Shown here: positions 1-34,436 of the stretch, piece after piece | Numbering within the stretch: the first letter of the stretch is position 1 | How the letters are laid out: each line of letters opens with the position of its first letter | DNA from: Levilactobacillus parabrevis ATCC 53295 | Lineage (GTDB): Bacteria > Bacillota > Bacilli > Lactobacillales > Lactobacillaceae | DNA length: 34,436 nt | Direction of reading: 5' to 3' | Assembly: GCF_001434055.1 (NCBI RefSeq) | Contig: NZ_AZCZ01000030.1 | Location: forward strand, 1 to 34,436 | Program-made: the position numbers and the translations under genes | Notes under the pieces: model-generated | Database searches by the model: none | What the model saw: the letters and a program-made list of their open reading frames with translations, nothing else | What the model was told of the DNA's origin: nothing

Positions 1-2636
1 CTAACTTGATTATAAAATTCGCCATCATCTTTAATCTTTGATTGTGGAATAATATGATCCACTTGATAAGAAGACAGCTCATCAAAATTGAGCGATTCAT
101 TTATTCCATATAGGTCTTGCCCATTCTGCATAAAATAAAGTGTCATTTTTTCTGTCAATTTTCTTTTATTTTTATCATTAGCAAAGGGCTCCAACTGTTT
201 TTTAACAACATCATCAACAATATTTTTAGCTGTTGCCTTATAAGTATCCAACAACGTTTTTGCTCTTTTTTGGGAACGCTTGGGGTCAATATCAGGATCA
301 CGAGCAGCTTCAACAAAAATCCATTTAGGTTTCTTTCCCATTGCCTTCTCAATGTCTCGAACAACCCCAAGAACCTCACGAATTCCTTTTTTGACACTTG
401 GAGATGTATACAGATTATCAATAATATCCGAGATTCCCAATTCTTGATGACTTTTTATATATTGCTCGTTCATGCTCTCAATCTGCTGTGCGTAAACTTT
501 TTCATTGATAATCGCCATAAAGTTACGTCCACTTTGCCATCTCAGTTGATCAATAATAGATCTACCCGAATTATCAACCAGACCCGTTAATAACTTCCTT
601 GAGAAACGTCCCCAACCGGCTAACGGAACCTTAGCCAACTGATTTTTCTCATCAGTTGATAACCAATTGATTTGATCTATTTGTTGACGCAACATGTCAT
701 TCTTCAGTAAACTCGTCCAATTAATAATTTTTTCCAAATCTTCTCGATATTCTGGTCTATCAACTTTATTACCCAAAATCTTTCTATACGCATAATGTGT
801 GGTCAGACCACTAGTGAAATGCTTAGGATCTGAAAGCCCCGAAATATCTATTTCCCCAGTTTTCTCAAAATAACCTTTCGCCACTAAGAACTCTTTAAAT
901 TCTTTAACTGAGACGCTCTTTTTATTCTTGAATAATCCTTCAAGTACCGCTTCTTTTTGTTCTCGTAAAATATGGCGCTTATTAATTCTTATATTATTTA
1001 ATTCATTAAGAACCATATATTCTTGATACAGTAAGCTACATTTTGGCAAGACTTCTTCACCCAATAAATAAGTATCCGGGGTCTTCATTCGTTGAATGAA
1101 TCTAATCGCCGATTTTGTCTGATCAACTTTTTTATTGAAGTTCCAAATATTAACAGTACCGGGTTGTTTCCGTACCATCCACGAAAAATGAGATCCAGAG
1201 TTTTTAGTCTGTGCCTTCGCAGTTATGAGAGGACCTACAAAATATGGAATGTGAAAGCTAACCAATTCGTCGAGCTTATACTGCTGATTCATAACATCTT
1301 CCATCACTGGATTAGGTGTCATTAACCATGGATAATATTTTCCCTGATTTTCAATGATTTTATCAAGTTCCCCCTGATGAATCTGATATGGGATAGAACC
1401 ATTTTGACTGGTTCTTTGCTTGGGTAAAAATATTTCTTGTTCAATCCAATCTGCAATTTTTTTAGCATTATCATCCTGACCAATATCAGGCTTTATAATT
1501 TTCTTAATAGCACCGTAAAAATAATCTTGCGTATTTTTAGTTGTCGAATTTTGATTATTTAAATAGTCTGCATACTTTCCCAAAATTTCATTTTTTTCTG
1601 TTAGTGTTTTCTCTCCCGCATATTTTTTGAGGATTCTAAGCTGACTTCGATGAAGATTATATTTTTCAACCATGCTTGCAGAAAATCCCTCTTCGTTGGG
1701 AATCAACCGCGTTAAGCTAATTGCATTGTATACACCTAGACACTCTTCTAGCATTTGAATATCATCATCATTTAGCGTACTCTCTAATCTTTCTCGGTCG
1801 TCTTCAAGATTATTCAAACTAAAACTCCAGTCAGACTCCTTTTGAACATCAGAACCGACACCGGATAAAATATTCATCTTAGCTTTATATCCTACAAGAA
1901 GGTTAGCTACAGCATCACGTATATTCTTATCAATTTTAGCTTTCTGTGGCCCACCCTTTAAAAATTCGCTTAGCTCTTTCTTTCGATCCATTGCCTTATT
2001 TCCGCTAAGCATAATATCTTTAAATTTAGAAATATCATCATCGTTATCAGGCAACAATTCAACAATATCTAGTCTTTTCCCAAAATATTCATTCAATGCC
2101 CTGAAGCTGTCCACATACTGGAAACTTTTGAAGTTAAAATCTTGTGGATTCTTATTACCCATCAAGAAGTTCCCGCGATATTTAACAATATGGTGCATAG
2201 CTAAATACACTTCACGAATATCAAACTGCTTGTCTTCCGTCATCAGCTTCCATCGCAAATGATAGATCGTTGGGTAGGCCTTTTGATATTCCTTATCTTG
2301 CTTAAGACTAAAAAGACGGAACTTCTTTTGAAATCTGATATCATCTTTATGAATGCTTGACTGATGTAAACGTTCAAAAAAAGTCGGATCTACTTGTAAA
2401 ATATTTGAATTAACCTTGAAGTAATCCTCCAACAATCTTAAGCGTGCCCGACGACGCTTATATCTACGTCGTGCAATCCGTAGCAATCTGGTCTGAACAG
2501 CTTTGACAGCAGTTCTAAACTTACGTACACCCAGGCCATATTGGTGCCTAACTTGAATCATTCTTCCTGTACTATCAACAACACACCAGCCTACACTGTT
2601 TGATCCTATATCTAAACCAACTCCATAATCTTCCAT
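1..2636 (-). CDS. cas9: Type II CRISPR endonuclease Cas9, N-terminal ~878 residues (gene cut by left window edge)
   Basis: RNA-guided DNA endonuclease. The reverse strand is open without a stop from an ATG at 2634-2636 to the window edge. RuvC-I motif GLDIGSNSVGW carries Asp9, the equivalent of Asp10 in S. pyogenes Cas9. An arginine-rich bridge helix (LLRIARRRYKRRRARLRLL) covers about residues 51-69. RuvC-II motif KWIFVEAARDPD has Glu776. The HNH motif YQVDHIIPQSKIKDD has His861, and the window ends just after it, so RuvC-III and the PAM-interacting domain are outside. The order and spacing match subtype II-A/II-C Cas9, and the large REC lobe favours II-A. A ribosome site AAGGGGG sits 8-9 nt before the ATG. 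cas1, cas2, csn2 and the array, if present, would be downstream, to the left. Codon use is much more AT-rich than the rest of the window, which suggests horizontal acquisition. Identity is certain; integrity of the C-terminus is unknown. Confidence 0.97.
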   Translation of the reverse strand, partial: MEDYGVGLDIGSNSVGWCVVDSTGRMIQVRHQYGLGVRKFRTAVKAVQTRLLRIARRRYKRRRARLRLLEDYFKVNSNILQVDPTFFERLHQSSIHKDDIRFQKKFRLFSLKQDKEYQKAYPTIYHLRWKLMTEDKQFDIREVYLAMHHIVKYRGNFLMGNKNPQDFNFKSFQYVDSFRALNEYFGKRLDIVELLPDNDDDISKFKDIMLSGNKAMDRKKELSEFLKGGPQKAKIDKNIRDAVANLLVGYKAKMNILSGVGSDVQKESDWSFSLNNLEDDRERLESTLNDDDIQMLEECLGVYNAISLTRLIPNEEGFSASMVEKYNLHRSQLRILKKYAGEKTLTEKNEILGKYADYLNNQNSTTKNTQDYFYGAIKKIIKPDIGQDDNAKKIADWIEQEIFLPKQRTSQNGSIPYQIHQGELDKIIENQGKYYPWLMTPNPVMEDVMNQQYKLDELVSFHIPYFVGPLITAKAQTKNSGSHFSWMVRKQPGTVNIWNFNKKVDQTKSAIRFIQRMKTPDTYLLGEEVLPKCSLLYQEYMVLNELNNIRINKRHILREQKEAVLEGLFKNKKSVSVKEFKEFLVAKGYFEKTGEIDISGLSDPKHFTSGLTTHYAYRKILGNKVDRPEYREDLEKIINWTSLLKNDMLRQQIDQINWLSTDEKNQLAKVPLAGWGRFSRKLLTGLVDNSGRSIIDQLRWQSGRNFMAIINEKVYAQQIESMNEQYIKSHQELGISDIIDNLYTSPSVKKGIREVLGVVRDIEKAMGKKPKWIFVEAARDPDIDPKRSQKRAKTLLDTYKATAKNIVDDVVKKQLEPFANDKNKRKLTEKMTLYFMQNGQDLYGINESLNFDELSSYQVDHIIPQSKIKDDGEFYNQV

Positions 2637-2929
2637 ACAGGAATTCCCCCTTAATTCATCTAAACGATATACAACAATATTCCAGCAGATACCCTCATTT
2701 TATGCTGACTTATCCGCAATGTCTACACATTTTCAAATAGTTAATTATTTATATGCCATATTAAAATAAAGATATTCAAGTGCCTCGTTTTACCCTGCAT
2801 AGATATCCAATAAATTAATGTGAAATCCATGATAGAAATAATTATATTTACTCAGTATTGACCAACTTCCTTCTATATACGTCACGCAAGCCCCGTCACC
2901 AAGCCTTTTAATTTCCCAGAATCTTTCTG
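2637..2929. other. AT-rich spacer between cas9 and the T-box promoter
   Basis: No ORF with a ribosome site is seen here. On the reverse strand there is a TATAAT (plus-strand ATTATA at about 2843-2848), which could be the -10 of cas9, but no good -35 lies at 16-18 bp. I looked for a tracrRNA (anti-repeat, nexus hairpin, U-rich terminator) and did not find a convincing one. Without the CRISPR repeat sequence the anti-repeat cannot be tested. Confidence 0.5.
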
Positions 2930-2958
2930 TTGACATCTCCCCCGCCAGCGACTATTAT
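2930..2958 (+). promoter_or_regulatory. Sigma-A promoter of the T-box/oppA transcript
   Basis: TTGACA (2930-2935), 17-bp spacer, TATTAT (2953-2958). It lies directly upstream of the T-box leader, as expected. Confidence 0.85.
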
Positions 2959-2964
2959 TAGAGC

Positions 2965-3246
2965 CAAGTTAGAAATACATGAACGCATCACCAGGAAGAG
3001 TAGTCGTTCCCGCTAAGTTTAGAGACCACTGGTAGCTGAAAAGGTGGCTTACAACGGAACCGCGAAGATGAGCCTGGTAGCTAACAATTGGTGAAAGCTG
3101 ATTGTTCGATTTGAAGCCCGTTACCGCTTCCGACTTTTGGCAACAGAAGTTACGGAGATGGTGGGTGTGAGCCCCCCATGAAACAAGGTGGTACCGCGAG
3201 TGAAATCGTCCTTATGTAAATTACATAAGGACGATTTTATTTTTTA
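2965..3246 (+). promoter_or_regulatory. T-box riboswitch (tRNA-sensing leader), probable Met specifier
   Basis: Uncharged tRNA binding to this leader should permit transcription of the peptide-binding gene. Stem I base pairs CACCAGG (about 2989-2995) with CCTGGT (about 3073-3078). Its specifier loop holds AGTAG on the 5' side and GAAGATGAG on the 3' side, which places ATG (3068-3070) as the most likely specifier codon. The T-box sequence AAGGTGGTACCGCG is at 3185-3198; its TGGT can pair with an ACCA tRNA end having A73, which fits tRNA-Met but also many other tRNAs. The class is certain. The specifier is read from a hand-drawn stem and could be a neighbouring triplet. Confidence 0.93.
3203..3246 (+). 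terminator. T-box regulated terminator hairpin
   Basis: A perfect 17-bp stem (AAATCGTCCTTATGTAA at 3203-3219 pairing with 3221-3237) with a minimal loop is followed by a T-rich run up to 3245. It directly follows the T-box motif and competes with the antiterminator. Confidence 0.92.
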
Positions 3247-3260
3247 GGAGATGTTTTGGG

Positions 3261-4904
3261 ATGAAGAAAAAGGGAACTATTTTAACCGTAGCCGCACTGA
3301 GCCTCTTAACGTTAGCAGGTTGTGGGAGCCAAGCCAGCAGTAGTAACTCCAGTCACAAGTACGCCGCCAAACAGGAATTGAACTGGACCGAATCTTCCGA
3401 ACTGGCCAGCTCCGACCTCGCACAAGCCACGGACACATTGAGCTTCACCGTTCTGCAAAACACGCAGGAAGGTCTCTACCGCCTCAATAGCAAGGGCACA
3501 CCAGCCAACGCCCTCGCTACCAACACCAAAGTCACCAACGGCGGCAAGACTTACACCTTCAACCTCCGCAAGGACGCCAAGTGGTCCAACGGCGATCCCG
3601 TGACCGCCAAAGATTTCGTTTACTCCTGGCAACGGACGCTAGCGCCGAAGACCGCTTCACAAGATGCCTTCTACCTCTATCAGGTCAAGAACGCCGAGGC
3701 CGTTAACAAGGGCAAGAAGTCTCTGAGCGCCTTGGGCATCAAAGCTGATGGCAAATACAAACTGACCGTGCAACTCACCAAGCCCGTTTCCTACTTCAAG
3801 AAACTCCTCGCTTGGCCACTCTTCTACCCGGTTAACCAAAATGCCGTTAACAAGTACGGCAAAAAGTACGGGACCAGTTCCGCCACAACGGTCTACAATG
3901 GCCCCTTCCGTTTGACCGATTGGAACGGAACCGGCAAGACCTGGACACTGGCCAAGAACAAGACTTACTGGGACAAGAAGGCCGTTCACCTGACCAAGAT
4001 CAACGAGCAAGTCACCGAATCCACCACGACCAGCTACAACCTCTATAACGCCAAGAAGACTGACGAGACGCTGCTGAGTGGTCAACAGATCAAGAATAAC
4101 AAGAACAGCAAGGACTTCGTCAAACGACTCCCTACCGGTTCCCAACGACTCGATCTGAACCAAAAGAAAGTCACCGCCTTCAAGAACGCCAACGTTCGCA
4201 AAGCCTTCTCCTTAGCCATCGACCGTAGCCAACTGGTCAACGATGTTTTGCAAGACGGCTCAGTTGCCTCTAAAGGATTTGTTCCCGGCGGCATGGGCAA
4301 CAACCCCAAGACGGGTGAGGCCTTCAACAAAGAAGCCTACGTTAAGTCCGGCGTCTCCTACGACCTCAAACAAGCTAAGAGTCTGCTGGCCAAGGGTCTG
4401 AAGCAGACCGGCGATAAGCAACTCAACGTCACCCTCTCCGTTTCCGATACCGACACCAACAAGCAGACCGCAGAATTCCTGCAAAGTGCCTTGGAGAAGC
4501 TGCCAAACGTCAAGGTAACCATCAAGACGGTACCTTACGTGCAACTGATCACCCAGCAAAACAACGGGAACTACGAGTTAACGTTAGCCGGCTGGCAATC
4601 CGTCTTCGCTGACCCCATCAACTTCCTGGACGTCTTCGAATCCGATTCCAGCTACAACACGACTGGTTGGAAGAACACCGAATTCGATAAGCTCCTCGAC
4701 GAAGCCGAAAACCAAGATGGGAATCAACCCGCAACACGGTGGGCAAAATTGGTCAAAGCTGAAAAGGTCCTGATCAACGACCAAGGCACGATTCCACTGT
4801 ACCAAGCTGCTAAGTCCCAACTGTTACGGAGCAACGTTAAGAGCATCGTTTACAACGGTGCCGGGGTCCCTTACGACTTCAAGACGACTTACATTGCCAA
4901 GTAA
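3261..4904 (+). CDS. oppA: Peptide ABC transporter substrate-binding lipoprotein (OppA/DtpA family)
   Basis: Captures peptides outside the cell and delivers them to an Opp-type importer. The 547-residue protein starts with a lipoprotein signal (MKKKGTILTVAALSLLTLAG) and lipobox LAGC, so Cys21 should be lipidated. The body is SBP_bac_5, with typical stretches such as TVLQNTQEGLYRL near residue 63, DFVYSWQRTLAP near 118, NANVRKAFSLAIDR near 310 and DPINFLDVFESD near 452. TTTAGGAG is 10 nt before the ATG. No permease or ATPase gene is adjacent, so it is probably an orphan binding protein that docks on an Opp permease encoded elsewhere. The upstream T-box ties expression to amino-acid starvation, probably methionine. 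The symbol is a family name; the exact peptide preference is unknown. Confidence 0.92.
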   Translation: MKKKGTILTVAALSLLTLAGCGSQASSSNSSHKYAAKQELNWTESSELASSDLAQATDTLSFTVLQNTQEGLYRLNSKGTPANALATNTKVTNGGKTYTFNLRKDAKWSNGDPVTAKDFVYSWQRTLAPKTASQDAFYLYQVKNAEAVNKGKKSLSALGIKADGKYKLTVQLTKPVSYFKKLLAWPLFYPVNQNAVNKYGKKYGTSSATTVYNGPFRLTDWNGTGKTWTLAKNKTYWDKKAVHLTKINEQVTESTTTSYNLYNAKKTDETLLSGQQIKNNKNSKDFVKRLPTGSQRLDLNQKKVTAFKNANVRKAFSLAIDRSQLVNDVLQDGSVASKGFVPGGMGNNPKTGEAFNKEAYVKSGVSYDLKQAKSLLAKGLKQTGDKQLNVTLSVSDTDTNKQTAEFLQSALEKLPNVKVTIKTVPYVQLITQQNNGNYELTLAGWQSVFADPINFLDVFESDSSYNTTGWKNTEFDKLLDEAENQDGNQPATRWAKLVKAEKVLINDQGTIPLYQAAKSQLLRSNVKSIVYNGAGVPYDFKTTYIAK

Positions 4905-4957
4905 CTAGCAACTGCCAAGCGACTTAGGTTGTTTCATAAGAATCATTATATATAGAA

Positions 4958-5015
4958 GAAACCAGGTTCCAACCAGCGTTTGAAGTGCGCGCGGTTGAAA
5001 CCTGGTTTTCGTTTT
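4958..5015 (+). terminator. Rho-independent terminator after oppA
   Basis: AAACCAGGTTCCAACC (4959-4974) pairs with GGTTGAAACCTGGTTT (4993-5008), followed by TTCGTTTTCG. The stem is long and may also stop transcription arriving from the convergent genes on the right. Confidence 0.85.
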
Positions 5016-5053
5016 CGATTTATTTAAACTTCTGGGAATGACCGTGCCTAACC

Positions 5054-5557
5054 TTACTCATCCGTTGGAATGTAATCCTGAAAGTCCCAGCCCCAAGCAT
5101 GCGCCCGCACTGGTTGGCGGAAGGCATAGACGGCATCCGCTTCGCCCCAGACGTTCAGCGCCTGCGTCCGTTTACCATTGACCTTGACCGTCGTTAACTG
5201 CAACGCATTCAAGTCATCCATGAAGGCTTCGGAATTCAACTCGTAGTAGGCTCGATGATGTTTATCGGTCCGCTGCTTATAGGTCACAAGCGACCTTTCA
5301 CCCCACTGCCAGTCTAGTCGGCTGAGATTGGACTTGGTTGTCTGTAAGTAGTTATAATCCATCCGGTTACTGGTAAACCGTAGCTTGACGGCATAATACG
5401 TTCTCACATGGCCGATCTTTTCCGAGCAAACGTAGCCGTACCAGTTGCCCCGATAACTTTTGGGAAGCTTACTCTTGGCCTGGGCCGTCACGCTACCGGC
5501 AAAAATTGCCACGACCAACCCCGCCAGTTCCAACATTAATTGTTGTGTCTTTTTCAT
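5054..5557 (-). CDS. Putative secreted protein of unknown function (paralogue of the upstream gene)
   Basis: I do not recognise the family. The start is placed at ATG 5555-5557, giving about 167 residues beginning MKKTQQLML. A longer reading would begin at TTG 5566 but would touch the ribosome site (GGGGAGGG, plus-strand 5570-5577). A hydrophobic N-terminal segment ending TAQAKS looks like a Sec signal peptide. The mature part shares a pattern with its neighbour: LPKSYRGNWYGYVCSEKIGHVRTY against IQYQGTWYGYISSEKSHHVRHY, a mid-protein W-x-WG, and a C-terminal FR-P-R-H-WG motif. The two genes are 21 nt apart and appear to be a tandem duplication in one operon. Lactobacillus genomes carry many such small, Tyr/Trp-rich secreted proteins without a known role. 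Confidence 0.8.
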   Translation of the reverse strand: MKKTQQLMLELAGLVVAIFAGSVTAQAKSKLPKSYRGNWYGYVCSEKIGHVRTYYAVKLRFTSNRMDYNYLQTTKSNLSRLDWQWGERSLVTYKQRTDKHHRAYYELNSEAFMDDLNALQLTTVKVNGKRTQALNVWGEADAVYAFRQPVRAHAWGWDFQDYIPTDE

Positions 5558-5578
5558 AATAGCCAACTCCCTCCCCGT

Positions 5579-6079
5579 TTAGTCGTAAAGCTCCAACGAA
5601 TCCTCATAGCCAATACCCCACGGGTGGCTGCGTAACGGTTTGCGGAAGAGGTAGAGGTTCTCGTAGCCTTCATTTAAGATCAACGCCTGCTTACTGGAGC
5701 CCGTCCCGGTGACCGTCCCCAGTCGAATCTTAGCGACCGCATCATCTTCCTCAATAGGCAAATAAATTTTGTAGATCTGACGATTTTTCTTATCTTTCTT
5801 AGCCTTATATATAGCCAACGAAGACGCACCCCAGGTCCACTTGAAATTCTTGAAGCGGGCATTCGTCGTTGTTAGATAATCAAACGAAATCCGCTTCGAC
5901 TTGACCGTGATTTTACTGAAATCATAATGACGCACGTGATGGCTCTTTTCCGAACTTATGTAGCCGTACCACGTCCCCTGATACTGGATTGGCAACGCAT
6001 CTGCTTGGGCCGGCACCGTCAGTAGTGCCCCACCCAGCAAGATACCCACTAAGCCAAAGAGAAATCCTTTCCCACACAT
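5579..6079 (-). CDS. Putative secreted protein of unknown function
   Basis: First gene of a two-gene tandem pair. The start is placed at ATG 6077-6079 (third codon of the longest frame) because AGGGG (plus-strand 6086-6090) lies 6 nt from it but 0 nt from the upstream ATG. The N-terminus is a signal peptide, hydrophobic through GLVGILLGGALLTVPAQA, with likely cleavage after AQA. The mature domain of about 140 residues is predicted beta-rich, with WYGYISSEK, FKWTWGASSLAIYKA and FRKPLRSHPWG. These three blocks recur in the following gene. No catalytic motif is visible. Secretion is well supported; function is unknown. Confidence 0.8.
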   Translation of the reverse strand: MCGKGFLFGLVGILLGGALLTVPAQADALPIQYQGTWYGYISSEKSHHVRHYDFSKITVKSKRISFDYLTTTNARFKNFKWTWGASSLAIYKAKKDKKNRQIYKIYLPIEEDDAVAKIRLGTVTGTGSSKQALILNEGYENLYLFRKPLRSHPWGIGYEDSLELYD

Positions 6080-6259
6080 CGGCATCCCCTACTTTCCGAA
6101 ATAATTGTTACCGAAACTAACTATCCTAAATATAAGTCAACAAGGTAAATTAAACAAGCTGTTTTTGGTCTGAGCAGCTGGATAAATTACCGGTCTGACG
6201 TCACTTTTATCATTTGATTTATCCAAATTACATAATATGTCTCTTCCAATATAAAAAAC

Positions 6260-6289
6260 GGGTGTCAACCGCGGCTGCAGCTAACACCC
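6260..6289 (-). terminator. Terminator downstream of the ROK repressor
   Basis: GGGTGT (6260-6265) pairs with ACACCC (6284-6289) around a GC-rich loop with internal pairing. On the reverse strand it is followed by CGTTTTTTAT, and on the plus strand by a TTCTTTTTT run, so it may act in both directions. Confidence 0.75.
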
Positions 6290-6345
6290 AATTCTTTTTT
6301 AATCTACGTTAAAGGCTGACCATTCGTCCAACTTTTACCAACACT

Positions 6346-7515
6346 TTAATTATCCGTATAGTCCCAGAAGTGCAACTTCACTCCAGTCAGCCCCAGCACG
6401 GTATGGCTGGTCAAAGCCGCTCCGCCTAGCAGGGTAGCCAACTGGATATTCGGAATCAACTTCACCGGAATATCATAGCCCGACAACCGCTTGAAGTAGT
6501 TGCGGACCTGAGGAATAGCACTGGGAATCTGGTGCAGGAGTGGCGAATTCAGGTAGAAGACATCGGGATCGAGCATCCCTACCACATTATTCAGAATGCC
6601 AGCGATACCGTTCGCAAATTGCGACAGCACCGTGATCACCTCGGCATTGTGGTCGGCATATAGTTTAGAAATTTCATCTAACGACATGTCCGCCTTCCCC
6701 AGCAAGTCGCTGATCTGATGAATCACGGCATACTCGGAGTAGACATCCTGATATGTCACCTGGCTGCGACTGTTATTGATGGAGAACGCCGGCATAACAA
6801 TATTGTGGCCGAGATTCCCCACCCGACCTTGCGACCCCCGGTAGAGCTTGTTCTCCAAAATAAAACCAGCCGCAATTCCCTGATGGATGCTCAGTGTCAC
6901 CGTGTTCTCCAGGCCAAACTCCTCCACAAAGTCGCGGGAGTAGATGGCGGAGAGGTTTGCCTCATTTTCTAACAAGATTGGCACCCCATATTTCGCGAAA
7001 TAGGCCTTGAGGTCCAAGTCGCCGAGGTTCAGGAAGGACTCCTGAACTTGCGTGCCGTTGGTAATCCCGTGGATGGCAAAACAGATGCCCACCAAGCCAC
7101 GTGTCGTGCCGGGAATCGCCGTGAAGTGGCCAATCAAGTCGTCCAAAGTGGCCGCCAAATCCGTGATTGCCGTAGTCGTGACCTGCTGGAACTGTAGCGT
7201 CTCGCCGTCCAAGTAGCAGGCCAGCGCCCGAATCACCTGAGAGTCCAGCTCGACCGTCAACGTATAGCCGTAGCGCCGGTTGATTTCAATCAACGTAGGC
7301 TTCCGACCACCATTTGAAGACGCCGACCCGGAACCAATCTCAGAGACGACACCCTGATCCTGCATCTCACTACACAGCAGCGACACGGTGGCCTTATTCA
7401 GACCCAGGTCACGGGCAATCGCCGACCGCGACGTTGCGCGGTGATTGAAAATGTACTCAACAATTCTTTGATAGTTGTAATCATGTGAATTACTTCGACT
7501 CGCTGATTCCGCCAC
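6346..7515 (-). CDS. xylR: ROK-family transcriptional repressor, XylR-like
   Basis: Sugar-responsive repressor, probably of the adjacent xylo-oligosaccharide operon. The N-terminal winged helix (about residues 15-75 from the chosen start) reads NYQRIVEYIFNHRATSRSAIARDLGLNKATVSLLCSEM, followed by a ROK kinase-like domain with GIAAGFILENKLYRGSQGRVGNLGH. The ROK zinc motif CxCGxxGC is absent, so it is a regulator rather than a kinase. The start is taken as GTG 7513-7515 because GGGAG lies about 8 nt upstream; a GTG three codons earlier overlaps that ribosome site. It is transcribed in the same direction as xynP-xynB but separated from them by a terminator, so it has its own promoter. The target operon is inferred from position and family only. 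Confidence 0.8.
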   Translation of the reverse strand: MAESASRSNSHDYNYQRIVEYIFNHRATSRSAIARDLGLNKATVSLLCSEMQDQGVVSEIGSGSASSNGGRKPTLIEINRRYGYTLTVELDSQVIRALACYLDGETLQFQQVTTTAITDLAATLDDLIGHFTAIPGTTRGLVGICFAIHGITNGTQVQESFLNLGDLDLKAYFAKYGVPILLENEANLSAIYSRDFVEEFGLENTVTLSIHQGIAAGFILENKLYRGSQGRVGNLGHNIVMPAFSINNSRSQVTYQDVYSEYAVIHQISDLLGKADMSLDEISKLYADHNAEVITVLSQFANGIAGILNNVVGMLDPDVFYLNSPLLHQIPSAIPQVRNYFKRLSGYDIPVKLIPNIQLATLLGGAALTSHTVLGLTGVKLHFWDYTDN

Positions 7516-7653
7516 AACGTCCACTCCCGACTAATTTTTCACAAATTCACGTGTGTACCAAAAGTTTAACACACTCTGCTAAGAGCACTAAACGATTCTT
7601 TCTTTTCATTTTGTCGTGCGCTGCCCCACCCCAGTGAAGACCAATGCCAGCGG

Positions 7654-7695
7654 CGAAAAATGATCTAACCCCTATGTGAGATTAGACCATTTTTC
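7654..7695 (-). terminator. Terminator of the xynP-xynB operon
   Basis: GAAAAATG-A-TCTAA (7654-7667) pairs with TTAGA-C-CATTTTTC (7682-7695), right after the xynB stop. The A/T-rich outer arms supply the T-run on either strand. Confidence 0.7.
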
Positions 7696-7702
7696 ACCAA
7701 GC

Positions 7703-9256
7703 TTACCGCGTCACATCGTACGTGAAATCAGTAAACGTTGCCTGAGTACTGTTACGTTTGTACATATCAATGACGTCTAAACCAATGAAGTTCCCAGTAT
7801 AGCCACCGGACAGGAAGCTAACATCCATCGCACCCAGCGAGGTCTGCTTGACCCCATCGTTGACGATGAATTCGGCTTGCGATTCGTTGATCTGAATGCT
7901 GAAGTTATACGTCCCGTCGCCACTAACCGGAATCTTGGCAACCTGTTCAAACTCCCCAGCAATTGAGCGGTGGAGAATGACACATGGCTTGTCATTTTCA
8001 TCCAGCGTGACCATCAACAGTACGTAGTTATCCAGGTCAAGGTACAGCGTCATTCCCGCCATCTGCAGGTAGCTCTCTGGCTTATACTGCATCTGAACAG
8101 CAGCTCGGCAGTAGAAGTCCACTTGCCGAGTAGCAATCAGATGCTGGTCAAACGCCGACTGGGGCGACTGGCCACCAGCAAGTGTTAACCCGGACTTACT
8201 TGGCTGTAACCACGCCTTGTTCGGGAATTGCCGCAACGTGTTCCAGTACTCCGTGTTCAGGTGGTCACCCGTCAGGCTATCGCTAAAACTGTGACTCTGA
8301 ATCGGCGTACTGTCCACGCCAGCTGGTGCCGGCGCTTCCAGGCTAGGATGATTGCCACCGCTTGCCAACCGCAACCAACCATCATCGGTCCAAACGACCT
8401 TTTGAATGGCAGTTTCACGACCCAGAACGGGGTCATCACCCTTGAGCGGCCGAGTGCACAGGTGCGCCATGTACCACTCGTGATTGGGTGTTTCGGTGAT
8501 GCTGGCGTGCCCGGCACACTGCAATGGCAGGATGGGATCGTTAGCCGACGTCAACATTGGGTTCTGTGGATCGACCTCGTAAGGTCCCCAAACGTTGCGA
8601 CTCCGCGCTACCGTTTCCTGGTGACCGGCTTCCGTCCCACCTTCGGCACACAACAGGTAGTAATACCCGTCGTGCTTGTAGATCTGGGGAGCCTCCGTCT
8701 TCCGGGCAGCCGTTCCTTTGAAGATCACCCGTGGCTTGCCTTGGAGTTCCAAGGTATCGGCATCGATCTTCTGGGCCACGATTCCTGCAGACTTGTTATG
8801 CGTCGACAGCCGATAATCCCAAATTTCATTCAGGAAGTAGGCTTGCCCATCGTCATCGAAGAAGATCGACGGGTCGAAACCAGAACTGTTGATGTAAACG
8901 GGTTCGCTCCACGGCCCGTGGATGTCATCGGCCGTGACAATGTAGTTGTCAGCGTCCTTGTACGGCACCTTGGTCGCATTAACATTGGTGTAAACAATGT
9001 AGTATTTACCGTTGTGGTAACTGGCGAACGGCCCCCAGATGGAGCAGCCGGTCGGGTTTCCTTGCAAATTAATGTTGTTACCTGGTTGGAGCACTGACGT
9101 TTCGTAGGTCCAGTTGACCAAGTTATCCGAGGAATAGACCCGGATACCGGGCAACCACTCAAAGGTCGAGACCACAATGTAGTATTTATCTTTGACACGA
9201 AAGAGTACGGGATCGGGATTGAACCCGGTCAGGACAGGATTTTGAATATTTCTCAT
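7703..9256 (-). CDS. xynB: Beta-1,4-xylosidase, glycoside hydrolase family 43
   Basis: Releases xylose from the non-reducing end of xylo-oligosaccharides. The absence of a signal peptide puts it in the cytoplasm. The 517 residues match the XynB type: an N-terminal five-bladed propeller (about 1-320) and a C-terminal beta-sandwich. The three GH43 catalytic acids are visible at their usual places: Asp15 in GFNPDPVL (general base), Asp128 in SSGFDPSIFFDDDG (pKa modulator) and Glu188 in RKTEAPQIYK (general acid). Position and spacing match characterised family members closely. AGGAG precedes the ATG by 11 nt. It lies 14 nt after the xynP stop, so transport and hydrolysis are co-expressed. Some family members also have arabinofuranosidase activity, which cannot be judged here. 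Confidence 0.93.
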   Translation of the reverse strand: MRNIQNPVLTGFNPDPVLFRVKDKYYIVVSTFEWLPGIRVYSSDNLVNWTYETSVLQPGNNINLQGNPTGCSIWGPFASYHNGKYYIVYTNVNATKVPYKDADNYIVTADDIHGPWSEPVYINSSGFDPSIFFDDDGQAYFLNEIWDYRLSTHNKSAGIVAQKIDADTLELQGKPRVIFKGTAARKTEAPQIYKHDGYYYLLCAEGGTEAGHQETVARSRNVWGPYEVDPQNPMLTSANDPILPLQCAGHASITETPNHEWYMAHLCTRPLKGDDPVLGRETAIQKVVWTDDGWLRLASGGNHPSLEAPAPAGVDSTPIQSHSFSDSLTGDHLNTEYWNTLRQFPNKAWLQPSKSGLTLAGGQSPQSAFDQHLIATRQVDFYCRAAVQMQYKPESYLQMAGMTLYLDLDNYVLLMVTLDENDKPCVILHRSIAGEFEQVAKIPVSGDGTYNFSIQINESQAEFIVNDGVKQTSLGAMDVSFLSGGYTGNFIGLDVIDMYKRNSTQATFTDFTYDVTR

Positions 9257-9270
9257 ATGGCAACTAGCTC

Positions 9271-10689
9271 CTATTTTTCTTCGTTGGCAGCGGCTTCTTC
9301 GGCTAATTCCTTAGCGTTCCGTTCCTTCAATTCAGCAGAAATCCGCTTGTAGGTTTCCTTATCCAAATTGTAGAACTTCATGGAGAAGATAGCGATGAAG
9401 TAAATGATAATAGGCACAATTGTCGTGGCAATAACGATTCCGTGTAAGGCACCAGCAGTTTGATGCTGCGTCGTGGCCACGTAACCGGTAGCGGAAAGTA
9501 CCAGGCCGGGAATCATCCCACCTAAGGCGTTCCCACATTTGAACACGAAACCGATGATGGCGTAGATGACACCACCCATCCGTTTGTTCGTCTTGTATTC
9601 ACCATATTCAACCGTTTCTGGAATCAAGGCCCACATGTAAGCGGAAATCATCCCGTTACCAACTGAGGCGATCCCACGAGAAATGAAGATCCAAACGATC
9701 CATTCTGGTCTAGCAAAGAACAGACCAACCATCCCGATAATGTCGGCAGCCACGGAAACAATGATCAATTGGAACTTGGTCATATGGTTGGCTAACCAAG
9801 GAATAGCTGGAATAAAGGCCAAGGCTGGTAAGGTCCCGGCTAAGGAGTACCACTTAACCAAGTCGGCACGGCCAACGTAGTAAGTGACGTAGTAGATCCC
9901 AGTAGAACTAACGATGGACTTAACCCCATAGATAACAAAGAAGAAGATACACAAGATGACCAAGGGACGGTTATGTAATAATTGTTCGAAGACATCTTTA
10001 ACCTTGATCTTCGTATGTGCAGCTGGTACCTTAACCCGTTCGTTAGTGGAGAAGAAACAACCCCAGAGTAACAGGCCACCCATGACACCCATGATGACCA
10101 TGGTCAATTGCCAACCTTTGGCAGCGCCCATGCTCTTCGTAAAGAGATCGGCCAAGAATGGCACGAAGAACGCCACGATAACTTGACCAACGTTGGCCAG
10201 GAAGGTCCGGTACGTCGTTAAACTAACGGATTCTTGTTGGTCGTTGGTCATGGCGGACGTTAAACTCCCATAAGGGACATTGACGAACGTGTAGCAAACG
10301 GACAACAGAATGTAAGTCACGTAGGCGTAAGCTAATTTACCCACACCGCCGAAACTTGGTACCGTGAAACAGAGAACAGCTAAGATGGCAAATGGAATCG
10401 CGCCATATAGCAGGAATGGCCGGTACTTCCCCCAGCGGGTATTCGACTTATCAACGAAGAATCCAATGATGGGATCACTGAACGCATCAATAAACCGGAC
10501 CACCAAGAACAGTAATGAAGCGGCACCAGCTGACAATCCAAAGACATCGGTGTAAAAGAAGAGTAAGTAACTGGATAAACTTGCATAAATTAAATTACAG
10601 GCAAAATCACCAAGTCCAAACCCAACCTTTTCACCCACACCAATCTGACCAATTGGCCTGATTGTGCGTTTTGGTTGCGCATTTTCCAT
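9271..10689 (-). CDS. xynP: GPH-family xyloside/oligosaccharide:cation symporter
   Basis: Predicted inner-membrane importer of xylo-oligosaccharides. The 472 residues have about 12 membrane segments and GPH hallmarks: YLLFFYTDVFGLS near residue 42, RFIDAFSDPIIGFFVDKSNTRWGKYRPF around 65-92 (the conserved D-P-G-D-W-G-R pattern) and MISAYMWALIPETVEYGEYKT near 350. It lacks the IIA-like tail of LacS-type transporters. It is the first gene of the operon with xynB. AAGGAG lies about 11 nt before the ATG. The substrate is inferred from the partner enzyme; a related transporter for alpha-xylosides is encoded at 28266. Confidence 0.88.
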   Translation of the reverse strand: MENAQPKRTIRPIGQIGVGEKVGFGLGDFACNLIYASLSSYLLFFYTDVFGLSAGAASLLFLVVRFIDAFSDPIIGFFVDKSNTRWGKYRPFLLYGAIPFAILAVLCFTVPSFGGVGKLAYAYVTYILLSVCYTFVNVPYGSLTSAMTNDQQESVSLTTYRTFLANVGQVIVAFFVPFLADLFTKSMGAAKGWQLTMVIMGVMGGLLLWGCFFSTNERVKVPAAHTKIKVKDVFEQLLHNRPLVILCIFFFVIYGVKSIVSSTGIYYVTYYVGRADLVKWYSLAGTLPALAFIPAIPWLANHMTKFQLIIVSVAADIIGMVGLFFARPEWIVWIFISRGIASVGNGMISAYMWALIPETVEYGEYKTNKRMGGVIYAIIGFVFKCGNALGGMIPGLVLSATGYVATTQHQTAGALHGIVIATTIVPIIIYFIAIFSMKFYNLDKETYKRISAELKERNAKELAEEAAANEEK

Positions 10690-10709
10690 GAATGAGGCAT
10701 CTCCTTCAA

Positions 10710-10734
10710 CTATAAATTTAAAATATTAAACTAA
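10710..10734 (-). promoter_or_regulatory. Possible XylR operator in the xynP leader
   Basis: Reverse-strand sequence beginning TTAGTTTAATATTTTAAAT lies between the promoter and the ribosome site, the place where LAB XylR operators usually sit. Only one half (TTAGTTT) resembles the published half-site, so this is weak. Confidence 0.3.
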
Positions 10735-10743
10735 CCACCTCGA

Positions 10744-10771
10744 AGTATATCAGGAAGCGATTTCAATTCAA
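10744..10771 (-). promoter_or_regulatory. Probable promoter of xynP-xynB
   Basis: On the reverse strand: TTGAAT (plus 10766-10771), 16-bp spacer, TATACT (plus 10744-10749). It sits 55 bp upstream of the xynP start. Confidence 0.65.
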
Positions 10772-10819
10772 GAGGTCGAAGGCGTTGCCTATGCCAGTTT
10801 CAGTTTAGCTATTCAATTA

Positions 10820-10834
10820 TGAAAACGCTTTTCA
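10820..10834. promoter_or_regulatory. cre-like palindrome upstream of the xynPB promoter
   Basis: TGAAAACGCTTTTCA, an almost perfect inverted repeat. It resembles a CcpA-binding cre site but is one base longer between CG and CA than the standard 14-mer, so binding is uncertain. Confidence 0.5.
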
Positions 10835-11125
10835 AAAGAGATTGTTCCCCATTGTGCCAATTAATGCCTTTTGTGAAAAATATTTTATGAAAGTTTTGTA
10901 AATCATGATTTTAAATGTTATTTTAAGAAAATAAACTAATCGGGGGATATGAACGATTTGCTAACTGCTATTGGTGCCGATCCCTGCTGTGACAGCGTTT
11001 ATCGTGACAACCCATTTTCCTTAGTAAATGAAAGCAACCAACTTAACGCGTAAATCCCGCTCCAGCTAACCACCGGAGTGACGGCCATTCCACCATATTT
11101 TCCATTTAACGCGCTTACATCGACA
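10835..11125. other. Intergenic stretch with no firm gene
   Basis: Contains a plus-strand 34-codon frame (10949-11053, MNDLLTAIGADPCC...) with GGGGG only 2 nt from its ATG, and a promoter-like TTGTAA-17-TATTTT (10896-10924). On the reverse strand a 40-odd codon frame without a good start ends at 10999. Neither is convincing as a gene. A plus-oriented terminator follows at 11126. Confidence 0.4.
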
Positions 11126-11174
11126 ACAACGACCGGTGCTTTTCATCATGCTCGGCACCGGTCGTTGTCTTTTA
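11126..11174 (+). terminator. Strong hairpin, probable terminator
   Basis: A perfect 14-bp stem ACAACGACCGGTGC (11126-11139) pairs with 11155-11168 around a 15-nt loop. The plus strand continues CTTTTAT. On the reverse strand the following bases are poorer in T, so if it ends the phosphoribosyltransferase gene it is a weak site for that strand. Confidence 0.7.
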
Positions 11175-11206
11175 TCAGGTTTGTTTAATTTTTATATCAA
11201 AACAGA

Positions 11207-11752
11207 TTATCGTGGAAACAGAGGTAACTCTGCTAAAAATTCAATGTCTGGCCGATCAACCGCATCACCCTCAGCCAAAATGGCCAACTGGCCCACGACC
11301 GTCGCCCCAGCCTTCTCGATCAAGGCTTGAGCTGCCGCAAGTGAGCCACCACTGCTGATAACGTCGTCGACAATGACGACCCGTTTAGCAACTAGCTTAT
11401 CCGCATCAGTCCCATCAAGTACCAATTGCTGTGGTGCACTGGTCGTGATTGCCTTCACCGGCACCGTCAATGGTGCCACCATGTAGTCCTTCACGTTCTT
11501 CCGCAACACCACAAACTGGGGGTGATTCGTAACGCGACTCAGTTCCTGCGCCAACGGAATCCCTTTGCTTTCCAATGTGACGAAATAATCGAACTCAGCC
11601 GGTACGCGTTTAGCCAGGGCCTGTGCCGCATAATCTGTCAATTCAGCATCACCCAGCAATACGAAGGACGCAATCGCTGTGGTGTCACTGATCGGCATAA
11701 TCGGCAGGCGCCGGGTTAATGGCCCAATCTTAATCTCAAAAGTTTTCAACAT
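11207..11752 (-). CDS. Purine-type phosphoribosyltransferase (adenine PRT-like)
   Basis: Transfers ribose phosphate from PRPP to a base, most likely a purine. The 181-residue protein carries the PRPP-binding loop VVIVDDVISSGGS (about 123-135), and an N-terminal region (FDYFVTLESKGIPLAQELSR) resembling the adenine PRT substrate hood. Its ATG follows the stop of the permease gene with no gap (TAAATG), so translation is coupled. Together they form a salvage unit: import of a base, then trapping as the nucleotide. The exact base (adenine, xanthine, guanine) cannot be read from sequence. Confidence 0.85.
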   Translation of the reverse strand: MLKTFEIKIGPLTRRLPIMPISDTTAIASFVLLGDAELTDYAAQALAKRVPAEFDYFVTLESKGIPLAQELSRVTNHPQFVVLRKNVKDYMVAPLTVPVKAITTSAPQQLVLDGTDADKLVAKRVVIVDDVISSGGSLAAAQALIEKAGATVVGQLAILAEGDAVDRPDIEFLAELPLFPR

Positions 11753-12829
11753 TTAGACCCCCAGTCCCAAGAGTGGCAAACAGAATTTCAGAATTGCGCC
11801 CGCTAACAGTCCAGCGAAGGGATCGGCCACCGCTGTGATCACCAACGTAATCGCCGCGATAGTCGCCGTAGGTCCTTGTAGAGCCATGCCGGCGTTGACT
11901 GGAAAAATAACGACCGTCCCCAGAATAAACAGGAAGCCGGCAATTGAAGCGCTCGGCACGTATTTGCCCAATTTAGGTAGCCAGCCCACGGCCAGGATTG
12001 CCGCCATAATCAGCATCATCATGATACCGGCAACGACTGGCTCAGGCGCGCTGGCCGTTGCTGAGATAATAGCTTCAACCGGAGCACCACCCAATAGACT
12101 GGTCCCCATATCAGCGATTGATTGCGTAATCGTCAGTAGGTTTAAATCAACTGGATTGGGCTTCTGACCCGTCATTTGGCCGGTAATCAAGCCGTAAGAA
12201 ATGTTGGCGCCGATATTCAAACATGCCAGACTTAGTGCCCCGCGGACCACGCGCACGTTGACTGTCGGCTTGGTGAAAACGAACCGCCGTGCCGTCACGT
12301 GTTCTGGTAATTCTGCGCGATAGTGCTGGATAAAGACGGCGGCGAGGCTGGAGCCAACCACCGAAACGACGATGGTCCACACCAAGTCCTTGGTAATCAG
12401 GTAAGTCACAGCGGCCAGTGCCACCGATAGCCACCCGGTCAGCCGTTCGGTCTTCGCCATCCCCAGGGCAATCTTAGCCAGCATGATTCCCACTCCGGCC
12501 ATCATCCCCGCCATGATGCCGTTGCCAAGAACGTCGACAATCTTAGTGAGCGTTCCCGTGACCCCAATCAGTAACATCACGATGGACCCGCCCAAGATAA
12601 TCGAGGTTCGTTCGCGCAAGTCTCGTCCCAGCTTACCGGTTAGGGCCAATGACTCCGCCTGAAACGATAACGGCGCAACGGAACTAAAGGCTCCGTTGAC
12701 CGCTGAAGCAAAAATAAAAGAAAACATCGTTGGAAAAATTGCAAAACCGAGCGACATCGCCATAATTCCCTGCGGAATGCCGTTTAACACTACCCCGATG
12801 GCCGCTAACAAATCGGCTACCCAGTGCAT
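11753..12829 (-). CDS. Putative purine/nucleobase permease (NCS2-like)
   Basis: Integral membrane transporter of about 358 residues with roughly 10-12 hydrophobic segments. Recognisable parts include GIMAGMMAGVGIMLAKIALGM (about 108-128) and the C-terminal GMALQGPTATIAAITLVITAVADPFAGLLAGAILKF. It is shorter than typical AzgA/PbuG permeases (about 430 residues). The start is taken at ATG 12827-12829, 8 nt from GGAGG, instead of an ATG two codons earlier that is only 2 nt away. Substrate is inferred mainly from coupling to the phosphoribosyltransferase. Family assignment is moderate. Confidence 0.7.
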   Translation of the reverse strand: MHWVADLLAAIGVVLNGIPQGIMAMSLGFAIFPTMFSFIFASAVNGAFSSVAPLSFQAESLALTGKLGRDLRERTSIILGGSIVMLLIGVTGTLTKIVDVLGNGIMAGMMAGVGIMLAKIALGMAKTERLTGWLSVALAAVTYLITKDLVWTIVVSVVGSSLAAVFIQHYRAELPEHVTARRFVFTKPTVNVRVVRGALSLACLNIGANISYGLITGQMTGQKPNPVDLNLLTITQSIADMGTSLLGGAPVEAIISATASAPEPVVAGIMMMLIMAAILAVGWLPKLGKYVPSASIAGFLFILGTVVIFPVNAGMALQGPTATIAAITLVITAVADPFAGLLAGAILKFCLPLLGLGV

Positions 12830-12875
12830 AATCATTTCCTCCCCACTAGAAACGGTTTATTCGTATTTCTTCACC

Positions 12876-12904
12876 ATCATACGGTATATACCGATTCAAG
12901 TCCA
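12876..12904 (-). promoter_or_regulatory. Permease operon promoter with a 12-bp palindrome in the spacer
   Basis: On the reverse strand: TGGACT (plus 12899-12904), 17 bp, TATGAT (plus 12876-12881). The spacer contains the perfect palindrome CGGTATATACCG (12882-12893), abutting the -10, which suggests an operator. No purine riboswitch is visible in the leader. Confidence 0.6.
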
Positions 12905-13018
12905 CCTTTATTTTTCTTTTTACGAATAATAAATATAAAAATCGTTATTAAATTCGTGTATAGTTAAAGTTCACGACTACTTGTCAGCCGATTGGTCACG
13001 CCCCACAACCACAAATGC

Positions 13019-13047
13019 TTGCGCTTGCCACCACTTTACCGTATGAT
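13019..13047 (+). promoter_or_regulatory. Promoter of the MerR regulator
   Basis: TTGCGC (13019-13024), 17 bp, TATGAT (13042-13047). Just downstream is a perfect-arm inverted repeat TTCGAGTTACTCGAA (13061-13075), which could be an operator or a leader hairpin. Confidence 0.55.
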
Positions 13048-13102
13048 AATGTTCAATTGCTTCGAGTTACTCGAAAGCCAATCTCGTCGGGAGGAAATCA
13101 AA

Positions 13103-13522
13103 ATGTCTTATACCATTCACGAAGTCGCCGAAAAGATGGGGATTTCCACTTACAGTATCCGTTACTACCATGAATATGGTATGTTGCCATTTGTCCAGCG
13201 TGACGCCCATAATAACCGGGTCTTTGAGGATAGTGATCTCGAATGGCTCAACATCATCGTTTGCTTACGGGCAACTGGGATGTCGGTCGAACGGATCAAA
13301 CACTACCTCGACCTCGCGCAAGACGGCGCCGACACCGTTCCAGAACGCTACGAGATGATGAAGGAACAGCAAGCACAGACCTTGCAAGAGATTCAGAACC
13401 TCCAACAACATCTCGCTACGATCAATTTCAAAGTCGCGCATTATGCCAAATTAATGGAGAATCATGAACCCGATAGCTTCTTGCCCTCCGATTTACAACG
13501 GAAAACCGCAGTTAACCAATAA
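13103..13522 (+). CDS. MerR-family transcriptional regulator
   Basis: DNA-binding regulator of about 139 residues. The N-terminal MerR helix-turn-helix and wing are clear: YTIHEVAEKMGISTYSIRYYHEYGMLPFVQRDAHNNRVF, followed by LEWLNIIVCLRATGMSVERIKHYLDL. A C-terminal dimerisation coiled coil (about 85-125) follows. There are no Cys ligands for metals, so it resembles the small YhdM/AdhR-like group. The start is ATG 13103 with GGGAGG 8 nt upstream; a longer frame from 12992 lacks a ribosome site. It is divergent from the permease operon and followed by a terminator, so its target may be either neighbour. Confidence 0.88.
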   Translation: MSYTIHEVAEKMGISTYSIRYYHEYGMLPFVQRDAHNNRVFEDSDLEWLNIIVCLRATGMSVERIKHYLDLAQDGADTVPERYEMMKEQQAQTLQEIQNLQQHLATINFKVAHYAKLMENHEPDSFLPSDLQRKTAVNQ

Positions 13523-13538
13523 TTTCATTTCATCCCAA

Positions 13539-13567
13539 CCGCTAGGCCCACGTCTAGCGGCTTTTTT
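13539..13567 (+). terminator. Terminator after the MerR gene
   Basis: CCGCTAG (13539-13545), 8-nt loop, CTAGCGG (13554-13560), then CTTTTTTAG. Confidence 0.9.
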
Positions 13568-13685
13568 AGTGCTTAAACCAGGTAGTTTCCCGGCTTCAAG
13601 CCATAATTCTTGACCCCCCCTTAACCAATATGCTAATCTAAAAACCCTGTGAAATTATTACATTGTTTATAAGGGGGGCTCATTC

Positions 13686-14954
13686 ATGGAAACGACCCTA
13701 TTGCCGCACTGGCGGCGTAACATTTATTTCTTCTTAACCAGTCAGTTTCTGTCAGGCATCACCAGCATGGTCGTCCAATACGCCATCATCTGGTACTTAA
13801 CCAAGCAGACTGGCTCGGCGACCGTCCTTAGTCTAGCAACCTTATTGGGCATGCTACCCATGGTTTTACTTAGTCCATTCGTTGGTCCATTCGTCGATCG
13901 GCTCAACAAGAAACTCCTGCTGATTGTTCCGGACGTCGTTGCCGCTGCATTTGCCATTATCCTTTCCGTCGTGGGGACGCTACAGGACGCCTTCCCACTA
14001 TGGCTGATCTTCATCTCGCTCTTGGTGCGGGCCATCGCACAAACTTTCCAAATGCCCACCATTCAGTCGATCATGCCGACCATGGTGCCAACCGAGCAGC
14101 TGACCAAGCTCAACGGTCAACTCGGCATGGTGCAATCAGCCAATATGATCATCGCACCGGCGTTAGGCGCTTTTCTCTTTGCACTAATTCCCCTGAACTT
14201 CCTGATCCTACTGGACGTCCTCGGTGCTGTCATCGGAATTAGCCTGCTCCTATTCGTCAAAATTCCCGAACATCCCGTGATCGATGAACCCGTTCACATC
14301 TTGGGAGACGCTAAATTTGGCCTAGATAAGCTTCGACACACTCGTGGCTTGTGGGCCATCACCATTGTTGGCGCCATTTTCACGCTGCTCTTCATGCCCG
14401 CGGCTAGCCTCTATCCGCTAATGACCATGGGCTACTTTCACGGTAGCGTTGGTCAAGCCGGTCTCATCGAGGTCGTCTATTCCGTTGGTATGCTACTGGG
14501 CGGCACCATTATCGGGGTATTTGGCAATTGGCGCGACCGCATGCCGCCCATTCTGTGGGCCATGGCTGCCATGGGAGTAACCTTCGGCGCAAGTGGTTTT
14601 CTCCCCGGCAACCATACTGGTTTCATCTGGTTCGTTGGCCTAAACACTTTAGCCGGTATCGCCACACCATTCTATAGCACGTTGCTAATGGCTATGATCC
14701 AGCAAAGCTTTCCACCAGCACAACTTGGCCGAATTCTTGGCGTTCTCAACTCCATCATGAGTATCACCGGACCAGTCGGCTTAATCTTCGCCGGCCCACT
14801 CGCTGATATGATTGGTGTAGAAAAACTGTTTATCATCGGTGGTGTTGGCTCATTGGTCTGCGGTCTCTTGATGTGGCTGCTTCCCAGTACCTGTCGCTAC
14901 GACGTCAAGCTGCAAGCACACGCCCAACCCGAGCTCACTGATACCGTTAATTAA
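13686..14954 (+). CDS. MFS transporter, probable drug/metabolite exporter
   Basis: 422-residue major facilitator of the MFS_3 (enterobactin/macrolide exporter-like) type with about 12 membrane segments. An N-terminal RNIYFFLTSQFLSGITSMVVQYAI opening precedes motif-A-like PFVGPFVDRLNKKLLL around residues 60-75. A GGGGGG ribosome site lies 7-8 nt before the ATG. It is separated from the upstream MerR gene by a terminator, and has a possible promoter TTGACC-16-GCTAAT (13611-13638). The substrate is unknown; efflux is the common role of this group. Confidence 0.85.
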   Translation: METTLLPHWRRNIYFFLTSQFLSGITSMVVQYAIIWYLTKQTGSATVLSLATLLGMLPMVLLSPFVGPFVDRLNKKLLLIVPDVVAAAFAIILSVVGTLQDAFPLWLIFISLLVRAIAQTFQMPTIQSIMPTMVPTEQLTKLNGQLGMVQSANMIIAPALGAFLFALIPLNFLILLDVLGAVIGISLLLFVKIPEHPVIDEPVHILGDAKFGLDKLRHTRGLWAITIVGAIFTLLFMPAASLYPLMTMGYFHGSVGQAGLIEVVYSVGMLLGGTIIGVFGNWRDRMPPILWAMAAMGVTFGASGFLPGNHTGFIWFVGLNTLAGIATPFYSTLLMAMIQQSFPPAQLGRILGVLNSIMSITGPVGLIFAGPLADMIGVEKLFIIGGVGSLVCGLLMWLLPSTCRYDVKLQAHAQPELTDTVN

Positions 14955-14962
14955 CCCCAACC

Positions 14963-14995
14963 TGGCCATCCCGTTTCAACGGATGGTCTTTTTTA
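14963..14995 (+). terminator. Terminator after the MFS gene
   Basis: GGCCATCC (14964-14971), loop, GGATGGTC (14981-14988), then TTTTTT. Confidence 0.9.
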
Positions 14996-14997
14996 TC

Positions 14998-15033
14998 TTG
15001 ACAAAATGAATGAATAATTATAATATTCATTCA
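14998..15033 (+). promoter_or_regulatory. TetR promoter with autoregulatory operator (copy 1)
   Basis: TTGACA (14998-15003), 17 bp, TAATAT (15021-15026). Overlapping it is a 27-bp inverted repeat (15007-15033) with 10-bp arms TGAATGAATA and TATTCATTCA around a 7-bp AT centre. It blocks the spacer and -10 when bound. A second copy occurs at 15654. Confidence 0.88.
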
Positions 15034-15058
15034 TAAGCAAACGAAAGGAACCTAACCG

Positions 15059-15625
15059 ATGGAAGAAAAACAGGAACGCCTCTTCACCGCCGCTCACAAT
15101 TTATTTCTAAATCAAGGGTTCAAACGGACCAGCATCGCTGAAATCGCCAGTCAAGCCGGTGTAGCGGTCGGTACCTTCTATAATTTCTATCAGTCCAAAT
15201 CAGACATCTTCGTCCAAGTCTACAACGCCGAGAACGAACGAGCTAAGGGCCAAATTCTGGCTGCCGTCGACCTCGATGTGGCCCCTACAGACCTAGTCAA
15301 AACGGTCCTTCATCAGATTTTTACCCACTCCGCCGACAATCAGATTCTGCAGGAGTGGTTCACCAATCCCAAGCTTAACGCACTGATTGCCCGCAACAAC
15401 CAGAGTGCCGTCGAGGAAAGTCTGGTCTACGCTACCCTCATGCACCTGATCGATCGCTGGCAGGACCGTGGTCTTCTTAAAGACGGCCTCTCCAAGGACC
15501 GCGTTATCAGTCTATTTAACGCGCTGACCGTAGTCGATTTCCACCAGAGTGAGATTCAAACGGATGACTACTACCAGCTGCTGAACGATCTAATTTCCGG
15601 AATTTTATTGTTTATTCTAAAATAG
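15059..15625 (+). CDS. TetR-family transcriptional repressor
   Basis: 188-residue regulator. The N-terminal TetR helix-turn-helix reads LFLNQGFKRTSIAEIASQAGVAVGTFYNFYQSKSDIFVQVY (about 15-55), and the rest is an all-helical ligand/dimer domain. GAAAGGA precedes the ATG. Two copies of the same 27-bp operator, one before this gene and one before the next, indicate that it represses itself and the DUF4097-like gene. The inducer is unknown. Confidence 0.92.
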   Translation: MEEKQERLFTAAHNLFLNQGFKRTSIAEIASQAGVAVGTFYNFYQSKSDIFVQVYNAENERAKGQILAAVDLDVAPTDLVKTVLHQIFTHSADNQILQEWFTNPKLNALIARNNQSAVEESLVYATLMHLIDRWQDRGLLKDGLSKDRVISLFNALTVVDFHQSEIQTDDYYQLLNDLISGILLFILK

Positions 15626-15641
15626 CCCAACCGGTTATTTT

Positions 15642-15680
15642 TTTACACCAAAATGAATGAATTAACATAATATTCATTCA
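15642..15680 (+). promoter_or_regulatory. Promoter and TetR operator (copy 2) of the DUF4097-like gene
   Basis: TTTACA (15642-15647), 18 bp, CATAAT (15666-15671), overlapped by a 27-bp inverted repeat at 15654-15680 with arms TGAATGAAT and ATTCATTCA. Same length and arms as the site at 15007. Confidence 0.85.
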
Positions 15681-15701
15681 ATCCAAAGGAGCGTATCATT
15701 C

Positions 15702-16379
15702 ATGAAAAAGCTATTCTGGCTGCTACTGGCCATCGTCATTATTCTCGGCACCCTAGTTCTCTGGCTCACCACCAGCAATCGGCGATTTAACGTCAGTACC
15801 GGTCGTCTTAGCCAATTAACCACTCAAAACAGGTCATTTGATACCCAACCACAGACGGTCCATCTCGTCCTGCGAACTGCTCAACTGAAGATTAAATCAG
15901 GCAATCACTATCAGTTAACAGCACGCCATGTCAGCAGTGACCAATTCAAGCTGACTCACTCAAACGGCGTCCTCTCAATCACTGAAGCCAATGCCAAACA
16001 CCATCAGCTCGAAATCGGTAAGACGCCTGTCCTCACGCTAACCGTGCCGACTAAGGTTGAACAGTTAACGGTCGACCAACTCAACGGAACATTAGCGCTC
16101 AACGATCTTACTGTGGGTATGCTGACCCTTCACCACCGCAATGGGACGACTAAGGCAACCAACCTCACCGTCACCCGCGGCGGTGAGCTCATCAAACAGA
16201 ATGGCCGAACCGACCTGCGACGGCTCACTAGTGATGGTCTCAGCATCGCCATTAAGACCGGGCAGTTCAAACTAAACGGGATAAAACGTGCCAGCAACCA
16301 GCAAACCTACACGCAAGCCGGCAATCATCCCCTGACCATTAAGAGTGGTACAGGACAGGTGCGCGTAACGACCAACTAA
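15702..16379 (+). CDS. Membrane-anchored DUF4097-like beta-helix protein
   Basis: 225 residues. An N-terminal membrane anchor (LFWLLLAIVIILGTLVLWLT) is followed by an extracytoplasmic part of short beta strands, with phrases such as LVLRTAQLKIKSG, PVLTLTVPTKVEQLTVDQLNG and LTIKSGTGQVRVTTN. This pattern is typical of DUF4097 (putative adhesin/toastrack) proteins. AAAGGAG lies 10-12 nt before the ATG. It is controlled with the upstream TetR gene by a shared operator. In Firmicutes DUF4097 proteins are often linked to envelope stress systems, so an envelope role is a reasonable guess but unproven. Confidence 0.75.
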   Translation: MKKLFWLLLAIVIILGTLVLWLTTSNRRFNVSTGRLSQLTTQNRSFDTQPQTVHLVLRTAQLKIKSGNHYQLTARHVSSDQFKLTHSNGVLSITEANAKHHQLEIGKTPVLTLTVPTKVEQLTVDQLNGTLALNDLTVGMLTLHHRNGTTKATNLTVTRGGELIKQNGRTDLRRLTSDGLSIAIKTGQFKLNGIKRASNQQTYTQAGNHPLTIKSGTGQVRVTTN

Positions 16380-16385
16380 CAACAA

Positions 16386-16425
16386 GAAGGGTGCCGAGAC
16401 CAGTCGTCTCAGCACCCTTCTATTA
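16386..16425 (+). terminator. Bidirectional terminator between convergent genes
   Basis: GAAGGGTGC-C-GAGAC (16386-16400), loop CAGTC, GTCTC-A-GCACCCTTC (16406-16420), then TATTA. Confidence 0.8.
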
Positions 16426-16463
16426 CATGTCATTAGCTAGCCGCAACGAACGCCGCCGGCTGC

Positions 16464-17651
16464 CTACATTTTCTTTTCAAACCCTTCCATCGGTGCCGCC
16501 TGATTCTGATAATCGGCCGCAGCTTCAGGATCCGTGGTAAAGTGCATCACGGAATAAAAGGCCCCGTTCAAGTAATCCTGCATAGCACGTGGAATCTTCA
16601 GCTCAGCCATTTCGGACGGGGAGAGTTGGTAGCGAATACTGGCTTCATCCCCGTCAGCAACCTTTTCCATCCATTGGGGTTCACGAATCATTTCGCGGCC
16701 CATGGCAACCAAGTCAGTTCCCATATCCAAGACAGCGTCGGCATCCGCTGGTGTTTCCACGGAACCGACCCCGATCAATGGCTTGCGACCAGCTAGCTGT
16801 GCCACTAATTTCGCAATGATCGGCTCGTGATCGGACTTGTCATTCAGCGACGTCCGGTGAGCCGAACCCATCGACGTGTGGACGTAATCCACTGCGGAAT
16901 CTCCCAGCATATCCACGAAAGCCAAGGTGTCCGCCAAGCGGATACCGGGCGTCTCAATCTCTTCTGGTGAAATCCGGTAACCCAGTAGGAATGGCCGATC
17001 GGCGTACTGATCAATGGCAGTGTGGGCACTGGCGATGACGGCCTTGGCAAATGCCATGCGATCATCACGGTTGCCACCCCACTTGTCAGTCCGCTGGTTG
17101 GAATTAGGAGAGAAGAACTGTTGCAGCAAGTAAGTGTTGGCTCCGTGAAGTTCGACCCCGTCAAAACCAGCAGCAATCGCCCGTCGCGTAGCATCCCCAA
17201 AGGCTGTAATGATGTCATCGATCTCATCGGCGGTCAGTTCCCGCGGTGTCTGGGAGTCAGCTGGATAAGCGGCCTTAATCGCGCTGGCACTGACGGGTTG
17301 GTTGCCTCGCAGAATCTGGTCGTTAGACTTACGGCCAGCGTGGAAGATCTGGAGCACGGCCTTGGTCCCGTTACGTTTCATGGCGTGGGCCAGTTCACTC
17401 AGGCCGGCAATATCCCCGTCATTAGCAATCGACAGTTCACCTTCAAATCCCTTGCCACTCGCAATCACGTTGGCCACTTCGCCAATGATCATGCCCAAGC
17501 CACCGGAACGAGCGCCATAAAAGGCGATTTCGTCGTTTGTCACGTGGCCATCATAGAAGCTAGACATCGTGGTCGTTGGTGACATGACCATCCGATTTTT
17601 CAGTGTGATGCCGTTCTTAAAGGTATAAGGTGCCATAAACTTATGTGTCAT
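16464..17651 (-). CDS. Old yellow enzyme family NADH:flavin oxidoreductase
   Basis: FMN-dependent ene-reductase of 395 residues with a TIM barrel. Signatures include PYTFKNGITLKNRMVMSPTT near the N-terminus, AVLQIFHAGRKS, and the active-site block FDGVELHGANTYLLQQFFSP followed by N-RTDKWGG, with a His-Asn substrate pair in HGAN. The phosphate-binding end GVGSVETPADADAVLDMG fits FMN. The start is ATG 17649-17651, 8 nt from AGGTGG; a GTG four codons upstream lies inside that ribosome site. It overlaps the HxlR-like gene by 11 nt, so the two are translated together. Physiological substrate unknown. Confidence 0.92.
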   Translation of the reverse strand: MTHKFMAPYTFKNGITLKNRMVMSPTTTMSSFYDGHVTNDEIAFYGARSGGLGMIIGEVANVIASGKGFEGELSIANDGDIAGLSELAHAMKRNGTKAVLQIFHAGRKSNDQILRGNQPVSASAIKAAYPADSQTPRELTADEIDDIITAFGDATRRAIAAGFDGVELHGANTYLLQQFFSPNSNQRTDKWGGNRDDRMAFAKAVIASAHTAIDQYADRPFLLGYRISPEEIETPGIRLADTLAFVDMLGDSAVDYVHTSMGSAHRTSLNDKSDHEPIIAKLVAQLAGRKPLIGVGSVETPADADAVLDMGTDLVAMGREMIREPQWMEKVADGDEASIRYQLSPSEMAELKIPRAMQDYLNGAFYSVMHFTTDPEAAADYQNQAAPMEGFEKKM

Positions 17652-17949
17652 TAGAATTTCCACCTTTCTGAGTTGCGTTACAGGTTTGAATTGCGTTTAA
17701 AATGGGCCGGAGTGTTTCCCCCGCGGCGGTCAACGACCAGCACCATTGTTTCATGTGAAACATCACGAGTTGGTGGCGCTGGAGCTGCAATAAACCGAGC
17801 CAACACCGCCAATGCTGCCAAATGGGAATCTGCCGTGACAACATTCCCGGCGATTGGGGCGCTTCAGCCAGGAGTAACAGAACCTGCCACTGCAAGGGCT
17901 GGGTCACAATTGCTCGCGTGGCTTCTAGGCCACGAATCGTGGGTTCCAT
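17641..17949 (-). CDS. Small divergent HxlR/winged-helix-like protein
   Basis: 102 residues. The ATG at 17947-17949 has an excellent ribosome site (GAGGAGGTGG, about 5-8 nt). The sequence follows the HxlR layout: QWQVLLLLAEAPQSPGMLSRQIP where HxlR has W-K-LL-L--GP-RF-EL-R-IPGIS, and SLTAAGETLRPILNAIQ matching the family's LT-G--L-PVL--L. The recognition helix region (IWQHWRCWLGLLQLQ) is Trp/Cys-rich and unlike the usual S-K-LT--L--L, so DNA binding may be changed or lost. It overlaps the oxidoreductase by 11 nt. A one-mismatch parS site lies inside the frame and encodes its MFHMK. It is real by context, with family assigned by pattern only. Confidence 0.65.
   Translation of the reverse strand: MEPTIRGLEATRAIVTQPLQWQVLLLLAEAPQSPGMLSRQIPIWQHWRCWLGLLQLQRHQLVMFHMKQWCWSLTAAGETLRPILNAIQTCNATQKGGNSNDT
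17747..17762. promoter_or_regulatory. parS-like site (one mismatch)
   Basis: TGTTTCATGTGAAACA differs from the perfect ParB/Spo0J parS by a single C-to-T change in the core. It lies inside a coding frame, 5.3 kb from a perfect copy at 23060. Confidence 0.6.
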
Positions 17950-18002
17950 GGAACCACCTCCTCAACATCACCTAGCATAAGGGCTTACTGAGCATAAAAA
18001 AA

Positions 18003-18024
18003 GAAGGCACTTTGAAGTGCCTCC
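18003..18024 (-). terminator. Terminator of the HxlR gene
   Basis: On the reverse strand AGGCACTT-CA-AAGTGCCT is followed by TCTTTTTTATG. Confidence 0.85.
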
Positions 18025-18026
18025 CA

Positions 18027-18398
18027 CTAATTTTGCAATAATTTAGCAAACCCATCATGATCGTTTTGAATTTCCATCTCCGGCACCTGACTGGCCCGCT
18101 GCTCACCCCACAGCGACATCTGCACCAAGATTTGGCCCAGCGAACGCCCCAAATCTGTCAGCTCGTAGACTACCTTAAAGGGTGCCCGGTCACCGTACAC
18201 CAGTCGCTTGATGATGCCATCGTCTTCAAGTTCTCGCAGCTGTTGCGTCAGAACTTTTTGCGAGATCGCCGGCAACTCTTGGCGGAGATCACACGTCCGC
18301 TGTGGCCGGTTGCCCAAATGGCAGAGCAGTTGGGGCTTCCACTTACCACTAATAACACCTAAAGTAGCTTCAACCCCATTATTATATGACTTCTTCAC
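18027..18398 (-). CDS. HxlR-family transcriptional regulator
   Basis: 123-residue winged-helix regulator with a textbook HxlR core: GVEATLGVISGKWKPQLLCHLGN, then LRQELPAISQKVLTQQLRELEDDGIIKRLVYGD and VVYELTDLGRSLGQIL. HxlR proteins in Firmicutes often sense electrophiles or aldehydes and control nearby oxidoreductases. The two candidates here are the old yellow enzyme operon just downstream and the divergent S66 peptidase. There is no N-terminal Cys of the YodB/HypR type visible before the helix-turn-helix; Cys residues occur in LLCHL and RTCDLR. Confidence 0.93.
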   Translation of the reverse strand: MKKSYNNGVEATLGVISGKWKPQLLCHLGNRPQRTCDLRQELPAISQKVLTQQLRELEDDGIIKRLVYGDRAPFKVVYELTDLGRSLGQILVQMSLWGEQRASQVPEMEIQNDHDGFAKLLQN

Positions 18399-18536
18399 GT
18401 GATGACCTCCCAGCGTTTTTTCCTATCTTACCGCAATAGACGCTTTTGGGGGAGTAGGCACCTTTTGGTAACCATGGAAATTCTCTCTTAAAAGGCGTAG
18501 AATAACGATAATTTTATTCGTTGAGGAGGTCTGCTC

Positions 18537-19625
18537 ATGCTCAAACCTTATCCGTTAAACATCGGCGATCACATTGCCATTGTCAGCCTCTCCAGTGGTG
18601 TTCTGGGCGAGAATTTCGCCGCCCACGAGCTCGCTCGCGGCCAACAACGCCTGCGAGAACTGGGACTCATCCCGGTCACCATGCCTAACGCGCTCAAGGG
18701 TCTCGACTATCTTGAAGCACACCCGGAAGCCCGCGCCGCCGACCTGAAAATGGCCTTCACCAATCCCCAAATCAAGGGAATCATCTGTGCCATCGGTGGG
18801 ATCGATACCTACCGCCTAGCCCCCTACTTACTGGACGATCCGGAATTCATTGCAGCCGTTCAGACGCACCCCAAACTATTCACTGGATTTTCAGACACCA
18901 CCGTCGACCACTTGATGCTGTATCGATTGGGCCTCACGACTTACTATGGACCGAATCTGCTGAACGACTTAGCCGAATTGGGACCGGAACTGCTGCCTTA
19001 CACGCGACAGACGTTAGCCCATTACTTCCAGAACCCAGCCACCACGGCAATTACCAGCAGTTCCATTTGGTACGAGGAGCGCACTGACTTTTCGCCAGCC
19101 GCACTGGACACACCACGGCGTAGTCATCCTGAGACTCGTGGCTACGAGGTGCTTCGCGGAACGGGCCACGTCACGGGTCGCCTCCTGGGTGGCTGTATCG
19201 ACAGTCTCAACAGCTTGCTGACGGACACCCGCTACCCCGACGAGCCAGTGATTGCCCGGAAATACGGCTTGTTGCCGGCCCCCGATACCTGGCGTGACAA
19301 GATTCTCTTCCTAGAAACCAGTGAGGAGCAACCGACGCCGGCCGCCTACCAAACGATGCTACAAAATCTCAAGGATGTTGGTATCCTTGGTAACGTTCGT
19401 GCCATTATCACCGGTAAACCACAGAACGAGCGCTACTATGACGCCTATTGCCAGGCCCTGCTGACCACGACTAGCGACCTAAATACGCCCATCATGACCA
19501 ACTTCAATTTTGGTCACGCCTATCCCCGAACCGCCCTGCCCTATGGCCTGACGGCGGAATTGGACTGCACGGCGAAGGCGTTAACGGTGACGGAGCCCTT
19601 CTTTGCGGGAGCTGTTACGGAATAA
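18537..19625 (+). CDS. S66-family peptidase (LD-carboxypeptidase / MccF-like)
   Basis: Serine peptidase of 362 residues. The S66 triad is visible: Ser119 in the elbow FTGFSDTT, Glu260 in ILFLETSEE and His327 in NFGHAYPR. The cysteine-free GIICAIGGIDTYRLAPYL block near residue 81 is also typical. No signal peptide, so cytoplasmic. Family members either trim L,D-tetrapeptides during cell-wall recycling (LdcA) or cleave peptide-nucleotide toxins (MccF). The long loop and the SDTTV motif fit the MccF-like branch somewhat better, but I cannot decide. GAGGAGG precedes the ATG by 6-7 nt. It is divergent from the HxlR gene. Confidence 0.88.
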   Translation: MLKPYPLNIGDHIAIVSLSSGVLGENFAAHELARGQQRLRELGLIPVTMPNALKGLDYLEAHPEARAADLKMAFTNPQIKGIICAIGGIDTYRLAPYLLDDPEFIAAVQTHPKLFTGFSDTTVDHLMLYRLGLTTYYGPNLLNDLAELGPELLPYTRQTLAHYFQNPATTAITSSSIWYEERTDFSPAALDTPRRSHPETRGYEVLRGTGHVTGRLLGGCIDSLNSLLTDTRYPDEPVIARKYGLLPAPDTWRDKILFLETSEEQPTPAAYQTMLQNLKDVGILGNVRAIITGKPQNERYYDAYCQALLTTTSDLNTPIMTNFNFGHAYPRTALPYGLTAELDCTAKALTVTEPFFAGAVTE

Positions 19626-19670
19626 TTAACGAGCTTGTGCGGAATGGCTCTCACATTTGACAGTAATATC

Positions 19671-19717
19671 AAGGCTCATATAACTATTAATTATATATTA
19701 ATAATTATATGAGCCTT
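19671..19717. terminator. Long AT-rich stem-loop after the S66 gene
   Basis: AAGGCTCATATAA (19671-19683) pairs perfectly with TTATATGAGCCTT (19705-19717); the interior is also self-complementary (ATTAAT...ATTAAT). The T-run is poor (TTCTACTT), so terminator activity is likely but not certain. Confidence 0.55.
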
Positions 19718-19775
19718 CTACTTACTAATTTCTGGTCACCTGTAAACTGAAACCTAAACTAAAAGTTTTTCCAAA

Positions 19776-19811
19776 TAAAAGGGCACTCAGCCAATCGACC
19801 GAGTGCCCTTC
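19776..19811 (-). terminator. Terminator of the cation transporter gene
   Basis: On the reverse strand AAGGGCACTCGG pairs with CTGAGTGCCCTT and is followed by TTATTTGG. Confidence 0.85.
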
Positions 19812-19824
19812 CTCATATCATTAT

Positions 19825-20808
19825 CTAACTTGCCGGTACCGCCATCACGTCGGTATCCACAATTCCAAACTGCAAGCGCATCGCCGTCTCAATTTCTTCC
19901 CCTAAACGGTAGCTGTCCTGGACTTCCATGTGCGGGTCGACCGCAATCACCAATTCCAGCGTCACCACGTTCCCGTTGTAGTGGGCCTTCAATTCCAGAA
20001 CCCGTTCGACCTCTGGAAAATCCTCAGCGGCTTGCCGAAACCGGTCTTCGACTTGGGGATCGAAGTAGTCAGCCAAGTTCAGACTACTCTCGCGAAAGAT
20101 CTTAATTCCCGAGGCGAGCAGAAAGAACCCAACTAGAATACTGGCCATGCCATCCAACCAACTCAGCTTGAAGAACAGTGCACCGCCAATGGCCACCATC
20201 GTCCCCAGACTGGTTACGGCATCACTCAAACTATCCTGAGCAGCGGCCGTCAACGCCGCATTCTGAAGCTTTCGACCTGCTCGCCGGTTCAGCCACCAGA
20301 CTCCCAGCATGATGACCGTCGCAATCCCGGCTCCAATCAGCGTGATTGCTCGGGGAATCTCCTGCGTATCCGTATGCATCAGACTCTTGATCCCGGAAAA
20401 GATAACACTAGCGGCAATGACGATCATTACTAATCCGGTAATCAGGGTGAAGACGGTCTCGTAGTGAAACCGCGTCAGCTGCAGACGCTGGCCACTATTT
20501 TCAAAATCCTCTGGCAATGGTTGCCCCATCAGATCATCGTCGTGAATATCCCGAGCAATGTAGAGGCCAACCATTAAGAGGACGGACGCAATGATTCCTG
20601 ACAAATTATTAAACGCATCCGCCCGCAACGTCTGCGAGTGCCCGATGATGGCGAGATAAAATTCAATCACCGAAATTGCCAGGTACGCCCCAACATTTAA
20701 CACCAAATGTCGCTGGGCACCCTTCAATTTCGCCAGTTCAGTCTGTTGGCGAGCGTGCCACACAGCCTGCTCACTACGGCGATGCGCATCCAAATCCTTC
20801 ATACCCAT
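19825..20808 (-). CDS. Cation diffusion facilitator (CDF) transporter
   Basis: Exports divalent metal ions (Zn, Mn, Fe or similar) by proton exchange. 327 residues with six membrane segments and a cytoplasmic C-terminal domain (about 235-327, FRQAAEDFPEVERVLELKAHYNGNVVTLELVIAVDP). Metal site A is likely formed by ADAFNNLSG (Asp64, Asn68) and AAAQDSLSDAVTS. The Asp-Asn pattern in the second helix differs from the HxxxD or DxxxD of zinc exporters, so the metal is uncertain. Two starts are possible: ATG 20808, or ATG 20802 which is 6 nt from AAGGA. A -10-like TATAAT is at plus 20835-20840. Confidence 0.88.
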   Translation of the reverse strand: MGMKDLDAHRRSEQAVWHARQQTELAKLKGAQRHLVLNVGAYLAISVIEFYLAIIGHSQTLRADAFNNLSGIIASVLLMVGLYIARDIHDDDLMGQPLPEDFENSGQRLQLTRFHYETVFTLITGLVMIVIAASVIFSGIKSLMHTDTQEIPRAITLIGAGIATVIMLGVWWLNRRAGRKLQNAALTAAAQDSLSDAVTSLGTMVAIGGALFFKLSWLDGMASILVGFFLLASGIKIFRESSLNLADYFDPQVEDRFRQAAEDFPEVERVLELKAHYNGNVVTLELVIAVDPHMEVQDSYRLGEEIETAMRLQFGIVDTDVMAVPAS

Positions 20809-20840
20809 TCCTTCTCACCTGCTAAGATACTTTCATTATA

Positions 20841-21067
20841 ACCATCTTGATGAAAGAAACATGCCCCTGGCGAATTTGTTTTGCCAAATAGGTACTTAAC
20901 CATCAGCTGTTTTTGTGTTGACTAGTCAACTTGTTAGCTTTTTCATTATCACAAAATACCGCTAGATAGTCATAATTTTATTTTTATTACGTATTCGTAA
21001 ATCGCCCATCTGTCAACATTTAATCCGGTTGCACACCCCTCGTAAATGACAAAATGGGCGAAACCTA
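20841..21067. other. Intergenic region upstream of dhaT holding two inverted repeats
   Basis: No gene seen. It contains a perfect 14-bp palindrome GTTGACTAGTCAAC (20917-20930) and a pair of complementary 7-mers CGCCCAT (21002-21008) and ATGGGCG (21053-21059). Confidence 0.5.
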
Positions 21068-21096
21068 TTGCAAACTGTAATCACCTAAGTTATAAT
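21068..21096 (+). promoter_or_regulatory. dhaT promoter
   Basis: TTGCAA (21068-21073), 17 bp, TATAAT (21091-21096). A Rex-like half-site TTTGTGAAAT follows at about 21100, but no full Rex operator is present. Confidence 0.8.
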
Positions 21097-21155
21097 TACT
21101 TTGTGAAATTGGTACTAAGGATTTTCAAAACTTCTGAAAGAGGGAAAATTGAATT

Positions 21156-22328
21156 ATGGCTGAACGTAGTTATGACTTTCTTATGCCCAGTGTCAACTTT
21201 TTTGGCCCTGGCGTAATTAGCAAGATTGGTGAACGTGCAAAGATGTTAGGGATGAAGAAGCCCGTCATCGTGACTGGGAAGATTCTCGAAAGCATGGAAA
21301 ATGGTGCCGTTCAACAAACCATTGCTTCTCTTGAAGCGGCTGGTGTGGACTACGTTATTTACGATAACGTTGAACCCAACCCAAAGATCCGGAATATCAA
21401 AGAAGTTAAGAAACTTTATGAAGAAGCTGAAGCCGACTCCATCATCACCATTGGTGGGGGCTCCGCTCACGATACTGGTAAGGGTGCTGGTGACATTTTG
21501 ACCAACGGCGACGACATTACCAAGTTAGCCGGGATCGAAACGCTCGACCACGCCTTACCACCACTGATTGCCGTTAACACGACTGCCGGGACTGGTTCCG
21601 AATTGACCCGTCACGCCGTTATCACAAACGAAGAAACCCACTTGAAGTTCGTGGTCGTTTCATGGCGGAACATTCCGTTGGTTTCCTTCAACGACCCTAC
21701 TCTGATGCTCGACATTCCTAAGAACTTGACTGCCGCAACTGGGATGGACGCCTTCGTCCAAGCCATCGAACCATACGTGTCCGTTGACCACAACCCAATC
21801 ACCGACTCACAATGTATCGAAGCCATCAAGTTGATTGAAGGTTCCTTACGTGAATCCGTTGCTAACGGTCACAACCTAGATGCTCGGACCAAGATGGTCG
21901 AAGCTGAAATGTTAGCCGGGATGGCCTTCAACAACGCCAACTTAGGTTACGTTCACGCCATGGCTCACCAACTCGGTGGCCAATACGATGCCCCACACGG
22001 TGTTTGCTGTGCATTGCTCTTGCCTTACGTTGAACAATACAACATCATCGCTTGCCCAGAACGTTTCGCCCAATTGGCTGAAATCATGGGTGAAGACACC
22101 ACTGGTTTGTCCACGCGTGACGCCGCTGAATTGTCCATCAAGGCCATGAAGCAAATGTCACAAGATGTTGGTATTCCAACTTCCATCAAGGAAATCGGTG
22201 CTAAGCCAGAAGACTTCGAACTGATGGCCGAAAATGCCTTGAAGGACGGGAACGCCTTCTCTAACCCTCGCAAGGGAACTAAGGAAGACATCATCAAGAT
22301 CTTCCAAGCTGCCTACGACGCTGAATAA
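21156..22328 (+). CDS. dhaT: Iron-containing alcohol dehydrogenase, 1,3-propanediol dehydrogenase type
   Basis: Reduces 3-hydroxypropionaldehyde to 1,3-propanediol with NADH, letting heterofermentative lactobacilli use glycerol as an electron sink. 390 residues, all of family III. The NAD-binding motif is IGGGSAHDTGKG (99-110); TTAGTGSE is at 142-149. Metal ligands Asp198 (GMDAF), His267/His271 (VHAMAH) and His281 (APHG) are visible, but the position four after Asp198 is Gln202 where Klebsiella-type enzymes have His. Codons are strongly biased (AAC, GGT, GAA), so high expression is expected. It is monocistronic, with GAAAGAGGG upstream and its own terminator. Substrate is from overall similarity to LAB enzymes as I remember them. 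Confidence 0.88.
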   Translation: MAERSYDFLMPSVNFFGPGVISKIGERAKMLGMKKPVIVTGKILESMENGAVQQTIASLEAAGVDYVIYDNVEPNPKIRNIKEVKKLYEEAEADSIITIGGGSAHDTGKGAGDILTNGDDITKLAGIETLDHALPPLIAVNTTAGTGSELTRHAVITNEETHLKFVVVSWRNIPLVSFNDPTLMLDIPKNLTAATGMDAFVQAIEPYVSVDHNPITDSQCIEAIKLIEGSLRESVANGHNLDARTKMVEAEMLAGMAFNNANLGYVHAMAHQLGGQYDAPHGVCCALLLPYVEQYNIIACPERFAQLAEIMGEDTTGLSTRDAAELSIKAMKQMSQDVGIPTSIKEIGAKPEDFELMAENALKDGNAFSNPRKGTKEDIIKIFQAAYDAE

Positions 22329-22396
22329 AAAGTAATCGTTGATTGCGGGAAGCCGCCACTTCCTGTAGTCGGTTGAAAACTATTAGTTAACACGAC

Positions 22397-22430
22397 GAAA
22401 AGGATCATCTCACTGAGATGGTCCTTTTTG
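22397..22430 (+). terminator. Terminator between convergent dhaT and GyrI-like gene
   Basis: AAAAGGATCATCTC pairs with GAGATGGTCCTTTT around a short loop, T-run on both strands. Confidence 0.88.
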
Positions 22431-22440
22431 CTGTCTCTGA

Positions 22441-23067
22441 TTATTGCGGAGCAACCCGATATCGGAGTACCGTCTTCGCCTTTTCCGGTGCCGTCCGACG
22501 AGTATCGGTCAGATAGATTTCACGGTGCCAGTAGTCGCCCATCGTGGGAATCACCTTGAGCTTCTGGTCAGCCAATACCTGCTGTAGCTGAGCAAACGTG
22601 ACCGGCTCGTCATCAAACGGTCCCTGATGAATCGTCTGGAGGACTTGGCCCTCTTCATAGGTCTCCCACTTCAGCGCCGTCAACCAGGGATTCTGCTTTT
22701 TCGCCTGGACCCGCGCCAGACTCGCCTGAAAATCGACGGCCGTCAGTCGGTCCGGTTGCCGGAGCATAATCTTATAGCGTAGCGCAGACTTATTCAGTTC
22801 CGCCCCACGTGACCCATCGTCGGTGGTCCAAACGCCTTCCAATGGATACACGGTATATTCGTAAGGCGTTCCCAAATCACCGCGTTTCAACGCCATCCGC
22901 AGATCATAGGCCACAGGATAGAGTGCCCCAATCTGCTCGCTAAATTGCGGTTGATTGGGATCACCCGTCCCCGCCAAGGTGATAAAATTCAGCTTGGGCA
23001 ACGTCAATAATGTTGGTCTCTTAGGAAGATACCAGTCCTTTTCGACCTTACGCCATTCATGTTTCAC
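22441..23067 (-). CDS. GyrI-like small-molecule-binding protein
   Basis: About 208 residues of the GyrI-like/SOUL-type effector-binding fold, without a DNA-binding part. It opens KVEKDWYLPKRPTLLTLPKLNFITLAGTGDPNQPQFSEQIGALYPVAYDLRM, a signature of the YdhB-like group in Firmicutes, and ends with a GyrI barrel (GDYWHREIYLTDTRR). Function is unclear; relatives bind or hydrolyse small toxic compounds. The start is unusual: GTG at 23065-23067 is 9 nt from AAGGAGG (plus 23077-23083), while a TTG at 23074-23076 abuts the ribosome site. Both lie in a perfect parS sequence. Confidence 0.82.
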   Translation of the reverse strand: MKHEWRKVEKDWYLPKRPTLLTLPKLNFITLAGTGDPNQPQFSEQIGALYPVAYDLRMALKRGDLGTPYEYTVYPLEGVWTTDDGSRGAELNKSALRYKIMLRQPDRLTAVDFQASLARVQAKKQNPWLTALKWETYEEGQVLQTIHQGPFDDEPVTFAQLQQVLADQKLKVIPTMGDYWHREIYLTDTRRTAPEKAKTVLRYRVAPQ

Positions 23068-23075
23068 GTGAAACA
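23060..23075. promoter_or_regulatory. parS centromere site (perfect 16-bp match)
   Basis: TGTTTCACGTGAAACA, identical on both strands and to the ParB/Spo0J consensus known from Bacillus and conserved widely. ParB loads here and recruits SMC. Such sites cluster around the chromosomal origin. It overlaps the start of the GyrI-like gene and encodes FHVKH. Confidence 0.9.
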
Positions 23076-23086
23076 ACCTCCTTTGC

Positions 23087-23172
23087 CAAAAAGAGCTTGA
23101 GACAGAATCTCAGACCCTAACGCTGTTCAATTTTATACGGACAAAAGATAGCTACCTTTTGTCCCGCTCTCA
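23087..23172 (-). terminator. Nested hairpins after the 156-residue GyrI-like gene
   Basis: On the reverse strand GGACAAAAG pairs with CTTTTGTCC, followed by GAGA...TCTC pairing and finally CAAGCTCTTTTTGG. The outer GAGC near the gene end can pair with the final GCTC. Together they look like a terminator with an elaborate loop. Confidence 0.65.
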
Positions 23173-23174
23173 TA

Positions 23175-23645
23175 TTACTTTTCAACCAATGGAACGAGCA
23201 TCTCGCCATGAACGCCGTCAGCGTCGGTACCCGTGACATAAGACGTGTTGGGCCCACCAACGTAGGCGTAATCAGTCAATTGTGGCAGGATTTCACCGAA
23301 AGCCGGTCCTTCCAGAGCATTGTACAGGCCCATCTGGTCCGCCGCCGTCCCCTTGATCACCAGGTACTTGCCGGCTGGAAATGCAATCAGTCGTTGACCA
23401 TCAGCGACCACCGTGTCGGCCGCAACTTCGCGGCCGGCGTAGTAACAGAACTTACCATTGACGGCTTCATTGACGGCAAAGGGGTAGTCATTCACGCCGA
23501 CTAAACTGTCCAGAGCGTGCTCGGCATTAATTTTCTGCCAAAAGACCGCCTTCTGTTGACCCATTTCTGGAAAACCGCCAGTAAGAACCGTACCAATCCC
23601 TAATACCGTGAATGCTGCTTTCGTTTCAATTGTGTAATCTGCCAT
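23175..23645 (-). CDS. GyrI-like / AraC-type effector-binding domain protein
   Basis: 156-residue stand-alone effector-binding domain: an N-terminal strand FTVLGIGTVLTGGFPEMGQQKAVFWQ and the C-terminal barrel strand FPAGKYLVIKGTA with LTDYAYVGGPNTSY. No helix-turn-helix. It is divergent from the WYL regulator with about 84 bp between them, an arrangement often found in Firmicutes where a YafY-type regulator controls a GyrI-like protein. AAGGAGG lies about 10 nt from the ATG. It is a different subgroup from the protein at 22441 and shares no close identity with it. Confidence 0.82.
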   Translation of the reverse strand: MADYTIETKAAFTVLGIGTVLTGGFPEMGQQKAVFWQKINAEHALDSLVGVNDYPFAVNEAVNGKFCYYAGREVAADTVVADGQRLIAFPAGKYLVIKGTAADQMGLYNALEGPAFGEILPQLTDYAYVGGPNTSYVTGTDADGVHGEMLVPLVEK

Positions 23646-23669
23646 ATTGTTGTAGCCTCCTTAAGATGA

Positions 23670-23689
23670 TAGACTCAGTATACGGTCTA
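23670..23689. promoter_or_regulatory. Candidate operator between GyrI-like and WYL genes
   Basis: TAGAC (23670-23674) and GTCTA (23685-23689) form an inverted repeat around GTATAC. It sits in the only shared intergenic region of the divergent pair. Short arms, so tentative. Confidence 0.35.
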
Positions 23690-23729
23690 ATAGTTTCAAA
23701 AACTGACACTGTTAGGAGAAAAATTACTC

Positions 23730-24692
23730 ATGAACAAAACTGATCGTATCAATACCATGATGCGCTACATCAATAACCGCCAATACTTTACAATTCGCGA
23801 ACTGATGACTCAATTTAATGTTTCACGCAGTACCGTCATCCGCGACCTCAATACCATCCAGGAATTGGGTATGCCGCTGACGGCAAGTGTCGGCCGAGAC
23901 GGCGGCTACGCGGTCTTACAGAACCAATTACTACCGGCCGTCCAGTTCAACAGCGAAGAGCTCAAGGCCCTGTTCGTCAGTTTTCTGGCGACTCTCAATA
24001 CCCAACTGCCCTACCTGCAGAACCGCAATACCCTAACGGAAAAGCTGGTGGCAATTGCCTCTCAGGCCCAGCAGGACAACCTACTCACGCTGCAGGAACT
24101 TCTAGTCTTTGACCATACCAATCCCCGCAACCCCAAGCTGACTGAGCTCACCGACTACGCGCCAGCCCTACTGAAGCCCTTACTGAATGCCTGTCTGACA
24201 ACGCGACAACTCATCCTGACTACCGCGACCACAACCCAGACCGTCTGGATCCGCCACGTCTTCAGCCGCCAAGCCAACTGGTACGTGGACGCCTGGGATC
24301 TGACCGGCCACCGCTTAGTCCAAATTGCCATCGATCGGCTGACAGCTGTGGCACCCGTCGCCCAGGAGGAGATCCTCCAACCCGCAGCCATCGAAGCCGC
24401 CATCAAACAAGCCCAGCCGCAGCCCAACGTGAAATTGACTTTAGACGCTGATGCCATTCAACAGTGGCACAACCATCCCCATCCAACCGCGGCGTTGCAG
24501 TATCAGGATGCCTTTCAACAAACGGCAATTCTGGAATGCCGGGTGGCACCAACCGACCTGCAACAGCTCACCGATTTTAGCCGGTGGTACCTATACTTAG
24601 GCGCCGGTGCCTGCATAGTGCAAGCCCCGACGCCTCTGATTACTATTTTAAAACAAACCGCGCAGCGTTTACTCGCGCAATTACCGCAGTAG
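23730..24692 (+). CDS. YafY-type transcriptional regulator (HTH_11 plus WYL domain)
   Basis: 320 residues. The DeoR-like helix-turn-helix reads RINTMMRYINNRQYFTIRELMTQFNVSRSTVIRDLNTIQELGMPL (about 6-50) with a GGYAV wing. A WYL-type ligand domain covers about 140-220 (ANWYVDAWDLTGHRLVQIAIDRLTAV) and a WCX-like C-terminal region follows. Likely controls the divergent GyrI-like gene. TTAGGAG is about 10 nt before the ATG. Its 3' end overlaps the convergent KduD-like gene by 12 bp, with no terminator between them, so antisense read-through is possible. Confidence 0.9.
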   Translation: MNKTDRINTMMRYINNRQYFTIRELMTQFNVSRSTVIRDLNTIQELGMPLTASVGRDGGYAVLQNQLLPAVQFNSEELKALFVSFLATLNTQLPYLQNRNTLTEKLVAIASQAQQDNLLTLQELLVFDHTNPRNPKLTELTDYAPALLKPLLNACLTTRQLILTTATTTQTVWIRHVFSRQANWYVDAWDLTGHRLVQIAIDRLTAVAPVAQEEILQPAAIEAAIKQAQPQPNVKLTLDADAIQQWHNHPHPTAALQYQDAFQQTAILECRVAPTDLQQLTDFSRWYLYLGAGACIVQAPTPLITILKQTAQRLLAQLPQ

Positions 24693-25454
24693 GTACCCGC
24701 CATCGACCGGTACCATGACCCCGGTCACGTAATCTGAAGCGTGGCTGGCCAAGAAAATCATGGGACCCATCAGATCAGCCGGAACACCCCAGTCCCCACT
24801 TGGAATATGGGCGGCAATTTCTGGCCCACGAACGGGATCTTCTTGCAGCGCCTTCGTCATGTCGGTACTAATGTAACCGGGTGCTAACCCATTTACTTGG
24901 ACGTTATCCTTAGCTAAGGCATCGGCATACGCCCGCGTCAAACCTAACACAGCGTGCTTGCTGGCCGTGTAGGGGAAGATATATTTCCCAGCCCGGTAAG
25001 ACAGCATGGACCCAATGTTGATGATCTTCCCGTGCTTCTGCTTGGTCAAGACCTTGGCAGCGGCGTGCGACAGGTAATAGGTGGCGTTCAGGTTAATATC
25101 GATGACCTTCTGCCAATCCTCATCCTTGTAGTCGAGCACATCATTTCTGATAATGACCCCGGCATTGTTGACCAGAATATCAAAGTGGTCAAATTCCTTG
25201 AGGGTGGCGGCGATGATCTGGTCAGCCGCGCCCGGTGCGGTCACGTCTTGCTGGAAGAAACCAACACGTTGACCGTTCTTCTCAACGACCTGACGGATCT
25301 CATCCCAGCCATTCTGCGTGCGACTCACGACCATTACATCGGCACCGTACAGGGACAGTGCCGTGGTGTAGAACTTACCGAGCCCCCGGGCACCACCGGT
25401 AACGATGGCGACCTGACCCTTTAATGAAAAACTATCACGATTAAAATCTGACAT
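24681..25454 (-). CDS. Short-chain dehydrogenase, KduD / gluconate 5-dehydrogenase type
   Basis: NAD(P)-dependent oxidoreductase of 257 residues. The Rossmann motif TGGARGLG is at 19-26, NNAG at 96-99, and the catalytic Ser149, Tyr162, Lys166 (YTASK) are all present. The ending VTGVMVPVDGGYLLR is typical of 2-dehydro-3-deoxygluconate or 5-ketogluconate reductases. ATG 25452-25454 is chosen because AAGGAG is 8 nt away; an upstream GTG (25463) has no ribosome site. A terminator separates it from the sugar porter, but both read leftward and may serve one pathway for sugar acids. A cre-like TGAAAGCGCATTAC lies about 25468-25481. Confidence 0.85.
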   Translation of the reverse strand: MSDFNRDSFSLKGQVAIVTGGARGLGKFYTTALSLYGADVMVVSRTQNGWDEIRQVVEKNGQRVGFFQQDVTAPGAADQIIAATLKEFDHFDILVNNAGVIIRNDVLDYKDEDWQKVIDINLNATYYLSHAAAKVLTKQKHGKIINIGSMLSYRAGKYIFPYTASKHAVLGLTRAYADALAKDNVQVNGLAPGYISTDMTKALQEDPVRGPEIAAHIPSGDWGVPADLMGPMIFLASHASDYVTGVMVPVDGGYLLR

Positions 25455-25517
25455 GCAATTCACTCCTTAGTAATGCGCTTTCATTTTTAATTTTATCACC
25501 GTTTCCTGAAAACAGGA

Positions 25518-25555
25518 AAGGATTGGTCAGACCTGTTCGTCTGCCACCAATCCTC
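25518..25555 (-). terminator. Terminator after the sugar porter gene
   Basis: On the reverse strand AGGATTGGT, inner CAGAC, loop, GTCTG, ACCAATCCT, then TTCCTGTTTT. Confidence 0.75.
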
Positions 25556-25568
25556 TCAGTGAAACCCG

Positions 25569-26945
25569 TTAATTTTCTGACTTTTGTTTCTCTTGATGCC
25601 GTAATTCCATTTCGATTTCTTCCAGTGACTTGCCCCGCGTTTCAGGAACCAGGTAGTGAACGAAGAACATGGAGAGGACGGCAAAGACGGCGAACACGGC
25701 AAATGGTCCCCCCACGTTGTTGTGGAAGTAGGCCAACATGACCAGGAAGAACTGTGAAACCAAGAAGTTTCCGATCCAGTTAGCCGCTGACCCGATGGAC
25801 GACCCGATACCTCGAACGCTCAACGGGAAGATTTCACCAATCGTTACCCAGGCGATGGGCCCCCAGGAAATGGCGAACCCAAAGATGTAAACGGCAATGA
25901 GAATCATGGTTGGAATGGCCGTCGTGTGAATATCCATGGTAAAGTTCATCACGGCTAAGATTCCCAGTGAGACCGCCATGACGATCGACCCAAACATCAG
26001 GAACGTCCGTCGATTGAATTTATCCATGATGAAGGTGGCAAGGACCGTCACGACAAAGTTCACGATCCCAATCCCCACGGAGATCCAGATGGCGCTGCCC
26101 TCCGCAAAACCAAAGCCTTTGATGAAGACTTGCGGCAGGAAGTAAATAACGGAGTTGATCCCGACCAATTGCTGCAGCAACATAATGCCGACCGCCACAA
26201 TAACGGCGGGCCGGGCGACCGTGAAGAGTTCCTTCAGGCCACCCTTAGGCTGACTGGCAACGACCTTGATCTCTGCCAGCTCGGCCGAGGGGTCATCCGT
26301 CGTATTCTTCCGCAACATTTTCAAAACGCTGAGCGCTTGGTCATTCTTACCTTGTTCGGCCAAGAACCGTGGCGATTCAGGTAAGAGCAAGCCCCCAATT
26401 AACAGCAGTGCCGCTGGAATCAACGCGGACCCCAGCATCCACCGCCAATCCCGGATACCCAACAGGTTGTGGTCGAGGAAGCTCAGGTTAGAAACGTAGG
26501 CCAACAGAATCCCCAACGTAATCATCAGTTGGAACAACGTCCCCAATGAACCCCGCCGTTCTGCGGGTGCCAATTCAGTCAGGTAGGCTGGCGTCAACGC
26601 TGACGCCGACCCAACGGCCAGCCCCAGGATGATCCGGGCAACGACCATTGACCAGAAACCAATGGCGACCATCGATAACGATGACCCGAGTAAGAAGAGG
26701 ATCGCCGCCAGAATCAGCAGGCGTTTCCGTCCATACCGATCGGCCAGTGGCCCAACGCCCAGTGCCCCAACGGACGAACCAATCAGGACGGAAGACGTGA
26801 TGAACCCCGTCTGAGCGATGTTCAAGCTAAAGTTATTTTCAATCAGTGGTGACGCTCCAGAAATAATCCCCGTATCAAATCCAAACAATAATCCACCAAG
26901 TGCGCCGAAAGTAAAAATAAAGAAGGTACTTAAGTGTCGATTCAT
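25569..26945 (-). CDS. MFS sugar porter (XylT/AraE-like proton symporter)
   Basis: Sugar:proton symporter of about 458 residues and 12 membrane segments. Sugar-porter signatures are complete: GFDTGIISGA in helix 1, PLADRYGRKRLL, the LTELAPAERRGSL loop, PESPRFLAEQGK after helix 6, LLQQLVGINSVIYF in helix 7 and PETRGKSLEEIE at the C-terminus. The substrate is probably a pentose or hexose. ATG 26943-26945 is chosen, with GGAGG about 11 nt away; a GTG six codons upstream has no ribosome site. A cre-like site lies at 26994. It does not look like part of the xylPQ operon. Confidence 0.9.
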   Translation of the reverse strand: MNRHLSTFFIFTFGALGGLLFGFDTGIISGASPLIENNFSLNIAQTGFITSSVLIGSSVGALGVGPLADRYGRKRLLILAAILFLLGSSLSMVAIGFWSMVVARIILGLAVGSASALTPAYLTELAPAERRGSLGTLFQLMITLGILLAYVSNLSFLDHNLLGIRDWRWMLGSALIPAALLLIGGLLLPESPRFLAEQGKNDQALSVLKMLRKNTTDDPSAELAEIKVVASQPKGGLKELFTVARPAVIVAVGIMLLQQLVGINSVIYFLPQVFIKGFGFAEGSAIWISVGIGIVNFVVTVLATFIMDKFNRRTFLMFGSIVMAVSLGILAVMNFTMDIHTTAIPTMILIAVYIFGFAISWGPIAWVTIGEIFPLSVRGIGSSIGSAANWIGNFLVSQFFLVMLAYFHNNVGGPFAVFAVFAVLSMFFVHYLVPETRGKSLEEIEMELRHQEKQKSEN

Positions 26946-26993
26946 CTTATTGTCATCCTCCACTGTTCACAAACGTCTCTATCAAATTATTTA

Positions 26994-27007
26994 TGTAACC
27001 GTTTCCA
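26994..27007 (-). promoter_or_regulatory. cre site for CcpA upstream of the sugar porter
   Basis: TGTAACCGTTTCCA fits the 14-bp TGNAANCGNTNNCA form. It lies about 50 bp before the gene start, where CcpA would repress. Confidence 0.65.
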
Positions 27008-27100
27008 AAAAACATTTTACCCGTTCTTGGGTCGAGACGCAATTGTCTAGACCAAAAAGTTGTTCAAAAAAATACAATTCTCTGTATATAACAGCCAAAA

Positions 27101-27140
27101 ATCGGCACATAATCCCGGCTTAAAAGGATTGTGTGCCGAT
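27101..27140 (-). terminator. Terminator of the AraC regulator gene
   Basis: On the reverse strand ATCGGCACACAATCC pairs with GGATTATGTGCCGAT and is followed by TTTTTGG. Confidence 0.88.
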
Positions 27141-27145
27141 CACTA

Positions 27146-28060
27146 TTATTCATTTTTATTTGCTGGCTGATTCCCAGTTACCAGGAACCCCTTCATATAG
27201 TTCTTCCGATAGTTTGTAGGCGTCACACCCACCTTCTTCTTAAATAACCGCAAAAAGTACTTCTCATCATTGAAGTAAGCCCGATCGGCAATCACTTTTA
27301 AAGGCAGATTAGACTCCAGCAAGAGGCGCTTGGCAATGTTGATTTTTAGAAAGATGATGTAATTTTCCACGGTAAAACCAGTCTCCGTCTTCAGGAGTTG
27401 ACTCAGATAACGATAGTTCAAATCAAAATGCGCTGCCACATCCTTAACGCCCAACGCATAATCCAAGTTAGCCCGAATCCAGTCCTTGATCAACCGTGCC
27501 TTAGGATTCTCCTTGACCAACCGATGGAGAGAATTAATAAAATCGTTTGAAATTTGCAAGGCTAGTTTCGTCACACTGTAGGACATGATGGCATCCGTGT
27601 AATTAATCTCCTGCGAAATTGCGAGAACCTCATTGGCACTTGCCAAGATATTATCAAAGTTGTCAATCGTGTATTCCGCCGGCAATATCGCATAATTAAT
27701 GATTCGGCTCAACCGATCACGGTCATCCAACGCAGCCAGTAATTGCTCGCGCGCCATCGTAGCTACCCGATCCTTAGGGTAGAAGTGAAACCAGTAATAC
27801 TCTACATCTACATCGGATTTTTCATAGCCCGTCACCGTTGCTCCCGCCGGTACGAGCATGAATTTTCCTCGAACCAATTCATGCTTCGTACCATTCACGT
27901 CGAGGTAGGCAACCCCCTTCACGCCAATGATTAACTCATAATTATCATTGAGTGTCGTTGTCTGATGCTGCCAGCCCTGCTTAGCCGTATACCGCCCCGC
28001 CACAAAGTGATGGAACGGGCGATCACTATTCAAAATCGTAATTGGTTCGTTTTCACTCAT
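27146..28060 (-). CDS. AraC-family transcriptional regulator of the alpha-xyloside operon
   Basis: Sugar-sensing regulator of about 304 residues. The N-terminal cupin (about 15-95; KGVAYLDVNGTKHELVRGKFMLVPAGATVTGY) binds the inducer. The C-terminal pair of helix-turn-helix motifs spans about 200-295: LGVKDVAAHFDLNYRYLSQLLKTETGFTVENYI and PLKVIADRAYFNDEKYFLRLFKKKVGVTPTNYRK. It is divergent from xylP, and the 190-bp gap holds a phased operator array. The start is taken at ATG 28058-28060; GTG 28073-28075 is a possible alternative. The direct role (activation by isoprimeverose or similar) is inferred from position. Confidence 0.9.
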   Translation of the reverse strand: MSENEPITILNSDRPFHHFVAGRYTAKQGWQHQTTTLNDNYELIIGVKGVAYLDVNGTKHELVRGKFMLVPAGATVTGYEKSDVDVEYYWFHFYPKDRVATMAREQLLAALDDRDRLSRIINYAILPAEYTIDNFDNILASANEVLAISQEINYTDAIMSYSVTKLALQISNDFINSLHRLVKENPKARLIKDWIRANLDYALGVKDVAAHFDLNYRYLSQLLKTETGFTVENYIIFLKINIAKRLLLESNLPLKVIADRAYFNDEKYFLRLFKKKVGVTPTNYRKNYMKGFLVTGNQPANKNE

Positions 28061-28169
28061 CTGTATTTTGTCCACCTTCGCCTTTTCTCCCTGAGAAATA
28101 GTCCACCTATCTGCACTTTTATCTGAACATCATCCACCAATTTTGCGACTCTATTCAAAATCGTCCACT
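28056..28169. promoter_or_regulatory. Phased operator array: four TCCAC-containing repeats at exact 31-bp intervals
   Basis: TCCACC starts at 28071, 28102 and 28133, and TCCACT at 28164, each 31 bp apart (about three DNA turns). The preceding bases are also similar: CTGTATTTTG, CTGAGAAATAG, CTGAACATCA and ATTCAAAATCG. Each unit thus forms a degenerate site of about 20 bp on one DNA face. A further exact 14-base copy of CTATTCAAAATCGT occurs in the araC start region (28026-28039) and in unit four (28151-28164). Most likely AraC-protein binding sites. Confidence 0.75.
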
Positions 28170-28178
28170 TTTTCTATC

Positions 28179-28206
28179 ATTATATCAGTTTCGACCATTT
28201 AGTGAA
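28179..28206 (-). promoter_or_regulatory. araC promoter
   Basis: On the reverse strand: TTCACT (plus 28201-28206), 16 bp, TATAAT (plus 28179-28184). It overlaps the xylP promoter back to back. Confidence 0.7.
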
Positions 28207-28218
28207 AGCGTGTACAAT
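28190..28218 (+). promoter_or_regulatory. xylPQ promoter
   Basis: TTCGAC (28190-28195), 17 bp, TACAAT (28213-28218). The operator array ends about 20 bp upstream of the -35, suitable for activation. Confidence 0.8.
28203..28216 (+). promoter_or_regulatory. cre site overlapping both divergent promoters
   Basis: TGAAAGCGTGTACA matches the CcpA consensus TGNAARCGNWWWCA except for one base. It covers the xylPQ -10 and the araC -35, so glucose should repress both. Confidence 0.75.
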
Positions 28219-28265
28219 ATAACTGTCTTCTCGAGTAGACCAGAAAATTTGAGGTGAACTTCAAC

Positions 28266-29627
28266 ATGAAAAAGAAAGCAAAACAATTCCTAAGCAATTA
28301 TGAAATGTTCAATTATGCCAGTCTAAACTTTGCCCAGGTTCTTATTTATTTCTTGATCAGTAGCTATCTGCTCTACTTTTACACCGATGTCGCCAAGATT
28401 CCTGTAACTGTTGCTGGGGTGATTCTCCTGATTGCCCGGGGCTTCGATGCAATCGATGCCCCAATCTGGGGAGCTTTGATTGATATTACTCATTCTAAAT
28501 ACGGTCGATCACGCCCCTACTTCCTGTGGGTAGCATTTCCATTCGCCATTTCATCCGTCCTGATGTTCTGGAACCCTAGCTTGCCCTACAAGCAAAAGAT
28601 TATCTGGTGTGCCGTCACCTACATTCTTTCCGGGATTCTCTACACCGGGATCAACACGCCACTGACGTCAATCTTACCATCGCTGTCACGAGTCCCAGAA
28701 GAACGCCTGAAGGCTAACTCCTGGCGATTGGTTGGTTCACAATTGGGGGGCTTCCTGATTAACGCAGCTTGCCTGCCCGTCGTTGCCTTCCTTGGTAAGG
28801 GCAATGACACCGTCGGCTTCCGTTTCTTAATCGTCGTCGTTGCTATTATCTTCCTAATTATTACGCTACATGCCTTCACGGTTGTTAAGGAACGGGTTCC
28901 CGTTTCGGTTAAGAAAGTGCCAATCAACAAGAGTGTCAAAGCCATCAAGGGTAACTGGCCCTGGGTCATCATCGTTATCAGTAATTTATTCTACTGGATG
29001 GCTTATACCAACCGGAACTCCACGTTGGTTTACTACTTCACTTATAACTTTAACGACAAGGGCTTAGTTTCCCTGTTCAATTCGTTAGCTTCACTCCAGC
29101 TCTTCATGATTCTTCTGATTCCTTGGCTGAATAAGCGATTCTCCAAGACGCAGATCTGGTCAGCTGGATTCATCATCGCTATCATTGGCCAACTCATTGT
29201 GTTAGCCGCTGGTCATAACGTTCCCACCGCACTGTTCGGTTGGATCTTTGGGAACATGGGCTCCGGAGTCGCCGTTACCATGCCATTCTCCATGCTGAGC
29301 CAAGCCGTGGACTTTGGTGAATGGAAGACTGGGATTCACTCCTCTGGGATTCTGACCGCGCTGGGCAGTTCCTTCTGTATCAAGATGGGGAGTGGCCTCG
29401 CTGGCTTCATCCCCTCAATGATTCTGGCCCACTTCGGTTACGTGGCTAATCACGTTCAGACGGCCCGTTCCCTATTCGGAATTAAATTAAGTTTCATCTG
29501 GGTTTCCATCCTCCTGTTTGCCTGCGCCCTGATTCCAGTGTTGTTCTACGGGAAATACGAACGGATGGAAGACAAAATCGCTGCTGACTTAAAGCAACGG
29601 CATTTACAAACTAAGGAGACTGATTAA
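28266..29627 (+). CDS. xylP: GPH-family alpha-xyloside (isoprimeverose) transporter
   Basis: Cation symporter of 453 residues and about 12 membrane segments. GPH features: YLLYFYTDVAKIP near residue 38, RGFDAIDAPIWGALIDITHSKYGRSRPYF (about 57-85) and SMLSQAVDFGEWKTGIHS (about 340-357). It is related to, but clearly distinct from, XynP at 9271. Paired with an alpha-xylosidase 3 nt downstream, it corresponds to the xylP-xylQ pair described in Lactiplantibacillus pentosus for isoprimeverose use. ATG 28266 is chosen because GAGGTG lies 9 nt upstream; a GTG at 28254 is inside that ribosome site. Confidence 0.85.
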   Translation: MKKKAKQFLSNYEMFNYASLNFAQVLIYFLISSYLLYFYTDVAKIPVTVAGVILLIARGFDAIDAPIWGALIDITHSKYGRSRPYFLWVAFPFAISSVLMFWNPSLPYKQKIIWCAVTYILSGILYTGINTPLTSILPSLSRVPEERLKANSWRLVGSQLGGFLINAACLPVVAFLGKGNDTVGFRFLIVVVAIIFLIITLHAFTVVKERVPVSVKKVPINKSVKAIKGNWPWVIIVISNLFYWMAYTNRNSTLVYYFTYNFNDKGLVSLFNSLASLQLFMILLIPWLNKRFSKTQIWSAGFIIAIIGQLIVLAAGHNVPTALFGWIFGNMGSGVAVTMPFSMLSQAVDFGEWKTGIHSSGILTALGSSFCIKMGSGLAGFIPSMILAHFGYVANHVQTARSLFGIKLSFIWVSILLFACALIPVLFYGKYERMEDKIAADLKQRHLQTKETD

Positions 29628-29630
29628 TTT

Positions 29631-31676
29631 ATGGCAATTATTGAAGATCATACACACAAACTCTATTGGACCCACGCGGCCGAACAAATTCTGGTTGAAC
29701 CGTGGGGCGCTAATAGCTTGCGGGTTCGAGTGACAAAGAAAGCTGACTTTGCGGCCGACCAGGACTGGGCACTTACCCAATCCGTGAGCGGTCAAGACCA
29801 GGCAAAGGTAACGATCACTGACGATACTGGTGCGATTCAAAATGGCCATCTGACGGCCAGCATCAACAAATTTGGTTGGCTGACGTTTACCGATCAGACG
29901 GGTAAAACCCTATTGGAAGAACGCTGGCAAGTCAAGCCCGGCGGTCACAAGACTAGTCCACTCGGCATTCCCGGCCGTGAGCTCAAGCCCATCATCGGTG
30001 GGGACTATGCCGCTACCATGCGTTTCGAAGCCGTCGATGGCGAAAAAATCTTCGGCATGGGCCAACGTCAAGAAAAGCAATTGAACTTCAAGGGCTGTAT
30101 TCTCGAATTGGCCCAACGGAACACTCAGGCCAATGTGCCTTTCGTGATTTCTAACCTCGGCTACGGTTTCCTATGGAATAACCCCGCTATCGGCCAAGTG
30201 ACCTTTGCTAACAACGAAACCAAGTGGGAGGCCCAAGACACCGACCAGATTGACTTCTGGATCACCGCGGATGACTCGCCAGCCGCCATCGAAGAATCCT
30301 ACACAGCTGTTACTGGTCACGTCCCAATGATGCCTGACTTTGCCAGTGGTTTCTGGCAATGCAAGCTCCGCTATCGTAGCCAAGCCGAACTGCTGCGGGT
30401 GGCTCACGAGTACAAGGACCGCGGGCTACCAATCAGTGTGATCGTCATCGACTTCTTCCACTGGACCCAGCAAGGGGAATGGAAATTCGACCCGAAGAAG
30501 TGGCCAGATCCTAAGGCTATGGTCGATGAGCTTAAGTCGATGGGCATCAAGCTCATGGTTTCCATTTGGCCAACCGTAGATATCAACAGTGAGAACTATA
30601 ACGAAATGGAGGATAAGGGTTACCTCGTCCGCTCCGAACGGATGTACAACGACTCTTACCACTTCATGGGTAACGAAACCTTCTTCGATGCCACCCACCC
30701 CGGCGCCCGTAACTTCATTTGGCAGAAGGCTAAGCAACACTACTACGACAAGGGTATTCACCTCTTCTGGCTGGACGAAGCGGAGCCTGAATATGGCTTT
30801 ATGTACGACTTCGACCACTTCAGATACCACATCGGACCGGCCTTAAAGGTCAGCAACATCTATCCATTAGACTACGCCAAAGCCTTCTACGACGGACAAA
30901 AGGCCGAGGGGCAAACGGACATTATCAACCTGGTGCGCTGTGTCTGGGCCGGTAGTCAACGCTTCGGCACCTTACTCTGGTCCGGCGACGTTCACTCTAC
31001 CTTTGAATCCTTACAGAAGCAGGTCGTGGCTGGCTTAAACGCTGGCTTATCTGGAATCTCCTGGTGGACGACCGATATCGGCGGCTTCACCGGCGGCAAC
31101 GTTGAAGATCCAAAGTTCCACGAGTTGTTAGCCCGTTGGTTCCAGTTCGGGACATTCTGCCCCGTCATGCGGATTCACGGTTTCCGTGAGCCAGCGGAAC
31201 AGACCATTGAACACGCCGACCGGATGTTTGGCCAGCCATTTGGCTCCGGGGCCTTCAACGAAATCTACAAGTACCCGAAGGCCACCTACCAGATCCTGCG
31301 GAAATACCTATTCATGCGTGAAGCCATGCGACCTTACATCATGGCTCAGATGAAGCAAGCCCACGAGAAGGGAACGCCCGTCATGCGGCCCCTCTTCTAC
31401 GACTTCAACCACGATGACACCGCCTGGAACATCTCCGACGAGTACATGTTTGGCCCGGACATCCTAGTTGCCCCAATCCTACACGCCGATGAACAACAGC
31501 GGCAGATTTACCTGCCAGCCGGTGAAAAGTGGATCGACATCAACACACAAAAGGTCTACGATGGCGGCCAAACCATCACCGTAGCTACGCCAGTTGAAAC
31601 GATTCCCGTCTTCACCCGGGCCAGTCATCCCGTTAAGAAAATTTTGAATTTCACGGCACCAGAACTAGTAGAATAG
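29631..31676 (+). CDS. xylQ: Alpha-xylosidase, glycoside hydrolase family 31
   Basis: Cytoplasmic retaining enzyme that splits isoprimeverose (xylose alpha-1,6-glucose) into xylose and glucose. 681 residues, close to XylQ/YicI size. The nucleophile is Asp382 in GIHLFWLDEAEPEYG and the acid/base is Asp453 in LLWSGDVHSTF. Further GH31 blocks: VIDFFHWTQQGEWKFDPKKWPDP (about 273-294), GLSGISWWTTDIGGFTGG (470s) and QFGTFCPVMRIHG. The acceptor-site loop DFFHWTQQGEW is characteristic of alpha-xylosidases. Start at ATG 29631, about 12 nt from AAGGAG, which lies at the end of xylP. Confidence 0.93.
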   Translation: MAIIEDHTHKLYWTHAAEQILVEPWGANSLRVRVTKKADFAADQDWALTQSVSGQDQAKVTITDDTGAIQNGHLTASINKFGWLTFTDQTGKTLLEERWQVKPGGHKTSPLGIPGRELKPIIGGDYAATMRFEAVDGEKIFGMGQRQEKQLNFKGCILELAQRNTQANVPFVISNLGYGFLWNNPAIGQVTFANNETKWEAQDTDQIDFWITADDSPAAIEESYTAVTGHVPMMPDFASGFWQCKLRYRSQAELLRVAHEYKDRGLPISVIVIDFFHWTQQGEWKFDPKKWPDPKAMVDELKSMGIKLMVSIWPTVDINSENYNEMEDKGYLVRSERMYNDSYHFMGNETFFDATHPGARNFIWQKAKQHYYDKGIHLFWLDEAEPEYGFMYDFDHFRYHIGPALKVSNIYPLDYAKAFYDGQKAEGQTDIINLVRCVWAGSQRFGTLLWSGDVHSTFESLQKQVVAGLNAGLSGISWWTTDIGGFTGGNVEDPKFHELLARWFQFGTFCPVMRIHGFREPAEQTIEHADRMFGQPFGSGAFNEIYKYPKATYQILRKYLFMREAMRPYIMAQMKQAHEKGTPVMRPLFYDFNHDDTAWNISDEYMFGPDILVAPILHADEQQRQIYLPAGEKWIDINTQKVYDGGQTITVATPVETIPVFTRASHPVKKILNFTAPELVE

Positions 31677-31689
31677 GAATACTCTAGAT

Positions 31690-31737
31690 AAAAAATCCAC
31701 GTCACTGACGAGTCTGCCGGTGACGTGGATTTTATTT
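31690..31737. terminator. Bidirectional terminator between xylQ and hrtA
   Basis: AAAATCCACGTCA pairs with TGACGTGGATTTT, with a 15-nt loop. T-runs on both strands (TTTTATTTTG and TTTTTTATC). Confidence 0.92.
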
Positions 31738-31793
31738 TGTATTTAAAATTTAGGCAGATTCAGGCAAAGTGTCCATTCAGTCAACCCAAGTAC

Positions 31794-32465
31794 CTAGGCC
31801 ACCGTCATCTTCCCATCCATAATGGCATAGGTTTTATCCGCAAACTCCTTGAGTCGCAGGTCGTGGGTGACCACTACGATGGCCTTGTTGTGTTCCTTGG
31901 CTAGGTCGTGGAGCAGCTGACCGACAACCTTGACCCGCTCACTATCCAGCGCCGCCGTAGGTTCATCGGCGAGGATGATGTCGGGATTCTGGTAGAGGGC
32001 CCGGGCGATGGCAACTCGCTGCGTCTGCCCACCGGAAAGCTCAGCTGGATACTGGTTGGTCAGTTGGCTAATCCCTAATTTTTCCAAGAGATGGCGAAGG
32101 TCCGCCGCACTCAGATTACCCTTGGGCTTGACCCGGTCGACTAGCGCAAACTGGTCCTTCACCGTCAGATAGGGCACCAAGTTGTAGGCCTGTAAAATAA
32201 AGCCGATTCGGTTGAGCCGCAACGCATCCCGCGCCTTACCCGAAAGCTGACTGAGGCCGTTGCCTTGGACCACAACATCCCCCGCGGTCGGCGTCTGAAT
32301 CCCACCGGCAATCGTCAGGAAGGTACTCTTCCCCGACCCGGATGGCCCGATTACCAGGCTAACCTCGCCAGCGGCCGCCGTAAAATTAACGTCCGTGAGT
32401 ACCGTAACTTCATTGGTATTGTGACCGAACGTCTTGGTCACGTGCTTCACTTCAAGAACTGACAT
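31794..32465 (-). CDS. hrtA: ABC transporter ATP-binding protein, heme-efflux type
   Basis: ATPase of 223 residues of the LolD/MacB class. Walker A GPSGSGKST is at 40-48, the signature LSGGQ at 143-147, Walker B IILADE at 163-168 and the switch His202 in VVVTHD. It works with the preceding FtsX-type permease, whose stop lies 3 nt before this start. The operon order TetR-permease-ATPase matches hrtR-hrtB-hrtA of Lactococcus lactis, which exports toxic heme. The heme assignment rests on the regulator and operators (see hrtR). Confidence 0.85.
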   Translation of the reverse strand: MSVLEVKHVTKTFGHNTNEVTVLTDVNFTAAAGEVSLVIGPSGSGKSTFLTIAGGIQTPTAGDVVVQGNGLSQLSGKARDALRLNRIGFILQAYNLVPYLTVKDQFALVDRVKPKGNLSAADLRHLLEKLGISQLTNQYPAELSGGQTQRVAIARALYQNPDIILADEPTAALDSERVKVVGQLLHDLAKEHNKAIVVVTHDLRLKEFADKTYAIMDGKMTVA

Positions 32466-32468
32466 GGT

Positions 32469-33530
32469 CTAACCTCCCATAACGCTGACGGGGTCAACGT
32501 TTAAAATGACTTTGACAGGAATCAAGGCACCGATGACGCCGGTCAATAAGATCCCACCGGTGACACCCGCTAAGAGCGGCACGTTAAAGCTCATCGGCAC
32601 CCCCGCCGGCAACGCCAGTACGGTCGCCAACGTCAGCGCTGCCCCAATCGCCAAGCCACCGACCACGAGAATCAGCGCCTGGCTCACGGTCGTCGTGACC
32701 AATACCTTGGCTGGAATTCCCTGGGCACGCAGGACCGCATAATTGGGTAACTTTTGCATGGTTAAAATGTACAGGAAAACGGCAATCACCACCATCGCAA
32801 TAATCATCAGGAAACCAATCATGAAGGTAAAGGTCGTGTTCTGGGCCGAATAACCCGGTAATTTGTTAATGAATTTGCTCATTGTCAACGTACTCAGATC
32901 ACTGGTCTTGGTCTTAAAGTTATCGCGATTGGTGATGATCCCACTCGCCTGAAAGGCCGTAGTCACGTGACTCAGTGTCCGCCAAGTTCCCAGCGTCCCG
33001 TAGATGACCGGGGCCACGCTGAGCTTGGCATTGTGCGTAAACCCAACGATCTTATACTGCGTATCGGTCGAGTTCAACGTGACCTTATCGCCCAGTCGAT
33101 AGCCGTTGTCCTTAAAGCTATCGTCGACCATGATCTGGTGACTAGTGACCGGCTTATGCCCACTTGTTACCTTGACCCGTTTGTAGATAAACTGGCTCTG
33201 ATTGATGCCCAAGAATTGTGCAGATAACTTCGCCTGACCCTTGGCCTTCGCCACCACGCCGGCCTGACCGATGTAGGCCTCATGGGTAGTCAACTTGACT
33301 TTGTCCGCCGTCTGCTTGGTGATCAGCGATTGCGACAGGCTATCATTGGCGTCTGAATTCAGAACGACCTTGCTGGCATTCCAGGATGAAATAGCCTGGG
33401 TATTCTGCTGAGCGAGGCCGTATGCCAGCCCGCTCAGGACAAACACGAGGTAGCTGACCAGGACGATCATGCCAATAATCAAGCCGTACCGCAGTTTCTC
33501 GTGGCGAATTTCCTTTAATGCTAGAAACAT
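32469..33530 (-). CDS. hrtB: ABC transporter permease (FtsX family), heme-efflux type
   Basis: 353-residue permease with one N-terminal membrane segment (RYGLIIGMIVLVSYLVFVLSGLAYGL), a large extracytoplasmic domain (about 45-230) and three C-terminal segments. This is the MacB/FtsX layout. The opening MFLALKEIRHEKLRYGLIIG resembles HrtB proteins. The C-terminal FtsX domain includes LPNYAVLRAQGIPAKVLV. It starts 2 nt after the hrtR stop, so the three genes form one tightly coupled operon. Confidence 0.85.
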   Translation of the reverse strand: MFLALKEIRHEKLRYGLIIGMIVLVSYLVFVLSGLAYGLAQQNTQAISSWNASKVVLNSDANDSLSQSLITKQTADKVKLTTHEAYIGQAGVVAKAKGQAKLSAQFLGINQSQFIYKRVKVTSGHKPVTSHQIMVDDSFKDNGYRLGDKVTLNSTDTQYKIVGFTHNAKLSVAPVIYGTLGTWRTLSHVTTAFQASGIITNRDNFKTKTSDLSTLTMSKFINKLPGYSAQNTTFTFMIGFLMIIAMVVIAVFLYILTMQKLPNYAVLRAQGIPAKVLVTTTVSQALILVVGGLAIGAALTLATVLALPAGVPMSFNVPLLAGVTGGILLTGVIGALIPVKVILNVDPVSVMGG

Positions 33531-33532
33531 GG

Positions 33533-34051
33533 TCAGTCCTCCTTTGGCTGGAGCAAGGCTAACGTGGTCCGCAAACGTTCGCGGACGGCGGCCTCGCTAG
33601 TGGGTTCTAATAAAATTTCTTTGATGGCCGCGTGACTCAGTACCATGGCAGCCCAAGCAATGGCGGGTAGCCGTGACGAGACGGGGGCGGCGGGTAACAG
33701 GCTCTCATTCTCTGCATAGTGACGGCGAATGAAGGCATAGTACTGACTGTCGTTGACCTGATCGACGAAGTCCACGACGCCCTGATAGATTCGTTCGGCA
33801 TCAAACGTGGTCCGCTCATCCCCACCGGCATCGCGGTGAATCTCGCGTAACGCCACGTGATAGAGATATTGGTAAGCATCCGTTAGATTATCGAAGTACT
33901 TGTAAAAGGCACCCCGGGCAATATCGGCACTCGCCACGATCCGCGCCACTTGGGCATCGGCCAGGCTATGCGCGGAGAATTCGGTGAGTAACGCCGCGGT
34001 CACGCGGTCTTGTTTAGCTGTTGGTAAATGATTAAAAGTCGTTGAAGGCAA
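33533..34051 (-). CDS. hrtR: TetR-family heme-responsive repressor
   Basis: 172-residue repressor of the heme-efflux operon. The helix-turn-helix reads ADAQVARIVASADIARGAFYKYFDNLTDAYQYLY (about 31-64). His72 in ALREIHRD occupies the position of the heme ligand His72 known in L. lactis HrtR; His140 (VLSHAAIKE) may be the second ligand (His149 there). Two TGACA-N3-TGTCA palindromes in its promoter match the known HrtR operator type. Start is TTG 34049-34051, with GAGGAG about 9 nt upstream; no ATG fits. Heme sensing is by analogy, well supported but unproven here. Confidence 0.82.
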   Translation of the reverse strand: MPSTTFNHLPTAKQDRVTAALLTEFSAHSLADAQVARIVASADIARGAFYKYFDNLTDAYQYLYHVALREIHRDAGGDERTTFDAERIYQGVVDFVDQVNDSQYYAFIRRHYAENESLLPAAPVSSRLPAIAWAAMVLSHAAIKEILLEPTSEAAVRERLRTTLALLQPKED

Positions 34052-34078
34052 TGGAAAGACTCCTCTCTATTTGCGAAA

Positions 34079-34093
34079 GTGACATCGTGTCAC
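34079..34093. promoter_or_regulatory. HrtR-type operator 1
   Basis: GTGACATCGTGTCAC, inverted repeat with 6-bp arms. It lies between the promoter and the hrtR start. Confidence 0.82.
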
Positions 34094-34101
34094 TGGTAAG
34101 C

Positions 34102-34130
34102 AGTTTAGCATGGCGGTGACACGGTGTCAA
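34102..34130 (-). promoter_or_regulatory. hrtRBA promoter with HrtR-type operator 2 at the -35
   Basis: On the reverse strand: TTGACA (plus 34125-34130), 17 bp, TAAACT (plus 34102-34107). The palindrome TGACACGGTGTCA (34117-34129) covers the -35. The two operator centres are 37 bp apart. Confidence 0.88.
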
Positions 34131-34315
34131 CTTGAATGCCAAAAAATTGACAAACTGGTCTTCGAGATGCCAGTAAATGTTTATGCGGCTAAATGATCAC
34201 CACTGGAATTTAAGCTTAGTAACCACTAATTATCGGGTGCTATTTCAACCTGTTAAACGAATTTGGTGGTAGGCTAACCGTAAACAGACAGGCACAAATG
34301 ATAGGAGTGATTTTG

Positions 34316-34426
34316 ATGTTGCACATAACTCGAAAATTATTACTCGCTGGCCTTTCCCTAGTTCTCTTTGGTGGAACCATTAGTCCGGTACTGGCTCAAG
34401 CAGATAGCTCTGGAGTGTTTAAATAA
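34316..34426 (+). CDS. Mini-ORF with a signal peptide (36 residues), possibly the remnant of a secreted protein
   Basis: ATG 34316 has GATAGGAG about 8 nt upstream. The frame encodes a positively charged start, a hydrophobic core (LLLAGLSLVLFGGTISPVLA) and an AQA cleavage site, then only DSSGVFK before TAA at 34424. Either it is a very short secreted peptide, or a longer exported protein cut by a frameshift or nonsense change. The window ends 10 nt later, so this cannot be settled here. Confidence 0.45.
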   Translation: MLHITRKLLLAGLSLVLFGGTISPVLAQADSSGVFK

Positions 34427-34436
34427 TTATGTGTAA

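Follow-up and report, generated by a model that had tools for sequence, protein, structure and literature searches.

In Escherichia coli, the araI1-araI2 sites and the MelR system place AraC-family half-sites near a promoter, engage several regulator molecules and include feedback on the regulator gene. The araI spacing is 21 bp, the MelR sites do not form one even row, and the promoter of the MelR gene itself is under multi-site control. The array described here differs from both in being an even row of four sites at about 31 bp.

Tandem sites of this family have also been described in a 2021 study of Caldicellulosiruptor regulons, whose sections on AraC-family regulators report tandem repeats with large spacers located upstream of promoters, a position that suggests activators (PMC8579813). 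The search template for repeated units had a 21- or 32-bp periodicity, i.e., two or three turns; the corresponding methods sentence prints ‘inverted repeats’, where the context indicates that tandem ones were meant, and AraC-family regulators were predicted for an alpha-xyloside locus (PMC8579813). Our array resembles these sites in having units two or three turns apart, but in Caldicellulosiruptor two units were sought per site, whereas here four stand in series and reach the araC ribosome-binding site (PMC8579813). The AraC-family rhamnose regulators of Bacillales, Bacteroides and Enterococcus are likewise sugar regulators with direct-repeat motifs, although the passages describing them give a 21-bp direct repeat and not a row of four (PMC3870299).

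Among lactic acid bacteria, the recognition motif of the AraC-type XylR of Lactococcus lactis could not be accurately determined in a 2010 study (PMC2873477), and in Lactobacillus brevis ATCC 367 an araC gene adjoins an alpha-xylosidase gene (PMC7125115). Both are AraC-type regulators found with xylose or alpha-xylosidase genes, as in our locus, but the accessible text of these papers describes no operator array (PMC2873477, PMC7125115). A paper on regulons of lactic acid bacteria, in its accessible text, uses AraC once, as a family name, and mentions neither xylose nor isoprimeverose (PMC3616900). No description of a four-unit, three-turn row was found in a literature search that scarcely covered subscription journals. 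The array is real and conserved, and its layout is unusual, but it belongs to a general type that is already published, with tandem AraC-family sites separated by two or three turns. A first-pass annotation of this DNA had presented the layout as exceptional; the four-site row is indeed unusual, but three-unit 21-bp arrays occur in another AraC clade (see below) and periodicities of 21 and 32 bp appear in the published search template (PMC8579813).

The repeat array between araC and xylPQ

The window, the whole 34,436-base stretch of DNA that was analyzed, contains an araC gene divergent to genes for a symporter and a GH31 enzyme, with 205 bp between the start codons. The araC product combines a cupin-type sensor with an HTH_18 domain, and the nearest solved structure to the GH31 enzyme is the alpha-xylosidase MeXyl31 (5zn6). 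The names xylP and xylQ are labels retained from the first-pass annotation. The araC start was taken by eye as the ATG at 28060; the list of open reading frames has a GTG at 28075. The features, with leave-one-out scores from the half-site matrix described below, are as follows.

27146..28060, minus strand: araC, AraC-family regulator (open reading frame; Pfam PF02311, PF12833 and PF00165 above cut-offs)
28062..28075, minus strand: half-site 4, GTGGACAAAATACA, TCCAC at 28071 (leave-one-out 14.7)
28093..28106, minus strand: half-site 3, GTGGACTATTTCTC, TCCAC at 28102 (leave-one-out 16.0)
28124..28137, minus strand: half-site 2, GTGGATGATGTTCA, TCCAC at 28133 (leave-one-out 12.4)
28155..28168, minus strand: half-site 1, GTGGACGATTTTGA, TCCAC at 28164, closest to the xylP promoter (leave-one-out 17.5)
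28179..28206, minus strand: predicted araC promoter, TTCACT, 16 bp, TATAAT (promoter-like match, 10/12)
28185..28198, minus strand: possible weak fifth half-site, ATGGTCGAAACTGA, covering the xylP −35 (leave-one-out rank 6/228)
28190..28218, plus strand: predicted xylP promoter, −35 TTCGAC (28190-28195), 17 bp, −10 TACAAT (28213-28218), by eye
28203..28216, plus strand: cre-like (CcpA) site, TGAAAGCGTGTACA, over the predicted xylP −10 (loosened pattern, present in 4/4 aligned sequences)
28266..29627, plus strand: xylP-like GPH-family sugar symporter (PF13347; TIGR00792 above cut-off)
29631..31676, plus strand: xylQ-like GH31 alpha-xylosidase (PF01055)

Within positions 28020-28230, TCCAC occurs at exactly 28071, 28102, 28133 and 28164, as the first-pass annotation had claimed. 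Nowhere else in the window do four exact 5-mers stand at equal spacing (period 15-60); no such set arose when the window was shuffled 20 times, and 5000 dinucleotide shuffles of the 205-bp spacer between the genes yielded no 5-mer with four evenly spaced copies. A motif-free scan of the window for four units repeated at one constant lag selected 31 bp (0/200 shuffles at any lag, and 0/300 in a second scan), and with this best lag the array did not match a 21-bp (two-turn) spacing. The array is built of 14-bp half-sites (GTGGACnATnTTCA, araC strand) that share one orientation and lie about 31 bp, or three helical turns, apart. Each unit is short, as chance repeats in an A+T-rich spacer might be, but the 5000 shuffles and the presence of the chain in nine loci (see below) make chance a practically negligible explanation.

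Within the half-site matrix the GTGGAC box is strong and a T-rich/TTCA box, about one turn on, is weaker. The four array sites are the best four matrix matches of the window on both strands, with half-site 1 the top match at 18.6 bits, and half-site 4 overlaps the Shine-Dalgarno-like AAGGTGG of araC (28072-28078). The closest strong half-site stops 21 bp short of the xylP −35. The weak fifth half-site over this −35 is suggestive only; it lies 30 bp past site 1 (29 in Secundilactobacillus pentosiphilus), and among 228 positions in each sequence it ranks 6 in the window, 7 in L. tujiorum, 13 in Lactobacillus sp. HBUAS51381 and 9 in S. pentosiphilus. In the genome from which the window comes, the pattern has 13 matches, of which the three with 0-1 mismatch are all within the array, and close pair matches are absent outside it.

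A 14-mer, CTATTCAAAATCGT, had also been annotated as a related element, and it is indeed present at 28026-28039 and 28151-28164; the copy at 28026, however, is araC coding sequence. It was rejected as a fifth unit, being inside araC (codons TILNS) and out of register, and it carries AATTAC instead of GTGGAC at the box position. The same stretch is coding in relatives too, with identical DNA in L. tujiorum and one change in HBUAS51381.

The predicted araC and xylP promoters overlap head to head. A promoter scan places the xylP promoter one base off the assignment by eye (TCGACC-16-TACAAT, 28191-28218, 9/12), and the araC TATAAT is retained in 4/4 aligned sequences; the scan gave 5 promoter-like sites against 2.8 in shuffles, which taken alone is weak evidence. 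If the predicted promoters are used, the araC leader, from about 28172, would hold all four half-sites at about +5 to +110 of the transcript.

Two further elements were observed nearby. A second cre-like match, TGTAACCGTTTCCA, lies at 26994-27007, upstream of the sugar-porter gene (25569-26945) that comes after araC. At the predicted xylP transcription start there is a near-perfect palindrome, GTCTTCTCGAGTAGAC (28225-28240), which looks like a candidate operator for a second regulator. It is identical in two Levilactobacillus relatives and has the form TTACTCGAGTAA in Secundilactobacillus; in its own genome this is the sole mismatch-free match, and two more places match with 2 mismatches.

Conservation of the array in orthologous loci

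Nine distinct orthologous loci from three genera were compared. The Levilactobacillus side comprises the window, L. tujiorum (L002/L010) and Lactobacillus sp. HBUAS51381 (L003/L011); S. pentosiphilus is represented by L007, with an identical upstream in L029; and the Limosilactobacillus loci are those of panis (L004/L033), secaliphilus (L005/L034) and oris (L006/L030), together with L031 and L035, which fall in the genus group of these species. Before counting we removed a partial 32% match from Tenacibaculum (L008), three returns of the window’s own genome (L001, L009, L037) and duplicates of an upstream region already included (L002, L011 and L029, and L004-L006 beside L033, L034 and L030). 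The S. pentosiphilus araC orthologue (L007 2990-3900, L029) is split between two frames in the assembly. The half-site matrix was built from the window, L. tujiorum, HBUAS51381 and S. pentosiphilus, each of which was tested with itself left out; these leave-one-out scores are inflated, since the four sequences are related by descent.

A chain of four sites at 30-32 bp spacing was found in 9/9 loci, with scores from 14.0 to 61.6 that were reached by 0/2000 shuffles in eight loci and 1/2000 in L034. In 19 other AraC homologues (L012-L028, L032, L036) the chain scored between −24.4 and −1.0, and among these L017 had the lowest shuffle count, 4/300. In leave-one-out tests the array sites were the top four matches in all four matrix sequences. 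Their spacings are 31/31/31 in the window and S. pentosiphilus, where the second site is degenerate (GTTCAT), and 32/31/31 in L. tujiorum and HBUAS51381; the other five loci have mixtures of 30-32, with one or two of the four sites scoring below zero in each. The array spans 93-94 bp in all nine loci, a value that the 30-32 limit of the test favors.

In a MAFFT alignment, the GTGGAC boxes are more strongly conserved than their surroundings. Identity to the window is 24/24 in the boxes and 33/53 in the spacers for HBUAS51381, 21/24 and 32/53 for L. tujiorum, and 22/24 and 19/53 for S. pentosiphilus. Fisher tests of box against all other array columns gave 0.0006, 0.019 and 0.00005 for these pairs with the window, and a non-significant 0.11 for the L. 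tujiorum-HBUAS51381 pair. Loss of the period in close relatives, which the first-pass annotation had named as evidence against its reading, was examined and the array was found to be retained. The period persists in relatives as the flanks drift, but it is not exact as had been proposed, being 32 once in two Levilactobacillus loci and 30-32 in Limosilactobacillus.

Tests that use no motif recover the period in part of the set. With an exact lag, P was 0.035 over any lag and below 1/200 at lag 31 in HBUAS51381, 0.385 and 0.015 in L. tujiorum, and 0.01 and 0.01 in S. pentosiphilus; lag 31 was not significant in panis (0.45), secaliphilus (0.735) or oris (0.185), and the Limosilactobacillus array is visible only with the matrix and the 30-32 tolerance. 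A second motif-free scan, for three/four units, gave 0.000/0.047 in HBUAS51381, 0.193/0.690 in L. tujiorum and 0.400/0.163 in S. pentosiphilus. In the oris-type loci (L006, L031), alternative sites at 138, 170, 212 and 244 form two 32-bp pairs that are 42 bp, or four turns, apart.

The position of the array relative to araC bears on whether the repeats might work at the RNA level in the araC leader, either as standby sites with the Shine-Dalgarno-like sequence GGUGGA or as structured RNA. All four units lie in the predicted leader of the window and the fourth overlaps the Shine-Dalgarno. However, the final GTGGAC of panis, secaliphilus and oris is within the araC coding start, off the ribosome-binding site (start codons by eye), and is therefore not kept merely as a Shine-Dalgarno, and the shared motif extends past GGTGG to the T-rich box. 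A search of Rfam gave no match up to E 1 and three leaders showed no unusual fold (z-scores −1.02, 0.37 and 0.54). The leader reading was rejected on the Rfam and folding results, and we regard it as very improbable.

Half-site spacing and AraC clade

Three-unit repeats at exactly 21 bp were found near the araC start in 5/17 other AraC homologues of the genus (L019, L020, L024, L025 and L027). This was the best lag in four loci and tied best in L025, with P over any lag of 0.007, 0.037, 0.013, 0.080 and 0.040, respectively, and a leave-one-out chain test gave 0/1000 in each of the five loci, which are mutually related. Relative to the matched start of araC, the 21-bp arrays occupy about −66 to −12, and their half-site is GTATACAAAT-like. 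They resemble the window array in this half-site, in their shared orientation, in having the last unit near the araC start and in the divergent GH31 gene (5/5 loci, L081-L085), but they have three units two turns apart and belong to a separate clade. The symporter beside the 21-bp clade was scanned at one of the five loci (L081).

In the AraC tree, which was built without the split S. pentosiphilus protein and carries a long-branch warning that includes L034 and L035, the five 21-bp rows form one starred clade and eight 31-bp rows form another, and the spacing therefore goes with the regulator clade. Half-site spacing tracks the AraC clade, with two turns in one and three in the other. In the 31-bp set, the gene divergent from araC is a GH31 enzyme or GPH symporter in 8/9 loci, the L. 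tujiorum contig ending too soon, and GH31 adjoins araC or sits behind the symporter in the window and seven other loci (L003, L004-L007, L080, L086). As judged by eye, both Limosilactobacillus and the 21-bp clade have the last unit within coding sequence, and selection on the protein may therefore contribute to its retention. A longer linker between sensor and HTH as the origin of the wider spacing was unsupported, since the extra residues of the 31-bp clade lie within the N-terminal part and are present in some array-less clades too (alignment by eye).

The genus thus contains a natural pair of AraC clades next to GH31 genes, one with two-turn and the other with three-turn arrays. This pair allows a direct test of what determines the spacing and the number of half-sites in the AraC family. 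The array also supplies a candidate operator motif for the use of alpha-xylosides by lactobacilli.

Proposed function and distribution

The first-pass annotation’s operator-like regular array between araC and xylPQ was borne out, with its period kept in relatives; the array and its conservation were observed directly, as was its association with this AraC clade and with GH31 genes. The regulator probably controls the divergent genes for alpha-xyloside uptake, and the row between them, being retained in related lactobacilli, probably represents a real switch. We consider it likely that the array consists of direct half-sites of the neighboring AraC, through which xylPQ would be activated and araC subjected to feedback. 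The identity of the binder, its ligand, the activation and the feedback are inferred.

Each half-site, about 14 bp long, would present the GTGGAC box and, roughly one helical turn further along, the T-rich box. Four same-orientation sites at about 31 bp would put bound monomers on one DNA face, and the row could be covered by two dimers or by a longer chain. The inducer may be an alpha-xyloside such as isoprimeverose, or xylose. With the sugar present, AraC on the array would extend to the weak fifth half-site that covers the −35 and bring RNA polymerase to xylP, whose promoter is weak. Such binding would at the same time restrain araC, as the four sites lie in the first ~110 nt of its predicted transcript with the last over the ribosome-binding site, while CcpA could shut xylP via the cre over its −10.

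How AraC would occupy the row is a separate matter. A head-to-tail polymer nucleated along one DNA face, with cooperative occupancy of four or five sites and a steep or graded response instead of two independent dimers, would agree with four direct sites near helical phase and with the 93-94 bp span in nine loci (favored, again, by the 30-32 test limit), and poor single sites, tolerated in some relatives, are what cooperative binding would allow. The alternative oris-type sites fit two dimers better, however, and the order-level homologue L038 has just two weak sites 30 bp apart; we view the polymer as doubtful. Similarly tentative is a broader proposal for the three-turn array, in which AraC molecules would line up in helical phase, beginning at the regulator’s own ribosome-binding site and ending at the −35 of the target. 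A single array would then work both as a dose-counting activator of alpha-xyloside uptake and as a feedback brake, and the choice of two- or three-turn spacing would be a property of the protein that differs between clades and can evolve.

A protein other than the neighboring AraC might be the binder, given that the palindrome conserved around the predicted start of xylP transcription points to a further regulator acting here as well. Yet the array accompanies this AraC clade in 9/9 loci and was not found at the 19 other AraC homologues, the second HTH (IAD..YFNDEKYFLR.FKK) is invariant in six aligned rows that have the GTGGA box in common, and no close pair match exists elsewhere in the window’s own genome. 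Binding by another regulator is thus improbable, and AraC remains our preferred binder.

Orthologues of this AraC are rare. At E 1e-55, 6/397 family genomes match, one of them (L032) outside the clade in the tree; at 1e-50, araC matches 1/15 genomes in the genus of G246 and 5/50 in that of G390; and at order level, 2/295 genomes match at E 1e-60, own genome included. A pattern search (≤1 mismatch) gave matches in 72/397 family genomes, and among the matches listed, overlapping ones chained 31 bp apart occurred only in G000 (own genome) and G028; some of the scattered remaining matches are perhaps DnaA-box clusters. This search is insensitive, as G246, G109 and G390 carry degenerate arrays yet gave 0 matches. 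Plasmid records with a match numbered 848, every one at <60% identity. For L038, from another family of the order, the four-site chain scored −3.4 and was reached by 90/2000 shuffles. In this locus (L038/L079) the AraC homologue has a GPH symporter and a GH127 enzyme as neighbors, with a cre-like sequence nearby.
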